Origin: Pseudomonas syringae
Lineage (GTDB): Bacteria > Pseudomonadota > Gammaproteobacteria > Pseudomonadales > Pseudomonadaceae
Reading direction: 5' to 3'
Assembly (NCBI RefSeq): GCF_023278085.1
Contig: NZ_CP066265.1
Location: 1,642,501-1,706,500, forward strand
DNA length: 64,000 nt
Part shown: positions 1 through 64,000 of the stretch, in pieces
Numbering within the stretch: position 1 is the stretch's first letter
How the letters are laid out: each line of letters begins with the position of its first letter
Made by a program: the position numbers and the translations under genes
The notes under the pieces: generated by a model
Told to the model about the DNA's origin: nothing
The model's input: only the letters and a program-made list of their open reading frames with translations
Databases searched by the model: none

Positions 1-1176
1 AAGCACGGCGACAAGGACAGTGTGGAAAACCAGAAGAAGGTGGCCCGCGAGTTTGAATCGCTGTTCGTCAGCCAGATGCTCAAGGCCATGCGTTCGGCCA
101 ACGAAGTGCTGGCCAAGGACAACCCGATGAACACCGCGGCGACGCGGCAGTATCAGGACATGTATGACCAGCAACTGGCGGTCACGCTGTCCACCCGTGG
201 TAACGGCATTGGTTTGCAGGACGTGCTGATGCGCCAGTTGTCGAAAGACAAGGGCATAAACCACGCCGCTCCAGCCGATACGCTCGGCGCCGCCAAGGCT
301 GCAACGGCCGCTACTGACGCGGCGCCTGCCAAGACCGGTCTGGCGACCAGCATCTACCAGCGTCCACTGTGGGCAACGCGCTCGGCGGCGGCGGATCAGG
401 CGGCTGTCGCAGCGTCGGCATCCGGTGAAGGTCGCAACGACATGGCGGCGCTCAATTCGCGTCGTCTGTCCTTGCCGAGCAAGCTCACTGATCGACTTCT
501 TGCAGGCATTGTTCCTTCGGCGGCTACCGCAGTCAGTAACAGCCCTGCACCGGCTCGTGCAGCTTCCGGTACTGCCGGCAACAACGGTGACTGGACGCTC
601 GATCCGAACCTGGCGCCTGCGCCAGAGTACGTGCGCTCGATGGCGCAGCCGCCGCTGGCCCCGGCCAAACGTGCGTTCAGCAACGCCGATCAGTTCGTTG
701 AGACCATGTTGCCGCTGGCCAAGGAAGCCGCCGCGCGCATCGGCGTCGATCCGGTCATGTTGGTGGCCCAGGCTGCGCTGGAAACCGGCTGGGGCAAATC
801 GATCATGCGTCAGCAGGATGGCAGCAGCAGTCACAACCTGTTCGGTATCAAGGCTGCGGGTAGCTGGAAGGGCGCAGAGGCGCGCGCCATCACCAGCGAG
901 TTCCGTGACGGCAAGATGGTCAAGGAAACGGCAGACTTCCGCTCCTACGACTCTTATGCCGACAGCTTCCATGACCTGGTCAGCCTGTTGCAGAACAACA
1001 ATCGTTATAAAGAAGTGGTCAACTCGGCCGATAAACCAGAACAGTTTGTAAAAGAATTGCAGAAGGCTGGTTACGCCACCGACCCGGACTACGCAAGCAA
1101 GATTTCGCAGATTGCGAAGCAGATGAAGAGTTACCAGACGTACGCCGCTGCAACGGGCTCTTCCACGACTTTATAA
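1..1176 (+). CDS. flgJ: FlgJ, flagellar rod cap / peptidoglycan hydrolase (5' end outside window)
   Basis: FlgJ caps the growing rod and opens the peptidoglycan for it in the periplasm. The open frame runs in from base 1 (K-H-G-D-K-D-S before the first in-window GTG codon at 22), so the true start lies upstream. The visible N-terminal part carries the rod-scaffold signature (EFESLFVSQMLKAMR), then an Ala/Pro-rich linker (about residues 80-220), then a glucosaminidase/muramidase-type domain with the likely catalytic Glu at visible residue 261 (AALETGWGKS) and a GHNLFGIKA-like motif written here as SHNLFGIKA. The dual-domain form is normal for gammaproteobacteria. It ends 10 bp before flgK and belongs to the flg operon. 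Confidence 0.95.
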   Translation, partial: KHGDKDSVENQKKVAREFESLFVSQMLKAMRSANEVLAKDNPMNTAATRQYQDMYDQQLAVTLSTRGNGIGLQDVLMRQLSKDKGINHAAPADTLGAAKAATAATDAAPAKTGLATSIYQRPLWATRSAAADQAAVAASASGEGRNDMAALNSRRLSLPSKLTDRLLAGIVPSAATAVSNSPAPARAASGTAGNNGDWTLDPNLAPAPEYVRSMAQPPLAPAKRAFSNADQFVETMLPLAKEAAARIGVDPVMLVAQAALETGWGKSIMRQQDGSSSHNLFGIKAAGSWKGAEARAITSEFRDGKMVKETADFRSYDSYADSFHDLVSLLQNNNRYKEVVNSADKPEQFVKELQKAGYATDPDYASKISQIAKQMKSYQTYAAATGSSTTL

Positions 1177-1186
1177 GGTTTTAATC

Positions 1187-3247
1187 ATGTCGCTGATTTC
1201 AATTGGGCTCTCAGGTATCAATGCCAGTAGTGCTGCGATCAATACCATCGGTAACAACACGGCCAACGTGGATACCGCGGGTTACTCGCGTCAGCAGGTC
1301 CTGACCACGGCGTCGGCGCAGATTGCCCTGGGGCAGGGCACCGGCTACGTCGGCACGGGTACAACGCTGTCGGATGTGCGTCGCATCTACAACAGCTACC
1401 TGGACACCCAATTGCAAACCACGACCGCTCTCAGTGCGGACGCTGTCGCCTATTCCGGTCAGGCCAGCAAGACCGATACGCTGCTATCCGACAGTGCGAC
1501 GGGGATTTCCGTGCAACTGGCGGACTTTTTCACCAAGATGCAGGGCATTGCCACCAGCGCCACACAGTCGGCAGAACGTTCTTCGTTTCTGACCCAGGCG
1601 GGTGCTTTGAGCGCGCGCTTCAACTCGGTGGCTTCGCAGCTGTCTTCGCAGAACGATAACGTCAATTCCCAGCTCGCTAACTTTTCCACTCAGGTCAACG
1701 AACTGACCTCCACAGTGGCAAGCCTGAACAAACAGATCACCCAGGCGTCGGCAGGCAACGGCACGCCCAACACACTGCTCGACTCGCGCAGCGAAGCGGT
1801 GCGCCAGCTCAATGAGCTGGTGGGTGTGAAGGTCTCCGAAAACAACGGCAACTACGATGTCTACACCGGCACCGGGCAAGCGTTGGTCAGCGGTTCTACG
1901 GCCTACAAGATGTCGACAGCCCCCAGCGCGGCCGACCCGTTGCAGTACAACGTGCAGATTGCCTACGGTCAGACCCAGACCGACGTAAGCTCGGTCGTCA
2001 CAGGCGGCTCGATCGGCGGTCTGCTGCGTTACCGGAGCGAAGTGCTGGTGCCTGCGGCCAATGAGCTGGGCCGCACGGCGATGGTGCTGTCGGATCAGGT
2101 CAACAGCCAGATGAATCAGGGTATCGACAGCAAAGGTAATTTCGGCTCGAACCTTTATTCCAGTATCAATAGCGCTGACGCCATCACCCAGCGCAGTACT
2201 GGCAAAACCACCAACAGCGCCGCTTCCGGCAACCTGAATGTGACCATCGGTGACACCAGCAAGCTGACCGCTGATGATTACGAAGTCACCTTCAATGACG
2301 CTTCCAGCTTCACCGTGCGTCGTTTGCCGAACGGCGAGAGCGTGGGTACCGGTTCGCTCGCGGACAACCCGCCAAAGCAGTTCGAGGGTTTCAGCGTTAG
2401 CCTCAACGGCAATACGCTGGCCGCGGGGGACAGTTTCAAGGTGACGCCGACACGCAACGGCGCTTCCGGTATATCGGTTGCCATGACCGATGCCAAGGAC
2501 ATTGCGGCCGCCGCACCCTTGACGGCAACGGCAGGGACCAGCAACTCTGGCTCCGGCGGCTTCACTCAGCCGGTATTGAACACCAGAGCGGATATTTACA
2601 GCAGCACCCAGACGTCCGATCTGCGCAATGCGCTCAAGGATTCCACACCCATGAAGCTGTTGATGGGCGCTGTCAGCAGCACTGGCGTGCAGAGCTACAG
2701 CCTGATCAATGCGAGTGGCGGTGCAGTGCTTGATCAGAACGGCAACGCCGTGACTGGTTCGATCATTCAGGGCCAGGCCAACACCATCAAATTGAACGTT
2801 GGCTACACCGACACCACGACAACGCCGAGCAGTAAAACCGCTTTCGAACTGCAAATGACGATTTCCGGCTCGCCGGTTACCAACGACACCTTCAGCATCG
2901 GCATGACCGGTGCTGGCTCGTCCGATAACCGCAACGCGCTGGCCGTAGTGGGGTTGCAGACCGCCAAAACAGTCGGCGTCACCAACGGCGGCGTGGGCAC
3001 CAGCCTGTCCGGTTCTTACGCGGACCTGGTTTCCGTGGTCGGCACGCTGGCCAGCCAGGGCAAGAACGATGTCACGGCCACTGCCGCCGTTGTCGGCCAG
3101 GCCAAATCGTCACGTGATTCGGTCTCGGGCGTATCGCTCGATGAAGAAGCGTCTAACCTGATCAAGTATCAGCAGTACTACACCGCCTCATCACAGATCA
3201 TCAAGGCGGCACAAACCATCTTCAGCACGCTGATCAACAGCCTTTAA
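1187..3247 (+). CDS. flgK: FlgK, hook-filament junction protein 1
   Basis: FlgK (HAP1) joins hook to filament and is secreted by the flagellar export machine. The 686-residue product starts MSLISIGLSGINASSAAINTI and has the flagellar rod/hook N-terminal signature (NNTANVDTAGYSRQQV) and the matching C-terminal helix (LDEEASNLIKYQQYYTASSQ, ending IFSTLINSL). The middle is Ser/Thr/Gly-rich and variable, as expected for a surface-exposed region. It is longer than the enteric protein (about 550 residues), as in other pseudomonads. It lies between flgJ and flgL in one transcription unit; the start has an AAGG just upstream. Confidence 0.97.
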   Translation: MSLISIGLSGINASSAAINTIGNNTANVDTAGYSRQQVLTTASAQIALGQGTGYVGTGTTLSDVRRIYNSYLDTQLQTTTALSADAVAYSGQASKTDTLLSDSATGISVQLADFFTKMQGIATSATQSAERSSFLTQAGALSARFNSVASQLSSQNDNVNSQLANFSTQVNELTSTVASLNKQITQASAGNGTPNTLLDSRSEAVRQLNELVGVKVSENNGNYDVYTGTGQALVSGSTAYKMSTAPSAADPLQYNVQIAYGQTQTDVSSVVTGGSIGGLLRYRSEVLVPAANELGRTAMVLSDQVNSQMNQGIDSKGNFGSNLYSSINSADAITQRSTGKTTNSAASGNLNVTIGDTSKLTADDYEVTFNDASSFTVRRLPNGESVGTGSLADNPPKQFEGFSVSLNGNTLAAGDSFKVTPTRNGASGISVAMTDAKDIAAAAPLTATAGTSNSGSGGFTQPVLNTRADIYSSTQTSDLRNALKDSTPMKLLMGAVSSTGVQSYSLINASGGAVLDQNGNAVTGSIIQGQANTIKLNVGYTDTTTTPSSKTAFELQMTISGSPVTNDTFSIGMTGAGSSDNRNALAVVGLQTAKTVGVTNGGVGTSLSGSYADLVSVVGTLASQGKNDVTATAAVVGQAKSSRDSVSGVSLDEEASNLIKYQQYYTASSQIIKAAQTIFSTLINSL

Positions 3248-3260
3248 GGAATCGTGAGCC

Positions 3261-4853
3261 ATGCGTATCTCGACTACCCAGTTCTACGAAGCCACGAACG
3301 CCAATTATCAGCGCAACTACGCAAACCTCAACAAGACCGGCGAAGAGGTTTCCAGCGGTATCAAGCTCAACACGGCGGGCGATGATCCGGTGGGTGCGTC
3401 CCGGGTCCTGCAACTGGCTCAGCAGAACTCCATGCTGACCCAGTACGAAGCGAATATCGGCACGGTCAACACCAACGTGGTGACCACCGAAACGACGCTG
3501 ACCAGCATCATCGACACGATGCAGGCCGCTCGCGACGAGATCGTATCGGCAGGCAGCGGTGCCTTTACCGACGCTGACCGTCTGGCCAAGGCTGCAGCCC
3601 TTAAGCAGTACCAGAGTCAGATTCTGGGGCTGATGAACGGCCAAGACCCCAACGGGCAATATATCTTTTCCGGCTCCAAGTCCTCGACACCGCCTTACTC
3701 GTTGAACGCGGACGGCTCTTACAGCTACAAGGGCGACCAGACCAATGTCAATCTGGCGGTGGGCGACGGTCTGGTGATGGCCAGTAACACCACCGGTTTT
3801 GAAGCGTTCGAACAGTCGGTCAATACCACCCGTACCTCTTCGACACTGATTTCCCCGGCGACCGATGATGGCAAGATCGGTCTCAGCGGTGGTCTTGTGA
3901 CCTCTACCCCCGTTTATAACTCGAGTTATCAGGGGGGTGAGCCCTATACGCTGACTTTCCTCAGCGGAACGCAGTTCAAGATCACCGATGCCACCGGCAC
4001 CGATGTGAGTACCGAGGCGTCGTCTGCCGGCAAGTTCAGCAATGGCTCGTTTGATGCGCAGACATTCACCTTTCGTGGCGTCGAGCTGACCCTCAACGTC
4101 AACTTGCCTGCCGCTGACAGGGTCTCGGAAGCGACGGCCGACGCCGCACTGACCAATCGCAGCTATCAACTGGCCTCGACGCCGGACAGCGTGTCCACGT
4201 CGCGCAGTGCCGGCAATACCTCGACCGCTACCGTCAGCAGTTCGAGTGTGGGTAATACGGCGGCTGACCGTACTGCGTTCAACAACACCTTTCCGACTGA
4301 TGGGGCGATTCTCAAATTCACCAGCCCCACCCAGTACGATCTGTATGCAGCACCGTTGACCAGCAGCAGCAAGCCTGTGTCCAGCGGCACCATGACCGGT
4401 TCGACCGCCAATGCCTCCGGGGTCAACTTCAGCCTCAGTGGTACACCGGCTGCCGGCGATCAGTTCATCGTGGAATCTGGCACCCACCAGACCGAGAACA
4501 TCCTCAATACGCTGACAGCGGCGATCAAAGCCCTGTCGACGCCGACTGACGGCAATCTGGTGGCCTCGCAGAAGATGACCGCCGCGCTGAACTCCGCGCT
4601 GGGCAACATGAGCAGCGCCATCGAACAGGCTTCCACAGCACGTTCCAGTGGCGGTGCGCGTCAGCTTGCGGCGACGGCTCAGGGCGTAACCAACGATCTG
4701 CTCAAAGGCAACAATACGACGGAGCAGGGTACTTATGTGAACGCCGATATCGTCGAGGCGACCACTCGCCTGACGCTGCAGAAAACCATGCTGGATGCTT
4801 CCCAGCAGGTGTTTACCATGCTGTCCAAGTTGAACCTGTTCAGTCAGCTTTGA
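3261..4853 (+). CDS. flgL: FlgL, hook-filament junction protein 3
   Basis: FlgL (HAP3) sits between FlgK and the flagellin filament. The 530-residue product has flagellin-like ends: N-terminal MRISTTQFYEATNANYQRNY with a GDDPVGASRVLQLAQQ segment, and a C-terminal helix (YVNADIVEATTRLTLQKTML... LNLFSQL). The central third is a low-complexity Ser/Thr-rich insert, so the protein is much longer than the enteric one (about 317 residues). It begins 13 bp after flgK and is the last gene of the flg operon. The 88-bp spacer after it contains a CACCG...CGGTG hairpin without a T-run. Confidence 0.95.
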   Translation: MRISTTQFYEATNANYQRNYANLNKTGEEVSSGIKLNTAGDDPVGASRVLQLAQQNSMLTQYEANIGTVNTNVVTTETTLTSIIDTMQAARDEIVSAGSGAFTDADRLAKAAALKQYQSQILGLMNGQDPNGQYIFSGSKSSTPPYSLNADGSYSYKGDQTNVNLAVGDGLVMASNTTGFEAFEQSVNTTRTSSTLISPATDDGKIGLSGGLVTSTPVYNSSYQGGEPYTLTFLSGTQFKITDATGTDVSTEASSAGKFSNGSFDAQTFTFRGVELTLNVNLPAADRVSEATADAALTNRSYQLASTPDSVSTSRSAGNTSTATVSSSSVGNTAADRTAFNNTFPTDGAILKFTSPTQYDLYAAPLTSSSKPVSSGTMTGSTANASGVNFSLSGTPAAGDQFIVESGTHQTENILNTLTAAIKALSTPTDGNLVASQKMTAALNSALGNMSSAIEQASTARSSGGARQLAATAQGVTNDLLKGNNTTEQGTYVNADIVEATTRLTLQKTMLDASQQVFTMLSKLNLFSQL

Positions 4854-4941
4854 ACCCTGACGTGAGCATCCACCGTCTTTTTTCAGCGGTGATGGGAGCC
4901 AATCGACTGGCTGGTTCCCTGCCGCTCGCGAGTCTGTAATA

Positions 4942-7900
4942 GTGAATTCAGCCCCCCTCGTCAGTATCGTCATTCCTGCTCTCAACCCTCGCTTTTTCCG
5001 CGCCGCGTTGCAAAGTGCGCTGGACCAGGTTTACGACAATCTCGAAATCGTCGTCTGTGACGATTGCCGTACCGATGAGATTAAAGCGGTTTTTGACGAG
5101 TTGGTCCCTCCGGGCAGCGACCGCGCGCGTTACGTGCGCAACCCTCAGCGCCTGGGCTTTCAGGGCAATCTGCTCAAATGCCTGGAACAGGCGACTGGCG
5201 AGTACATCAAGTTTCTCTGCGATGACGATCGCCTTTACACCTGGTGTGTCGCGCATCAGGCGCAAATGCTGGGTGCCCACAAAGATGTTCAGCTCGTTGT
5301 CAGCAAACGCCATCTGGTGGATGTGGATGATTACGTATTGCCGGCGCGCATGGAAAACGTCGGTCTGGTGCCATACGACGCCGTGTTCAAGGGTGAGGAC
5401 ATGCTGGCGATTTTCGAGCGCACGCCACGCAATTACCTGGGCGGTTTCAGCGGTGCGCTGATGCGCCGTGCCGACGTGCTGGAATACCTGCCGTCCCTTG
5501 CGGTGGCGGGGCAGGGCTTTGTCGCACTGCTGGATTTCACGCTGTTCATCTGCCTGCTGCGTCGCGGCAATCTCATCGTGCTGCACAACGTCGAAAGTAC
5601 CGAGCGACTGTATCCGGGACGCTTCAGCAGTCAGACGGATATGCTTCAAAAGGCCACCACCGAATGGGGCTGGCTGAACGAAATGCTCAAGGCACGCAGC
5701 GGCGAAGATGCACCTGCCCAGGGCTGGGTGCGTTTCCTGCCGTTGCGCAGGGCGATGGAAGAACCGCGCGAGTGGGACGAAGTCGGTCTTTACGGGGTGA
5801 TGGCCGGTCGTCAAGGCATCATGATGAGCCGGGTCGGGAGCGACAGCGAAAGCTATGCCGAGCTGTACGCCGAGTGGCTGTCCTGCCGCCGTTTTTCCGT
5901 CCCGCAAAAGAAGCTGCTGGAACGGCGCATCGGCAGTTGGGCCTGGCAGCCGCGTATCGTACCGGTGATCATCGATCCCGACGGCGATGCCGAAGGCCTC
6001 GACATCACATTGCGCAGCATTGCCGAACAGGATTACGCCGCCGACTCGGTGGTGGTGCTGACCAATGCAAGCGTCGATGACCCGCAAGTGCTGCGCTTTT
6101 CCCTGCAGCCGGACTGGTCGCAGCAGTTGAACGAAGTCTTGCCGCTGCTGGATAGCGCCGACTGGATTTATCTGCTGCGTGCCGGCGATCGGCTGACCCA
6201 GCCCGCGCTGCTGGTACTGGCTGAACGTATCGCCCAGCATTCCGGGCTGTTGTGTATCTACAGCGACGAAGGGGCGCTGGTCGATGACGAATCCAGAGAG
6301 CCGATTTTCAAACCCGGTTTCAACCTGGACCTGCTGCGCGCCTATCCCTATGTCGGGCGCACGCTGGCCTTCGAACGTCGCAATCTGCTGGACATGGGCG
6401 GTTTCGATCCGGCCCACGACGAACTGGCTCCTCACGATGTCATCTGGCGTCTGGTCGAGGGTGCAGGGCCGCAGACCATCGAGCACATCGCCGAAGTGCA
6501 GGTCGAATCCCGCCTGGCGTTTGCCGAGTGGTTGTCACTGCCTTGCGTCATTGAACACAACGAGTCGGTGGTAGCGGCCCACCTGACACGTATCGGCAGG
6601 GAGCATGTGATTCACCATGACCAGCTGCCGCTGCTGAACCGCATCGAGTACGTCCATCCGTCGCAGCCTCTGGTGTCGATCATCATCACTGCCAGGGATC
6701 AGTTGGGCGCTCTGGAGCGCTGCGTCGACAGCCTGCTCAGCAACACGACCTACCCGCATTACGAAGTCTTGATCGTCGACAACGCCAGCGAGGACGCTGA
6801 GGCCCAAGCATGGTTCGCGGCAATGGGCCAGTTGGGCAGCGACAAGCTGCGCATTTTCTCGTTGTCTGACGCTGGCAGCGAAGCCTCGGCACAGAACCAT
6901 GCTGCGCGGCAAGCAAGGGGTGACTACCTGCTGATGCTCAGCCCGCATGCCATGATTCATCAGGCCGACTGGCTGCAAGGGTTGCTCAACCACGCCCAGC
7001 GCCCGGAAGTCGGTATCGTCGGCCCGCGTATCCTCAACCCGCAAGGCACTATTCTGTACGCAGGCATGGTGATGGGCATGGACGGCCTGGCCGGTCGACC
7101 TTTCATCAACTTCCCCGCGGGTGCAAGCGGCTATATGCAGCGTCTGCAGTTGACGCAGAACTGGAGCGCGGTCAGCGGCAATTGCCTGATGGTGCGCAAG
7201 GACGTGTTCGACAGCGCGGGCGAGATGGAGGCTGCGACCTTCACTCAGGGTTTGCAGGACCTGGACCTGTGCATGCGTGTCGGCCGCGAGGGTTATCTGA
7301 TCGTCGGGACACCCGATTCATCGCTGGTGCTGGCTGAGCCTGCCGCCGCTGAGCGTAACGAGGCGTCTCGTCAGGCACTCGATAACGAGCAAAAATCGTT
7401 TTTCCAGAAATGGCTGCCGAAGATGGCCAGGGATCAGGCGTACAACCCCAACCTGCACCTCAACGAAGTGCTGTCGTTCTCCCTGGACCCTGGTCTGCTG
7501 GCAGGCTGGAACCCGTTCTGCACTCGTCATCTGCCTTCCATCCTGGGCATGGCGGTCAACTCTTCGGCAGTCGGTCATTACCGCGTCAGCCAGCCGCTGC
7601 TGGAATTGATGAGTGCAGGGCGGGTAGTTGGCCGGATGACCTATGAAACGGCAACGCCGGTCGAGATCGAGCGTCAGTCGCCAGACGTGATTGTCTTTCA
7701 GGGTCGCTATACCGAAGCAAAAGTCCCGGATATCGAGCTGGCAAAGAACTACTCCAGTGCCATGCGCATTTTCGAGCTCGACGATTACATCGCCGATGTT
7801 CCTGAGCGAAACGAGCACAAGCGCAACATGCCCGACAATATTGCGGCCATGCTGCGCAAGGGCATAGGCCTGTGTGACCGTGTGGTGGTGTCGACTCACC

Positions 7901-8517
7901 CGCTGGCCGACGTGCTGTCGAGCATGCACACCGATATCCGTGTGGTGCCGAACATGCTGGCGACCCATCTATGGAGCAACCTCAGAAGTCAGCGTCGCAG
8001 TTCCGGCAAACCGCGTATCGGCTGGGGCGGCGGCACCAGCCATCGCGGTGATCTGGAACTGATTGTCGACGTGGTGCGCGAACTGGCCGACGAGGTCGAG
8101 TGGGTGTTCTTCGGCATGTGCCCGGACTTGCTCAAGCCCTACATCCACGAATTCCATTCGGCAGTGAGCCTGAAAACCTACCCGGCCAAGCTGGCCAGCC
8201 TGAACCTCGATCTGGCGCTGGCGCCGCTGGAATTCCACATCTTCAACGACTGCAAGAGTAACCTCAGGCTGCTGGAGTACGGCGCGTGTGGTTACCCGGT
8301 CATCTGTTCCGACACCGAAGCATACCGCGGTCATCTGCCAGCCACTCGCGTGTACACCAACAGTTCTGAAGAATGGTTGCAGGCAATCCGAATGCACTTG
8401 TCCGACCCCAATGCCAGCTACCGTATGGGCGACGAGCTGCGCGAGACGGTGTTGCGCGATTTCATGCTGCGCGGCGAAAACCTGCAATATTGGGCCAACG
8501 GCTGGTTGCCGGACTGA
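4942..8517 (+). CDS. fgt1: Fgt1, large multidomain flagellin glycosyltransferase
   Basis: This 1191-residue protein is the first gene of the flgL-fliC glycosylation island, where P. syringae encodes the transferases that decorate flagellin serines. I see an N-terminal GT2 domain (VSIVIPALN; metal-binding run D94-D96 in FLCDDDRLY), a weaker GT2-like block (about 340-560, with YSDEGAL and FKPGFNLDLL), a second full GT2 fold (about 576-850, VSIIITARDQ) whose DxD position reads S-P-H, and a C-terminal GT-B-like domain (about 863-1191, GWGGGTSHRGD, LLEYGACGYPVICSD). The start is a GTG with a poor ribosome site. The exact sugar cannot be told from sequence; work on pv. tabaci points to rhamnose and modified viosamine on flagellin. 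Confidence 0.85.
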   Translation: MNSAPLVSIVIPALNPRFFRAALQSALDQVYDNLEIVVCDDCRTDEIKAVFDELVPPGSDRARYVRNPQRLGFQGNLLKCLEQATGEYIKFLCDDDRLYTWCVAHQAQMLGAHKDVQLVVSKRHLVDVDDYVLPARMENVGLVPYDAVFKGEDMLAIFERTPRNYLGGFSGALMRRADVLEYLPSLAVAGQGFVALLDFTLFICLLRRGNLIVLHNVESTERLYPGRFSSQTDMLQKATTEWGWLNEMLKARSGEDAPAQGWVRFLPLRRAMEEPREWDEVGLYGVMAGRQGIMMSRVGSDSESYAELYAEWLSCRRFSVPQKKLLERRIGSWAWQPRIVPVIIDPDGDAEGLDITLRSIAEQDYAADSVVVLTNASVDDPQVLRFSLQPDWSQQLNEVLPLLDSADWIYLLRAGDRLTQPALLVLAERIAQHSGLLCIYSDEGALVDDESREPIFKPGFNLDLLRAYPYVGRTLAFERRNLLDMGGFDPAHDELAPHDVIWRLVEGAGPQTIEHIAEVQVESRLAFAEWLSLPCVIEHNESVVAAHLTRIGREHVIHHDQLPLLNRIEYVHPSQPLVSIIITARDQLGALERCVDSLLSNTTYPHYEVLIVDNASEDAEAQAWFAAMGQLGSDKLRIFSLSDAGSEASAQNHAARQARGDYLLMLSPHAMIHQADWLQGLLNHAQRPEVGIVGPRILNPQGTILYAGMVMGMDGLAGRPFINFPAGASGYMQRLQLTQNWSAVSGNCLMVRKDVFDSAGEMEAATFTQGLQDLDLCMRVGREGYLIVGTPDSSLVLAEPAAAERNEASRQALDNEQKSFFQKWLPKMARDQAYNPNLHLNEVLSFSLDPGLLAGWNPFCTRHLPSILGMAVNSSAVGHYRVSQPLLELMSAGRVVGRMTYETATPVEIERQSPDVIVFQGRYTEAKVPDIELAKNYSSAMRIFELDDYIADVPERNEHKRNMPDNIAAMLRKGIGLCDRVVVSTHPLADVLSSMHTDIRVVPNMLATHLWSNLRSQRRSSGKPRIGWGGGTSHRGDLELIVDVVRELADEVEWVFFGMCPDLLKPYIHEFHSAVSLKTYPAKLASLNLDLALAPLEFHIFNDCKSNLRLLEYGACGYPVICSDTEAYRGHLPATRVYTNSSEEWLQAIRMHLSDPNASYRMGDELRETVLRDFMLRGENLQYWANGWLPD

Positions 8518-8631
8518 TCCGACTGTCTGAACACGCGCCAGAGAGTCGCTCGCTGGCGCTGCCACGCTACGTTCTTGCTTCAACGCCTGCCACAGGTTGA
8601 AGGCGCAATCGATTCGCTATAAGGAAAGATC

Positions 8632-11541
8632 ATGCAAAGCCATTCGGGAAATGAACACACCGCTCTGAATCAGCGTCTGACCCTGCTGTTGACGGCCAAG
8701 GACCAGCCGGATTTCCTGCGTCGCGCCTTGAAGTATTACAGCGACTTTCCGTGCAATGTGGTGGTGGTCGACGCCTCCGCTCAACCTGATGCAGAAATCG
8801 CCGACGCCTCTGGCCTGCATTACGTGCACAGCGCCGAAGGGTCGAATGCCAGCCTCAGCGCGAGGATCGCCGAAGGCCTCAAGCAAGTGACCACGCCCTT
8901 CGTGGTACAGGCTCCAGTCGACAGTTTCCTGTTGCCTGATGCGCTGACTGCTGCCTTGAGCTTTCTTGAAGCTAACCCGGCTTATGGCGCTTGTCAGGGC
9001 TATAGCCTGAGCTATCAGGCGCAGGTCAGTCAGGTGGACTATTTCCGTCGCGACCGCAAAACCTGCGAAGACTGTGCGTCAGATGATGCTGGCGAGCGGG
9101 TGTTGAGTTTCATGGGCGAAGGCCTGTCGCTGCTCAGTGCCGTGACCCGCACTGAACTGGCGCAGCAGTGGTTCGTTTCGGTTGCCGAAGGCACCGAGCC
9201 GCACTGGCAGGAAGTCGGCCACATGATGTATCTGGTGGCCGCGGCACGCCTGCGCATCCTGCCGATTCCATATGCGTTGCATCTCACGCCGGGCAAGGAC
9301 GCGGAGCTGCGCCACGGCCGGGCCATTGCCGCAGCGGTCAAACACAGCGACCCCAAAGCCAGAGCGGCCCGTGAGTCGTTCGCGAAGAAACTGGTCGCGC
9401 TGCTCGGCGAAGATTCGGGCTTCGAAGGCGCTCAGGGCGTACAGAAAATTCTGGCCGGGCTCGCTGCCATGGCTGAACGCCTCAAAACCCAAGGTTTTCA
9501 AACGGATGAAAAAATCATCAGCGCGGTCTGGAACGTTGCGCTGGAGCAGTCCGATGCGCTGTTCGAGCCTCGCCAGTTCGTCGAGATGCCGTTTTACAAC
9601 CAGCCGCTGTTCGATGAGCTGGCCAGAATCGAATTCCTGATTCACGTCATGCCGGCAGGCCGCTTGCAGATGGAGGGGCTTGAAGCGGCACTGCTCAAAC
9701 AGGCCGAGTTGCTGCGTGCGCAAAACAACCCGGATGCTGAAACGAGACTGAGCCGTCTGTGGTACGCCTACGAAACCTACGCCTTCAATCTTGGCGTCGT
9801 GCAGAGCCTGATCGCGGAATTGCGCAACAGCAAAGACGACAAAGACAGCGAGAAGCAGATTGAGCTTGTTTCTGGCTGGGGCCAGCGCTTGCAGGCAGCG
9901 TCCGGTTTCGACAATGGTCTATTGCTCGACGGTATGGCTTCCGGTCGACTCCTCAACTGGCTCGATTCGCGTGATCCGGCCCCTGAATCGCTCAAGCAGA
10001 TCAGCGAGAAACTGGCCAGTAAACCGGCCGGGTCGCAGATCGGTATTTTGTTGCTGGATCTGGAAGCCGACGTATTCAAGCTGCAAGCGACGTTCGACAG
10101 CCTGATCAACAGTCACTACAAGACTTTCAAGGTGGTGGTGTTCACCAGCGGAGAACTGCCGGCAGTAACCACGCTGCACAACACGCTGCATTTCGTGAAG
10201 GTCACCGAAAGCAACTACGTCGACAAGATCAACCAGGTCGTCAAACAGTCACCCAGCGACTGGTTGATGCTGGCGCAGGCGGGTGAGGAGTTCACCCGCA
10301 GCGGTCTGCTGCTGGCCAGTGCCGAATTGCTTGACGCAGCACAGTGCCGGGCGGTCGCGGTCGACGAGATTCAGCGTCAAACCAACGGCACGCTGGCCCC
10401 GGTGTTCCGTCCGGGGTTCAACCTGGACCTGCTGCAAAGCCTGCCGACCTTGATGGCTCGCCATTGGCTGATTCGTCGTGACTTGCTGGTCGAGGCGGGT
10501 GGTTATTCGCGTGAATTCCCCAAAGCACTGGAATTCGACCTGTTGTTGCGCCTGATCGAGGAGGGCGGCATGAGCGGTCTGGCTCATCTGAGCGAACCGG
10601 TGCTGATCTGCGACGCGCCAGCACTGGAAGACAATCCGGACGAACAGAAAGCGCTCAAACGCCACCTTGGCAAGCGCGGTTATCAGGCAGAAGTCAGTTC
10701 GGCGCAGCCGGGTACTTACAAGATCGATTATCGCCACGCCCATCGGCCGGTGGTCTCGATTCTGCTGCACAGTCAGGACAACCTGCCGGAGCTGCAACGC
10801 TGCCTGCAAAGTATCCTGCAACGCACCCGCTATCAGCGTTACGAAGTACTGATCGGCGACAACGCCAGTACGTCAGCCGAACTGTCGACCTGGCTCGACA
10901 GACAGGAACAGGTTTCGGGTCGCGTGCGTGTGTTCCGCGCCGAGCAGCGCATGAGTTCGGGGGCTTTGTGCAATCTGATCAGTCAGGAAGCCACTGGCGA
11001 ATACCTTGTCCTGGTGGATGCGCAAAGCCAGATCGTCAATGTCGGCTGGATCGAATCACTGCTCAACCAGGCGCAACGTCCGGAAGTGGGCGTGGTCGGC
11101 GTCAAGCTGGTTGATGGTGAAGGCGCGGTGACTCAGGCCGGGCTGATTCTGGGCCTCAATGGCGGCGTGGGTTCTGGCTTTGTCGGCGAGCCGAAGACGT
11201 CCAGCGGCTATATGCAGCGCCTGACGGTCGAGCAGAATTACTCTGCCGTGTCATCGGCGTGCCTGATGATTGCCAAGGAGCTGTATGACGCAATCGGCGG
11301 GCTGGACGAGGAGGCTTTCGCTGAAGCGCTGGGTGACGTGGACCTGTGTCTCAAGGCTGCGCAGGCTGGTTACCTGACCGTTTGGACCCCGCATGTTCAG
11401 GTGGTGCATTCCGGTGTGGTGAAGGCTCCCGAGCAGGCGCGTACCGCGCTGATGGACAAATGGTCTGCGCAATTCGCGCAGGATGAAGCCTACAACGCTA
11501 ATCTCGATCTCAATGGTCAGGGCTTCACCCTGGCTGGCTGA
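8632..11541 (+). CDS. fgt2: Fgt2, second flagellin glycosyltransferase
   Basis: A 969-residue GT2-family protein downstream of fgt1. It has an N-terminal nucleotide-sugar transferase-like fold (LTLLLTAKDQPDFLRRALKY), a long helical middle (about 230-450), a GT2-like block with VFRPGFNLDLLQ, and a C-terminal GT2 domain from about residue 705 (VVSILLHSQDNLPELQRCL). The last two blocks are clearly paralogous to those in Fgt1 (shared NQAQRPEVG/NHAQRPEVG, SGYMQRL, DEAYNANLDLN/DQAYNPNLHLN). The acidic motifs look partly degenerate (APVDSFLLP near residue 97; LVDAQSQ near 795). AAGGAAAG lies before ATG. The acceptor is presumably the flagellin encoded 1.5 kb downstream. Confidence 0.85.
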   Translation: MQSHSGNEHTALNQRLTLLLTAKDQPDFLRRALKYYSDFPCNVVVVDASAQPDAEIADASGLHYVHSAEGSNASLSARIAEGLKQVTTPFVVQAPVDSFLLPDALTAALSFLEANPAYGACQGYSLSYQAQVSQVDYFRRDRKTCEDCASDDAGERVLSFMGEGLSLLSAVTRTELAQQWFVSVAEGTEPHWQEVGHMMYLVAAARLRILPIPYALHLTPGKDAELRHGRAIAAAVKHSDPKARAARESFAKKLVALLGEDSGFEGAQGVQKILAGLAAMAERLKTQGFQTDEKIISAVWNVALEQSDALFEPRQFVEMPFYNQPLFDELARIEFLIHVMPAGRLQMEGLEAALLKQAELLRAQNNPDAETRLSRLWYAYETYAFNLGVVQSLIAELRNSKDDKDSEKQIELVSGWGQRLQAASGFDNGLLLDGMASGRLLNWLDSRDPAPESLKQISEKLASKPAGSQIGILLLDLEADVFKLQATFDSLINSHYKTFKVVVFTSGELPAVTTLHNTLHFVKVTESNYVDKINQVVKQSPSDWLMLAQAGEEFTRSGLLLASAELLDAAQCRAVAVDEIQRQTNGTLAPVFRPGFNLDLLQSLPTLMARHWLIRRDLLVEAGGYSREFPKALEFDLLLRLIEEGGMSGLAHLSEPVLICDAPALEDNPDEQKALKRHLGKRGYQAEVSSAQPGTYKIDYRHAHRPVVSILLHSQDNLPELQRCLQSILQRTRYQRYEVLIGDNASTSAELSTWLDRQEQVSGRVRVFRAEQRMSSGALCNLISQEATGEYLVLVDAQSQIVNVGWIESLLNQAQRPEVGVVGVKLVDGEGAVTQAGLILGLNGGVGSGFVGEPKTSSGYMQRLTVEQNYSAVSSACLMIAKELYDAIGGLDEEAFAEALGDVDLCLKAAQAGYLTVWTPHVQVVHSGVVKAPEQARTALMDKWSAQFAQDEAYNANLDLNGQGFTLAG

Positions 11542-11558
11542 GTTGCCAGCATCAGTAA

Positions 11559-11581
11559 AACCGGTCGCATCGCGGCCGGTT
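11559..11581 (+). terminator. Stem-loop after fgt2
   Basis: AACCGGTCGC, a 3-nt loop, then GCGGCCGGTT form a 10-bp stem (one G-U pair) 17 bp after the fgt2 stop. No T-run follows, so this may be a weak terminator or a 3'-end stabilising hairpin. Confidence 0.5.
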
Positions 11582-11846
11582 CGCTGCTTTGAAAATCTCT
11601 GCACAGGGGGCTGACTGCCTGGCTCCAGTGCGCTTTTTCCCGACGCAAATTATCGCAAAGCATGCAAACGGGAGTGACCTGCGGGTCATAACGTGCATCT
11701 TCACTGTATTGTGTTACAGGGAGCGACATGCGCCTGACTTGCTTTAACGTGCCAAGCGCCCTGAAAATGTCTGTAAATCACCTCTATTCGGTAGCGCCCT
11801 GATTTTTATCGGGACGGAAAATGACCTGTTTACTCATCGGGAAGCC
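11582..11846. other. fgt2-orf3 spacer
   Basis: About 265 bp without a gene. The only structure I can name is a small perfect inverted repeat TGACC-tgcg-GGTCA at 11675-11688. I found no clear sigma-54 or sigma-28 site. A promoter for orf3 is likely here because a hairpin follows fgt2, but I cannot place it. Confidence 0.4.
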
Positions 11847-12776
11847 ATGATGATTGGCATTAAAAGCATAGCGAGTTACGTGCCTGTTGCAGGCGTTGAT
11901 AACTACGCTCAAGGCGCCAAATTCGGCAAGGATGAAGAATTCATCCTTGGGAAAATTGGCTCCACGTTCCTGCCGCGCAAAGACGCCGGCCAGGAAACCT
12001 CGGATCTGTGCGTTGAAGCAGCCAACACGCTGTTTGCCAACAATCCGCAGCTCAAGCGCGAAAGCATCGATGTGCTGATCGTCGTCACCCAGAACGGCGA
12101 CGAGGAAGGTTTGCCGCATACTGCGGCTATCGTCCAGGACAAGCTGGGGCTGTCTACCAACGTCGCTGCGTTCGATATCTCGCTGGGCTGCTCCGGCTAT
12201 GTATACGGTATCTATGCAATCAAAGGCTTCATGGAGGCGGCAGGCCTGAAAAACGGTCTGCTGATTACCGCCGACCCGTATTCGAAAATTGTCGATCCGG
12301 AAGACCGCAACACCACCATGTTGTTTGGCGACGCCGCAACCGCCACCTGGATGGGCGAGGACGCCGACTGGCAATTGGGCAAGGCGAAGTTCGGCACCGA
12401 CGGTTCCGGCGCGCCGCACCTCAAGGTCAGCAATGGCGTGTTTTTCATGAACGGCCGTCAGGTGTTCAATTTTGCGCTGCTGAAAGTGCCTGCGCATCTG
12501 CATGAGCTGTTGGCCGAGTCAGACCTGACGCCTGACGATATCGATGCCTTCTGTATTCACCAGGGCAGTGCCGCCATCGTCGACGCCGTGGCGCGCCGCT
12601 TCGAAGACAAACCCGAGAAGTTTCTCAAGGACATGGTCGAGACCGGCAATACCGTGTCGTCCAGCATTCCGCTGCTGATTGAAAAACACGTACTGGGCTC
12701 TTCCTGGAAGCGGGTTGCCTTGAGCGGTTTTGGTGTGGGGCTGTCCTGGGGCTCCGCCATTATCTATAAAGGCTGA
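11847..12776 (+). CDS. FabH-like 3-oxoacyl-ACP synthase III of the flagellin glycosylation island
   Basis: The 309-residue product has the thiolase fold of KAS III enzymes with an intact Cys-His-Asn triad: Cys115 (SLGCSGYVYG), His238 (FCIHQGSAA) and Asn268 (ETGNTVSSS). It matches in position the third gene (orf3) of the P. syringae flagellin glycosylation island. KAS III enzymes condense an acyl-CoA with malonyl-ACP; here the likely product is a short 3-oxoacyl (then 3-hydroxyacyl) group for the amide on the modified viosamine, which is inference. The start is one of two tandem ATGs (11847, 11850). It is a single gene closed by a good terminator. Confidence 0.88.
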   Translation: MMIGIKSIASYVPVAGVDNYAQGAKFGKDEEFILGKIGSTFLPRKDAGQETSDLCVEAANTLFANNPQLKRESIDVLIVVTQNGDEEGLPHTAAIVQDKLGLSTNVAAFDISLGCSGYVYGIYAIKGFMEAAGLKNGLLITADPYSKIVDPEDRNTTMLFGDAATATWMGEDADWQLGKAKFGTDGSGAPHLKVSNGVFFMNGRQVFNFALLKVPAHLHELLAESDLTPDDIDAFCIHQGSAAIVDAVARRFEDKPEKFLKDMVETGNTVSSSIPLLIEKHVLGSSWKRVALSGFGVGLSWGSAIIYKG

Positions 12777-12798
12777 GTTAATACAGCCTGACTAAGAG

Positions 12799-12828
12799 CG
12801 CCTGCGGAGTTATTCCCCAGGCGTTTTT
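12799..12828 (+). terminator. Rho-independent terminator after orf3
   Basis: CGCCTG (12799-12804) pairs with CAGGCG (12818-12823) and is followed directly by TTTTT. It separates the glycosylation island from fliC. Confidence 0.8.
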
Positions 12829-12997
12829 AAATTAAACAGTGATCCACGTCACACTTTGCACTTCGCTATGCGACACCTTCGCTTGACCCCACTTCCTGTT
12901 GTTGATGAATCTCCCTCTTTCCCGCCGCGTGATTATGCCCCAAGCCCTTGTTTTATAAGGGGTGGCCGTGTGATGGCAAAATATTAAAAAAAAACGC

Positions 12998-13024
12998 TCA
13001 AGCAACCTGCCATTGCGACGATAA
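12998..13024 (+). promoter_or_regulatory. Sigma-28 (FliA) promoter of fliC
   Basis: TCAAG, 14 bp, then GACGATAA. This keeps the spacing of the enteric sigma-28 consensus (TAAAGTTT-N11-GCCGATAA). Transcription would start near 13031, giving a leader of about 75 nt before the fliC ATG. The rest of the 12829-12997 stretch is AT-rich with an A9 run and no gene. Confidence 0.85.
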
Positions 13025-13105
13025 CTATTACGAAGGTTCTCTAGGCACACCCGGCGCTTGCAGGGGCCGGAAGCCACGTAGTACCAAACCAACGAGGAAT
13101 TCATC

Positions 13106-13954
13106 ATGGCTTTAACAGTAAACACCAACGTAGCATCGTTGAACGTCCAGAAGAACCTGGGTCGCGCCTCCGACGCCCTTTCGACCTCGATGACTCGTCT
13201 GTCTTCCGGTCTGAAAATCAACAGCGCCAAAGACGACGCTGCCGGCCTGAACATCGCCACCAAGATCAACTCGCAGATCAAAGGTCAGACCATGGCGATC
13301 AAAAACGCCAACGACGGTATGTCCATTGCTCAGACCGCTGAAGGCGCGCTGCAAGAATCGACCAACATTCTGCAACGTATGCGTGAACTGGCTGTTCAGT
13401 CGCGAAACGACAGCAACAGCTCGACTGACCGTGACGCGCTGAACAAAGAATTCAGCCAGATGAGTTCGGAACTGACTCGTATCGCCAACAGTACTAACCT
13501 GAACGGCAAGAACCTGATCGACGGTTCCGCCAGCACCATGACTTTCCAGGTTGGCTCCAACTCGGGCTCCTCGAACCAGATCACTCTGACTTTGAGCGCC
13601 AGCTTTGACGCAAACACCCTGGGTGTCGGTTCGGCAATCTCCATCGTCGGTTCCGACAGCGCTGCCGCAGAGTCTGCTTTCTCTGGCGCAATGGCCGCTA
13701 TCGACTCGGCTCTGCAGACCATCAACAACACTCGTTCTGATCTCGGTGCTGCACAAAACCGTCTGACCAGCACCATCTCCAACCTGCAGAACATCAACGA
13801 AAACGCCAGTGCTGCACTGGGTCGTATCCAGGATACCGACTTCGCTTCTGAAACTGCACAGCTGACCAAGCAACAGACCCTGCAACAGGCTTCTACCTCT
13901 GTTCTGGCTCAGGCTAACCAGCTGCCATCCGCTGTACTGAAACTGCTTCAGTAA
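13106..13954 (+). CDS. fliC: FliC, flagellin
   Basis: The 282-residue filament subunit, exported through the flagellar channel and capped by FliD. It has the conserved N-terminal D0/D1 helices ([18 protein letters not shown]) and the C-terminal D0 helix ([13 protein letters not shown]). The flg22 epitope (residues 30-51) reads [15 protein letters not shown] then AAGLNIA, with Asn where published P. syringae sequences have Gln. The flgII-28 region (84-111) has Ser at position 23 and Asp at 27. Serines are present at residues 143, 164, 176, 183, 193 and 201, the positions reported as glycosylated in pv. tabaci. It has its own sigma-28 promoter and terminator. GAGGAA precedes the ATG. Confidence 0.98.
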
Positions 13955-13970
13955 TATCGGCATGAGTTTT

Positions 13971-14007
13971 AGCGGGGGAGTACTTAACAGTGCTCTCTCG
14001 CTTTTTT
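13971..14007 (+). terminator. Rho-independent terminator after fliC
   Basis: AGCGGGGGAGTAC pairs (with several G-U pairs) with GTGCTCTCTCGCT across a short loop, followed by a run of six T. It would make fliC mostly monocistronic. Confidence 0.8.
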
Positions 14008-14026
14008 GCTTTCAGAGGTGATGGTC

Positions 14027-14419
14027 ATGGATATGAGTGTGAAGCTGAACGTGACTTATCCGGCCGCTCAATCGGCGAGTCAGGCTCCTGTGCCGGATAA
14101 GCTTGTTGACAAGCCTGCCGATACCGCTCCTGTCGAGCGCGTTGCCGCCACGGCCGAAAGTAAAGGTTCCGATCTGCATAAGGATGATTCCAAGGACGAT
14201 GCTAAAGTCAAAGCAGCGGCGGAAGATATCCAGAAATTTTTTCACACGGTGAAGCGCAATCTTGAGTTTTCGATCGACGAAGATTCTGGCAAAGTCATTG
14301 TCAAAGTGATTGCAAGCGACTCCGGTGAAGTAGTAAGACAGATTCCCAATGCAGAAATCCTGAAGCTGGCCGATAGCCTGAGTGATGCGAACAGTTTGTT
14401 GTTCCGCGCCAAGGCCTGA
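14027..14419 (+). CDS. flaG: FlaG family protein
   Basis: A 130-residue protein with a Lys/Asp-rich, disordered N-terminal half and the FlaG domain in the C-terminal half (LEFSIDEDSGKVIVKVIAS, then VVRQIPNAEILKLADSL). FlaG proteins affect filament length or assembly in polar flagellates; the mechanism is unclear. I chose ATG 14027 because AGAGGTG ends 6 bp before it; the in-frame TTG at 14006 lies inside the fliC terminator's T-run. It lies between fliC and fliD, as in other Pseudomonas. Confidence 0.9.
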   Translation: MDMSVKLNVTYPAAQSASQAPVPDKLVDKPADTAPVERVAATAESKGSDLHKDDSKDDAKVKAAAEDIQKFFHTVKRNLEFSIDEDSGKVIVKVIASDSGEVVRQIPNAEILKLADSLSDANSLLFRAKA

Positions 14420-14502
14420 TCGCCGGTACGGTATTTGTTGCCGGGTTACCAGCCTTTTGAACCGGCGGTAGGCCCCGCGACATTCTTGAAGGGAGAAGCA
14501 CA

Positions 14503-15954
14503 ATGGCAAGTCCCATTACATCTACAACAGGCCTGGGTTCAGGTCTGGCAATCACTGCAATCGTTGAAGGGTTGGTCAACGCCGAAAAGGCGCCCAAGCA
14601 GAACCAGATCGACAAGCAGACCGCCTCCACCACCGCATCGCTGTCCGGCGTGAGTCAACTGACGTCGGCGCTGGCTTCGTTTCAGAAGGCGATGGATACC
14701 TTAAGCAGTAAAACCACGCCTGCATTTCTGGGCTTTGCTGCGACCTCCGCCAACGAGGCTGTGGTCAAGGCTACTGCAGACAACACTGCGGTGAGTGGTT
14801 CTTACGCCATTAAAGTGAATAATCTGGCGACGGCATCCAAGGTTGCAACGATTGCCATGGATTCCACGCAATCGAGTGCTATTCCGAGTGGTACCCTGGA
14901 AATCACTCAAAATGGCACTACCCAGAAGGTTGTCATTGACAAGACGTCAACGCTGCAGGAAGTACGTGACCAGATAAACACGTCGCTTCAGGGCAAGGGC
15001 ATCTCTGCCAACATCATTACCGATAACAACGGCTCCAGACTGGTGTTCAGTTCAACGACTACCGGTGCTGGCAGTGACATATCCGTCAAAGGTGGGTCAG
15101 GTCAGGAAGCACTGAACATTGACGGCACCAAGTTGATGAGCGCAACCAGCTCCAGCAATGACGCCAATGGCAAAGCGATTCCGGGTGCAGGCGCTATTTC
15201 TGCAACTGCCGTGGATGCCTCGTTCTCGATCGACGGTCTGGCCCTGACCAGCAAGTCGAATACCGTCAGCACGGCGATTTCTGGTGTGTCGTTCAATCTG
15301 CTTGCGCCCAGCACAGCAGCGACGGGCGACACAGTGGTCACGGTAGGGGTCAACACGGACGGTCTGAAAGCTTCGCTGCAGACATTTGTCGACTCCTACA
15401 ACACGCTGGTCAAGCTGACGTCGTCGCTGACCAAGGGCACCCTGAGTGACAAGGGCGTCTACACGGCGGCTGCATTGACCGGCGACTCCACACCGCGCGG
15501 ACTTCTGGCGAGTATTCGTAACCAGATCGCCAGTGCGACCTCTGGTGCCGGACTCAATTCGCTGTCTCAACTGGGTATCAAAACCCAGCAGTCTGACGGT
15601 ACGCTGTCTCTGAATACCACCGAGTTTACTGCGGCGCTGAATGATAAAAAGCTGGGTGGTCAGATCGACGCTCTGTTCAACGGTGACAGTGGGCTGGTTA
15701 CTCGAATCACCAAGGCAATCGAACCCTACACCAAAGCTGACGGCGTGCTTGCCGGTAAAACCAAAAGTCTGAACACGGTACAAAAGCAGCTGGCCGACGA
15801 CAAGGAAGCCCTTGATCGCCGTATCGAAACGCTGACCGCTACCCTGACCAAGAAATACAACGCCATGGACCTGATCGTAGGTCAGCTCAAGGCAACCGGT
15901 AACAACATCACGTCGATCTTCGAGGCGATGAACGCACAGAAAAACGCTTCGTAA
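14503..15954 (+). CDS. fliD: FliD, filament cap protein (HAP2)
   Basis: FliD caps the filament tip and folds arriving flagellin. The 483-residue protein starts MASPITSTTGLGSGLAITA, the usual FliD start, has a FliD N-domain to about residue 110, and a C-terminal domain from about 250 with the SYNTLVKLTSSLTK segment and a terminal coiled coil (QKQLADDKEALDRRIETLTA). AAGGGAGAA precedes the ATG. It follows flaG by 83 bp and is closed by a strong terminator that separates it from fliS. Confidence 0.95.
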   Translation: MASPITSTTGLGSGLAITAIVEGLVNAEKAPKQNQIDKQTASTTASLSGVSQLTSALASFQKAMDTLSSKTTPAFLGFAATSANEAVVKATADNTAVSGSYAIKVNNLATASKVATIAMDSTQSSAIPSGTLEITQNGTTQKVVIDKTSTLQEVRDQINTSLQGKGISANIITDNNGSRLVFSSTTTGAGSDISVKGGSGQEALNIDGTKLMSATSSSNDANGKAIPGAGAISATAVDASFSIDGLALTSKSNTVSTAISGVSFNLLAPSTAATGDTVVTVGVNTDGLKASLQTFVDSYNTLVKLTSSLTKGTLSDKGVYTAAALTGDSTPRGLLASIRNQIASATSGAGLNSLSQLGIKTQQSDGTLSLNTTEFTAALNDKKLGGQIDALFNGDSGLVTRITKAIEPYTKADGVLAGKTKSLNTVQKQLADDKEALDRRIETLTATLTKKYNAMDLIVGQLKATGNNITSIFEAMNAQKNAS

Positions 15955-15972
15955 GATTTTCTACCGAAGTGC

Positions 15973-16006
15973 CAAGAACCCGACCCTGTGTCGGGTTCTT
16001 GCTTTT
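15973..16006 (+). terminator. Rho-independent terminator after fliD
   Basis: CAAGAACCCGAC (15973-15984) and GTCGGGTTCTTG (15990-16001) form a perfect 12-bp stem with a 5-nt loop, followed by CTTTT. Confidence 0.88.
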
Positions 16007-16010
16007 GGGC

Positions 16011-16037
16011 TAAAGTTTCCGGGCACTGCGTCGATAG
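16011..16037 (+). promoter_or_regulatory. Sigma-28 promoter of fliS
   Basis: TAAAGTTT, 11 bp, then GTCGATAG: an exact -35 and spacing match to the sigma-28 consensus and 6 of 8 in the -10. It starts 5 bp after the fliD terminator, so fliS and the gene after it have their own late promoter. Confidence 0.82.
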
Positions 16038-16076
16038 CTTGAGTATCAGTATTCTGGATTTGTTACGAGGCCCATT

Positions 16077-16466
16077 ATGAATCCGATGTTAGCGTTGCGG
16101 CAGTATCAGAAAATCGGCGCCCAGGCTCAGACCTCGGAAGCCAGCCCTCATCGTCTGGTGCAGATGTTGATGGAGGGCGGTCTCGACCGCATCGCTCAGG
16201 CCAAGGGCGCGATGGCCCGCAAGGACATTGCCAACAAGGGCGTGTTCATCAGCAAGGCCATCGGCATCGTCGGCGGGCTGCGTGAAGGGCTCGACCTCGA
16301 AACCTCGCCCAACGAAGGCCTGGTGAGGCAGGACAACCTCTATCACTACATGATGACGCGTCTGGCTGAAGCCAATGCTCGTAATGATCAGAAGATTCTT
16401 GATGAAGTCGCAGGCCTGCTGATTACCGTCAAGGAAGGCTGGGACGCGATTGGCACCATGCAATAA
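16077..16466 (+). CDS. fliS: FliS, flagellin export chaperone
   Basis: FliS binds unfolded flagellin in the cytoplasm and delivers it to the export gate. The 129-residue protein has the family features: an N-terminal ALRQYQKIGAQAQTSEASPHRLVQMLMEG-type stretch (residues 5-35), an all-helical body, and the LYHYMMTRLAEAN segment. Length is normal. It is transcribed from the sigma-28 site at 16011 and followed 26 bp later by a second small chaperone gene. Confidence 0.95.
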   Translation: MNPMLALRQYQKIGAQAQTSEASPHRLVQMLMEGGLDRIAQAKGAMARKDIANKGVFISKAIGIVGGLREGLDLETSPNEGLVRQDNLYHYMMTRLAEANARNDQKILDEVAGLLITVKEGWDAIGTMQ

Positions 16467-16492
16467 CCTGCGCTGTTCCGAGGAGAATAAAA

Positions 16493-16789
16493 ATGAGTGC
16501 TGCGCTCAAGCGTATTGAAGAAACCCGTGAGGCCTTGGTAGGTGCATTGGCCGAGCGTGACTGGGAGGCTATCGGCAAGCTTGATCTGGCCTGCCGTGAG
16601 TGCGTCGAGGCAGCCGTGGGCGAGCCGCCTGCCGATGAGCCGGCATTGCGCAGCAACCTCGAAGAGTTGCTTGGCGTCTACAGACAATTAATTGATGTTG
16701 CAACCGGCGAGCGTCAAGCCGTTGTCGATGAAATGACGCAAATCCAGAATGCCAAAAATGCGACGAAGGTATACCATCTCTTCGGTTAA
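16493..16789 (+). CDS. FliT-like flagellar chaperone (fleP position)
   Basis: A 98-residue, fully helical protein (KRIEETREALVGALAERDWE...) in the place where other bacteria have fliT and P. aeruginosa has fleP (PA1096). FliT proteins hold the cap protein FliD before export and can regulate flagellar genes; whether this one does so is not visible. GAGGAG precedes the ATG. The assignment rests mostly on size, helicity and position after fliS. Confidence 0.7.
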   Translation: MSAALKRIEETREALVGALAERDWEAIGKLDLACRECVEAAVGEPPADEPALRSNLEELLGVYRQLIDVATGERQAVVDEMTQIQNAKNATKVYHLFG

Positions 16790-16853
16790 TGTTTAATTGT
16801 CATTTTTATTGTCGGACGAGATTTTCGCCATAAATTTGACTGTGTCCGTTTTT

Positions 16854-16882
16854 TTGACTTAACTAGTGATGTTTACTATTTT
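16854..16882 (+). promoter_or_regulatory. Candidate sigma-70 promoter of fleQ
   Basis: TTGACT, 17 bp, then TATTTT, about 86 bp before the fleQ start, in an AT-rich spacer (16790-16967). No sigma-54 site is present, consistent with FleQ at the top of the cascade. A second TTGACT at 16837 offers an alternative. Confidence 0.5.
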
Positions 16883-16967
16883 CTGGCGTCTCAAGGTTTA
16901 TATCTGCTGAGATTGCCAAGTTGTCCCAATTTGTGGGCATTGAGTTGACTAGGGAAGTTGCTATTGC

Positions 16968-18443
16968 ATGTGGCGTGAAATCAAGATTCTGCTAATCGAT
17001 GACGATAGCCAGCGCCGCCGGGATCTGGCGGTCATCCTTAATTTCCTTGGCGAAGAAAACCTGTCCTGCTCAAGCCAGGACTGGCAGCAGGCGGTCGGCT
17101 CGCTGGCCTCCACGCGGGAGGTGCTGTGCATACTGCTCGGCAGCGTCAGCGCACCGGGCACCCTGCAAGGGCTGCTTAAGACCATCGCAGCATGGGATGA
17201 GTTCCTTCCTGTGCTGATGATGAGCGAAAATTCTGCAGTCGAATTGCCGGAGGAGCTGCGCCGCCGTGTGCTTTCCGTGCTGGAAATGCCGCCTAGCTAC
17301 AGCAAGCTGCTTGACTCCCTGCACCGCGCCCAGGTCTACCGTGAAATGTACGACCAGGCCCGCGAGCGCGGCCGTCACCGTGAGCCAAATCTGTTCCGCA
17401 GTCTGGTAGGCACCAGCCGCGCGATCCAGCATGTCCGGCAAATGATGCAGCAGGTCGCCGACACTGACGCCAGCGTCCTGATTCTTGGCGAGTCAGGCAC
17501 TGGCAAGGAAGTGGTCGCCCGCAACCTGCACTATCACTCCAAACGTCGCGACGCTCCATTCGTACCGGTCAACTGCGGTGCTATTCCTGCCGAGCTGCTC
17601 GAGAGCGAACTGTTCGGCCATGAAAAAGGCGCATTCACCGGTGCGATCACCAGCCGTGCCGGGCGTTTCGAGCTGGCCAATGGCGGTACGCTGTTTCTCG
17701 ATGAAATCGGCGACATGCCGTTGCCGATGCAGGTCAAATTGTTGCGCGTGCTGCAGGAGCGTTCGTTCGAGCGTGTGGGCAGCAACAAGACCCAGAGCAT
17801 CGACGTACGCATCATTGCCGCGACGCACAAGAATCTCGAAAACATGATCGAGATCGGCAGCTTCCGTGAAGACCTTTATTACCGTCTGAATGTGTTCCCG
17901 ATCGAAATGGCCCCGCTGCGCGAGCGTGTCGAAGACATTCCGCTGTTGATGAACGAGCTGATCTCGCGCATGGAACACGAAAAGCGCGGTTCGATCCGTT
18001 TCAATTCGGCCGCGATCATGTCGCTGTGTCGCCATGCCTGGCCGGGTAACGTTCGTGAGCTGGCCAACCTGGTCGAGCGAATGGCAATCATGCATCCGTA
18101 TGGCGTGATCGGTGTGGCAGAGCTGCCGAAGAAGTTTCGCTACGTCGATGATGAAGACGAGCAGATGGTCGACAGCCTGCGCAGCGATATCGAAGAGCGC
18201 GTGGCTATCAATAACCACACGCCGAACTTCGCTTCCGGTGCTTTGCTGCCGCCTGAAGGGCTGGACCTGAAGGACTACCTCGGTGGGCTTGAGCAGGGTC
18301 TGATTCAGCAGGCGCTGGATGATGCCAATGGCATTGTTGCCCGTGCCGCCGAGCGCCTGCGCATTCGTCGTACCACGCTGGTGGAGAAGATGCGCAAGTA
18401 CGGCATGAGCCGTCGTGAGGGTGACGAACAGGCGGAGGATTGA
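16968..18443 (+). CDS. fleQ: FleQ, master flagellar activator (sigma-54 enhancer-binding protein)
   Basis: FleQ activates the early sigma-54 flagellar promoters and, in P. aeruginosa, controls exopolysaccharide genes with c-di-GMP and FleN. The 491-residue protein has an atypical receiver-like domain (1-120), a central AAA+ domain with Walker A at residue 174 (GESGTGKE), the sigma-54 contact loop GAFTGA, and a Fis-type helix-turn-helix at the C terminus ([22 protein letters not shown]). The receiver lacks the usual phospho-Asp setting, as in other FleQ proteins. It is monocistronic: sigma-70-type promoter upstream, terminator at 18471. Confidence 0.96.
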
Positions 18444-18470
18444 CGCCAGTTTAAAGTGCCAAAAATCAAG

Positions 18471-18496
18471 CCTCTGAATTTTCAGGGGTTTTTTTT
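18471..18496 (+). terminator. Rho-independent terminator after fleQ
   Basis: CCTCTGA and TCAGGGG form a 7-bp stem with a 4-nt loop, followed by eight T. The T-run abuts the fleS sigma-54 promoter. Confidence 0.85.
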
Positions 18497-18511
18497 CGGC
18501 ACGAGGATTGC
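18497..18511 (+). promoter_or_regulatory. Sigma-54 promoter of fleSR
   Basis: CGGCAC-GAGGA-TTGC, with the GG-N10-GC spacing required for sigma-54. It is 55 bp before the fleS ATG. FleQ-dependent transcription of fleSR is established in P. aeruginosa. Confidence 0.8.
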
Positions 18512-18565
18512 TAAGTCTCTCTTAACACACCGTTTACTGACGGTCCGCCACAAGAGAGCAGAACT

Positions 18566-19780
18566 ATGTCCCAGGCCGCCCAACTGACTTCCGCCCCCTC
18601 TGTTCAGGCTCCTTATTCCCCGGAGCTGGAAAGTCGTCAGGGGCTTGAGCAAGCGTTCTCGCTGTTCAACCAGATGTCGGCGCAACTCACGAATTCCTAC
18701 GGAGTGCTGGAGGCGCGCGTCACCGAGCTCAAGGGCGAGCTGGCCCATGCCGGTGCCCAGCGCCTGCAGGAGCTGGCGGAAAAAGAGCGTCTGGCCAATC
18801 GTTTGCAGAATCTGCTCGACCTGCTGCCGGGTGGCGTGATTGTCATCGACGGCATGGGCGTGGTCCGTGAGGCCAACCCGGCTGCCATCGATCTGTTGGG
18901 GCAGCCGCTGCTGGGCATGCTCTGGCGCCATGTCATCAGCCGTTGTTTCGCGCCTCGTGAAGACGACGGCCACGAAGTTTCCCTGAAGGACGGCCGCAGG
19001 CTTTCCATTGCCACCCGTTCGCTGGATGCCGAGCCGGGGCAACTGGTTTTGCTCAATGACCTGACTGAAACCCGTCGTTTGCAAGAGCAACTGGCGCGTC
19101 ACGAGCGCTTGTCGTCGCTGGGCCGAATGGTTGCTTCTCTGGCGCATCAGATTCGTACGCCGCTGTCAGCGGCAATGATCTATGCCAGCCATCTGGCCGA
19201 GCAGGAGCTGCCGGTGGAAACCCAGCAGCGCTTTGCCGGGCGGCTCAAGGACCGTTTGCACGAGCTTGAGCATCAGGTGCGCGACATGCTGGTATTCGCC
19301 CGTGGCGAACTGCCATTGACCGACCGCCTGACACCTGGCGCTTTGTTCCAGGCTTTGCAGAACGCAGCCGCCACTCATTTACAAGGCGTTGCCGTGCGTT
19401 GGCAGTGCGACAGCATCGATGGCGAAATGCTGTGCAATCGCGACACGCTGGTCGGCGCGCTGCTCAACCTGATTGAAAACGCGGTCCAGGCCAGTGCTGG
19501 CCGGACCCTGTTGAAAGTGCATGCCTACAGCCGTGGTAACACGCTGCGCATAGCGTTCAGCGATAACGGTAGCGGTATGGACAAGGCTGCACTGGCGCGT
19601 ATCGGTGAGCCGTTCTTCACCACCAAGACCACCGGCACCGGGCTGGGCCTGGCGGTGGTCACTGCGGTGTCGCGAGCGCATCAGGGCGGCGTGCATTATC
19701 GGTCTCATGTCGGTCGCGGCACGTGCGCGATTGTCAGTTTGCCGTTGATTCCTGCCGCCAGTCCTGCGGGTAACGAATGA
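18566..19780 (+). CDS. fleS: FleS, flagellar two-component sensor kinase
   Basis: Cytoplasmic histidine kinase (404 residues) without membrane segments. It has an N-terminal coiled coil, a PAS-like domain (LLDLLPGGVIVIDGMGVVREANPAA region, about 88-160), a dimerisation/phosphoacceptor helix (MVASLAHQIRTPLSAAM, His in AHQIRTP) and a C-terminal ATPase domain (NLIENAVQAS; GSGM; TGTGLGLAVV). It phosphorylates FleR, with which it overlaps by 4 bp. Confidence 0.93.
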   Translation: MSQAAQLTSAPSVQAPYSPELESRQGLEQAFSLFNQMSAQLTNSYGVLEARVTELKGELAHAGAQRLQELAEKERLANRLQNLLDLLPGGVIVIDGMGVVREANPAAIDLLGQPLLGMLWRHVISRCFAPREDDGHEVSLKDGRRLSIATRSLDAEPGQLVLLNDLTETRRLQEQLARHERLSSLGRMVASLAHQIRTPLSAAMIYASHLAEQELPVETQQRFAGRLKDRLHELEHQVRDMLVFARGELPLTDRLTPGALFQALQNAAATHLQGVAVRWQCDSIDGEMLCNRDTLVGALLNLIENAVQASAGRTLLKVHAYSRGNTLRIAFSDNGSGMDKAALARIGEPFFTTKTTGTGLGLAVVTAVSRAHQGGVHYRSHVGRGTCAIVSLPLIPAASPAGNE

Positions 19781-21195
19781 TGTCGATCAAGGTGCTGCTG
19801 GTCGAGGACGACCGTTCACTGCGCGAAGCACTGGGCGAAACGCTTGAGCTGGCAGGGTACGGCTACCAGGCCGTCGGCTCTGCCGAGGAGGCGCTGGTCG
19901 CTGTCGACGCGCAGCCGTTCAGCCTGGTGATCAGTGACGTCAACATGCCGGGTATGGATGGTCATCAATTGTTGAGCCTGCTGCGCAGCCGGCACCCGCA
20001 ACTGCCAGTGTTACTGATGACGGCACACGGTGCGGTCGAGCGTGCGGTGGATGCGATGCGTCAGGGGGCGGCGGACTATCTGGTCAAACCGTTCGAGCCC
20101 AAGGCGCTGATCACGCTGGTTGCACGGCATGCGCTGGGTCGCCTCGGGCCTGCCGACAGTGAAGGGCCGATTGCGGTCGAACCTGCCAGCATCCAGCTGC
20201 TCAACCTTGCCAGCCGCGTGGCCAAGAGTGATTCCACGGTGCTGATTTCCGGCGAGTCCGGGACCGGCAAAGAGGTACTGGCGCGATTTATTCACCAGCA
20301 TTCGCCTCGCGCCGACAAACCGTTTATCGCGATCAATTGCGCGGCGATTCCGGACAACATGCTTGAGGCAACCCTGTTCGGTCATGAGAAGGGCTCCTTC
20401 ACCGGTGCCATTGCGGCGCAGGCGGGCAAGTTCGAACAGGCTGAAGGCGGCACGATCCTGCTCGATGAAATATCCGAAATGCCCATGGGGCTTCAGGCCA
20501 AGCTGCTGCGCGTATTGCAGGAGCGCGAGGTTGAGCGCGTCGGCGCACGCAAGCCGATCATTCTGGATATACGCGTGGTCGCCACCACCAACCGCGATCT
20601 GGCAGGTGAAGTGGCGGCGGGGCGCTTTCGTGAGGATCTGTTTTATCGCCTGTCGGTGTTTCCGCTGGCATGGCAGGCGCTGCGTCAAAGGACTGCCGAT
20701 ATTCTGCCGTTGGCCGAGCGGCTGCTGGCCAAGCATGTCAATAAAATGAAGCACGCGCCGGTGCGCTTGTCTGCCGAGGCGCAGGCGTGTCTGATCAGCT
20801 ACGCCTGGCCGGGCAATGTGCGCGAGCTGGATAACGCCGTGCAGCGCGCTTTGATCCTGCAGCAGGGCGGGGTGATTCAGGCGCAGGATTTCTGCCTTGC
20901 CGGGGCGGTCGCCAATCTGGCACCGGCCGCGACAATAACCGCTGCCCCCGCGTTGCCTGTCATATCGGCAGTGGACAATCCCGGCGGCGGTGCTGGCGCC
21001 GAGTCAGTCGGCGCACTGGGCGATGACCTCAAGCGAAGGGAGTTTCAGATGATCATCGACACCTTGCGCGCCGAGCGCGGGCGTCGCAAGGAGGCCGCCG
21101 AGCGATTGGGTATCAGCCCGCGTACATTGCGCTACAAGCTGGCCCAGATGCGCGACGCCGGCATGGATGTGGAAGGCTATCTGTTCGCCACCTGA
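19777..21195 (+). CDS. fleR: FleR, sigma-54-dependent flagellar response regulator
   Basis: The 472-residue NtrC-type regulator drives class III flagellar genes (hook, late basal body) once phosphorylated by FleS. It shows a receiver domain with the phospho-Asp in [13 protein letters not shown], an AAA+ domain ([13 protein letters not shown]) whose sigma-54 loop reads GSFTGA instead of GAFTGA, and a Fis-type DNA-binding C terminus ([22 protein letters not shown]). Two ATG codons (19777, 19780) are possible; the first overlaps the fleS stop by 4 bp, suggesting coupled translation. Confidence 0.95.
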
Positions 21196-21356
21196 CCCGG
21201 CCATCCAGCGGGTGACGATCGTCCGGGTACTGAATTTCTGCGTTATCGATACAACGCCTGCACGCACATGGGCCGGGGCAACAGCTTGTTGCAGAGCGGT
21301 TTCATGACGAACAGCATGGCATTCTCAGGTGGTGTGGCAAATGGCCGTCATCTAGC

Positions 21357-21371
21357 TGGCACCGTTGTTGC
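21357..21371 (+). promoter_or_regulatory. Sigma-54 promoter of the fliEFGHIJ operon
   Basis: TGGCAC-CGTTG-TTGC, a perfect match to the sigma-54 consensus, 63 bp before fliE. Confidence 0.9.
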
Positions 21372-21433
21372 TATGTCTTCTGTATCCGCTGAATCAGTGT
21401 CAAAAATTTGCGGGCCTTACGAGAGAAACGTCC

Positions 21434-21763
21434 ATGAGCCAAGGTGTTGAATTTAATCGCTTGATGTTGGATATGCGGGCCATGCAGATGGATGCAATGT
21501 CTGCCCCCAAGCCCGTGTCCGGCCCGCAGGAAGCCGGAGCCAGCAGCTTTGCCGACATGCTTGGTCAGGCCGTCAACAAGGTCGCGCAGACCCAGCAGGC
21601 ATCCAGTCAGCTGGCCAGTGCATTCGAAGTTGGCAAGAGTGGTATTGATCTGACTGACGTCATGATTTCGTCGCAGAAAGCCAGTGTGTCTTTTCAGGCG
21701 TTGACCCAGGTTCGTAACAAACTGGTTCAAGCGTATCAAGACATCATGCAGATGCCGGTTTAA
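21434..21763 (+). CDS. fliE: FliE, MS-ring/rod junction protein
   Basis: FliE connects the MS ring to the rod and is the first protein exported. The 109-residue protein ([18 protein letters not shown]) has the conserved C-terminal helices ([36 protein letters not shown]). I start at ATG 21434, which fits the family length; the upstream in-frame extension to 21365 overlaps the sigma-54 promoter and is not coding. Confidence 0.95.
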
Positions 21764-21778
21764 GGGACGTACTGAGTC

Positions 21779-23569
21779 ATGGCCGAAGCAACAGCCGATC
21801 CCGTTCCTGCAAGAGCGGGCGCTTCCGATAAGAAACCGTTGTTCGGTTTGTCTTTTCTGGAAAATCTTTCCGAAATGACCATGCTGCGTCAGGTCGGCCT
21901 TATGGTCGGTCTGGCCGCGAGCGTGGCCATCGGCTTTGCCGTGGTGCTCTGGTCCCAGCAGCCGGACTATCGTCCGCTCTATGGCAGTCTGGCCGGTATG
22001 GACAGCAAGCAGATCATGGACACCCTGACGGCGGCGAACATCAATTACACCGTCGAACCCAACTCCGGTGCTCTGCTGGTCAAGTCTGATGACGTGCAGC
22101 GTGCGCGCATTCAGCTGGCTCAGGCGGGCGTGGTACAGAACGACGCCAATATCGGTTTCGAGATCCTCGACAAGGATCAGGGCCTGGGAACCAGCCAGTT
22201 CATGGAAGCCACGCGCTATCGTCGCGGGCTGGAAGGCGAACTGGCACGGACCATCTCGGCCCTGAATAACGTCAAGGGTGCTCGCGTACACCTGGCGATT
22301 CCGAAGAGCTCGGTGTTTGTCCGTGATGATCGCAAGCCAAGCGCTTCGGTACTGGTCGAGCTGTACGCCGGTCGCTCGCTGGAACCGAGCCAGGTGCTGG
22401 CCATTATCAACCTGGTGGCCACCAGCGTTCCCGAATTGAGCAAGTCGCAGATTACCGTCGTGGACCAGAAGGGCACGCTGCTGTCTGATCAGGCGGAAAA
22501 CTCCGAGCTGACCATGGCGGGCAAGCAGTTTGATTACAGCCGTCGCATGGAAGGCATGCTGACCCAGCGTGTGCAGAACATTCTGCAACCAATCCTGGGC
22601 AATGACCGCTACAAGGCGGAAGTCTCGGCAGTGGTTGATTTCAGTGCCGTCGAGTCGACAGCTGAAAGCTTCAACCCTGATCAACCAGCCTTGCGCAGCG
22701 AGCAATCGGTCAATGAACAACGCTCCAGCAGTTCAAGCTCGGGTGGTGTTCCGGGTGCGCTGAGCAATCAGCCACCAGGTCCGGCGACCGCTCCGCAGAC
22801 TGCTGCCGGTGGCGCAGCCGGTGCTGCCGGCCCCATCGCGCCAGGCCAGCCGCTGCTCGATGCCAACGGTCAACAGATCATGGACCCGGCTACCGGTCAG
22901 CCAGCCTTGGCGCCGTTCCCGGCTGACAAACGTGTGCAGTCGACCAAGAACTTTGAACTGGATCGCTCGATCAGCCACACCAAGCAACAGCAGGGTCGTC
23001 TGACGCGTCTGTCGGTTGCCGTGGTGGTCGATGACATGGTCAAAACCAATGCTGCCAACGGCGAAGTCAGCCGTGCGCCGTGGAGTGCGACGGATCTGGC
23101 GCGCTTTACCCGCTTGGTGCAGGACGCGGTCGGCTTCGATGCCAGCCGGGGTGACAGTGTCAGTGTGATCAACGTGCCGTTCTCCAGCGAACGTGCCGAA
23201 GTGTTGCCTGAAGCGTCTTTCTACTCGCAACCCTGGTTCTGGGACATCGTCAAACAGGCGGTCGGGGTGATCTTCATCCTGATCCTGGTGTTTGGTGTGC
23301 TGCGCCCGGTGCTGAACAACATCACCAACGGCAAGAGCAAGCAACAACTGGCCGCGTTCGGGGGTGGCGACGCCGAACTCGGTGGCATGGGCGGTCTGGA
23401 CGGCGAGTTGTCCAACGATCGCGTAAGCCTGGGCGGTCCGCAGAGCATCTTGCTGCCAAGCCCGACCGAAGGTTATGACGCACAGCTGAACGCGATCAAA
23501 AGCCTGGTAGCCGAGGACCCTGGCCGTGTGGCTCAGGTTGTGAAAGAGTGGATCAACACTGATGAATGA
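21779..23569 (+). CDS. fliF: FliF, MS-ring protein
   Basis: FliF forms the MS ring, the base of the flagellum in the inner membrane. The 596-residue protein has membrane segments near residues 42-62 (VGLMVGLAASVAIGFAVVLW) and 490-515 (VIFILILVFGVL), the periplasmic ring-building domains between them with a Pro/Gly/Ala-rich insert (about 320-375), and a C-terminal FliG-binding tail (AIKSLVAEDPGRVAQVVKEW). It overlaps fliG by 8 bp. Confidence 0.97.
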   Translation: MAEATADPVPARAGASDKKPLFGLSFLENLSEMTMLRQVGLMVGLAASVAIGFAVVLWSQQPDYRPLYGSLAGMDSKQIMDTLTAANINYTVEPNSGALLVKSDDVQRARIQLAQAGVVQNDANIGFEILDKDQGLGTSQFMEATRYRRGLEGELARTISALNNVKGARVHLAIPKSSVFVRDDRKPSASVLVELYAGRSLEPSQVLAIINLVATSVPELSKSQITVVDQKGTLLSDQAENSELTMAGKQFDYSRRMEGMLTQRVQNILQPILGNDRYKAEVSAVVDFSAVESTAESFNPDQPALRSEQSVNEQRSSSSSSGGVPGALSNQPPGPATAPQTAAGGAAGAAGPIAPGQPLLDANGQQIMDPATGQPALAPFPADKRVQSTKNFELDRSISHTKQQQGRLTRLSVAVVVDDMVKTNAANGEVSRAPWSATDLARFTRLVQDAVGFDASRGDSVSVINVPFSSERAEVLPEASFYSQPWFWDIVKQAVGVIFILILVFGVLRPVLNNITNGKSKQQLAAFGGGDAELGGMGGLDGELSNDRVSLGGPQSILLPSPTEGYDAQLNAIKSLVAEDPGRVAQVVKEWINTDE

Positions 23570-24578
23570 ACGAGCCATGGTAGCCAAACTCTCGAAAGTT
23601 GAAAAAGCGGCTGTACTGTTACTTTCGCTGGGCGAAACCGATGCGGCTCAGGTGCTTCGGCACATGGGCCCCAAGGAAGTCCAGAAGGTGGGCGTGGCCA
23701 TGGCTCAGATGCGCAACGTGCATCGCGAGCAGGTCGAAGAGGTCATGAGCGAGTTTGTCGACATCGTCGGCGATCAGACCAGCCTCGGCGTCGGCTCGGA
23801 TGGTTATATCCGCAAAATGCTGACTCAGGCCCTGGGTGAAGACAAAGCCAACGGCCTGATCGACCGGATTCTGCTGGGCGGCAATACCAGCGGTCTGGAC
23901 AGTCTCAAATGGATGGAGCCACGTGCGGTTGCCGACGTGATCCGTTTCGAACACCCGCAGATTCAGGCGATTGTGGTGGCGTATCTGGACGCCGATCAGG
24001 CGGGTGAAGTGCTCGGGCATTTCGATCACAAGGTGCGCCTGGACATCATCCTGCGTGTCTCGTCGCTCAACACCGTGCAACCGGCGGCACTCAAAGAGCT
24101 TAACCAGATTCTCGAGAAGCAGTTCTCTGGCAACGCCAACACGTCGCGTACCACCCTGGGTGGCATCAAGCGTGCGGCCGACATCATGAACTTCCTCGAC
24201 AGCTCCATCGAAGGCGCGCTCATGGATTCGATCCGCGAGGTCGACGAAGACCTTTCGGTGCAGATCGAAGACCTCATGTTCGTCTTCAACAACCTCTCCG
24301 ACGTGGACGACCGCGGTATCCAGGCGCTGTTGCGCGAAGTGTCTTCGGACGTGCTGGTGCTGGCGCTCAAAGGCTCGGACGAGGCGATCAAGGAAAAAAT
24401 CTTCAAGAACATGTCCAAGCGTGCCGCCGAGCTGCTGCGCGACGACCTCGAAGCCAAGGGTCCGGTGCGTGTCAGCGATGTGGAAACCGCCCAGAAAGAA
24501 ATCCTCACCATTGCGCGTCGTATGGCCGAGGCCGGCGAGATCGTACTCGGTGGCAAGGGTGGCGAGGAAATGATCTAA
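23562..24578 (+). CDS. fliG: FliG, motor switch protein
   Basis: FliG is the rotor protein that meets the stator. The 338-residue protein carries the N-terminal FliF-binding part (KVEKAAVLLLSLGETDAAQVL), the middle domain with the EHPQ motif (RFEHPQIQAIVVAYL), and the C-terminal torque domain with the charged residues (LLREVSSDVLVLALKGSDE, KNMSKRAAELLRDDLEA). The start overlaps fliF, so translation is probably coupled. Confidence 0.97.
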   Translation: MNERAMVAKLSKVEKAAVLLLSLGETDAAQVLRHMGPKEVQKVGVAMAQMRNVHREQVEEVMSEFVDIVGDQTSLGVGSDGYIRKMLTQALGEDKANGLIDRILLGGNTSGLDSLKWMEPRAVADVIRFEHPQIQAIVVAYLDADQAGEVLGHFDHKVRLDIILRVSSLNTVQPAALKELNQILEKQFSGNANTSRTTLGGIKRAADIMNFLDSSIEGALMDSIREVDEDLSVQIEDLMFVFNNLSDVDDRGIQALLREVSSDVLVLALKGSDEAIKEKIFKNMSKRAAELLRDDLEAKGPVRVSDVETAQKEILTIARRMAEAGEIVLGGKGGEEMI

Positions 24579-24593
24579 GGATTCAGCTGACTC

Positions 24594-25412
24594 ATGTCCA
24601 CTTCCAATAAAGAATTGGCCAGCGATCTGATTCGCGCCAAGGACGCCGGGACGCTCGATATCTGGGCGTTGCCCAGCTTTGATCCGCATGTGGAGCCCGA
24701 GCCTGAACCCGAGCCGGAGCCTGTCGATGAGCCGGCCGAGATGGAAGAGGTGCCGCTGGACGAAGTTCAGCCACTGACGCTCGAAGAACTGGAAAGCATT
24801 CGTCAGGAAGCCTGGAACGAAGGCTTCGCCACGGGTGAAAAAGAAGGCTTTCACAGCACCCAGCTCAAGGTTCGACAAGAGGCTGAAGTCGCGCTCGCCG
24901 CGAAGATAGCCAGCCTTGAGCAACTGATGGGTCACCTGCTGGAACCCATCGCCGAGCAGGACACGCAAATCGAAAAGGCCGTTATCCACCTGGTCGAGCA
25001 CATTGCACGCAAGGTGATTCAGCGCGAACTGGTCACCGATTCCGGGCAGATCGCCAGCGTGCTGCGCGATGCGCTGAAGCTGTTGCCGATGGGCGCGCAG
25101 AATCTGCGAATCTTCATCAATCCTCAGGACTTCCTGCTGGTCAAGGCCATGCGCGAGCGTCATGAAGAGGCGTGGAAAATCGTCGAAGACGAAGACCTGT
25201 TGCCGGGCGGTTGCCGGATTGAAACCGAGCACAGCCGCATCGACGCCAGCGTCGAAACACGCATCGCGCTGGCGATTTCCAAGATGCATGATCAGTTGCA
25301 CGAGCAGGTCACTCATCCTGCTGCGGCAGACCTGAGTGTCGATCTGGAAACCTCGCCAGTCACTGCTTCCAGTGCTGCAGAATCCGAAGCGGACACCCTT
25401 GATGCGCCTTGA
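24594..25412 (+). CDS. fliH: FliH, negative regulator of the export ATPase
   Basis: FliH dimers bind FliI and dock it at the export gate. The 272-residue protein has an acidic N terminus with a short Glu-Pro repeat (residues 34-44), a coiled-coil middle ([24 protein letters not shown]) and the conserved C-terminal half ([38 protein letters not shown]). It overlaps fliI by 11 bp. Confidence 0.94.
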
Positions 25413-26760
25413 TCGCACCAGCTTTGGCAAACGTCTCGGCACCTACGCCGAGTCGATAAGCCTGCCTGCCCAGCCAGTGGTGGAAGGGCGCCTGCTGCGC
25501 ATGGTCGGCCTGACGCTCGAAGCCGAAGGCATGCGCGCGGCAATGGGCAGTCGCTGCATGGTGATCAACGATGACAGCCACCACCCGGTGGAAGTCGAAG
25601 CTGAAGTGATGGGTTTTTCCGGCGGCAAGGTGTTTCTGATGCCGGTTGGCAGCGTTGCCGGCATTGCGCCTGGCGCGCGGGTCGTGCCGCTGGCCGATAC
25701 CGGCCGCCTGCCAATGGGCATGAGCATGCTGGGGCGCGTGCTGGACGGTGCCGGTCGGCCGCTGGATGGTCGTTCGCCGATAAAAGCCGAAGACTGGGTG
25801 CCCATGGACGGGCCGACCATCAACCCGCTCAAACGTGACCCGATCAGTCAGCCACTGGATGTCGGAATTCGCTGCATCAACGGTTTATTGACGGTCGGCC
25901 GCGGCCAGCGTCTCGGGCTGTTCGCCGGTACGGGCGTGGGCAAGAGTGTGCTGCTCGGCATGATGACGCGCTTTACCGAGGCGGACATCATCGTCGTGGG
26001 GCTGATCGGTGAGCGGGGCCGTGAGGTTAAAGAGTTCATCGAGCATATTCTCGGCGAAGAGGGCCTCAAACGCTCGGTGGTGGTTGCCTCGCCAGCCGAT
26101 GACGCGCCGCTGATGCGTTTGCGCGCTGCCATGTATTGCACACGCATCGCCGAGTATTTTCGCGACAAGGGCAAGAACGTCCTGTTGCTGATGGATTCAC
26201 TGACCCGTTTCGCCCAGGCCCAGCGGGAAATCGCCCTGGCCATCGGCGAACCGCCCGCCACCAAGGGCTATCCGCCGTCTGTATTCGCGCGCCTGCCAAA
26301 GCTGGTCGAGCGGGCTGGCAACGCCGAAAAGGGCGGTGGTTCGATCACCGCGTTTTACACGGTGCTCTCGGAAGGCGATGACCAGCAGGACCCGATTGCC
26401 GACTCCGCACGGGGCGTGCTTGACGGTCATATCGTGCTGTCCCGGCGTCTGGCCGAGGAGGGGCATTACCCGGCCATCGATATCGAAGCGTCCATCAGCC
26501 GGGTCATGCCCGCCGTGGTCAGCCCCGAGCACATGGCCCGGGCGCAACATTTCAAGCAGCTCTGGTCGCGTTATCAACAGACCCGCGACCTGATCAGCGT
26601 CGGTGCCTATGTGGCTGGTGGCGACCGCGAAACCGACATGGCGATCGCTTTGCACCCGGTGCTGGTGCGTTACCAGCGCCAGGCCCTGCGCGAGAATGAA
26701 AGCATGCAGGGCAGTAGCGAAGCGCTGGCGTCGATATTCGCCCCGGCACCTGGCGGCTGA
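25402..26760 (+). CDS. fliI: FliI, flagellar export ATPase
   Basis: F1-beta-like ATPase powering export of rod, hook and filament proteins. The 452-residue protein has Walker A with Lys181 ([13 protein letters not shown]), Walker B ([20 protein letters not shown]) and the export-ATPase signature in [21 protein letters not shown] start at ATG 25402 ([12 protein letters not shown]); this overlaps the fliH end by 11 bp and gives the normal family length. Confidence 0.97.
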
Positions 26761-26766
26761 TAGCCC

Positions 26767-27216
26767 ATGGCTCAGAGTCGAGCGGCGCGTCTGGCGCCAG
26801 TGGTCGAAATGGCTGAAGCGGCCGAGCGAACGGCGGCTCAGCGACTCGGGCATTTTCAGGGGCAGGTCAACCTGGCCAACAACAAGCTTCAGGAACTCGA
26901 CCAGTTTCGCCAGGATTATCAACAGCAATGGTTACAGCGCGGCAGCGCCGGGGTGTCCGGGCAATGGTTGCTGGGCTATCAGCGCTTTCTCAGCCAGCTC
27001 GACGTGGCGGTTGCCCAGCAATACAAAAGCCTCGAATGGCACACGGCCAATCTTGATAGGGCGCGTATTGCCTGGCAGGACTGCTACGCAAGGGTCGAAG
27101 GCCTGCGCAAACTGGTGCAGCGCTACATGGACGAAGCCCGCAAGCTTGAAGACAAACGGGAGCAGAAGCTGCTGGATGAGCTATCGCAGCGGCTGCCCCG
27201 GCATAACCCATTCTGA
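26767..27216 (+). CDS. fliJ: FliJ, flagellar export chaperone
   Basis: A 149-residue, almost wholly coiled-coil protein (MAQSRAARLAPVVEMAEAAE) of the FliJ type, the central stalk of the FliI ring that also escorts export chaperones. It follows fliI by 6 bp and ends the fliE-fliJ block before the HptB-type signalling genes. Confidence 0.92.
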   Translation: MAQSRAARLAPVVEMAEAAERTAAQRLGHFQGQVNLANNKLQELDQFRQDYQQQWLQRGSAGVSGQWLLGYQRFLSQLDVAVAQQYKSLEWHTANLDRARIAWQDCYARVEGLRKLVQRYMDEARKLEDKREQKLLDELSQRLPRHNPF

Positions 27217-27299
27217 CTTTTGACTGAATGAGGTCCCGGCGATCTCTCGGTCTGGTCTACGCTCACACTGTCTCGGTGATGAACCACCTCGGAGTTTCC

Positions 27300-27617
27300 A
27301 TGACAATCACTTCCGAACTGTCGGCAGATGGCCGGCAACTGACCCTTTTCATCGAGGGACGCTTTGATTTCGATGCTCACCAGGACTTTCGCGCGGCCTA
27401 TGAGGAGTACCCGCGGGATCTGGATTACGTCGTCGACCTGCGCAGCACTCATTACCTGGACAGCTCCGCGTTGGGCATGTTGTTGCTGCTGCGCGACCAT
27501 GCTGGCGGCGACAGGGCCGGCGGTGATAAATCAAAGGTGCGGCTGATCAACTGCACGGCCGATGTTCGCACCATCCTCACGATCTCCAATTTCTCACAGC
27601 TGTTTCAGTTGAGCTGA
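27300..27617 (+). CDS. hsbA: HsbA-like STAS anti-anti-sigma factor
   Basis: A 105-residue STAS-domain protein. The target serine is in YLDSSALGMLLLL (Ser55/Ser56). In P. aeruginosa the homologue HsbA is phosphorylated and dephosphorylated by HsbR and, depending on its state, binds the anti-sigma factor FlgM or a diguanylate cyclase, linking swimming and biofilm control. ATG 27300 with GGAG five bases upstream is preferred over longer in-frame starts. Here the gene lies between fliJ and fliK, together with hsbR and hptB homologues. Confidence 0.82.
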   Translation: MTITSELSADGRQLTLFIEGRFDFDAHQDFRAAYEEYPRDLDYVVDLRSTHYLDSSALGMLLLLRDHAGGDRAGGDKSKVRLINCTADVRTILTISNFSQLFQLS

Positions 27618-27621
27618 CGTT

Positions 27622-29328
27622 TTGCAGTCGCCTGCGAAGAAGCTGTGCATCCTGATCGCTGACGACAGCGCCAGCGATCGCTTGCTGTTGTCGACCATTG
27701 TTGCCCGTCAGGGGCACCGTGTGTTGAGCGCTGCGAACGGCGTCGAAGCCGTGGCGATCTTCACCTCGGAACGCCCGCAGCTGATCCTGATGGACGCCAT
27801 GATGCCGGGCATGGACGGTTTCGAGGCGGCGCGGCGCATCAAGGCAATGACCGGCGAGTCGCTGGTGCCGATCATTTTTCTGACCTCGCTCACCGAAGGC
27901 GAAGCGCTGGCGCGTTGCCTGGATGCCGGTGGCGACGACTTCATGTCCAAACCGTACAACCCGCTGGTGCTGGCAGCCAAGATCAACGCGATGAACCGGC
28001 TGCGTGTGCTGCACGAAACCGTCCGCGAGCAGCGCGACCAGATTTCCAGGCACCATGACTACCTGCTCAACGAGCAGCGCGTTGCCAAGGCGGTGTTTGA
28101 TCAGGTCGCGCATGCCGGCTGTCTAGGCGCGAGCAACATCCGTTATCTGCAATCCCCCTATGCACTGTTCAACGGTGACCTGATGCTGGCGGCTTATACC
28201 CCGGCCGGGCACATGCAGGTGCTGCTCGGGGACTTCACCGGGCATGGTTTGCCGGCCGCAGTGGGGGCCATGCCGTTGGCGGAAGTGTTTTATGGCATGA
28301 CCGCCAAAGGTTACGGTCTGGTGGAGATCGTTCGGGAAATGAATGCCAAGCTCAAGCGCATTCTGCCAATCGACATGTTCTGTTGCGCGACGCTGCTGTG
28401 CGTCAACCTCCAGCAGCGCCAGGTTGAAGTCTGGAGCGGCGGCCTGCCGGACGGCTACCTGCTGCGTGGCACGAGCGGCGAACACGTGCCGCTGGTCTCG
28501 CACCATCTGCCGCTGGGCGTGCTGAGTGTCGATGCCTTCGATACCCGCACCGAGGTGTACCCGCTGGCGCCGGGAGACCGGATTTTTCTGCTGTCCGATG
28601 GCGTGCTCGACACCAGCGACAGTAAAGACGAGCTGTTCGGCGCACAGCGATTGCGTCAGGTCCTGTCTGCCAATCGCGAGCCGCAGCTGCTGATTCAGGA
28701 AATCCTTCAGGCGCTCAACGATTTTGGCGGCAAGGCGCGTGACGACGTCAGTCTGCTGGAAATCAGCGCGGTGGACGAGCCGCCTGGAAGCCCGCAGGTT
28801 CTGACCTATTCGGACAGTGGCGCGTCCAGCCCGCTGGACTGGTCAGCCAGCTTCGAATTTCGTGCGTCGACCCTGAAACGCTTCAATCCGTTGCCTTATA
28901 TTCTGCAACTGCTGCTGGAAGTACACGGCCTGCGCAATCAGGGCGCGGCGTTGCATATGGTGCTGGGCGAGCTGTACAGCAATGCGCTGGAACATGGTGT
29001 GCTAGGGTTGGACTCGGCACTCAAGCATGATGCGCCAGGCTTTGCGCGCTATTACCAGTTGCGGGCCGAACGTCTGAGTGCCTTGGAGACTGGCTTCATC
29101 CGCATGAGCCTGCAGATCGAACCAGTCGGGCAGGGTGGTCGTCTGACCCTGAGTGTCGAGGACAGCGGTAACGGATTCAATGCACAGCAGGCCAGAATGC
29201 AAACGCCTGCAGGCGGCGATCTGTACGGTCGCGGGCTGCGGCTGGTGTGTGAATTGAGCCATGAGGCTCGGTGGTCCACGGATGGCAGGACCGCCTGCGT
29301 GGAATTTTTATGGGCGGGAGTGGCATAA
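27622..29328 (+). CDS. hsbR: HsbR-like response regulator with PP2C phosphatase and anti-sigma kinase domains
   Basis: The 568-residue protein has three parts: a receiver (1-125; phospho-Asp58 in LILMDAMMPGMDG), a PP2C/SpoIIE-type phosphatase (about 165-385; GDFTGHGLPAAVGAM, LLSDGVLDTSD, ARDDVSLLEI), and a C-terminal HATPase domain of the anti-sigma kinase type (about 420-568; VLGELYSNALEHGVLGL, GRGLRLV). It should both phosphorylate and dephosphorylate the STAS protein encoded just before it. The likely start is TTG 27622, 4 bp after the hsbA stop, without a good ribosome site, so translation is probably coupled. Confidence 0.87.
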   Translation: MQSPAKKLCILIADDSASDRLLLSTIVARQGHRVLSAANGVEAVAIFTSERPQLILMDAMMPGMDGFEAARRIKAMTGESLVPIIFLTSLTEGEALARCLDAGGDDFMSKPYNPLVLAAKINAMNRLRVLHETVREQRDQISRHHDYLLNEQRVAKAVFDQVAHAGCLGASNIRYLQSPYALFNGDLMLAAYTPAGHMQVLLGDFTGHGLPAAVGAMPLAEVFYGMTAKGYGLVEIVREMNAKLKRILPIDMFCCATLLCVNLQQRQVEVWSGGLPDGYLLRGTSGEHVPLVSHHLPLGVLSVDAFDTRTEVYPLAPGDRIFLLSDGVLDTSDSKDELFGAQRLRQVLSANREPQLLIQEILQALNDFGGKARDDVSLLEISAVDEPPGSPQVLTYSDSGASSPLDWSASFEFRASTLKRFNPLPYILQLLLEVHGLRNQGAALHMVLGELYSNALEHGVLGLDSALKHDAPGFARYYQLRAERLSALETGFIRMSLQIEPVGQGGRLTLSVEDSGNGFNAQQARMQTPAGGDLYGRGLRLVCELSHEARWSTDGRTACVEFLWAGVA

Positions 29329-29424
29329 TCCGCCTCGATGGCTGTTTGTGTGTCATCGCGGACCGGCAAAGCGGTTCGTGCCTGCACCCTGCAGACCCTC
29401 AAATCTTGATCAAGGAGCGAGCAA

Positions 29425-29781
29425 GTGTCGATTCATCTGGATTACAGCGTGCTGAACGCTTTGCAGGAAGTCATGGAGGATGAATATCCGACGTTGCTGG
29501 ATGTGTTCCTGAAGGATTCCGAACAGCGCGTTGAGCAATTGCGTCTGGCGGTTGAAACCTGCGACCTGGATTTGCAGGAGCTGAGCCTCAACGCGCACAG
29601 CTTCAAGGGCAGCAGCAGCAACATGGGCGCCTTGCGCCTTTCCGACCTGTGCCGGGAGCTTGAAGACCTGGCTCGTCAGCAAGAGCGCTCCGGTCTGGCA
29701 GAGCTGGTTGGCAAGATCGACAGTGAATACCTGACCATCCGCGGACTGTTCAATGCGGAGCGGCAGTTTTTCGTCAGTTGA
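29425..29781 (+). CDS. hptB: HptB-like histidine phosphotransfer protein
   Basis: A 118-residue Hpt domain with the phospho-acceptor His58 in LNAHSFKGSSSNMGA. In P. aeruginosa HptB receives phosphate from hybrid kinases (RetS and relatives) and passes it to HsbR. It starts with GTG 29425, preceded by AAGGAG. A 96-bp spacer separates it from hsbR. Its position next to fliK fits a role in timing flagellar genes. Confidence 0.85.
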   Translation: MSIHLDYSVLNALQEVMEDEYPTLLDVFLKDSEQRVEQLRLAVETCDLDLQELSLNAHSFKGSSSNMGALRLSDLCRELEDLARQQERSGLAELVGKIDSEYLTIRGLFNAERQFFVS

Positions 29782-29818
29782 CGGTCATTTCAAGTCTGGA
29801 TGAGTGGGTTATAAGAGT

Positions 29819-29833
29819 TGGCCTGCATCTTGC
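29819..29833 (+). promoter_or_regulatory. Sigma-54 promoter of fliK
   Basis: TGGCCT-GCATC-TTGC with GG-N10-GC spacing, 39 bp before the fliK ATG. Confidence 0.8.
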
Positions 29834-29871
29834 TGGTACTGAGATAACCAGCTGCTCATGCGGAGACCGAA

Positions 29872-31281
29872 ATGCCCCTTGCCCCCAACGCCCTTCTACA
29901 GGCCACCACCGCTGCGACCTCCCGGTCCGGTGTGGCGAACAACTCGGTCAAGTCTGCCGACAGCAGCAAGGACGGGGCTTCCAGCTTTTCCAACGTCTAT
30001 GCAAAGCAGGCCAGGGACACTGTTCCGGCGCGCGATGATGCGCCGGTCAAACCCGGCCGCGAGAAGGCTGCGCCCGACAAGGACAAGGTTGCCGCTGGCA
30101 AGGACAAACCGGTAAACGATCAAGTGAATGCCGCTGACAAGTCGACTGTTGCCGATAGCGGCAATGGTTTGCCTGCCAAGTCTGCTGTTGCCGACGATGA
30201 TGCAGCCAACGTGGATTCCACGCAGGACGACGCGAAGGCAGCTGCCGATGCGGCGCTGGCCGATGCCCCTGCGGTTGTTGATCCCGCACTCGATCCAGCC
30301 CTGCAGGCAATGACTGTGCAGGCACCCGTTGCGCCAACCGTCAAACCGCAGGGTGCAGAAACCAAGGTTTCGCCTGCGGTTGTGGCGCTTGTCACAACGG
30401 CTGCCACGCCAGCCGCCCCCGTCGTCGCCGAAGCGGCTTTCAACCCCGACGCTGATCCTCTGGCGGGTCTGGATGCGGTGCAACTGGCGCTGGAAAATGC
30501 CACTGCCAAGACTCAGCTGGCTGCGCAGAACGCCCAGGCCGCCAGCAAAGCGACGCCGTCGAACGCAGAGGCTGATCCGACACAGAATTTAGTCAATAAC
30601 CTGTCGGCCTTGAGCGAGCAGCTTCCCTCGGACGGCAGCAGCACCGAAAGCAGCGACAAGTCCTTCAGCGGGTTGATCGGTGAAGGCCTCAAGGATGTCA
30701 AAAGCGCTACGGGTGATACCCGTGTCGATAACTTCGCCGATCGTCTCGCGGCATTGAGCCAGGCAGCGCAACCGGCCCGTGTGGCAGCAGCACCCACGGC
30801 TGGGCCGCTGATGAATCAGCCGTTGGCGATGCATCAAAGCGGCTGGACCGAAGGCATCGTCGACCGCGTGATGTACCTGTCGAGCCAGAACCTCAAGAGC
30901 GCCGACATCAAGCTGGAGCCCGCCGAACTCGGGCGTCTGGACATCCGCATCAATATGGCACCGGATCAGCAGACTCAGGTGACCTTCATGAGCGCCCACC
31001 TGGGCGTGCGCGATGCGCTGGAAAACCAGATGTCGAAACTGCGCGAGTCGTTCGTTCAGCAAGGCCTCGGCCAGGTGGACGTCAACGTATCCGATCAATC
31101 GCAACAACAGGCTCAGCAGCAGGCCCAGGAACAAGCCAGTCGTGCGCAGCGCAGCGGCCGTGGCAACGGCATGAGCTCCGGTGACACGTCTGATGATGTT
31201 GCCGGCATTGACGCCGCCATTCCCGTCAGCCAGCCGGCGGCACGCGTGATCGGCACCAGCGAGATCGATTATTACGCGTGA
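29872..31281 (+). CDS. fliK: FliK, hook-length control protein
   Basis: FliK measures the hook and switches export specificity through FlhB. The 469-residue protein has a long Ala/Asp/Lys-rich disordered N-terminal ruler region and the conserved C-terminal switch domain (about 330-420; LKSADIKLEPAELGRLDIRI, SAHLGVRDALENQMSKLRES), then a Gln-rich tail. It has its own sigma-54 promoter and is closed by a strong hairpin. Confidence 0.92.
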   Translation: MPLAPNALLQATTAATSRSGVANNSVKSADSSKDGASSFSNVYAKQARDTVPARDDAPVKPGREKAAPDKDKVAAGKDKPVNDQVNAADKSTVADSGNGLPAKSAVADDDAANVDSTQDDAKAAADAALADAPAVVDPALDPALQAMTVQAPVAPTVKPQGAETKVSPAVVALVTTAATPAAPVVAEAAFNPDADPLAGLDAVQLALENATAKTQLAAQNAQAASKATPSNAEADPTQNLVNNLSALSEQLPSDGSSTESSDKSFSGLIGEGLKDVKSATGDTRVDNFADRLAALSQAAQPARVAAAPTAGPLMNQPLAMHQSGWTEGIVDRVMYLSSQNLKSADIKLEPAELGRLDIRINMAPDQQTQVTFMSAHLGVRDALENQMSKLRESFVQQGLGQVDVNVSDQSQQQAQQQAQEQASRAQRSGRGNGMSSGDTSDDVAGIDAAIPVSQPAARVIGTSEIDYYA

Positions 31282-31302
31282 TGCAAGCCTGCTTTTGAGG
31301 CT

Positions 31303-31339
31303 GATTCTCGTGCCAGCGCGCCGCATTGGCACGAGAATC
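31303..31339 (+). terminator. Stem-loop after fliK
   Basis: GATTCTCGTGCCA (31303-31315) and TGGCACGAGAATC (31327-31339) form a perfect 13-bp stem with an 11-nt GC-rich loop. No T-run follows; likely a terminator or 3'-end hairpin before the fliL promoter. Confidence 0.6.
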
Positions 31340-31403
31340 ATGATCCATTAGCGGCCATGCGCGTAACCGGTTGTGTCCACTCCATCCCTGTTCCGTACAA
31401 CTC

Positions 31404-31418
31404 TGGCATAACACTTGC
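31404..31418 (+). promoter_or_regulatory. Sigma-54 promoter of the fliLMNOPQR-flhB operon
   Basis: TGGCAT-AACAC-TTGC, near-consensus, 53 bp before the fliL ATG. Confidence 0.87.
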
Positions 31419-31470
31419 TCAGCCTCTGTCACGTATTGAAGAAACTCTTGAATAGTGACGGATTATTGGC

Positions 31471-31977
31471 ATGGCGCAGAGCGAAGACGTTAAAGACCCC
31501 GCACCCAAAGGCAAAGGTAAACTCAAGCTCATCATAATCGCCGTCGTGGCGCTGTTGCTGGCAGTGGGCTTGTCGGTGGGGGCGACCTGGTTCCTCATGC
31601 ACAAGGGCGAAAGCAAGGTAGACCCGGCCGCAGCGGCAGCGGCGGCCAACGTCAAGCCGGTGGCGGTTTACGAACCGATGACGCCAGCGTTCGTGGTCAA
31701 CTTCAACGCCAATGGCCGCTCGCGCTATATGCAGGTCAGTATCACCATGCTCGGGCGCAATGCGGCGGACATGGAAGCGCTGAAAGTACACATGCCACTG
31801 ATTCGCAACAATCTGGTCATGCTCTTCGCAGGGATTCCATTCGAGTCGCTGGCGTCGCCGATCGGTCAGGAAATGCTGCGTCAGAAAGCGACCGCCAGCA
31901 TTCAGGAAGTTGCACAGAAAGAACTCGGCAAGACTGTAATCGAACAGCTGCTCTTCACTAATTTCGTATTGCAGTAG
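31471..31977 (+). CDS. fliL: FliL, flagellar basal-body-associated stator protein
   Basis: A 168-residue single-pass inner-membrane protein: Lys-rich cytoplasmic N terminus, one membrane helix (LIIIAVVALLLAVGLSVGATW, written in part), then a periplasmic domain (YEPMTPAFVVNF, RYMQVSITMLGRN). FliL stabilises stators around the motor. First gene of an operon through flhB. Confidence 0.93.
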   Translation: MAQSEDVKDPAPKGKGKLKLIIIAVVALLLAVGLSVGATWFLMHKGESKVDPAAAAAAANVKPVAVYEPMTPAFVVNFNANGRSRYMQVSITMLGRNAADMEALKVHMPLIRNNLVMLFAGIPFESLASPIGQEMLRQKATASIQEVAQKELGKTVIEQLLFTNFVLQ

Positions 31978-31986
31978 GATTTTCAC

Positions 31987-32955
31987 ATGGCCGTGCAAGA
32001 CCTGCTATCCCAGGACGAAATCGACGCGCTGCTGCATGGTGTTGACGATGGTATGGTCCAGACTGATGGCCCCGGCGAGCCGGGCAGCGTCAAAAGTTAT
32101 GACCTGACCAGCCAGGACCGGATTGTCCGGGGGCGCATGCCGACCCTGGAAATGATCAACGAGCGATTCGCCCGTTACACCCGCATCAGCATGTTCAACC
32201 TGCTGCGCCGCTCGGCGGATGTGGCAGTGGGCGGCGTTCAGGTCATGAAGTTTGGCGAGTACGTGCATTCGCTGTACGTGCCGACCAGTCTCAACCTGGC
32301 CAAGATCAAGCCGTTGCGCGGCACTGCGCTGTTCATTCTTGACGCCAAGCTGGTGTTCAAGCTGGTGGACAACTTTTTCGGCGGCGACGGTCGTCACGCC
32401 AAGATCGAAGGTCGCGAGTTCACGCCGACCGAATTGCGCGTTGTGCGCATGGTGCTGGATCAGGCATTCATCGACCTCAAGGAAGCCTGGCAGGCGATCA
32501 TGGAAGTCAATTTCGAGTACATCAACTCGGAAGTGAACCCGGCCATGGCCAACATCGTCGGCCCGAGCGAGGCGGTGGTGATCTCGACGTTCCACATCGA
32601 GCTCGACGGGGGTGGCGGTGATCTGCACGTGACCATGCCTTACTCGATGATCGAGCCGATCCGCGAAATGCTCGATGCCGGTTTCCAGTCGGACCTCGAC
32701 GACCAGGACGAGCGCTGGGTCAATGCGCTCAAGGAAGACGTACTGGATGTCAACGTGCCGCTGACCACCACGATTGCCCAGCGTCAGTTGCCATTGCGCG
32801 ACATCCTGCATATGCGGCCTGGCGATGTGATCCCGGTAGAGTTGAGCGACTCGCTGGTCATGCGTGCCAACGGCGTGCCTTCCTTCAAGGTCAAGCTCGG
32901 CTCGCACAAGGGCAAGATGGCCCTGCAAGTAATCGAACCCATAGCACGGCGTTGA
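31987..32955 (+). CDS. fliM: FliM, motor switch protein
   Basis: FliM is the switch subunit that binds CheY-P. The 322-residue protein has the N-terminal CheY-binding peptide (LSQDEIDALL, residues 7-16), the CheC-like middle domain and a C-terminal SpoA domain (ILHMRPGDVIPVELSDSLVMRANG). The length is normal. It starts 9 bp after fliL. Confidence 0.97.
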   Translation: MAVQDLLSQDEIDALLHGVDDGMVQTDGPGEPGSVKSYDLTSQDRIVRGRMPTLEMINERFARYTRISMFNLLRRSADVAVGGVQVMKFGEYVHSLYVPTSLNLAKIKPLRGTALFILDAKLVFKLVDNFFGGDGRHAKIEGREFTPTELRVVRMVLDQAFIDLKEAWQAIMEVNFEYINSEVNPAMANIVGPSEAVVISTFHIELDGGGGDLHVTMPYSMIEPIREMLDAGFQSDLDDQDERWVNALKEDVLDVNVPLTTTIAQRQLPLRDILHMRPGDVIPVELSDSLVMRANGVPSFKVKLGSHKGKMALQVIEPIARR

Positions 32956-33015
32956 CCTGTCAGGTCAATACCGGAAATTTTGCGTAACTGAAAGACTGCG
33001 TGCAGAGGACAACTG

Positions 33016-33477
33016 ATGGCTGATGAAAACGATATGACGTCTGCTGAAGATCAGGCACTGGCTGATGAATGGGCTGCTGCACTGGGCGAGGCCGGTGACG
33101 GCGGGCAAGCGGATATTGACGCGTTGCTGGCTGCGGACGCGGGGAATTCGGGTAGCCGCCTGGCCATGGAAGAATTCGGCAGCGTGCCGAAGAACACCGG
33201 CCCGGTCACCCTGGACGGTCCGAACCTGGACGTGATTCTGGACATCCCGGTATCGATCTCCATGGAAGTGGGCAGCACCGATATCAACATTCGCAACCTG
33301 TTGCAGCTCAACCAGGGCTCGGTGATCGAGCTGGATCGTCTGGCGGGCGAGCCGCTGGATGTGCTGGTCAATGGCACGCTCATCGCCCACGGTGAGGTGG
33401 TGGTGGTCAACGAGAAGTTCGGCATCCGTCTTACCGACGTGATCAGCCCGAGCGAACGCATCAAGAAGCTGCGCTGA
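33016..33477 (+). CDS. fliN: FliN, motor switch protein
   Basis: FliN completes the C ring and helps dock the export ATPase. The 153-residue protein has a SpoA domain in the C-terminal half (LDVILDIPVSISMEVGSTD; GSVIELDRLAGEPLDVLVNG). The N-terminal extension contains QADIDALL at residues 32-39, which resembles the CheY-binding peptide of FliM. The stop abuts the fliO start. Confidence 0.96.
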   Translation: MADENDMTSAEDQALADEWAAALGEAGDGGQADIDALLAADAGNSGSRLAMEEFGSVPKNTGPVTLDGPNLDVILDIPVSISMEVGSTDINIRNLLQLNQGSVIELDRLAGEPLDVLVNGTLIAHGEVVVVNEKFGIRLTDVISPSERIKKLR

Positions 33478-33918
33478 ATGAAGCGCTGGCTGAGTGTTCT
33501 GTTGACCCTGCCGTCGCTGGCCTGGGCTGCCGAGCCCGTTGTTCAGGCGGCCCCTGCGCAAGTGGCCAGCACCGTGTCCGGCGGCATGGGCGGGCAGTTG
33601 GTGCAACTGCTGTTCGGTCTGATTCTGGTGGTAGGCCTGATTTTCGTGCTGGCCTGGCTGATGCGCCGGGTGCAGCGCGTCGGTCCGAACAACAGTCAGG
33701 TCATCGAGCTGGTGAGTTCGCGCGCCTTGGGGCCGCGTGATCGTCTGGTGCTGGTGCAAATTGGCAACGAGCAGGTATTGCTGGGTATCACGCCGGGTCG
33801 AATCACGCCCTTGCATGTACTCAAGGAGCCGGTACACGTGCCGGTGCGCGAGCAGACGACGCCCGAATTCGCTCAGCGTCTGATGGAGCTGATGGGCAAG
33901 GATAAGGACAAGAAGTAA
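33478..33918 (+). CDS. fliO: FliO, flagellar export apparatus protein
   Basis: A 146-residue membrane protein with a signal-like N terminus ([17 protein letters not shown]), one membrane helix ([19 protein letters not shown]) and a short cytoplasmic domain ([25 protein letters not shown]). FliO helps assemble FliP in the export gate. It overlaps fliP by 1 bp. Confidence 0.93.
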
Positions 33919-34670
33919 TGGGCGCCTTGCGTTTCCTGATACTGCTGTTGCTGGTCATGGTTGCGCCTTCTGTTCTGGCGGCTGATCCGCTTTCTATACC
34001 GGCGATCACGCTGTCCAACAGCACCGATGGTCAGCAGGAATATTCGGTCAGTCTGCAAATCCTGCTGATCATGACCGCGCTGAGTTTTATCCCGGCGTTC
34101 GTCATGCTGATGACCAGTTTCACGCGGATCATCATCGTCTTTTCGATTCTGCGTCAGGCGCTGGGCCTGCAGCAGACGCCGTCGAACCAGATCCTGACCG
34201 GCATGGCGCTGTTTCTGACCATGTTCATCATGGCGCCGGTATTCGATCGAGTGAATGAGGACGCCTTGCAGCCTTATCTGGCCGAGAAGCTGTCGGCGCA
34301 GGATGCGGTCGCCAAGGCGCAGGTGCCGATCAAGGATTTCATGCTGGCGCAGACCCGTACCAGTGACCTTGAGCTGTTCATGCGGCTGTCCAAGCGTACC
34401 GACATTCCGACCCCGGATGCCGCGCCGCTGACCATTCTGGTTCCGGCATTCGTGATTTCCGAACTCAAGACAGCGTTTCAGATCGGCTTCATGATCTTCA
34501 TTCCGTTCCTGATCATCGATCTGGTGGTCGCCAGTGTGCTGATGGCCATGGGTATGATGATGCTGTCGCCGCTGATCATTTCCCTGCCGTTCAAGATCAT
34601 GCTGTTTGTGCTGGTGGATGGCTGGGCGCTGATTGTCGGCACCCTGGCTGGCAGTTTTGGTGGCGTATGA
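33918..34670 (+). CDS. fliP: FliP, export gate protein
   Basis: The 250-residue export-gate subunit has a cleavable-type N terminus (ending near [10 protein letters not shown]), then the FliP/SctR signatures ([51 protein letters not shown]) and four membrane helices. Tightly linked to fliO and followed 25 bp later by fliQ. Confidence 0.97.
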
Positions 34671-34695
34671 GCCGTTTCACTGAGGAGTCTGCCCG

Positions 34696-34965
34696 ATGAC
34701 GCCGGAAGTAGCTGTTGACCTGTTCCGCGAAGCGCTGTGGCTTACCACGGTACTCGTCGCCATTCTTGTCGTGCCCAGCCTGTTATGCGGTCTGCTGGTG
34801 GCCATGTTTCAGGCCGCGACCCAGATCAACGAACAGACCTTGAGCTTTCTGCCTCGCCTGCTGGTGATGCTGGTAACCCTCATCGCCATCGGCCCCTGGC
34901 TGCTGAAAATCTTCATGGAATACATGCTGACGCTGTACACCAGTATTCCGACGCTGATCGGCTAG
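34696..34965 (+). CDS. fliQ: FliQ, export gate protein
   Basis: An 89-residue protein with two membrane helices (VDLFREALWLTTVLVAILVV; LLVMLVTLIAIGPWLL), the normal FliQ size and sequence (QAATQINEQTLSFLP). Part of the FliPQR core of the export channel. It ends 4 bp before fliR. Confidence 0.97.
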   Translation: MTPEVAVDLFREALWLTTVLVAILVVPSLLCGLLVAMFQAATQINEQTLSFLPRLLVMLVTLIAIGPWLLKIFMEYMLTLYTSIPTLIG

Positions 34966-34969
34966 CCGC

Positions 34970-35755
34970 ATGCAGCCGATGCTCGCGCTGACCGATACCC
35001 AGATCAGTACCTGGGTTGCGGCTTTCATGCTGCCGATGTTCCGGATCATCGCGTTGCTGATGACCATGCCGATCATTGGCACCACACTGGTTCCGCGCCG
35101 CGTGCGCATGTACCTCGCATTTGCCATCACCGTTGTTGTCGCGCCAGCCTTGCCCGACATGCCGCCGGTCCAGGCACTTGATCTCAGTGCGTTGCTGCTG
35201 ATCGGCGAGCAGATCATCATCGGTGCGGGTATGGGCCTGTCGCTGCAACTGTTCTTTCATATCTTCGTAGTGGCAGGGCAGATCATCTCGACGCAGATGG
35301 GCATGGGCTTCGCGTCGATGGTCGACCCCACCAACGGCGTGTCCTCCGCCACCATCGGTCAGTTCTTCACGATGCTGGTCACGCTGTTGTTTCTCGCCAT
35401 GAACGGCCATCTGGTGGTGCTGGAAATTTTCGGCGGTGGCTTTACCACGATGCCGGTCGGCAGTGGTTTGTTGGTCAATAACTTCTGGGAGCTGGCCAAC
35501 GGGCTGGGTTGGGTGCTTGCTTCCGGCCTGCGTCTGGTGTTGCCTGCGATTACCGCGCTGCTGATCATCAACATCGCTTTCGGGGTCATGACCCGCGCCG
35601 CGCCGCAGCTGAACATCTTTTCCATCGGTTTTCCGCTCACGTTGGTATTGGGTATGGTCATTCTGTGGATGACCATGGGCGATATTCTCAATCAGTATCA
35701 GCCGATTGCCACCCAGGCATTGCAGGCGTTGCGCGACATGGTGAGGGCTCGTTGA
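34970..35755 (+). CDS. fliR: FliR, export gate protein
   Basis: The 261-residue membrane protein has several hydrophobic helices and FliR motifs (FMLPMFRIIALLMTMPIIG; AGQIISTQMGMGFASMVDP; PQLNIFSIGFPLTLVLGM). It is the single-copy subunit of the FliPQR gate. The flhB start follows 1 bp after its stop. Confidence 0.96.
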   Translation: MQPMLALTDTQISTWVAAFMLPMFRIIALLMTMPIIGTTLVPRRVRMYLAFAITVVVAPALPDMPPVQALDLSALLLIGEQIIIGAGMGLSLQLFFHIFVVAGQIISTQMGMGFASMVDPTNGVSSATIGQFFTMLVTLLFLAMNGHLVVLEIFGGGFTTMPVGSGLLVNNFWELANGLGWVLASGLRLVLPAITALLIINIAFGVMTRAAPQLNIFSIGFPLTLVLGMVILWMTMGDILNQYQPIATQALQALRDMVRAR

Positions 35756-35756
35756 G

Positions 35757-36893
35757 ATGGCAGAAAACGAGAATGGCCAGGACAAGACAGAAGACCCCAC
35801 GGAAAAGAAGGTCAAGGACTCGCGGGCTGATGGCCAGATCGCGCGCTCCAAGGAACTGACCACTCTGGTGGTGATGTTGATGGGGGCGGGCGGGTTGCTG
35901 ATGTTCGGTTCCGACATCGCGCTGATGATGTCCGAGCTGATGCGCGACAATTTCACGATATCGCGTGAAATGCTGATGGATCAGTCCTACATGGGCAAGG
36001 CGCTGCTCAGTTCCGGATTGCATGCGCTGGTGGTGATTCTACCGTTTCTGATTGCCATGCTGGTGGCAGCGCTGGTGGGGCCGATCATGCTCGGCGGCTG
36101 GCTGTTTGCAACCAAGTCGCTGATGCCCAAGTTCAGCCGGATGAACCCGGCAGCCGGGCTCAAGCGGATGTTTTCGCCGCACGCGCTGGTCGAGCTGCTC
36201 AAGTCATTCGGTAAGTTTCTGATCATCCTGGCGGTTGCGCTGGTGGTGCTGAGCAAAGAGCGTAACGACCTGGTTGCCATCGCTCACGAGCCACTTGAGC
36301 AGGCCATGATTCACAGCTTGATAGTGGTGGGCTGGAGCAGCTTCTGGATGGCCTGCGGTCTGATGTTCATTGCCGCCGCGGATGTGCCTTTTGTGCTGTA
36401 CGAAGCGCACAAAAAGCTGTTGATGACCAAGCAGGAAGTGCGCGACGAGCACAAGAACAGTGAGGGTAGCCCGGAGGTCAAGCAGCGCATTCGTCAGTTG
36501 CAGCGTGAAATGTCCCAGCGCCGGATGATGGCCTCGATCCCCGAGGCCGACGTCATTATTACCAACCCGACCCACTTCGCCGTCGCCCTGAAATACGACC
36601 CTGAGCAGGGCGGGGCGCCGATGTTGCTGGCCAAGGGCACAGACCTTATGGCCCTGAAGATTCGCGAGATCGGTGCGCACAACCAGATACTGATCCTGGA
36701 GTCGGCGGCGCTGGCTCGCTCCATCTACTACAGCACCGAGCTGGACCAGGAAATCCCCGCCGGGCTGTATCTGGCCGTGGCTCAGGTGCTGGCTTATGTT
36801 TACCAGATCCGCCAGTTCCACGCTGGCCAGGGCAAACGCCCTGATCCACTGGGCGACATCAAGATCCCGCCGGATTTGCAGCGCGATGCGTAG
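35757..36893 (+). CDS. flhB: FlhB, export specificity switch protein
   Basis: FlhB has an N-terminal four-helix membrane domain and a C-terminal cytoplasmic domain that self-cleaves at NPTH (Asn270-Pro271 here, IITNPTHFAVALKYD); cleavage allows the switch from hook to filament export. The 378-residue protein starts MAENENGQDKTEDPTEKKV, typical of the family. It is the last gene before a 2-kb repeat and insertion-sequence region that separates it from flhA. Confidence 0.97.
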   Translation: MAENENGQDKTEDPTEKKVKDSRADGQIARSKELTTLVVMLMGAGGLLMFGSDIALMMSELMRDNFTISREMLMDQSYMGKALLSSGLHALVVILPFLIAMLVAALVGPIMLGGWLFATKSLMPKFSRMNPAAGLKRMFSPHALVELLKSFGKFLIILAVALVVLSKERNDLVAIAHEPLEQAMIHSLIVVGWSSFWMACGLMFIAAADVPFVLYEAHKKLLMTKQEVRDEHKNSEGSPEVKQRIRQLQREMSQRRMMASIPEADVIITNPTHFAVALKYDPEQGGAPMLLAKGTDLMALKIREIGAHNQILILESAALARSIYYSTELDQEIPAGLYLAVAQVLAYVYQIRQFHAGQGKRPDPLGDIKIPPDLQRDA

Positions 36894-36912
36894 CTCTTGA
36901 GTATGCGGCGCA

Positions 36913-36964
36913 GCGCAGCGCAGATCTGTGACGCGGAGCGTCACCCAGAGCATTCCCACGCTGG
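36913..36964. repeat. Palindromic repeat unit A, left part (cut by the insertion sequence)
   Basis: First 52 bp of a ~177-bp unit that continues at 38403. It contains the hairpin GTGACGC-gga-GCGTCAC and the left half of CACGCT-gg-AGCGTG, in whose centre the insertion sequence sits. It starts 20 bp after the flhB stop. Confidence 0.85.
36961..36964. repeat. Target-site duplication, left copy
   Basis: CTGG directly before the left inverted repeat; the same four bases follow the right inverted repeat at 38399-38402. Removing the element and one copy restores a sequence found intact in unit B (38585-38600 region). Confidence 0.85.
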
Positions 36965-36992
36965 TGGACTGCCCCCCAAAAGTTGGACGGTT

Positions 36993-37774
36993 TTAGCTTG
37001 CTGCCTGAGCCCTGTATTTTACGGGGCTCAGACCGTTTAGTTTCAGCTTGATGCGGTCATGGTTGTAGTAGTGAATGTACTCATCCAGACCTGCCTTCAG
37101 CTCTTCTATGCTTTCAAATCGTTTCAAATAGAAAAACTCGGACTTCAGCGTACCAAAGAAGCTTTCCATTGCGGCATTGTCCAAGCAATTTCCCTTACGA
37201 GACATGCTTTGCTTCACGCCCTTTACCGCCAGCTTTTGACGGTACTGCGCGTGTTGATATTGCCAGCCCTGATCCGAATGCATCACAAGCTTCGGCTCGT
37301 CTTGCAGCTGCTGCAGCGCCTTGTCCAGCATATTGGTGACCAGCTCAAAGCACGGCCTGGTAGACACTTCGTACGCCACGATTTCACCGTTGTACAAGTC
37401 CATCACAGGCGAGAGATACAGCTTTCGATTGGCCACTTTAAACTCGGTCACATCGGTCACCCATTTCTGGTTCGGACGTTGTGCGGTGAATTTACGCTCC
37501 AGCAAATTCGGCGCAATTTTTCCGACAAGTCCCTTATATAAGGAACGGTATTTTTGGGTCTCACAACTGATCTCAGGCCCAGTTCAGCCATCAATCGCTC
37601 TACAACCTTCTTGTTAACCAACGTACCTGAGTTGCGAATGACCGCCGTGATACGCCGAGCCCCATAAAGACCTCTCTCCTCGTGATAAACACGCTCTATC
37701 TCCTGCTTCAGAGCGGCATCTGGATCGGGCCTGGATTGCACCTGAACCTGATAGTAAAACGTGCTGCGCGCCAA
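36993..37774 (-). pseudogene. IS3-family transposase OrfB, frameshifted
   Basis: DDE transposase of the rve type. All three catalytic regions are present (KWVTDVTEF; MHSDQGWQYQ; CLDNAAMESFFGTLKSE). The frame breaks at an A5 run (37551-37555, T5 on the plus strand). One extra A would give the reading R-P-K-K-Y-R-S-L-Y-K-G-L-V-G-K-I-A-P-N-L and rejoin both halves, as expected for this family. The 5' part should be made by -1 frameshifting from OrfA: the OrfB frame stays open upstream to about 37845 (K-V-L-I-V-K-Q-L-K-N-R-F), overlapping OrfA's AAGAAAAAG end. Confidence 0.88.
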
Positions 37775-37830
37775 GCCCGCCAGCTTCAGAAGGGCGCAGA
37801 GCGGAAACCGGTTTTTCAGTTGTTTGACGA

Positions 37831-38346
37831 TCAGGACTTTTTCTTTTGCCGTCGTTGCTGCTCCTTCAGCTCTTCCAACTTTTTTAGGTAAGCGTTCTCC
37901 ATGCGCAGGTATTCAAGCTCGGCCATTAACTGGTCGCGCGTCTTCTGCGTATCGTCGGCGGTTACGGGTTCGGTGGGATAAGGCTTCTTGGGCATGGCAG
38001 CAGGCTTTCTTCTCGTGGGAACACACGGGGCTAGATCGTTACTGTAATGCTGCTGTTCCCAAATGACTATTTGGCCAGGATCACCAATACCAAAATGCGC
38101 TGCGGTCTGGCGAAGTGACAGCCCGTGCTCGCGCTTGTGCTCAAGCACTGAGCGTTTGAAGGCTTTGCTGTACCGAAGACCCGGCTTGCGATGGCCGGTG
38201 TGACCATGGCTCTTGTAATTAGCGACCCAGCGTCGAAGCAGACTGAAATCGATAGAGAACTGGCTGGCGACCTTACGAAAGCCAATGTTGCCTTCCAGGT
38301 ACGCTCTGACGACGGTGAGCTTGAATTGCTCTGAATATTTGGCCAT
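37831..38346 (-). CDS. IS3-family transposase OrfA (helix-turn-helix)
   Basis: A 171-residue protein (MAKYSEQFKLTVVRAYLEG) with two helix-turn-helix segments (GFRKVASQFSIDFSLLRRWV; LSLRQTAAHFGIGDPGQIVI) and a C-terminal leucine-zipper-like helix (LMAELEYLRMENAYLKKLEE) ending in a Lys-rich stretch where -1 frameshifting into OrfB is expected. It binds the IS ends. The start is ATG 38346, inside the right end of the element; longer in-frame extensions run into the flanking repeat. Confidence 0.88.
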   Translation of the reverse strand: MAKYSEQFKLTVVRAYLEGNIGFRKVASQFSIDFSLLRRWVANYKSHGHTGHRKPGLRYSKAFKRSVLEHKREHGLSLRQTAAHFGIGDPGQIVIWEQQHYSNDLAPCVPTRRKPAAMPKKPYPTEPVTADDTQKTRDQLMAELEYLRMENAYLKKLEELKEQQRRQKKKS

Positions 38347-38398
38347 TTGAACACCCCCATTAGGTCGGATTGGTGTCCAACTTCTTGGGGGTAGTCCA

Positions 38399-38402
38399 CT
38401 GG
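38399..38402. repeat. Target-site duplication, right copy
   Basis: CTGG directly after the right inverted repeat, equal to 36961-36964. Confidence 0.85.
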
Positions 38403-38527
38403 AGCGTGAGGAACGATAGGTGTCAGGGATGACGCTGTGCTGCTGTGCCGACGTCAGCGTACGCAACGAGCGTCTCGACTATCGTGCGACGCTCTGCGTC
38501 GCACGCCGTTCCGGACGCTCTGCGTCC
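38403..38527. repeat. Palindromic repeat unit A, right part
   Basis: Continuation of the unit interrupted by the insertion sequence. It contains the perfect 9-bp hairpin GTGCGACGC-tct-GCGTCGCAC and GGACGC-tct-GCGTCC. With 36913-36964 it makes a 177-bp unit. Confidence 0.85.
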
Positions 38528-38541
38528 GATCTTGAACAGTG

Positions 38542-38719
38542 GCGCAGCGCAGATCTGTGACGCGGAGCGTCACCCAGAGCATTCCCACGCTGGAGCGTGA
38601 GGAGCGATAGGTGTCAGGGATGACGCTGTGCTGCTGTGCCGACGTCAGCGTACGCAACGAGCGTCTCGACTATCGTGCGACGCTCTGCGTCGGCATGCCG
38701 TTCCGGACGCTCTGCGTCC
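38542..38719. repeat. Palindromic repeat unit B
   Basis: Second copy of the same unit, 178 bp, nearly identical to unit A (about 191 bp period, 14-bp spacer). It is uninterrupted and so shows the pre-insertion target. Hairpins: GTGACGC-gga-GCGTCAC, CACGCT-gg-AGCGTG, GACGC-tct-GCGTC, GGACGC-tct-GCGTCC. Typical of P. syringae intergenic repeats. 38720-38812 holds nothing I recognise. Confidence 0.85.
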
Positions 38720-38812
38720 TCTGTTCACTCCGCAGTCCGACACGTCGCTTACTCGCGTAATTCCGTGCTTCAGCTGCACGCAAACCTCTGTCCGTACTGG
38801 CTTTGTAAAAGT

Positions 38813-38827
38813 TGGACAGGTTTTTGC
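38813..38827 (+). promoter_or_regulatory. Candidate sigma-54 promoter of flhA
   Basis: TGGACA-GGTTT-TTGC keeps GG-N10-GC, 64 bp before the flhA start. flhA has a FleQ/sigma-54 promoter in other pseudomonads. The surrounding AAAAGTTGGAC also resembles the insertion-sequence ends, so the match needs care. Confidence 0.55.
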
Positions 38828-38891
38828 AACAGGGTCGATACAGGTCGCCTTTGGCGTCAATGTTTTGATCTAGTGCGCAGGTAACGAATCA

Positions 38892-41021
38892 GTGGATCGC
38901 TCTCAATTACTCAGTAGCGCACGCAGCAATATCACTGGCCTGGGCCGTGGTCAGTTGGGCGTTCCATTGTTGTTGCTGATCATGCTGGCAATGATGATGT
39001 TGCCCATTCCACCGTTCCTGCTGGACGTGTTGTTCACGTTCAACATCGCACTCTCAATCGTCGTGTTGCTGGTCTGCGTCTATGCATTGCGGCCGCTGGA
39101 TTTCTCGGTGTTCCCGACCATCCTGCTGGTCGCCACGTTGCTGCGCCTGGCACTGAACGTGGCTTCGACCCGAGTGGTCATGCTCCACGGTCAGGACGGT
39201 CACGCTGCTGCGGGCAAGGTGATTCAAGCGTTCGGTGAAGTGGTCATCGGCGGCAACTATGTCGTCGGTATCGTGGTCTTCGCGATCCTGATGATTATCA
39301 ACTTCGTGGTGATCACCAAAGGTGCCGGTCGTATTTCCGAGGTGAGCGCGCGTTTCACCCTCGACGCGATGCCCGGCAAGCAGATGGCCATCGACGCCGA
39401 CCTCAACGCCGGTCTTATCGACCAGCCGGAAGCCAAGCGCCGTCGTGCCGAAGTCGCCCAGGAAGCCGAGTTTTACGGTTCCATGGACGGTGCCAGCAAA
39501 TTCGTGCGCGGCGATGCGATTGCCGGCCTGCTGATTCTGTTCATCAACCTGATCGGCGGCATGCTGGTTGGTATCTTTCAGCACAACATGAGCTTCGCCG
39601 ATGCTGGTCGCGTCTACACCCTGTTGACCATCGGTGACGGTTTGGTGGCGCAATTGCCATCACTGCTGTTGTCCACCGCTGCGGCGATCATGGTGACCCG
39701 TGCTTCCGGTTCGGAAGAGATGGGCAAGCAGATCAATCGCCAGATGTTTGCCTCGCCGAAGGCGCTGGGTGTTTCCGCGGCAATCATGATCGTCATGGGC
39801 CTTGTGCCAGGCATGCCGCACTTTTCCTTCATCAGTCTCGGGCTGGTGGCCGCAGGCGGCGCGTACCTGCTGTGGAAGAAAGACAATCAGGTGAAGGTCG
39901 AGGCCATCGCCGAAGTGCAGCGCCAGCAAGACCTGCTGCCGTCTCCGACGCGTGTTCAGGACTCCAAGGAGCTGGGCTGGGACGACGTGACCCCGATCGA
40001 CATCATCGGCCTGGAAGTGGGTTATCGCCTGATTCCGCTGGTGGACCGCAATCAGGGTGGCCAACTGCTCGCGCGTATCAAGGGCGTGCGCAAGAAGCTG
40101 TCTCAGGAGCTTGGCTTCCTGATGCCGACCGTACACATCCGTGACAACCTCGATCTGGCGCCCAGCGCCTATCGCTTGACGCTGATGGGCGTGATCCTGG
40201 CCGAGGCCGAGATCTATCCGGATCGCGAGCTGGCGATCAATCCCGGGCAAGTCTTCGGCACCCTGAACGGCATCACCGCCAGAGACCCGGCGTTCGGCCT
40301 CGAGGCGGTCTGGATCGAAATCAGCCAGCGCAGCCAGGCACAGTCACTCGGGTACACGGTGGTGGACGCCAGCACCGTGGTAGCGACGCACCTCAACCAG
40401 ATTCTGTACAAGCACTCCCACGAGCTGATCGGCCATGAAGAAGTCCAGCAACTGATGCAATTGCTGGCCAAAAGCTCGCCCAAGCTCGCTGAAGAGCTGG
40501 TTCCGGGTGTGCTGTCGCTGTCGTCGCTGCTCAATGTGCTGCAAGCGCTGCTGGCCGAACACGTGCCGGTGCGTGACATCCGCAGCATCGCAGAGTCCAT
40601 CGCTAACAACGCTGGAAAGAGTCAAGATACCGCCGCTTTGGTCGCGGCCGTGCGCGTCGGTCTGAGTCGCGCAATCGTCCAAAGCATTGTAGGCGTTGAG
40701 CCGGAGCTGCCTGTTATCACTCTGGAGCCAAGGTTGGAACAGATATTGCTCAATAGTCTACAGAAGGCCGGTCAGGGTCAGGAAGAAGGCGTTCTGCTTG
40801 AGCCAAGCATGGCTGAAAAGCTCCAGCGTTCGTTGATCGAAGCCGCCCAGCGTCAAGAGATGCAAGGGTTGCCGGTGATTCTTCTGGTAGCAGGTCCTGT
40901 CCGGGCGATGCTGTCACGATTTGGACGTTTGGCTGTACCGAACATGCATGTTCTGGCGTATCAGGAAATACCGGACAACAAGCAAGTAACCATCGTAGCG
41001 ACTGTCGGGCCGAACGGCTGA
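38892..41021 (+). CDS. flhA: FlhA, flagellar export gate protein
   Basis: FlhA forms the nonameric export ring. The 709-residue protein has an N-terminal membrane domain with many helices and the FHIPEP-type signature (RISEVSARFTLDAMPGKQMA, IDADLNAGLIDQPEAKRRR), then a large cytoplasmic domain that binds chaperones (about 360-709). It starts with GTG 38892. Unusually, it is split from flhB by the repeat/IS region, but a sigma-54-like site upstream could drive it. Confidence 0.97.
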   Translation: MDRSQLLSSARSNITGLGRGQLGVPLLLLIMLAMMMLPIPPFLLDVLFTFNIALSIVVLLVCVYALRPLDFSVFPTILLVATLLRLALNVASTRVVMLHGQDGHAAAGKVIQAFGEVVIGGNYVVGIVVFAILMIINFVVITKGAGRISEVSARFTLDAMPGKQMAIDADLNAGLIDQPEAKRRRAEVAQEAEFYGSMDGASKFVRGDAIAGLLILFINLIGGMLVGIFQHNMSFADAGRVYTLLTIGDGLVAQLPSLLLSTAAAIMVTRASGSEEMGKQINRQMFASPKALGVSAAIMIVMGLVPGMPHFSFISLGLVAAGGAYLLWKKDNQVKVEAIAEVQRQQDLLPSPTRVQDSKELGWDDVTPIDIIGLEVGYRLIPLVDRNQGGQLLARIKGVRKKLSQELGFLMPTVHIRDNLDLAPSAYRLTLMGVILAEAEIYPDRELAINPGQVFGTLNGITARDPAFGLEAVWIEISQRSQAQSLGYTVVDASTVVATHLNQILYKHSHELIGHEEVQQLMQLLAKSSPKLAEELVPGVLSLSSLLNVLQALLAEHVPVRDIRSIAESIANNAGKSQDTAALVAAVRVGLSRAIVQSIVGVEPELPVITLEPRLEQILLNSLQKAGQGQEEGVLLEPSMAEKLQRSLIEAAQRQEMQGLPVILLVAGPVRAMLSRFGRLAVPNMHVLAYQEIPDNKQVTIVATVGPNG

Positions 41022-41032
41022 GGTAGTGAGTC

Positions 41033-42361
41033 ATGCAAGTTAAGCGATTTTTCGCCGCCGATATGCGTCAAGCCATGAAGCTGGTTCGTGATGAGCTGGG
41101 CGCTGAAGCTGCCATCATCGGTAACCGGCGCATAGCCGGTGGCGTAGAGCTGACTGCTGCTCTGGATTACAAGCTGTCTGCCCTGGCCCCGCGCGTGCCG
41201 AACATGGAGCTGGAAGACGAGCTGCGCAAGACTCAGTCGCGCATCGTCTCCGCTCAGGCTGAATTGAACAATCGCAGTGACAGTGACACGTCGGTCAACC
41301 TTCAGCTGTTTTCCGGTAAAACCGGCAGCGCTGTCGACACGCACATCGAACCGACACTCGAAGAGCCGCCACGCCCGTTTGCCTATGCGCCTGCCCCTGC
41401 TGCAGAGCCTGCCGCCGGCCAGCGCGCTTTCGACTCGATGCGTTCCGAATTGAATGGTCTGCGTGAGCTGCTGGAAGTCCAGCTCGGCTCCCTGGCCTGG
41501 AATCAGTTGCAGGGCAGCCGCCCGCAGCAGGCCAACCTGTGGCGCCGCCTGCAACGCGTCGGTCTGTCCGGCCCGCTGTCGCGCGATCTGCTGTCGATGA
41601 TTCCGGACATCGATGAGCCCCGTCAGGCCTGGCGCATGTTGCTGGCCCACCTGGCACGCATGATTGCCGTCCCTGAGGTCGAGCCGCTGGAAGAGGGTGG
41701 CGTGATTGCCATGGTCGGCCCTGCCGGCATGGGCAAGACCACCACACTGGCCAAGCTCGCGGCACGTTATGTCTTGAAGTACGGCCCGCAGAACATTGCG
41801 CTGGTCAGCATGGACAGTTTCCGTATCGGCGCTCAGGAGCAGCTCAAGACACTGGGCCGCATCCTCAACGTGCCGGTCACCCATGTCGATCCCGGTCAGT
41901 CCCTGGTTCAGGCACTGGAGCCACTGTTGCGCAAACGTGTAGTGCTGATTGACACCGCCGGGCTGCAAGCCAGCGATCCGGCGCTGCGCATGCAGCTGGA
42001 AAGTCTGGCAGGCCGTGGCATCAAGTCGCGTAACTATCTGGTGCTGGCAACGACCAGCCAGAAGCAGGTGCTGACGGCGGCTTATCACAGTTACAAACGT
42101 TGTGGCCTGGCGGGATGCATTCTGACCAAGCTCGATGAAACAGCCAGCCTCGGCGAAGTCCTGAGCCTGGCGATCAGTCACGAATTACCAGTGGCCTACC
42201 TCACGGACGGCCCACGTATTCCTGATGATCTGCACATTCCACGGCGTCACCAGTTGGTCAGTCGTGCCGTGAGCGTGCAGATGCAGGATGAGCCGAGCGA
42301 GGAAGCGATGGCTGATATGTTTGCTGACCTCTATCACACCCCTGGCAAGAGAGTGGGTTAA
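41033..42361 (+). CDS. flhF: FlhF, SRP-type GTPase for polar flagellum placement
   Basis: FlhF recruits the first flagellar proteins to the pole. The 442-residue protein has an N-terminal basic/variable region (MQVKRFFAADMRQAMKLVRD, Ala/Pro-rich around 110-130) and the NG GTPase domain with P-loop GPAGMGKTTTLAKLAARY, then DSFRIGAQEQLKTLG and LIDTAGLQ. It follows flhA by 11 bp and precedes fleN, the usual polar-flagellum order. Confidence 0.96.
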   Translation: MQVKRFFAADMRQAMKLVRDELGAEAAIIGNRRIAGGVELTAALDYKLSALAPRVPNMELEDELRKTQSRIVSAQAELNNRSDSDTSVNLQLFSGKTGSAVDTHIEPTLEEPPRPFAYAPAPAAEPAAGQRAFDSMRSELNGLRELLEVQLGSLAWNQLQGSRPQQANLWRRLQRVGLSGPLSRDLLSMIPDIDEPRQAWRMLLAHLARMIAVPEVEPLEEGGVIAMVGPAGMGKTTTLAKLAARYVLKYGPQNIALVSMDSFRIGAQEQLKTLGRILNVPVTHVDPGQSLVQALEPLLRKRVVLIDTAGLQASDPALRMQLESLAGRGIKSRNYLVLATTSQKQVLTAAYHSYKRCGLAGCILTKLDETASLGEVLSLAISHELPVAYLTDGPRIPDDLHIPRRHQLVSRAVSVQMQDEPSEEAMADMFADLYHTPGKRVG

Positions 42362-42476
42362 GTGATGGATATTTTTGGAATGTCCCTGCATCAACGGTCT
42401 GCCAGGCATTGTTCATTTGTGAATGTGCGGTTCTCGGTGTGGTTTCGGTCTACGCAAGTCAAGGTAAAGAAATAAC

Positions 42477-43310
42477 ATGGGCAGCATGCATCCCGTACAG
42501 GTGATCGCGGTGACCGGCGGCAAAGGTGGCGTCGGTAAGACTAACGTGTCAGTGAACCTCTCGCTGGCCCTCGCCGAGCTTGGCCGGCGCGTCATGCTGC
42601 TGGATGCCGATCTTGGCCTGGCCAATGTCGACGTTCTGCTTGGGCTGACACCCAAACGGACGCTCGCCGATGTGATCGAGGGTCGCTGCGAGTTGCGCGA
42701 CGTTCTGTTGCAGGGGCCGGGTGGCGTTCGTATCGTGCCTGCTGCTTCCGGCACGCAGAGCATGGTGCATCTGTCTCCCGCCCAGCATGCCGGCTTGATC
42801 CAGGCGTTCAGCGAGATTGGCGACAATCTTGATGTGCTGGTGATCGACACGGCTGCCGGTATCGGTGAATCAGTGGTGAGCTTCGTGCGCGCTGCTCAGG
42901 AAGTACTGTTGGTGGTATGCGACGAGCCCACGTCGATCACCGATGCCTACGCCCTGATCAAGCTGCTCAATCGCGACTACGGCATGAACCGCTTCCGGGT
43001 ACTGGCCAACATGGCCCAGAGCCCGCAGGAAGGGCGCAACCTGTTCGCCAAACTGACCAAAGTAACAGACCGTTTTCTTGATGTTGCCCTGCAGTATGTG
43101 GGCGCCGTGCCGTACGACGAATGCGTGCGCAAGGCCGTGCAGAAACAGCGTGCCGTCTACGAAGCATTCCCGCGTTCCAAATGTGCACTGGCGTTCAAGG
43201 CCATTGCTCAGAAGGTTGATACCTGGCCGTTGCCAGCCAACCCGCGGGGTCATCTCGAGTTCTTCGTCGAGAGACTCGTCCACCAGACCAGCGCGGGGCC
43301 TGTGCAATGA
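42477..43310 (+). CDS. fleN: FleN (FlhG), MinD-like flagellar number regulator
   Basis: A 277-residue MinD/ParA-type ATPase with the deviant Walker A GGKGGVGKTNVSVNL and LLDADLGLANVD, LVIDTAAGIG. FleN binds FleQ and restrains it, keeping flagellar number low. The stop overlaps the fliA start by 4 bp. Confidence 0.96.
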   Translation: MGSMHPVQVIAVTGGKGGVGKTNVSVNLSLALAELGRRVMLLDADLGLANVDVLLGLTPKRTLADVIEGRCELRDVLLQGPGGVRIVPAASGTQSMVHLSPAQHAGLIQAFSEIGDNLDVLVIDTAAGIGESVVSFVRAAQEVLLVVCDEPTSITDAYALIKLLNRDYGMNRFRVLANMAQSPQEGRNLFAKLTKVTDRFLDVALQYVGAVPYDECVRKAVQKQRAVYEAFPRSKCALAFKAIAQKVDTWPLPANPRGHLEFFVERLVHQTSAGPVQ

Positions 43311-44047
43311 CTGCGAGCGGCTATCAGATGTACAGCAAGACTTCTCGTAACTCACAATATGAGCTGATCGAGCGGTATGCACCGCTGGTCAAGCGTATTG
43401 CCTACCATTTGCTGGCGCGTTTGCCGGCCAGTGTGCAGGTCGAGGATCTGATTCAGGCCGGCATGATCGGTCTGCTTGAAGTCTCCACCAAATACGATTC
43501 CACCAAGGGTGCGAGTTTCGAAACCTATGCCGGTATTCGCATCCGTGGAGCCATGCTCGACGAAGTGCGCAAGGGTGACTGGGCGCCTCGCTCGGTACAC
43601 CGCAATACCCGCATGGTCAGTGACGCAATTCGCGCAATTGAAGCTAAAACCGGACGTGACGCTAAAGATCACGAGGTTGCGGCCGAACTCCAGTTGAGTC
43701 TTGATGATTATTACGGGATTTTGAATGATACCTTGGGCAGCCGCCTCTTCAGTTTCGACGACCTGTTACAGGACGGCGATCATGAAGGGCTGCACGAGGA
43801 CGGCGCGAGCGGTTCGCTCGAGCCGTCGCGCGATCTGGAAGACGAGCGCTTCCAGGCCGCGTTGGCCGATGCAATTGCCAATTTGCCGGAGCGTGAGCGT
43901 CTGGTGTTGGCGCTGTACTATGACGAAGAGCTGAACCTGAAGGAAATCGGAGAGGTTCTAGGGGTCAGCGAATCGCGAGTCAGTCAGTTACACAGCCAGT
44001 GCGCAGCTCGTTTGCGAGGGCGTTTGGGGGAGTGGCGAGCGCGTTGA
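43307..44047 (+). CDS. fliA: FliA, flagellar sigma-28 factor
   Basis: The 246-residue sigma factor directs late flagellar genes (here fliC, fliS and probably the FlxA-like gene at 55390). Regions 2, 3 and 4 are clear: LVKRIAYHLLARLPASVQVEDLIQ, SFETYAGIRIRGAMLDEVRKGDW (both seen in part), and LYYDEELNLKEIGEVLGVSESRVSQLH. It is held by the anti-sigma factor FlgM until the hook is complete; flgM is outside the window. Confidence 0.97.
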   Translation: MTASGYQMYSKTSRNSQYELIERYAPLVKRIAYHLLARLPASVQVEDLIQAGMIGLLEVSTKYDSTKGASFETYAGIRIRGAMLDEVRKGDWAPRSVHRNTRMVSDAIRAIEAKTGRDAKDHEVAAELQLSLDDYYGILNDTLGSRLFSFDDLLQDGDHEGLHEDGASGSLEPSRDLEDERFQAALADAIANLPERERLVLALYYDEELNLKEIGEVLGVSESRVSQLHSQCAARLRGRLGEWRAR

Positions 44048-44054
44048 CGGCAGG

Positions 44055-44072
44055 GCGCGACGTTTGTCGCGC
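44055..44072 (+). terminator. Stem-loop after fliA
   Basis: GCGCGAC-gttt-GTCGCGC, a perfect 7-bp stem 8 bp after the fliA stop, without a T-run. Weak evidence for termination. The remaining spacer to cheY also holds GTTCAG-gtg-CTGAAC (44247-44261), a possible operator; I could not place a promoter. Confidence 0.4.
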
Positions 44073-44299
44073 GTTGTCTGCATGCCGGCTGTGCAAAGCG
44101 TTACGTGGTAACAGGATAGACGAGGCAGGGGCCTGTCGGGCAGCGTCTCGATGGGCTTTAGTCGCAGTCTTGACTGTCGTTGTGCCAAGCCCGTCTTCGT
44201 TTCGTATAGCTGGGAGTGTGCTGTGCCAGTATTGATTGAACAGCGTGTTCAGGTGCTGAACGCGTTAAAGACTGCTTGGAGGTCGAATTGGACAAGAAC

Positions 44300-44674
44300 A
44301 TGAAAATCCTCATCGTTGATGACTTCTCAACGATGCGGCGGATCATCAAGAACCTGTTGCGTGATCTGGGGTTTACCAACACGTCGGAAGCCGATGATGG
44401 TCTGACCGCATTGCCGATGCTGCAGAGCGGTGCCTTTGACTTTCTGGTGACGGACTGGAACATGCCTGGCATGTCCGGCATCGACCTGTTGCGTCAGGTT
44501 CGTGCGGATGAGCGCCTGAAGAATCTTCCGGTGCTGATGGTCACTGCCGAGGCCAAGCGTGAGCAGATCATCGAAGCTGCGCAGGCAGGGGTGAACGGTT
44601 ATGTAGTCAAGCCATTCACGGCTCAAGCGCTGAAAGAGAAGATCGAAAAGATCTTTGACCGCGTCAATAGCTGA
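44300..44674 (+). CDS. cheY: CheY, chemotaxis response regulator
   Basis: Single-domain receiver that binds FliM and changes rotation. ATG 44300 gives 124 residues with the acid pair Asp7/Asp8, phospho-Asp52 ([10 protein letters not shown]), Thr in VLMVTAEA and Lys in YVVKPF. The best ribosome site (GGAGG, 44278-44282) is 17 bp from this ATG but 5 bp from an in-frame TTG at 44288 ([12 protein letters not shown]), which may be the true start. First gene of che cluster I. Confidence 0.95.
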
Positions 44675-44693
44675 TGCATGCCGTGAGGGCGCT

Positions 44694-45479
44694 ATGGATA
44701 ACACTGATTCGATGGCCGACTTTGAGTCGACCTTAAAAAGACACGCGCAAGAACTTGTCACCAGCCTTGAAAAAGGTCGTTTCGGCGAGGCTGTGCAGCT
44801 GATCCATGAGCTCAACCAGACACGTGACCGCGGCCTTTATCAGGAAGTGGGCAAGCTGACGCGCGAGCTGCACAGTGCAATCGTCAACTTCCAGATCGAT
44901 CCGCATATGCCTCAGGCCGAGGAGGTGTCGCAGATCACTGATGCCACCGAGCGTCTGTCGTACGTCGTCCGGCTGACCGAGAATGCGGCCAACCGCACAA
45001 TGGATCTGGTCGAGGAAAGCACGCCGCTCATGAACGGTCTGAGTACCGACGCCAAGGCGTTGAGCGAAGACTGGGGGCGTTTCATGCGCCGCGAAATCGG
45101 TGCCGAAGAATTTCGCGAACTCGCCAAGCGGGTCGATGGTTTTCTGACGCGTACCGAGAAGGAAACCCATGAGGTCTCCGCACACCTCAACGACATTCTG
45201 CTTGCCCAGGATTACCAGGACCTCACCGGTCAGGTCATCAAGCGTGTCACGCAACTGGTCACTGAAGTAGAAGGCAATTTGCTCAAACTGGTGCTCATGG
45301 CCAGCCATGTCGATCGCTTCGCAGGCATCGAACATGACGAAGAATCCATCCTTGCTGAAAAAGATCCTAAAAAACATCTCGCCAAGGGTGAAGGTCCGCA
45401 GATTCATGCCGATAAACGTGAAGACGTCGTATCCGGACAGGATGATGTAGACGATCTGCTATCGAGCCTCGGCTTCTAA
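44694..45479 (+). CDS. cheZ: CheZ, CheY-P phosphatase
   Basis: A 261-residue helical protein that speeds CheY-P dephosphorylation. The catalytic region is seen in LLAQDYQDLTGQVIKRV (Asp/Gln pair), and the C-terminal CheY-binding peptide in QDDVDDLLSSLGF. I start at ATG 44694 (MDNTDSMADFESTL), preceded by GAGGG; this gives the family length. Confidence 0.95.
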   Translation: MDNTDSMADFESTLKRHAQELVTSLEKGRFGEAVQLIHELNQTRDRGLYQEVGKLTRELHSAIVNFQIDPHMPQAEEVSQITDATERLSYVVRLTENAANRTMDLVEESTPLMNGLSTDAKALSEDWGRFMRREIGAEEFRELAKRVDGFLTRTEKETHEVSAHLNDILLAQDYQDLTGQVIKRVTQLVTEVEGNLLKLVLMASHVDRFAGIEHDEESILAEKDPKKHLAKGEGPQIHADKREDVVSGQDDVDDLLSSLGF

Positions 45480-45512
45480 GATCTGTTGACGGTTAATTTT
45501 AGGGAGCACCCC

Positions 45513-47753
45513 ATGAGCTTCGGCGCCGATGAAGAAATCCTTCAGGATTTTCTGGTAGAGGCCGGCGAAATTCTGGAGCAGTTGTCAGAGCAATTGGTCG
45601 AGCTGGAAAGCCGACCGGATGATGCTGATCTGCTCAATGCAATTTTTCGCGGTTTTCACACTGTAAAAGGGGGCGCCGGCTTCCTCCAGCTCCATGAGCT
45701 GGTGGAGTGCTGCCATATCGCCGAAAACGTGTTCGACATCCTGCGCAAGGGCGAACGACGCGTTGATTCCGAACTGATGGATGTGGTCCTGGAAGCTCTG
45801 GACGCCGTCAACAGCATGTTTGGTCAAGTACGTGAACGGACTGATGTCACGCCCGCCACACCGGAATTGCTGGCAGCGCTGGCGCGTCTGGCCGAGCCGC
45901 AGTCCGCTGATGCGGTGGTAGCTGCGGAACCTGAGCCCGTTGCCGAGGCTCCTGCCCCGGCGGCAGCGCAGGCCGCAGGCGGTGATGAAATCACTGATGA
46001 TGAATTCGAACAACTGCTGGATTCGCTGCATGGCAGCAATCCGGTATCGGCCGCTCCGGCGGCTGCGCCAGCACCGGCTGCCAGTGCAGCGTCCGGCGAC
46101 GAGATCACCGATCAGGAATTTGAATCCCTGCTCGATCAGTTGCATGGCAAGGGCAAGTTTGCAGCCGATGTTGTCGCCGCCCCGGCACCTGCTGCGCAGA
46201 GCAACAAGGTTGCATCTGCCGGTGATGAAATCACTGACGACGAATTCGAGGCGCTGCTCGATCAGTTGCATGGCAAGGGTTCGTTCGACGCCGCAGTAGC
46301 CACTACGGTTGCCGCTGCCCCGGTGGCTGCGGTTGCCAAGGCTCCTGCGGCCTCGAAAGCCGCTGCGTCGGATGAAATTACCGATCACGAATTTGAAAGC
46401 CTGCTCGACGAGTTGCATGGCAAGGGCAAGTTCGAACCTCAGGCGGTGGTTGCCAAGGCGCCTGCGCCTGCGGCAGCTCCGGCACCTGCACCTGCGGCGA
46501 AGGCCGAGCCGGCCAAAGCGGCTCCAGCTCCGGCCCCGGCGCGCGCTGCGGCGCCTCCGAGCGAGAAGCCGGTCGCGACCGAAGCTGAAACCACTGTTCG
46601 CGTTGATACCGCCCGCCTGGACGAAATCATGAACATGGTGGGCGAACTGGTACTGGTGCGTAACCGTCTGGTTCGTCTGGGCCTCAACAGCGCCGACGAA
46701 GCCATGTCCAAGGCGGTTTCCAACCTGGATGTGGTGACGGCAGATCTGCAGACTGCGGTGATGAAGACCCGCATGCAGCCGATCAAGAAAGTATTCGGCC
46801 GCTTCCCGCGTCTGGTTCGCGACCTGGCTCGCCAGCTCAAGAAAGAGATCAACCTGGAACTGGTCGGCGAAGAAACCGACCTCGACAAGAACCTCGTAGA
46901 GGCGCTTGCCGACCCGCTGGTCCACTTGGTGCGCAACGCGGTCGATCACGGTATCGAAACGCCGGAAGAGCGCGAAGCCACGGGCAAGTCCCGCGGTGGC
47001 CGCGTGATTCTCTCGGCCGAACAGGAAGGCGACCATATCCTGCTGTCGATTTCCGATGACGGCAAGGGCATGGACCCTAACGTATTGCGCTCCATTGCGG
47101 TCAAGCGTGGCGTGATGGACAAGGACGCAGCCGATCGCTTGAGCGACACCGACTGCTACAACCTGATCTTCGCGCCGGGTTTCTCGACCAAGACCGAGAT
47201 TTCCGATGTGTCGGGTCGTGGTGTGGGCATGGACGTGGTGAAAACCAAGATTTCCCAGCTCAACGGTTCGATCAACATCTACTCGACCAAGGGCCAGGGC
47301 TCGAAAATTGTCATCAAGGTCCCGCTGACCCTGGCGATCATGCCGACCCTGATGGTGATGCTGGGCAACCAGGCGTTTGCGTTCCCGCTGGTCAACGTCA
47401 ACGAAATCTTCCACCTGAACCTGTCGACCACCAACGTCGTCGATGGTCAGGAAGTGGTGATCGTACGGGACAAGGCTCTGCCGCTGTTCTACCTCAAGCG
47501 CTGGCTGGTCAGTTCGGCCGCTCATGAAGAGCAGCGTGAAGGGCACGTCGTGATTCTCACGGTTGGCACCCAGCGCATCGGCTTCGTCGTCGATCAACTG
47601 GTCGGTCAGGAAGAAGTGGTCATCAAACCGCTGGGCAAGATGTTGCAGGGTACGCCGGGCATGTCGGGCGCCACCATTACCGGTGACGGTCGCATTGCGC
47701 TGATTCTCGATGTACCCAGCATGCTCAAGCGTTACGCCGCACGGCGTATCTGA
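45513..47753 (+). CDS. cheA: CheA, chemotaxis histidine kinase with four linker repeats
   Basis: The 746-residue kinase has an Hpt (P1) domain with His49 ([12 protein letters not shown]), a dimerisation domain (about 365-440), an ATPase domain ([19 protein letters not shown]) and a C-terminal CheW-like P5. Between P1 and P3 there is no recognisable P2 domain; instead an Ala/Pro-rich linker carries four copies of an 18-residue motif at 157, 195, 237 and 286 ([18 protein letters not shown] and variants). This region corresponds to the LID segment of polar-array CheA proteins that works with ParP and ParC, both encoded downstream. ATG 45513 follows AGGGAG. Confidence 0.96.
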
Positions 47754-47803
47754 ACCCGGTGTTGCGGGCGGCCTGGCTGCCTGCAACGCCTATTGGAGTG
47801 TTT

Positions 47804-48970
47804 ATGGCAGTCAAGGTCCTGGTGGTGGATGATTCCGGTTTCTTCCGCCGCCGTGTCACGGAAATTCTTTCTTCGGACCCCAACATTGTTGTTGTCGGCA
47901 CCGCTACCAATGGCAAGGAAGCAATTGAGCAGGCGCTGGCGCTCAAGCCTGACGTCATCACCATGGACTACGAAATGCCGATGATGGATGGCATTACGGC
48001 AGTTCGTCACATCATGCAGCGTATCCCCACCCCGGTCTTGATGTTCTCGTCGCTGACGCACGAAGGTGCGCGCGTGACGCTGGATGCGCTGGACGCCGGT
48101 GCTGTGGATTTCCTGCCCAAGAATTTCGAAGATATCTCGCGCAACCCGCAGAAAGTCAAACAACTGCTGTGCGAGAAGATCAACAGCATTTCCCGCAGTA
48201 ACCGCCGTTCGAGCGGTCTGGGTGCGACGAGTGCATCGCCTGCGGCGGCCGCTCCACCGCTGTCCAGCCGTGCTCCCGCGCCTGCATCTTCTACGCCTGC
48301 CCGGACTGCGCCACCGCGTGCTGCAGCACCTGCCCCGGCAGCGCCGGCCCACAGTCACGCTCATCATGCACCCGCGCACGCGACGACAACCGGCACCGCC
48401 AAGCGCAAGGCGTACAAGCTGGTCGCCATCGGCACGTCGACGGGTGGCCCGGTAGCATTGCAACGGGTGCTTACCCAGTTGCCAGCCAATTTTCCGGCAC
48501 CGCTGGTGCTGATTCAGCACATGCCTGCGGCGTTCACCAAGGCCTTCGCCGAGCGCCTCGACAAGCTGTGCAAGATCAGTGTCAAGGAGGCAGAGGACGG
48601 CGATGTTCTGCGTCCGGGTCTGGCGCTGCTGGCACCCGGCGGCAAGCAGATGATGATCGACGGTCGCGGCACGGTGAAGATTCTGCCGGGCGACGAGCGC
48701 CTCAACTACAAGCCATGCGTGGACATCACTTTCGGCTCAGCCGCCAAATCCTACGGCGACAAAGTGCTGTCTGTGGTGCTGACCGGCATGGGCGCAGACG
48801 GCCGGGAAGGCGCACGCCTGCTCAAACAGGTCGGCAGCACAGTGTGGGCGCAGGATGAAGCGAGCTGCGTGATCTATGGCATGCCGATGGCGATCGTCAA
48901 GGCTGATCTCGCCGACGCGATCTACAGCCTGGATGACATCGGTCGGCACCTGGTCGAGGCCTGTCTCTGA
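47804..48970 (+). CDS. cheB: CheB, chemoreceptor methylesterase / response regulator
   Basis: The 388-residue protein has a receiver domain (phospho-Asp in [13 protein letters not shown]), a long Ala/Pro/His-rich linker (about 140-195), and the methylesterase domain with the Ser-His-Asp triad (Ser212 in [29 protein letters not shown]). It removes receptor methyl groups for adaptation. ATG 47804 follows TTGGAG. It overlaps motC by 1 bp. Confidence 0.95.
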
Positions 48971-49710
48971 TGGATGTACTGAGTCTTATCGGCCTGATTC
49001 TGGCGTTCGTCGCCATTATCGGTGGTAACTTTCTCGAAGGCGGGCACCTGGGTGCCTTGATCAACGGCCCGGCTGCATTGATCGTGATCGGCGGTACGCT
49101 CGGTGCCTCGCTGTTGCAGTCGCCGATGAGCGCCTTCATGCGGGCCCTGAAAATCGTTGGCTGGATTATCTTTCCGCCGCGTATCGACCTGCCTGGCGGT
49201 GTTGACCGTGTAATTGGCTGGAGCATGACCGCCCGCAAGGAAGGCCTGCTCGGTCTGGAGACTGTGGCCGACGCGGAGCCCGACGGCTATGCCCGCAAGG
49301 GCCTGCAGCTGCTGGTGGACGGGGCTGAACCGGCGGCCATTCGGAGCATCCTCGAAGTGGATTTCATCACTCAGGAAACCCGCGATATCCAGGCCGCCAA
49401 AGTATTTGAAAGCATGGGCGGCTACGCGCCGACCGTGGGCATCATCGGTGCGGTGATGGGGCTGATTCACGTGATGGGCAATCTGGCTGACCCCAGCCAG
49501 CTGGGCAGCGGTATCGCGGTGGCGTTTGTCGCGACCATTTACGGGGTTGCCATTGCCAACCTGATCCTGCTGCCAGTGGCCAACAAGCTCAAGGCCATTG
49601 CCCATCGTCAGTCGCGCTATCGTGAAATGCTTCTCGAAGGCATTTTATCCATCGCCGAGGGTGAAAACCCGCGCTCCATCGAACTCAAGTTGCAAGGCTT
49701 CATGGAGTAA
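48970..49710 (+). CDS. motC: MotC (MotA family) stator protein
   Basis: A 246-residue MotA-type stator subunit with four membrane helices. The proton-channel region is PTVGIIGAVMGLIHVMGNL. With MotD it forms one of the two stator sets of Pseudomonas, the one inside the che cluster. It overlaps cheB by 1 bp and is followed 6 bp later by motD. Confidence 0.95.
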   Translation: MDVLSLIGLILAFVAIIGGNFLEGGHLGALINGPAALIVIGGTLGASLLQSPMSAFMRALKIVGWIIFPPRIDLPGGVDRVIGWSMTARKEGLLGLETVADAEPDGYARKGLQLLVDGAEPAAIRSILEVDFITQETRDIQAAKVFESMGGYAPTVGIIGAVMGLIHVMGNLADPSQLGSGIAVAFVATIYGVAIANLILLPVANKLKAIAHRQSRYREMLLEGILSIAEGENPRSIELKLQGFME

Positions 49711-49716
49711 CCGCAC

Positions 49717-50607
49717 ATGGCTCGCCGTCGTCAGCCCGAAGAACACGAGAATCACGAACGCTGGCTGGTGTCCTACGCGGATTTCATCACTCTGCTTTTC
49801 GCCTTCTTCGTGGTGATGTACTCGATTTCCTCGATCAACGAAGGCAAGTACAAGATCCTTTCTCAGGCACTGGTCGGCGTGTTCAACGACACGGAACGGA
49901 CCATGAAGCCCATCCCGATCGGCGAGCAGCGCCCCGTTTCGGTCAAGCCTGCCGAGCCATTGCTCAAGGACAGCGAGCAGACTGATGCCGGTATCGGCCA
50001 AGCCTCCGATGATCCCTTGCAGACCATTGCCCAGGATGTTCGCGATGCTTTCGGGGATTTGCTCAAATCCGACCAGATGACGGTGCGGGGCAACGAGTTG
50101 TGGGTCGAGATCGAGCTTAACTCCAGCATGCTGTTCGGCAGCGGCGATGCAATGCCCAGTGACAAGGCGTTTTCGATCATTGAAAAGGTTTCCGGGATCG
50201 TCAAACGGTTCGACAACCCGATCCATGTCGAAGGTTTCACTGACGACCATCCGATCAACACGGCGCAGTACCCGACCAATTGGGAGCTGTCATCGGCGCG
50301 CTCTGCCAGTATTGTGCGCATGCTGGCCATGGACGGCGTCAATCCGGCGCGTCTGGCCTCTGTCGGCTATGGCGAGTTTCAGCCTATTGCTCCGAATACC
50401 ACGGCTGCCGGGCGCGCCAAGAACCGCCGCGTGGTGTTGGTTATCTCGCGAAATCTGGATGTGCGCCGCAGCCTGACCAGTGCCGGGACGGCGAATGCTC
50501 AGCCGGATGCCGCTTTGAAGCGTGCTGGCACACAAACTGCACCGGTGCCAGCAAAGCCGCCGGTACGTGCGAACGCCGTCAATTCTCCGTCACCCGCCCT
50601 CCAATAA
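49717..50607 (+). CDS. motD: MotD (MotB family) stator protein
   Basis: A 296-residue MotB-type subunit: short cytoplasmic N terminus, one membrane helix with the proton-binding Asp (VSYADFITLLFAFFVVMYS), and an OmpA-like peptidoglycan-binding domain (IHVEGFTDDHPINT; NWELSSARSASIVRML; GRAKNRRVVLVI). The Ala/Pro-rich tail is variable. Confidence 0.95.
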   Translation: MARRRQPEEHENHERWLVSYADFITLLFAFFVVMYSISSINEGKYKILSQALVGVFNDTERTMKPIPIGEQRPVSVKPAEPLLKDSEQTDAGIGQASDDPLQTIAQDVRDAFGDLLKSDQMTVRGNELWVEIELNSSMLFGSGDAMPSDKAFSIIEKVSGIVKRFDNPIHVEGFTDDHPINTAQYPTNWELSSARSASIVRMLAMDGVNPARLASVGYGEFQPIAPNTTAAGRAKNRRVVLVISRNLDVRRSLTSAGTANAQPDAALKRAGTQTAPVPAKPPVRANAVNSPSPALQ

Positions 50608-50649
50608 TCGTATCGGTGTGGTCTTCGCTGTACGGAAGGAAAAAATTCA

Positions 50650-51438
50650 ATGAGAGTCTGGGCAGTAGCCAACCAGAAAGGTGGAGTCGGAAAGACCACC
50701 ACGACCATTGCCCTGGCCGGTTTGCTGGCCGATGCGGGCAAGCGCGTGGTCGTTGTCGACCTGGACCCCCACGGCTCCATGACCAGTTATTTCGGGTACA
50801 ACCCGGATGATCTGGAACACAGTGCCTTTGATCTGTTCTTGCACAAGGGCGTGGTGCCCGAAGGCTTGCCCGGCCAGTTGCTGCTGCCGACCAGCGACCA
50901 GCGAATCTCGCTGATCCCGTCGAGCACCGCGCTGGCCACGCTGGAGCGTCAGTCGCCTGGACAGAGCGGTCTGGGTCTGGTGATCGCCAAGAGCCTCGCT
51001 CAGTTGTGGCAGGATTTTGACTATGCCCTGATCGACAGTCCACCGTTGCTCGGCGTGCTGATGGTCAATGCCCTGGCCGCAAGCCAGCAACTGGCGATTC
51101 CGGTGCAGACCGAGTTTCTCGCCGTAAAAGGCCTGGAGCGCATGGTCAACACCCTGACCATGATCAACCGCTCGCGCAAGGTGCCGCTGCCTTACACCAT
51201 CGTGCCCACGCTGTTCGACCGTCGCACTCAGGCATCGATGGGCACCTTGAAATTGTTGCGTGACAGCTTTCCCGAGCATGTCTGGCAGGCTTATGTGCCT
51301 GTCGACACGCGCTTGCGTGATGCCAGCCGACTGGGTTTGACCCCGTCGCAGAACGACAGCAAGAGCCGTGGCGTGATTGCTTACCGGGCATTGCTCAAGC
51401 ATATGCTCGCCGAGCAGCTCAATGCTCAGGTGGCCTGA
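50650..51438 (+). CDS. parC: ParC, ParA-like ATPase that positions polar chemotaxis arrays
   Basis: A 262-residue ParA/Soj-type ATPase with Walker A NQKGGVGKTTTTIALAG, VVVDLDPHGSMTSYFG and YALIDSPPLLGVL. In Vibrio and Pseudomonas the che-cluster ParA homologue (ParC) recruits chemotaxis arrays to the old pole through ParP and CheA. Its place between motD and a CheW-like gene supports ParC rather than a chromosome-partition protein. Confidence 0.88.
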   Translation: MRVWAVANQKGGVGKTTTTIALAGLLADAGKRVVVVDLDPHGSMTSYFGYNPDDLEHSAFDLFLHKGVVPEGLPGQLLLPTSDQRISLIPSSTALATLERQSPGQSGLGLVIAKSLAQLWQDFDYALIDSPPLLGVLMVNALAASQQLAIPVQTEFLAVKGLERMVNTLTMINRSRKVPLPYTIVPTLFDRRTQASMGTLKLLRDSFPEHVWQAYVPVDTRLRDASRLGLTPSQNDSKSRGVIAYRALLKHMLAEQLNAQVA

Positions 51439-51540
51439 CATGAGCGCCGACTCTTTCTGCACAGTTCGCTCAAGTGATCCCTCAATGCGGCCGATAACTC
51501 TATCAGGCTGCACATGCTCCATTTTTTGTTGGGTCCCGGT

Positions 51541-52428
51541 ATGAACCGCCCTGTAGAAGTTGCAACACGACCCAAACTGGCCTTGCAGTCCTATCTGGAC
51601 GCATTGCTGTATGACGCTACCGCGGAGCTCGAAACAGCCTCTGACAGCCTCGATGATTTTCAGGCCGCCGTGCTCGAGGAGCAGGCGTTTGACGCGCGGA
51701 TGCAGGCGCAGGTCAAGCCATTGGCGGTTGCAGTTGCTGCGCCCGCTGCAGTAGCTGTAGCCGTCAAGGTCGCAGCACCGGTTGCGGTGCCTGCGCCAGA
51801 GATTGAAGTCGCTCCGGTGATCGTCGCCGAAGCGGTGCAGGTTGCGGAGCTAAAGGTTGAAACGGCGGTGCCGACAGTAGATCTGGTCGAGCCTGTTGCC
51901 GAGTTGAGCACGCGGGTGACCCAGCGAACTCCGACGCCACCGCCGACCATTGATGGACGTCCGGCATGGGCTGCAGAGCCGTTCGAATGCCTGCTGTTTG
52001 ATGTGGCTGGCTTGACGCTGGCGGTGCCGCTGGTGTGCCTGGGGTCGATTTACCCGTTGGCAGGGCAGGAGCTGACGCCACTGTTCGGCCAGCCGGACTG
52101 GTTTCTCGGGATTCTGCCCAGCCAGGCAGGCAACCTGAAAGTGTTGGATACCGCGCGCTGGATCATGCCGGATCGCTATCGCGATGATTTTCGCCAGGGA
52201 TTGCAGTATGTGATCTCGGTGCAGGGATACGAGTGGGGGCTGGCGGTGCATCAGGTCAGTCGCTCGTTGCGTCTTGATCCGAACGAGATCAAATGGCGCA
52301 CGCAGCGCGGTCAGCGCCCATGGCTGGCGGGCACAGTGATCGAACACATGTGTGCGTTGCTGGACGTTGCAGAGTTGGCCGAGCTGATAGCCAGTGGCGC
52401 GGTCAAGCAGTTGAACAAGTCGAAATAA
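51541..52428 (+). CDS. parP: ParP, CheW-domain array adaptor
   Basis: A 295-residue protein: about 40 residues conserved at the N terminus, a Val/Ala/Pro-rich linker (about 55-125), and a C-terminal CheW-like domain (FECLLFDVAGLTLAVPLVCL; LPSQAGNLKVLDTARWIM). It sits between parC and cheW, the position of ParP, which links CheA and receptors to ParC. I chose ATG 51541; an in-frame ATG at 51514 gives nine more residues and cannot be excluded. Confidence 0.85.
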   Translation: MNRPVEVATRPKLALQSYLDALLYDATAELETASDSLDDFQAAVLEEQAFDARMQAQVKPLAVAVAAPAAVAVAVKVAAPVAVPAPEIEVAPVIVAEAVQVAELKVETAVPTVDLVEPVAELSTRVTQRTPTPPPTIDGRPAWAAEPFECLLFDVAGLTLAVPLVCLGSIYPLAGQELTPLFGQPDWFLGILPSQAGNLKVLDTARWIMPDRYRDDFRQGLQYVISVQGYEWGLAVHQVSRSLRLDPNEIKWRTQRGQRPWLAGTVIEHMCALLDVAELAELIASGAVKQLNKSK

Positions 52429-52485
52429 TCATGGGTCGGCGCCAGTGGCGTTACCCGCAAAGAACACACGTGAGGGGTTGGGGTT

Positions 52486-52965
52486 ATGAATAAGTCGTCT
52501 GCACAAGGTTCCGAAGATCCGATCCTGCAATGGGTTACATTCCGTCTGGACAACGAGTCCTACGGCATCAATGTAATGCAGGTGCAGGAAGTGCTGCGCT
52601 ACACCGAAATTGCCCCGGTTCCGGGTGCGCCAAGTTATGTACTCGGGATCATCAACCTGCGCGGTAACGTCGTGACCGTGATCGACACCCGTCAGCGCTT
52701 CGGCCTGGACCCGGTTGAAGTCAGCGACAACACGCGTATTGTGATCATCGAAGCCGACAAACAAGTGGTCGGTATTCTGGTCGACAGCGTGGCGGAAGTA
52801 GTTTACTTGCGTCAGTCCGAAGTCGAAACCGCGCCGAACGTGGGTAACGATGAATCGGCCAAGTTCATTCAGGGCGTCTGCAACAAGAACGGCGAGCTGT
52901 TGATTCTGGTCGAGCTGGACAAAATGATGTCCGAAGAAGAGTGGTCCGAACTGGAGAGCATCTGA
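52486..52965 (+). CDS. cheW: CheW, chemotaxis coupling protein
   Basis: A 159-residue CheW with the full fold (WVTFRLDNESYGINVMQVQE; GIINLRGNVVTVIDTRQRFG; VGILVDSVAEVVYL). It couples receptors to CheA. The next gene starts directly after its TGA stop. Confidence 0.96.
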   Translation: MNKSSAQGSEDPILQWVTFRLDNESYGINVMQVQEVLRYTEIAPVPGAPSYVLGIINLRGNVVTVIDTRQRFGLDPVEVSDNTRIVIIEADKQVVGILVDSVAEVVYLRQSEVETAPNVGNDESAKFIQGVCNKNGELLILVELDKMMSEEEWSELESI

Positions 52966-53367
52966 TTGATCTTTGAGGTAGCTGTCGTCTTCCTGGGCAT
53001 TCTCTGGGTCGTTTCCCTGTTTTTGTTCCTGGCCCATACGAAGCGCCAGCGCAAGCTGGATGCGGCGCGTGACGAGGCGGCTGCCTTGCGTGATCAACGG
53101 ATCAAGGAGTTGGCCAGGCGTCTGGACAACTACCAGAACGGTACGGTACGCATGGGCGAAGCCTTGCACGAACTGCGCGCCACCGTCGCACCGCTGCCGG
53201 ACAAGCTGACGGCACTGGAACAGCGCGATCCCTCCACGCTGTCCTTTGCCCAGGCTGCGCGCCTGGTCGGCATGGGCGCCAGCATCGACGAGCTGACCCA
53301 GTCCTGCGGTCTGACCCAGGCCGAAGCGCAACTGATGACCAAACTGCACGGCAATACGGCCAGCTAG
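52966..53367 (+). CDS. DUF2802-type membrane-anchored protein of the che cluster
   Basis: A 133-residue protein of unknown function: N-terminal membrane helix (VAVVFLGILWVVSLFLFLA), a charged coiled coil (KRQRKLDAARDEAAALRDQR), and a C-terminal helix-turn-helix-like segment (FAQAARLVGMGASIDELTQSCGLTQAEAQL). Homologues occur at the same place (after cheW) in other Pseudomonas. The start is TTG 52966, immediately after the cheW stop, so translation is likely coupled. Confidence 0.8.
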   Translation: MIFEVAVVFLGILWVVSLFLFLAHTKRQRKLDAARDEAAALRDQRIKELARRLDNYQNGTVRMGEALHELRATVAPLPDKLTALEQRDPSTLSFAQAARLVGMGASIDELTQSCGLTQAEAQLMTKLHGNTAS

Positions 53368-53404
53368 TTTCTCTTCGCTACAGGCCTGCGCTGCAACTTC
53401 AAGG

Positions 53405-53525
53405 TCGGACGCAGAGCGTCCAGCGCTGCATCCCCACGCTGGAGCGTGAGGAACGAGAATCCTGTAACCCTCGTGCCAATCCCTCCGCGCTGATTCTTGT
53501 TCCCATGCTCCGCGTGGGAATACAT
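53405..53525. repeat. Palindromic intergenic repeats (same class as 38403-38719)
   Basis: CACGCT-gg-AGCGTG followed by AGGAACGAGAA, and GGACGC-aga-GCGTCC, repeat the hairpins seen between flhB and flhA. A further short inverted pair is TTCCCA(T)GC...GCGTGGGAA near 53500-53522. They are typical of P. syringae intergenic repeats. Confidence 0.75.
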
Positions 53526-53612
53526 TTCGTGACTCTCTGCGTCACACAGCAGTTTTTCTTTGTCAGGTGGATTCGGGTTCGACTCAAGTCACCTTTTCGC
53601 CCCTCGGCGAGT

Positions 53613-53638
53613 TACTTTGATGGGGCCAAAGTAACCAA
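53613..53638. repeat. Inverted repeat GTTACTTT/AAAGTAAC
   Basis: GTTACTTT and AAAGTAAC, separated by about 10 bp, form an 8-bp perfect stem. Similar sequences occur between genes in many Pseudomonas genomes as I recall; function unknown. Confidence 0.6.
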
Positions 53639-53682
53639 ACCCCCTGGCTCCGTTTCCGGCCCGACTTCGTCGGGTTCCTTCG

Positions 53683-53745
53683 TCCTGACACTGATCCGGG
53701 GCTAGCCTGGCGTCCTGCCAGGCTACCCCCGGATCAGTGTCAGGA
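53683..53745. repeat. 63-nt near-perfect palindrome
   Basis: Two 29-nt arms (53683-53711 and 53717-53745) match at 28 of 29 positions around a 5-nt loop (GTCCT). A smaller perfect hairpin, CCCGAC-ttc-GTCGGG, lies just before it (53670-53684). No T-run follows. It lies between the che operon and the convergent apt gene. The rest of the spacer to 53895 has a repeated ATGGATAG and a second GCTGGAGCGTT...CTCGTGCC copy. Confidence 0.9.
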
Positions 53746-53895
53746 CTCAGCCGTCACTTACGTCGCACCCTGCGTCGTCAGTGCCATCGCGATAAAAAAG
53801 CGCTTTTATATGCGTGCATGGATAGTTATCTCAAGACGTATGGATAGCCTTGAGCGCTGGAGCGTTCGGAACCTTTAACTCTCGTGCCTACGCCG

Positions 53896-54444
53896 TTACT
53901 GCTCGTCCAGTGCAAACTCGGTCAGGCAGAACGTAGGGATCTTCAGGTCGTTAAGACGCTTGGAACCGCCCAGTTCCGGCAGGTCGATAATCGCAGCGGC
54001 CTCATACACTTCGGCGCCCATGCGGCGGATCAGGTTGGCAGCGGCAATCAGGGTGCCACCTGTGGCGATCAGATCATCGAACATCACCACCGAATCGCCC
54101 TCGCACAGGCTGTCTGCATGGACCTCCAGATAGGCTTCGCCGTATTCGGTCTGATAGCCCTCGGACAGCACGTCAGCAGGCAGTTTGCCCTGTTTGCGGA
54201 ACAGCACCAGCGGCTTGTTCAATTGGTAGGCGACCACTGAACCAATCAGAAAACCCCGTGCGTCCATGACACCGATGTGGCTGAAATCTGCCTCGATATA
54301 GCGCTGCACGAAGGTATCGATCACCTGACGCGTAGCCTTGGGCGACTGGAACAGGGGAGTGATGTCGCGAAACACAACGCCCGGCTTGGGGAAGTCTACG
54401 ACCGGGCGTATCAGGGATTTGAAGTTCGGTTGATCGAAGGTCAT
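53896..54444 (-). CDS. apt: Adenine phosphoribosyltransferase
   Basis: Converts adenine and PRPP to AMP (purine salvage) in the cytoplasm. The 182-residue protein ([20 protein letters not shown]) has the PRPP-binding motif [14 protein letters not shown] and the type signature [12 protein letters not shown] start at ATG 54444, which gives the usual length and leaves 61 bp to the anr stop. It reads in the same direction as anr and may share its transcript. Confidence 0.95.
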
Positions 54445-54505
54445 CGGGGAGATCCATGGCAGTTCTGGCCGACAGTTTAAGCCCACCTGCCACAGATCGC
54501 ACGCC

Positions 54506-55237
54506 TCAGCTGTGCATCGCACCGCCCGCCAGCGCACACAGCTCGATAGGGTCAATGATGTGGATCTCCTTGCCCTGCGCCTGTATCAGCTCGTTTTGCT
54601 GAAAACGGGTGAACACCCGTGACACGGTTTCAACCGCCAGCCCCAGGTGATTGCCGATCTCGTTGCGCGACATGCTCAGCCTGAAATGATTGGCCGAAAA
54701 GCCCCGCGCCCGGAAGCGCGCCGACAGATTGACCAGAAAGGTGGCAATACGCTCGTCGGCTGTTTTCTTCGACAACAACAGCATCATTTGCTGATCGTCA
54801 CGGATCTCGCGGCTCATGACCCGCATCAGTTGTCGACGCAGTTGCGGCAGTTGGGCCGACAGTTCGTCCAGACGCTCGAACGGAATCTCGCAGATTGAGG
54901 TGGTTTCCAGCGCTTGCGCCGACACCGGATAGGCCCCGGCGTCCATGCCCGACATGCCCACCAGTTCGCTGGGCAGGTGGAAGCCGGTGAGCTGTTCTTC
55001 ACCGCCGTCACTGATATTGAAGGTTTTCAGGGCGCCGGAACGTACTGCGTATACCGATTCGAAGGTATCCCCCTGACGAAACAGGAACTCGCCTTTCTTC
55101 AGCGGGCGGCCGCGCTTGACGATCTGGTCAAGCGAGTCCATATCTTCAAGATTCAGCGAGAGGGGCAGGCAGAGCGGTGCGAGACTGCAATCCTTGCAAT
55201 GAGCCTGGGTTTGAGCGCGTTTTACTGGCTCGGACAT
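54506..55237 (-). CDS. anr: Anr, FNR-type oxygen-sensing regulator
   Basis: Anr (243 residues) is the Pseudomonas FNR: it binds TTGAT-N4-ATCAA sites when oxygen is low. Four cysteines for an oxygen-labile [4Fe-4S] cluster are visible ([10 protein letters not shown] near residues 14-23, plus a later Cys in [10 protein letters not shown]), followed by the cyclic-nucleotide-like domain and the C-terminal helix-turn-helix with the FNR recognition helix ([14 protein letters not shown]). The start is ATG 55237, with AAGGA eight bases upstream; a GTG just before is less likely. Targets are next door: hemN and probably the cco genes. Confidence 0.94.
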
Positions 55238-55326
55238 CACTTGATTCCTTGTGGTAAATCACACATAGGTCGTAAGGGTAACCCACCCTTGCCAGACGGG
55301 GCCAGCTTCGAAGGCCATCTGCTTCA

Positions 55327-55353
55327 TCAAGCTTCCCGCCGGAATGCCGATAG
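55327..55353 (+). promoter_or_regulatory. Sigma-28 promoter of the FlxA-like gene
   Basis: TCAAG, 14 bp, then GCCGATAG: the same layout as the fliC promoter (TCAAG-N14-GACGATAA) and 7 of 8 in the -10. It would start transcription near 55360, 30 bp before the ATG. Confidence 0.78.
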
Positions 55354-55389
55354 ACCTGTATCTCTCCAGCTGACTCAGGATGCCTTGCC

Positions 55390-55866
55390 ATGTCAACGAC
55401 AGTTCCGTTGATCAACAGCATTACGATACGTACCGCGACCTCGCAGATCACCTACAGCCAGGCCAATGACAAATCTGTCGAGGCGCCTGCCGGCAATGCA
55501 AAGAGTGTGGAGGTCAATCTTTCAGCCGAGGGCAGGGCGGCAGCAGCCTCTGCACGGTCCGGTTCGAAAGACGCCGATATCGAAAATAGCGGTCTGCCTT
55601 CTTCTGTGCAGAAAATCCTCAAATCGATACGCGAATTGCAGCGCAAGATCGAAGAAACCACTGATCAGATTCAGAAAGTTCTGGCCGACAGAACGCTTAC
55701 CCGTGAAGAGCGCCAGACCAAGGCCGCAGCGCTGCAAACCGTGCTTTCCACGTTGCAGGCTCAGGTGAGCAATTCCACCGCTGATCTGTCTTCGCTGATG
55801 AACAGCCTCGGTTCCAGCGATGCCGACAAGACAACAGCCGGTATGCTGGTGCTGGCCAAGATGTAA
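55390..55866 (+). CDS. FlxA-like coiled-coil protein, candidate FliA-regulon member
   Basis: A 158-residue protein without signal peptide or membrane segment. The N-terminal third is Ser/Thr-rich (TTVPLINSITIRTATSQITY); from about residue 75 a coiled coil follows (VQKILKSIRELQRKIEETTD, then LTREERQTKAAALQTVLSTL). The latter resembles E. coli FlxA, a sigma-28-dependent protein of unknown function, and a sigma-28 promoter lies just upstream here. No reaction or partner can be named. It is divergent from anr and ends 12 bp before the convergent hemN stop. Confidence 0.8.
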   Translation: MSTTVPLINSITIRTATSQITYSQANDKSVEAPAGNAKSVEVNLSAEGRAAAASARSGSKDADIENSGLPSSVQKILKSIRELQRKIEETTDQIQKVLADRTLTREERQTKAAALQTVLSTLQAQVSNSTADLSSLMNSLGSSDADKTTAGMLVLAKM

Positions 55867-55878
55867 GGATGCACAGGA

Positions 55879-57261
55879 TCAGATGGCGCGGGAAAAGCGC
55901 TGTCTGTTTTGCCGGGTCAGATAGGCGTCAAATACCATGCACACCGAGCGCACCAGCAGCCTGCCCGCCGGCAGTACCCGGATGCCCTCGTTGTTCAGCG
56001 CAATCAGCCCGTCCTCGGTCATCTGGGTCAGTTGCGGCCACAGTTCGCTGAAATAAGCTGAGAAGTCGATACCGAAGCTGTGCTCGATTTCGGCGAAATC
56101 CAGCGTGAAGTGGCAGATCAACTGCTGGATGATTGCACGTCTGATCCGGTCATCCTCGCTGCAGATCAGCCCTCGTCGGGTCGCCGGTTGATCGCTGTCC
56201 AGCAGCCTTTGGTATTCGTTCAGGTCGCTGCTGTTCTGGCTGTACAGATCGCCGATCTGACTGATGGCCGAGACACCCAGGCCGATCAGGTCGCAATGAG
56301 CCTTGGGTGTGTAGCCCTGAAAATTGCGTTTCAGGGTCAGGTCTTCCTGAGCGATCGCCAGTTCGTCGTCGGGCAGGGCGAAGTGGTCCATGCCGATGTA
56401 GCGATAGCCTGCGCCGGTCAGTTGCTCGATGGTGCGCTGCAGCATGAGCCATTTCGTTTGCGCATCCGGCAGGTCGGCTGCGTCAATGCGGCGCTGTGGC
56501 ATGAAGCGTTCCGGCAGGTGGGCGTAGTTGAACACGGAGAGTCGATCAGGCTGCAACGCGATGATTTCATCCACTGTGCGACTGAAGGTCTCCGGGGTCT
56601 GTTTTGGCAGGCCGTAAATCAAATCGATATTGACCGAGCGAAATTGCAGCGTGCGTGCTGCTTCGACGATAGCGCGTGTCTCTTCCAGGGTTTGCAGGCG
56701 GTTGATCGCACGCTGCACGGTCGGGTCCAGATCCTGTACGCCGAGACTCACCCGGTTGAAGCCCAGTTCGCGCAACAGACCCATGCTCGCCCAGTCTGCC
56801 TCGCGGGGATCGATCTCGATGCCGTAATCCCCTGAGTCGTCCTCCAGCAGGTTGAAATGACTACGTAACTGCGCCATCAACCGGCGCAGCTCATGGTGGC
56901 TGAGAAAGGTCGGTGTGCCGCCGCCCAGGTGCAGTTGCTCCACCACCTGACCGGGCGACAGATGGCAGGCGAGCATCCGGATTTCCTGCTCGAGCCGCTT
57001 CAGGTAAGCCTGCGCTCGCCCGCGATCCTTGGTAATGACTTTGTTGCAGGCACAGTAGTAGCAAATGTTCGCGCAGAAGGGCAGGTGCACGTAAAGGGAC
57101 AGTGAGCGCCGTGCCTTGCGGCTTTCGCGCAGGGCGTGCAGCAGGTCGAATGCACCCACCTGAGTATGAAATTGCACCGCGGTCGGATAGGACGTGTAGC
57201 GTGGTCCGGCGACGTCGTAGCGATGGATCAGATCTGAATCCCAGCGAATGGCGCCGAACAT
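55879..57261 (-). CDS. hemN: HemN, oxygen-independent coproporphyrinogen III oxidase
   Basis: Radical SAM enzyme that makes protoporphyrinogen IX for haem without oxygen. The 460-residue protein has the cluster motif CxxxCxxC at Cys63, Cys67 and Cys70 (PFCANICYYCACNK), GGGTPTF for SAM binding, and the HemN C-terminal domain. An ANR box lies upstream at the class-II position, so it should be induced when oxygen falls, together with the cbb3 oxidase that needs haem. Confidence 0.96.
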   Translation of the reverse strand: MFGAIRWDSDLIHRYDVAGPRYTSYPTAVQFHTQVGAFDLLHALRESRKARRSLSLYVHLPFCANICYYCACNKVITKDRGRAQAYLKRLEQEIRMLACHLSPGQVVEQLHLGGGTPTFLSHHELRRLMAQLRSHFNLLEDDSGDYGIEIDPREADWASMGLLRELGFNRVSLGVQDLDPTVQRAINRLQTLEETRAIVEAARTLQFRSVNIDLIYGLPKQTPETFSRTVDEIIALQPDRLSVFNYAHLPERFMPQRRIDAADLPDAQTKWLMLQRTIEQLTGAGYRYIGMDHFALPDDELAIAQEDLTLKRNFQGYTPKAHCDLIGLGVSAISQIGDLYSQNSSDLNEYQRLLDSDQPATRRGLICSEDDRIRRAIIQQLICHFTLDFAEIEHSFGIDFSAYFSELWPQLTQMTEDGLIALNNEGIRVLPAGRLLVRSVCMVFDAYLTRQNRQRFSRAI

Positions 57262-57323
57262 GCGTACGTTTCCCGATCAGGCTGGCGATGCCCCGAGCAT
57301 ACGCAGGCCTTGCAGGAAGAACC

Positions 57324-57337
57324 TTGATATGGGTCAG
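57324..57337 (-). promoter_or_regulatory. ANR box of hemN
   Basis: On the minus strand CTGAC-ccat-ATCAA (9 of 10 conserved positions of TTGAT-N4-ATCAA). Exactly 22 bp downstream is TATGCT, which fits a -10 box with the ANR site centred at -41.5. The site is 69 bp from the hemN ATG. Confidence 0.7.
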
Positions 57338-57348
57338 TCGCCGCTGTC

Positions 57349-58032
57349 TCAGTGGCCCATCAGCCAGTGTTGATGCGGCCCCGGCAAGGTCCAGAGGCCG
57401 AACACGATGACCAGCAACCCTCCCGCCACACGAACGCCGCGCTTGCGCAGCAGCGCAGTAGTGCGTTCGGCTGCCAGCCCGGTGGCCAGCAGGACCGGCC
57501 AGGTGCCGAGCCCGAACGCCAGCATCAGCAACGCGCTGTGCAGAGGGTTGTTTTGGCTGGCCGCCCAGAGCAGCGCACTGTAGACCAGCCCGCACGGCAG
57601 CCAGCCCCACAAGGCGCCCAACAGCAAGGCGCGCGGCAGGCTGGACACGGGCAGCAGGCGGCTGGCCAGCGGTTGCAGGTATCGCCACAGCCCACGGCCC
57701 AGACGTTCGATGTGCGTCAAGCCATTCCACCAGCCCGCCAGGTACAGCCCCATGACGATGAGCAATAGCGCAGCGGCCACTCGCAGGCCGGTGGCCAGCG
57801 GGCTTTGCGCGACCGCCCAGCCTGCCAGCCCGGAAAGCAGCCCCGCCAATGTGTAGCTGCAAATCCGCCCCAGGTTATAGACCAGCAACAGACGAAACCG
57901 GCGACTGCGCTGTTCCTTGGGGATGGCGAGGGTCAGCGCGCCCATCAGGCCGCCACACATGCCCAGACAATGACCGCCGCCCAGCAGCCCGAGCATCAGC
58001 GCCGAAAGCAGCAGCGGGGCGAGTTCAAGCAT
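57349..58032 (-). CDS. SafE/TauE-like membrane protein of the cco cluster
   Basis: A 227-residue inner-membrane protein with about six helices and the start LSALMLGLLGGGHCLGMCGG, which carries a GGxHCxxMCGG motif seen in a family found next to ccoGHIS and hemN in many proteobacteria. It may move copper or a sulphur compound for cbb3 assembly; that is a guess. I start at ATG 58032, which overlaps ccoS by 8 bp. Confidence 0.85.
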   Translation of the reverse strand: MLELAPLLLSALMLGLLGGGHCLGMCGGLMGALTLAIPKEQRSRRFRLLLVYNLGRICSYTLAGLLSGLAGWAVAQSPLATGLRVAAALLLIVMGLYLAGWWNGLTHIERLGRGLWRYLQPLASRLLPVSSLPRALLLGALWGWLPCGLVYSALLWAASQNNPLHSALLMLAFGLGTWPVLLATGLAAERTTALLRKRGVRVAGGLLVIVFGLWTLPGPHQHWLMGH

Positions 58033-58228
58033 CGGGCTTCTCGCCTGTTGCGGGTGGTGGCGGTTGCGGCCTGGCCTGATCTGCCGCTGGCGGATCATCG
58101 AACAATACGCTGTGTGCCGGACCTTCCATGTCATCGTACTGGCCGCTGTCGACGGCCCAGAAGAACACGTAGATCGCGATGCCCACCAGCAGCAGGGCGG
58201 CAGGGATCATGATGTAAAGCGCGGGCAT
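58025..58228 (-). CDS. ccoS: CcoS, cbb3 oxidase maturation protein
   Basis: A 67-residue single-helix membrane protein (MPALYIMIPAALLLVGIAIY) with the FFWAVDSGQYDDMEGP signature of CcoS/FixS. It is needed for cofactor insertion in cbb3 oxidase. It overlaps ccoI by 22 bp and the SafE-like gene by 8 bp, indicating one operon. Confidence 0.93.
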   Translation of the reverse strand: MPALYIMIPAALLLVGIAIYVFFWAVDSGQYDDMEGPAHSVLFDDPPAADQARPQPPPPATGEKPDA

Positions 58229-60666
58229 GAAACCTCCTGAACGGCTTGGGCTGGGGGGGCGAGTCGCGACAGGCGCAGCGCGTTGAGCACCACGATCAGC
58301 GAACTGGCCGACATGCCGATGGCTGCCCAGATGGGGGTCACCCAGCCCAGTGCGGCAAACGGCAACATCAGGCCATTGTACAGACCGGCCCAGACGAGGT
58401 TTTCGATAATGATCCGGCGGGTGCGGCGGGCCAGGTTCAGTGCTTCGATCAGCACCGCTAACCGATTGCACAGCAGCACCGCGTCGGCGCTGGTTTTGGC
58501 CAGATCGGTGGCTGAGCCCATCGCCACGCTGATATCGGCAGCTGCCATGATCGGTACGTCGTTGACGCCATCTCCGATCATCAGCACCCTGCGGCCTTGC
58601 GCCTGCAAGTGATGCAGCACGGCCAGCTTGTCGTCCGGGCGCATGCTGCCCCGCGATTCGTCGATGCCAAGCGCTGCGGCGACGCTGGCGACCATCGGCG
58701 AACTGTCACCGGACAACATCAACGTTTTCCAGCCGCGTGCCTTGCACGCCTGCAGCAGCAGCGCTGCGTCTTCGCGCAGGCGGTCGTCGAGCACCAGCCA
58801 CGCCAGCGGCCCTTTCGCATCGCCGAGCAGCAGCCACTGACCGGCCTCTTCGGGCATGGGTGGCATCTCTGTATTACTCAGGGCGCAGACAAATGCCGGT
58901 TGGCCGATGCGCAGGCGGCGTGCCCCGACGCAGCCTTCAAGACCCAGCCCCGGCTGGCTGTATACGTCTTCGGCAGCCTGTGGCGCTTGCCCGAATGCAC
59001 GGGCGATAGGGTGTTCGGAACGGTTCTCCAGCGCGGCGGCCAGTCCCAGACACTCATCGGCACTCAGTTCACTCAATGGCAGAATACTGCGCAGCACCAG
59101 CCGCCCTTCGGTCAGCGTGCCGGTCTTGTCGAAGATCACCGTGTCGATCCGGTTCAGGCCTTCCAGTACATGGCCTCGGGTCAGCAGCAGCCCAAGCCTG
59201 TGCAGCGTGCCGGTTGCGGCGGTCAAGGCAGTCGGAGTCGCCAGCGACAGCGCACACGGGCAGGTCGCGACCAGCATCGCCAGGACAATCCAGAACGCGC
59301 GCGATGCATCGATCTGCCACCAGACCACCCCGATCACGGCCGCTGCGATCAGTGAAAACAGCAGGAACGCCTGTGCGGCACGGTCGGCGATCTGCGCCAG
59401 CCTGGGTTTTTCGCTCTGGGCCCGCTCCAGCAGCCTGACGATCGCGGACAGCTGTGTCGCCTCGCCCAGTGCCGACACCCGAACGGTTAACGGCCCTTCC
59501 ACATTAAGGGTCCCGGCAGTGACGGCGTCGCCGACGCCACGCGCCTGTGGCAGGTATTCACCGGTCAGCAGCGACTCGTCGACACTGGACTGACCTTCAA
59601 GAATGTTTCCGTCAGCCGGAATCACCGCCCCGGGTTGCACCAGCACCCGGTCAGCGAGACATAGCTCGCTGAGCATGATGCGCTCGGTCTGACCTTCTTC
59701 GTTCAGGCGCAGGCACGAGGCCGGCAGCAGATTAACCAGTTGTGCAGTGGCTGCCGCCGTGCGCTCACGGGCCCGGCGCTCCAGATAACGTCCGCTCAGC
59801 AGAAACAGGGCGAACATACCAACCGCGTCGAGATACAGCTCGCCCGTGCCGGTAATCGTGGTCCAGATGCCTGCGACATACGCTGCGCCAATCGCCACAG
59901 ACACCGAGACGTCCATCGTCAAATGACGGCTGCGCAGGTCACGCAGCGCACCGCGAAAGAATGGCGCGCAGCTGTAAAACACGATGGGCGTGGTCAGAAA
60001 CAGCGCCACCCAGCGCAGAATGATGTGTAGCTGCGGGCTGAGGTCAATATTGAACTCCGGCCAGGTCGCCATGGTTGCCATCATGGCCTGAAACCACAGC
60101 AGGCCCGCCACCCCGAGTTGCCGCAACGCCAGCTTGTTGTCATGTGCAAGACGTTCGGCTGCGCGGTCGGCCTGCCAGGGGTGAGCCACGTAACCAATGA
60201 TGTGCAGCTCGTTGAGCAAGTGGCTGAACAGCAGTTGTTCAGTGTGCCAGCGCACCTGAAGGCGGTGGCTGGACAGGTTCAGGCGCGCCTCGACGACACC
60301 GGGCAGTCTGCCGAGTCGCTGTTCGATCAGCCAGCCACAGGCGGCGCAACTGATGCCTTCGACCAGCAGCGTGGTTTGCGAAACCGTCCCTTCATGGTGG
60401 ACGAACGGCGCCTGCGCGTCGGGACGGTCGTAGAGTTGCAGTTCTTCCAGCAATTGCGTGGGCAGGCTTTGCGGGTTGGCGGATGCCTGACTGCGATGGC
60501 GGTAATAGTCCTCCAGCCCAGCGCTGACGATGGCCTCGGCCACGGCTTGGCAACCGGGGCAGCACAGCTCGCGGGTTTCGCCCAGCACCGGCGTGGTAAA
60601 GCGGCTGCCGGGCGGGACGGGCAGGGCGCAGTGGTAGCAGGGAGTGAGTCTGGAAAGGGTCGCCAC
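58207..60666 (-). CDS. ccoI: CcoI, copper-transporting P1B-type ATPase for cbb3 oxidase
   Basis: An 819-residue P-type ATPase (CcoI/FixI). Visible features: Cys-rich N terminus (CYHCALPVPPG; CCPGCQAV), a heavy-metal domain with CAACGW, membrane CPC motif (ATCPCALSLATP, near residue 468), phospho-Asp513 (FDKTGTLTEG), and the GDGVNDVPIM hinge. It exports copper to the periplasm for the oxidase. It starts 2 bp after the ccoH stop. Confidence 0.95.
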   Translation of the reverse strand: MATLSRLTPCYHCALPVPPGSRFTTPVLGETRELCCPGCQAVAEAIVSAGLEDYYRHRSQASANPQSLPTQLLEELQLYDRPDAQAPFVHHEGTVSQTTLLVEGISCAACGWLIEQRLGRLPGVVEARLNLSSHRLQVRWHTEQLLFSHLLNELHIIGYVAHPWQADRAAERLAHDNKLALRQLGVAGLLWFQAMMATMATWPEFNIDLSPQLHIILRWVALFLTTPIVFYSCAPFFRGALRDLRSRHLTMDVSVSVAIGAAYVAGIWTTITGTGELYLDAVGMFALFLLSGRYLERRARERTAAATAQLVNLLPASCLRLNEEGQTERIMLSELCLADRVLVQPGAVIPADGNILEGQSSVDESLLTGEYLPQARGVGDAVTAGTLNVEGPLTVRVSALGEATQLSAIVRLLERAQSEKPRLAQIADRAAQAFLLFSLIAAAVIGVVWWQIDASRAFWIVLAMLVATCPCALSLATPTALTAATGTLHRLGLLLTRGHVLEGLNRIDTVIFDKTGTLTEGRLVLRSILPLSELSADECLGLAAALENRSEHPIARAFGQAPQAAEDVYSQPGLGLEGCVGARRLRIGQPAFVCALSNTEMPPMPEEAGQWLLLGDAKGPLAWLVLDDRLREDAALLLQACKARGWKTLMLSGDSSPMVASVAAALGIDESRGSMRPDDKLAVLHHLQAQGRRVLMIGDGVNDVPIMAAADISVAMGSATDLAKTSADAVLLCNRLAVLIEALNLARRTRRIIIENLVWAGLYNGLMLPFAALGWVTPIWAAIGMSASSLIVVLNALRLSRLAPPAQAVQEVSCPRFTS

Positions 60667-60668
60667 GG

Positions 60669-61205
60669 TCAGCCTTTCCGGCCTTGTGCGGCCTGTAGCG
60701 GTTCGTCGCCGAGCGTCAGGTCTTCGCGGCCGATCTGCTCTTCTTCGAACAGGCGCCAGGTCTGGCCACCTTCGACACCCAGCAGTTCGACAAAACGACG
60801 GCCTTCGACCTTGTCCTGCAACTGACCGACATAACGGCCAGGTTCGGACGCGCTGCGCGTCAGGAATACCCGACGGTCCCTGGCGGGCTGGGTCGGGGAA
60901 ATGAGGTTCAGTTCGAGCCGCTCCGGCCCGCTGTTGCCGCTCAGGCGCACCTCTGCTTCGCCGGTAAGTTCGTCCAGATGAACGCGAGCACGCAATTTTA
61001 GTGTCTGGGCCAGCACCTCGCGGTTGAGCGAGCGATTGATGCCCTTGCCAGCCTCGTAATAATTGTCGCTGACCAGATTGTCCGGGTTATTCACGGCGAT
61101 GGTCACCATCGTCAGGCTCAGGGTCACCGAGCAGGTCAGGATGGCAATGATGATCCACGGCCAGAGTTGCTTGTACCAGGGGCTTGAAGCAGTCGCAGCG
61201 GGCAT
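60669..61205 (-). CDS. ccoH: CcoH (FixH), cbb3 oxidase assembly protein
   Basis: A 178-residue protein with one N-terminal membrane helix (LWPWIIIAILTCSVTLSLTM) and a periplasmic domain (NYYEAGKGINRSL; PARDRRVFL). Typical FixH size and position between ccoG and ccoI. Confidence 0.9.
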   Translation of the reverse strand: MPAATASSPWYKQLWPWIIIAILTCSVTLSLTMVTIAVNNPDNLVSDNYYEAGKGINRSLNREVLAQTLKLRARVHLDELTGEAEVRLSGNSGPERLELNLISPTQPARDRRVFLTRSASEPGRYVGQLQDKVEGRRFVELLGVEGGQTWRLFEEEQIGREDLTLGDEPLQAAQGRKG

Positions 61206-61215
61206 GAAAGTGCTC

Positions 61216-62634
61216 TTAACGAATAGTCGGTGGGCCGAGGAAGCTGCTTTGGGCTTCGACCTGAGTCTCGCCGTTGTCGATGTCTCTGAGGGTGAACGTT
61301 ACTTCGTTCCTGCTGGATGGCAGTTTCTCGGGAGCGCTGGACAACTCTACCGGCAAGCTGACGATCTGGCCTGCCGGAACCTTGATTTCGCGGGTACCTT
61401 GCAGCTTCAGATCAGGCACGCCACTGGCCTCCAGCAGGTAAGTGTGATCGGCCTGATCCTTGTTCATCACTTTCAGGCTGTAGACGTTTTCAATACGGCC
61501 TTCGGCATTTTCCCGGAACAGCATGCGGTCTCTGCTGACATCCAGACCCGTCAGCGGACGCAGGTAAAACGCGCTCGCCAGCAGCCCGATCATCAATAGC
61601 AGGGCCAGCGCATAGCCAATCAGGCGTGGTCTCAGTGTGCGGGTCTGCTGCCCGGACAGGTTGTGTTCGGTGGTGTAGCGAATCAGGCCGCGAGGGTAAT
61701 CCATTTTGTCCATGACCGTATTGCAGGCATCGACACACGCCGCGCAACTGATGCACTCCACTTGCAGGCCGTCGCGAATGTCGATGCCGGTCGGGCAGAC
61801 CTGCACACACATCGTACAGTCGATACAGTCGCCCAGCCCCATCGCCTTGTGATCAGCTTCTTTCTTGCGCGGCCCACGGGCTTCGCCGCGATCCGGGTCA
61901 TAGGAAATGATCAGCGTGTTCTTGTCGAACATCACGCTCTGGAACCGCGCATAGGGGCACATATAAATGCACACCTGCTCGCGCAGCCAGCCGGCATTGC
62001 CGTAGGTGGCCAGGGTGAAAAAACCGACCCAGAAATACGCCCAGCCGTCAGCTTCGCCGGTCACCAGTTCGAGGCACAGGTCGCGGATCGGCGCAAAGTA
62101 ACCGACGAAGGTCACACCGGTAGCAAGGCCGATCAACAGCCACAGGCTGTGTTTAGCGAACTTGCGCAGCAGCTTGCTGACACTGATGGGCGCGTTATCG
62201 AGCTTGATACGCTGATTGCGGTCGCCCTCGGTGATCTTTTCGCACCACATGAAGATCCAGGTCCAGACGCTCTGCGGGCAGGTATAACCGCACCAGACCC
62301 GTCCGGCATAGACGGTGATGAAGAACAGCCCGAAGGCTGCGACGATCAGCATCCCGGACAACAGGATGAAGTCCTGCGGCCAGAAGGTCGCGCCGAAGAT
62401 GTAGAACTTGCGCTCCGGCAGGTTCCACCACACGGCCTGATGCCCGTTGCGGGTCAGCCAGACCGTGCCGAAAAAGATCAGCAACAGCACGGCGCCACCC
62501 GCCATGCGCAGATTGCGAAACAGGCCTTTGAAGGCGCGGGTGTGGATCTTTTCCCGCGGCGCGTAAAGCTCGACCGTTTCGCTGCTTTCAGCGGGAAGAG
62601 GGGTAATGTCCTGGAGCGGAATCCGGTTGCTCAT
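61216..62634 (-). CDS. ccoG: CcoG (RdxA/FixG), iron-sulphur membrane protein
   Basis: A 472-residue membrane protein with about five helices and two [4Fe-4S] ferredoxin motifs (CIDCTMCVQVCPTGID and CISCAACVDACN), plus the CGYTCPQSVW motif. CcoG reduces copper during cbb3 oxidase assembly. Only 22 bp separate it from the vapC-like stop upstream, so its promoter lies in or above the toxin-antitoxin genes. Confidence 0.94.
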   Translation of the reverse strand: MSNRIPLQDITPLPAESSETVELYAPREKIHTRAFKGLFRNLRMAGGAVLLLIFFGTVWLTRNGHQAVWWNLPERKFYIFGATFWPQDFILLSGMLIVAAFGLFFITVYAGRVWCGYTCPQSVWTWIFMWCEKITEGDRNQRIKLDNAPISVSKLLRKFAKHSLWLLIGLATGVTFVGYFAPIRDLCLELVTGEADGWAYFWVGFFTLATYGNAGWLREQVCIYMCPYARFQSVMFDKNTLIISYDPDRGEARGPRKKEADHKAMGLGDCIDCTMCVQVCPTGIDIRDGLQVECISCAACVDACNTVMDKMDYPRGLIRYTTEHNLSGQQTRTLRPRLIGYALALLLMIGLLASAFYLRPLTGLDVSRDRMLFRENAEGRIENVYSLKVMNKDQADHTYLLEASGVPDLKLQGTREIKVPAGQIVSLPVELSSAPEKLPSSRNEVTFTLRDIDNGETQVEAQSSFLGPPTIR

Positions 62635-62656
62635 TGAGGCGTCCTGCAGCGAGGGC

Positions 62657-63109
62657 TCAACGTGCGCTCATCGAATAAAGGGCGGCGTCTTCGTTGAGCT
62701 GACTGACCCATGGATTGAGCAAAGCGACCCCACACGATTGAAAGTCCACAGTGTTTCGAGTCACCACGGTCATGCCGTGCACCAGCGCAGTGGCGGCGAT
62801 CAGCGCGTCGCATTCGCTGCGTGGGTCGGGCACGTGCAACCGTGCGCAACGCCTGGCAACCTGAGTGTCGACCGCCAGTATGCGCCCGGCGAAGGCTTTC
62901 AAGACATGATGCTCCAGCCACATACGCAGCGCTACACCTTGAGCGGGGTCGCGGCGCTCCATTTGCAGCACACCTGTTTCGAGTTCCAGCACCGTAATCG
63001 CCGAGATGAACAGGCTGGACGCCATGTGGCCTCGCGACCAGCGCACCACGTTGGTGTCGGCGTTGCGCTTCCGGAGTTCGGAGACCACGTTGGTGTCGAG
63101 CAGAAACAT
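62657..63109 (-). CDS. PIN-domain toxin (VapC/FitB type)
   Basis: A 150-residue PIN-domain ribonuclease. The acidic residues of the active site are present: Asp5 (FLLDTNVVSELRK), Glu in VLELETGV, Asp in ECDALIAATA and Asp in RNTVDFQSCG. The end FQSCGVALLNPWVS is typical of FitB-type proteins. Its ATG overlaps the antitoxin stop (ATGA), so the pair is coupled. It seems intact. It is located between ccoP and ccoG, an unusual spot. Confidence 0.9.
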   Translation of the reverse strand: MFLLDTNVVSELRKRNADTNVVRWSRGHMASSLFISAITVLELETGVLQMERRDPAQGVALRMWLEHHVLKAFAGRILAVDTQVARRCARLHVPDPRSECDALIAATALVHGMTVVTRNTVDFQSCGVALLNPWVSQLNEDAALYSMSAR

Positions 63110-63360
63110 CAGGACAAGTCCACTGGCCGGGGATTGATAACCGCTCGTTGCGGCTCGAATTCAATATCGATGTCAGTTGGCATGATCAGCATATCGGCAA
63201 TACTGATTGCCCCGCCGGTCAGCTTCAGATAATCCTTAATCGACAGCAGCACATGAGCGGGCCGCCCCCTGTCGGTGATGAAGACCGGACCTTCATTTGC
63301 AGCCTTCTTGGCCCCGCTGGTGTCCTGATTGAATTCGCGGCTTGAAAGGGTCGTTGTCAT
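63109..63360 (-). CDS. Phd/YefM-type antitoxin
   Basis: An 83-residue Phd/YefM-like protein: N-terminal DNA-binding domain (SREFNQDTSGAKKAANEGPV, FITDRGRPAHVLLSIKDYLK) and a C-terminal part (PTDIDIEFEPQR) that should block the toxin. I start at ATG 63360, preceded by the strong site AGGAGGTGG; an inverted repeat 57 bp upstream may be its operator. Confidence 0.9.
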   Translation of the reverse strand: MTTTLSSREFNQDTSGAKKAANEGPVFITDRGRPAHVLLSIKDYLKLTGGAISIADMLIMPTDIDIEFEPQRAVINPRPVDLS

Positions 63361-63416
63361 GCAAGCCACCTCCTGAATGAGTAGATAAATGAGTGTCGCG
63401 ATGAGCAAGTTTAGGC

Positions 63417-63436
63417 TTGTAGAGATGTAACTACAA
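63417..63436. promoter_or_regulatory. Inverted repeat upstream of the antitoxin (possible operator)
   Basis: TTGTAG, 8 bp, CTACAA. Autoregulated toxin-antitoxin pairs bind such repeats at their promoter. No experimental support here. No ANR box was found between 63361 and 63559. Confidence 0.45.
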
Positions 63437-63559
63437 TGTGCGCGGTCTTTCAAATTGCAACAGGCAACTGCCTGTCCGGTTGTCTGGCGTTGCAGCGCAG
63501 CATCTCTACTTCACGGCTGCGATGGCTGCGAAGCGACCGTGAAACCGTATGCCTCGGAC

Positions 63560-64000
63560 TTACTTCGGCTCAGCAGGTTTCTCTTGACGGGACAGGCTGT
63601 AAACATAGGCAGCCAGAATATGCACACGATCATTGCCCAGCAGTGCTTGCTGAGCAGGCATCTGGCCCTGGCGGCCGTCGCGGATGGTTTGCTGCAGTTG
63701 CGCGTAACTCGATCCATAAATGAAGGCGCGCGGATGCGCCAGGTCTGGCGCGCCCAGCAGGGGCATGCCTTTGCCTTCCGGCCCATGGCAGGCAGCACAA
63801 AGGGTAGAGAACGTCTTCTGACCGGCTACCGGGTCGGCATTGGCGTCTTCCGGTAGCGGCCGTTCGTCCAGTCGGGTCAGTACGTAAGCCGCCACATCGC
63901 GGACGCCCTGTTCGCCGAGTGCCGCGCCCAGCGCCGGCATCACGCCCTGGCGGCCTCCCATGATGGAGTCCTTGATCGCTTTTGCATCGCCGCCCCAGCG
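63560..64000 (-). CDS. ccoP: CcoP, cbb3 cytochrome c oxidase subunit III (5' end outside window)
   Basis: The frame is open to the right edge (starting [10 protein letters not shown]), so only the last 146 codons are visible. A c-type haem site is clear ([15 protein letters not shown]), with a [10 protein letters not shown] segment before it and the methionine ligand region [10 protein letters not shown] after it. This is the second haem domain of CcoP, the electron-entry subunit of the high-affinity oxidase. The downstream gap of 200 bp to the antitoxin holds only the inverted repeat above. Confidence 0.93.

Follow-up and report, generated by a model that had tools for sequence, protein, structure and literature searches.

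A divergent FlxA-like gene between anr and hemN of Pseudomonas syringae is preceded by a conserved FliA-type promoter

Introduction

Within a 64,000-nucleotide stretch of the Pseudomonas syringae genome (assembly GCF_023278085.1, contig NZ_CP066265.1, positions 1,642,501 to 1,706,500 of the forward strand), hereafter referred to as the window, a small gene for a coiled-coil protein starts at position 55390, between anr and hemN. The question that this locus raises is why a gene at such a place should be preceded by a promoter of the kind found upstream of fliC, and what its product might do. The original prediction, made from the letters of the window, proposed that the gene encodes a conserved and undescribed late flagellar protein that resembles FlxA of Escherichia coli and is transcribed from a near-consensus sigma-28 (FliA) promoter. 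Here, we followed up this proposal by comparing the gene, its promoter, and its product with homologous loci and with known late flagellar proteins.

The gene between anr and hemN

The features discussed throughout are collected in Table 1. Since the flanking genes anr and hemN both lie on the opposite strand, the window gene is solitary; its end (55866) is separated by 12 bases from the end of the convergent hemN (55879, minus strand). In 28 pairwise comparisons among eight orthologues from the P. syringae group, dN/dS ranged from 0.10 to 0.24, with some dS values near or above 1. The open reading frame 55390-55866 is therefore a real gene under purifying selection. The mean dN/dS of the same eight orthologues was 0.24 for residues 1-62 compared to 0.15 elsewhere. 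The gene is thus conserved, as had been proposed, both in the sense of purifying selection within the P. syringae group and as a member of a protein family found throughout the genus Pseudomonas (see below).

Table 1. Positions of the window gene, its promoter, its neighbours, and related features. Coordinates refer to the window unless a genome and contig are given.
Feature	Coordinates	Strand	Basis
FliA (sigma-28)-type promoter of the window gene: TCAAG (-35) 55327-55331, 14-base spacer 55332-55345, GCCGATAG (-10) 55346-55353	55327..55353	+	exact match; conserved boxes
FlxA-like coiled-coil protein gene (window gene), 158 aa	55390..55866	+	open frame; dN/dS 0.10-0.24
N-terminal part, residues 1-62, Ser/Thr/Ala-rich, holds VxVxLSxxG (residues 40-48)	55390..55575	+	AlphaFold2 model; alignment
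DIxxSxLP motif (from residue 63), then predicted helical hairpin	55576..55866	+	AlphaFold2 model; alignment
anr, divergent neighbour, syntenic anchor	54506..55240	-	ORF list; name by eye; N-terminal Cys motif AHCKDC
hemN, convergent neighbour, syntenic anchor	55879..57261	-	ORF list; name by eye
fliC promoter, comparison site, TCAAG-N14-GACGATA	12998..13023	+	motif match, 1 mismatch
fliA, sigma factor inferred to read the window-gene promoter	43307..44047	+	ORF; name by eye; as query matched in 16/17 genomes
Second family member of the same genome	G000:C1:2719193-2719669		exact site TCAAG-N14-GCCGATA; no Pfam match
Third family member of the same genome, FlxA-type	G000:C1:3957448-3957885		weaker site TGCAG-N14-GCCGATA; PF14282 28.9 bits
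Genes at L002, L004, the window gene, L007 and L008 (unknown gene, methyltransferase-like, window gene, paralogue, and chemoreceptor, respectively)			exact sites near starts; names by eye

A FliA-type promoter and its conservation

The putative promoter is located in the intergenic region between the divergent anr start (55240) and the open reading frame, with GCCGATA at 55346-55352 and the ATG at 55390 following 37 bases later. TCAAG-N14-GCCGATA occurs without mismatch at 55327 alone within the 64-kb window. When up to two mismatches were allowed, the window contained 17 motif matches compared to 3.81 expected, the maximum among 100 shuffles being 9. The layout corresponds to that of the fliC promoter, as the original prediction had stated, which differs by one mismatch. 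A search for a sigma-70-type promoter in the region 55200-56000 did not reveal any site, where chance would give just 0.4.

In the whole 5.6-Mb genome, we found eight exact sites of the form TMAAG-N14-GCCGATA. Five of these are located 32-50 nt upstream of a start codon, and two of these five precede members of the protein family to which the window gene belongs. The exact sites at L003 and L009 lie within open frames, the former also 128 nt upstream of a candidate start. Allowing one mismatch increased the number to 91 sites genome-wide compared to 69 for the backwards pattern, so that the loose motif by itself is weak evidence.

Three individual sites may be noted, two of which (L005 and L002) belong to the eight exact ones. 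An exact TAAAG-N14-GCCGATA at 1008-1033 (+) of the window (L005) lies late in the flgJ frame, 153 nt upstream of the flgK start; in E. coli, a FliA site is assigned to flgKL as well (PMC4183435). At 16011-16036 (+), TAAAGTTT-N11-GTCGATA is found 40 nt upstream of the fliS start (16077) and is a likely FliA site for fliS; for Pseudomonas putida, a flagellar review gives fliS and fliD as FliA-dependent (PMC8036289). The third site, an exact TAAAG-N14-GCCGATA, is located 50 nt upstream of the ATG of an open reading frame of 235 aa with a Thr/Ser-rich start (L002, 743-1450, minus strand), for the first 180 residues of which no Pfam match at E <=0.01 was obtained.

To judge the promoter by its conservation, we scored 91 homologous loci, comprising the 31 with the best E-values, the 40 ranked next, and the 20 lowest among the matches listed, a non-random set with many close relatives. 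Every spacer from 10 to 19 was considered in the region from -250 to +60 around the start of the profile match, and the boxes were scored out of 12; all 91 loci were scorable. At spacer 14, a score of at least 11 was reached in 88/91 loci, with 35 scoring 12/12 and 53 scoring 11. One locus (L081) scored 10 and two (L047 and L108) scored 8 at this spacer; the latter two carry boxes with a score of at least 11 at spacer 13. Such scores occurred at other spacers in two loci (spacer 13), in one locus (spacer 19), and in none of the 91 at the remaining spacers in the range. The controls gave a score of at least 11 in 0/91 reversed regions, in 0/91 cases on the opposite strand, in 1 of 2,872 windows taken elsewhere in these loci, and in 11 of 9,100 first-order shuffles.

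The information content per column was 1.72 bits in the boxes, 0.17 in the spacer, and 0.38 in the flanks for 66 loci between anr and hemN, and 1.68, 0.11, and 0.26 bits, respectively, for 88 loci. The boxes are conserved while the letters of the spacer are free, and the pattern therefore reflects more than shared ancestry of the region. The chosen start codon lies 26-46 nt past the -10 box in 87/90 loci, a spacing that is partly given by construction because starts were chosen 18-90 nt from the site. Among the FlxA-type loci, of which the 30 best-scoring were considered, a score of at least 10 at spacer 14 was found in 25/30 and of at least 11 in 12/30, compared to a score of at least 10 in 0-6/30 at other spacers and in 1/30 when reversed. 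A relative from the same order (G763) has TAAAG-N14-GTCGATA 98 nt upstream of the ATG.

The original prediction was to be abandoned if the -35/-10 pair were not conserved in orthologous loci. This pair is conserved at spacer 14 in all but three of the loci scored, and the near-consensus promoter that had been proposed is borne out by the exact box pair at 55327 together with its retention in nearly all homologous loci examined. We regard this conservation as the decisive support for the candidate promoter of the window gene. A gene of the FliA regulon should carry TMAAG-N14-GCCGATA upstream and keep it in its homologues, and this is what we found for the window gene, suggesting, on the basis of sequence, a putative FliA dependence.

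Distribution and copies of the family

A first search returned 21 proteins, the named species among which we take to belong to the P. syringae group. A profile built from 19 sequences matched in 214 of 398 Pseudomonas genomes (E <=0.01), and a broader profile of 45 sequences in 88 of 99 (E <=0.001), often with two to four matches per genome, FlxA-type paralogues included. In a class-wide profile search, in which up to 10 candidates were scored per genome, 3/369 genomes matched: the genome under study, one genome of the same order, and G537, whose weak match contains stop codons and was set aside. Within the samples searched, the family is thus nearly restricted to a single genus. A member is also present in a strain of P. 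putida.

The genome under study harbours three family members (Table 1), and the same promoter type is found upstream of Pseudomonas paralogues. Inspection of the flanks (~1.5 kb) of 90 loci revealed both anr and hemN in 67 cases, anr alone in four, and neither in 19. In a midpoint-rooted tree with long branches, the 71 anr-flanked copies are split by a branch with support 99/98 into one group of 17, to which the window gene belongs, and another of 54. The broad profile had no match in 11 Pseudomonas genomes; three of these were matched by a FlxA-type query, and fliA is present in 10 of them. Because these 10 carry fliA, the family protein is accessory and dispensable for having flagella.

Two additional observations concern individual members. 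In G018, two members are located ~13 kb apart (G018:C1:1796053-1796532 and 1809724-1810185); the second lies between anr and hemN, and the first scores far better with the broad than with the P. syringae-type profile. Database names of homologues include 'chemotaxis protein', 'VCBS domain-containing protein', 'paraquat-inducible protein B', and 'prefoldin subunit 5', with no visible basis.

Relation to FlxA

The window protein scored 23.3 bits against the FlxA-like family PF14282 with hmmscan and 28.6 bits as a six-frame match, the curated cut-off being 26.3. The FlxA-type paralogue of the same genome passes this cut-off with a score higher than that of the window protein (28.9 bits), and E. 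coli FlxA reaches 53.8 bits. Among the 45 family members, nine matched PF14282 and 10 matched the unrelated coiled-coil family PF04513 at E <=0.01, which speaks against the link to FlxA. PF14282 was matched by 8 of 14 FlxA-type proteins at the same threshold. A profile-profile comparison of the 45 family members with the 14 FlxA-type proteins gave a probability of 98.1% (E 9e-14), to which coiled-coil bias possibly contributes. Across 321 genomes belonging to the class, PF14282 was matched at E <=1e-5 in the genome under study alone, and in 0/14 control genomes. We also compared the family profile directly with the single E. coli FlxA sequence, which gave a non-significant result (4.8%).

Based on the PF14282 scores and the profile-profile comparison, we place the window gene in a wider FlxA superfamily, with formal PF14282 membership of its product at the edge. 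Homology to accepted members of PF14282 is indicated by the profile match to the FlxA-type proteins, and the resemblance to FlxA noted in the original prediction thus holds at the level of the family, whose third member in this genome itself passes PF14282.

E. coli K-12 FlxA (b1566, PF14282), encoded in the Qin prophage, is likewise small, with a Ser/Thr-rich start and a coiled-coil part, and its gene is preceded by the FliA promoter TAAAG-N14-GCCGATAG, from the GCCGATA of which 24 nt separate the ATG. There, flxA is described as FliA-dependent, with a FliA site found by ChIP-seq, and as having no obvious flagellar function (PMC4183435). E. coli FlxA differs from the window protein in its length of 110 aa, in being prophage-borne, and in its far higher score against PF14282; judged by eye, it also lacks the VxVxLS and DIxxSxLP motifs of the window family. 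The Pseudomonas FlxA-type paralogues share the layout, the FliA-type site at spacer 14, and a similar coiled-coil part with the window gene. They differ from it in a conserved C-terminus of the VxTxA type, in a weaker -35 box and, in several cases, in a start of the MTTINTSxL type. In the FlxA-type paralogues L132-L161, a variable stretch that is often rich in Gly and Ser precedes a conserved extreme C-terminus such as VSTTA, VNTTA, or VDTHA.

Protein make-up and predicted structure

The AlphaFold2 model of the window protein was built on 65 sequences and is of moderate quality (mean pLDDT 65.1, pTM 0.45). Residues 1-45 are predicted to be disordered (pLDDT <50), followed by a low-confidence helix (46-60), a hairpin of two helices (71-99 and 105-139), and a short helix (144-156); the block pLDDT over residues 71-140 is 79-85. 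Residues invariant in 45 sequences are V42 and S45 of the VxVxLSxxG motif, D63, I64, and L69 of the DIxxSxLP motif, as well as L77 and R81. A fold search of the PDB with the model gave a best E-value of 0.32, with generic helical hairpins and designed proteins as matches. A sequence search against solved structures returned inhibitor of growth protein 5 as the best match (E 0.022), which was rejected, and Pfam matches such as PEP, SKA2, and ING were judged to be coiled-coil cross-matches.

Cysteine is absent from all 14,139 residues of 90 family proteins, and tryptophan accounts for 0.04% of them, in six proteins. Among the proteins encoded in the window, with names assigned by eye, FliC, FlgK, FlgL, and FliD lack both Cys and Trp, whereas FliA, FlhA, CheA, and FleQ contain both; FliT has two Cys and one Trp, and FliS one Trp. 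The FliN- and FliO-like proteins, which are not exported, have no Cys but contain Trp. The window protein shows no hydrophobic, membrane, or signal-peptide-like stretch (top 19-residue mean 0.47), and a hydrophobic stretch above 1.6 was found in one of the 90 family members.

Discussion

The FliA-type promoter is kept in nearly all related copies examined, and the product of the window gene is therefore likely to be a late flagellar protein. With moderate confidence, we propose that gene 55390 encodes a divergent FlxA-like protein, carries a conserved FliA-type promoter, likely belongs to the late flagellar regulon, and that its product is predicted to leave the cell through flagellar type III export after hook completion. 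In such a sequence of events, FliA would be freed when FlgM exits the cell and would transcribe the window gene alongside flagellin. The disordered, cysteine-free N-terminal part could then serve as an export signal, with which the FlxA-like protein would pass the flagellar type III export gate after hook completion. The helical hairpin might pair with a partner of the filament or cap, either extracellularly or within the channel, and might thereby tune filament growth, surface swimming, or attachment.

A substrate of this pathway would have a loose N-terminus without Cys and Trp and neither a Sec signal nor a membrane helix, which is what we observed for the window protein. Its make-up is thus compatible with, and suggestive of, flagellar type III export, although coiled-coil proteins often lack both residues. 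The main rival to export is a FliA-controlled helper that stays inside the cell and, like FliS, FliT, and FlgN, would assist a late export substrate, with the hairpin as the chaperone or scaffold. FliA control would be shared by both, and a predicted helical hairpin of chaperone-like size in a protein devoid of signal-peptide-like or membrane stretches would suit a cytoplasmic chaperone. Against this stand the absence of the FliS, FliT, and FlgN families among the 21 Pfam families matched at E <=10, the lack of an adjoining partner gene for the solitary gene between anr and hemN, the several paralogues per genome, and a long disordered N-terminus without Cys and Trp, unlike FliT and FliS of the window. 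We consider a chaperone role possible but rather unlikely.

The position between anr and hemN, with no flagellar neighbour, is a point against the export reading that we favour. It would fit a gene that is transcribed by FliA but serves a purpose outside the flagellum, such as surface sensing or c-di-GMP-linked attachment, with the flagellar programme as a mere clock. The case of E. coli flxA, which combines FliA dependence with no obvious flagellar function (PMC4183435), and the fact that the family is not universal among genomes with fliA are in line with this idea, whereas the near-confinement to one genus among the samples searched and the recurrence of copies preceded by FliA-type sites point to a link with the flagellum of Pseudomonas, and we regard a purely non-flagellar role as improbable. 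Slightly more doubtful still is a second FlgM-like regulator that would be induced by FliA, bind FliA or another regulator, and damp late gene expression. FlgM, the anti-FliA factor (PF04316), is an exported protein; like the window protein, it is small and late, with a loose N-terminus and an SVxLSxE motif, as is seen when SVNLSAEGKS of FlgM from a genome of the same order (L162) is set beside VEVNLSAEGRA of the window protein. Homology to FlgM, which this motif had brought up, was rejected on the basis of a profile-profile comparison with 10 FlgM sequences in hhalign (7.2% probability); in addition, the window protein has no PF04316 match, and a separate FlgM is present in the same genome.

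Returning to the late flagellar export substrate that we favour, a further point of comparison is the FleL/FlaG-like protein (named by eye) encoded around position 14012 of the window, which is small, lacks Cys and Trp, and lies near fliC and its FliA-type promoter. It differs from the window gene in adjoining fliC. According to a review, fleL is a class IV gene and controls filament length (PMC8036289).

Within the literature searched, we found no function for the window gene or its homologues, nothing on 'FlxA-like', nothing joining FlxA, flagella, and coiled coil, and, by title, nothing on a Pseudomonas FlxA. Largely judged by title, the description of the gene as undescribed therefore stands within this literature. 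In Pseudomonas aeruginosa, the gene between anr and hemN is presumably PA1545, and the accessible parts of the literature on it touch on no flagellar topic. A frameshift in PA1545, which may belong to the family, recurs in hypermutator lines evolved under the CZA drug combination (PMC9718400), and the part available of PMC3602303 names no gene at the place between anr and hemN. A 2021 review of Pseudomonas flagella gives fliC, fleL, che, mot, and flgM/N as notable class IV (FliA) genes and, in the portion available, does not mention FlxA (PMC8036289). Experimental FliA dependence may already sit unremarked in the supplements of a P. aeruginosa FliA-regulon study (PMC4362757).

As a tentative and rather speculative generalization, FlxA-like proteins might be general, overlooked late flagellar export substrates, which in Pseudomonas would form a multi-copy and fast-diverging set of soluble, filament-associated coat or cap helpers, timed with flagellin and secreted through the hook. 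Given a genus-wide family that occurs in several copies and keeps its FliA-type promoter, the role of FlxA becomes testable in bacteria with a polar flagellum. In addition, assignment of its members as FlxA-like would supplant database labels such as 'chemotaxis protein'.
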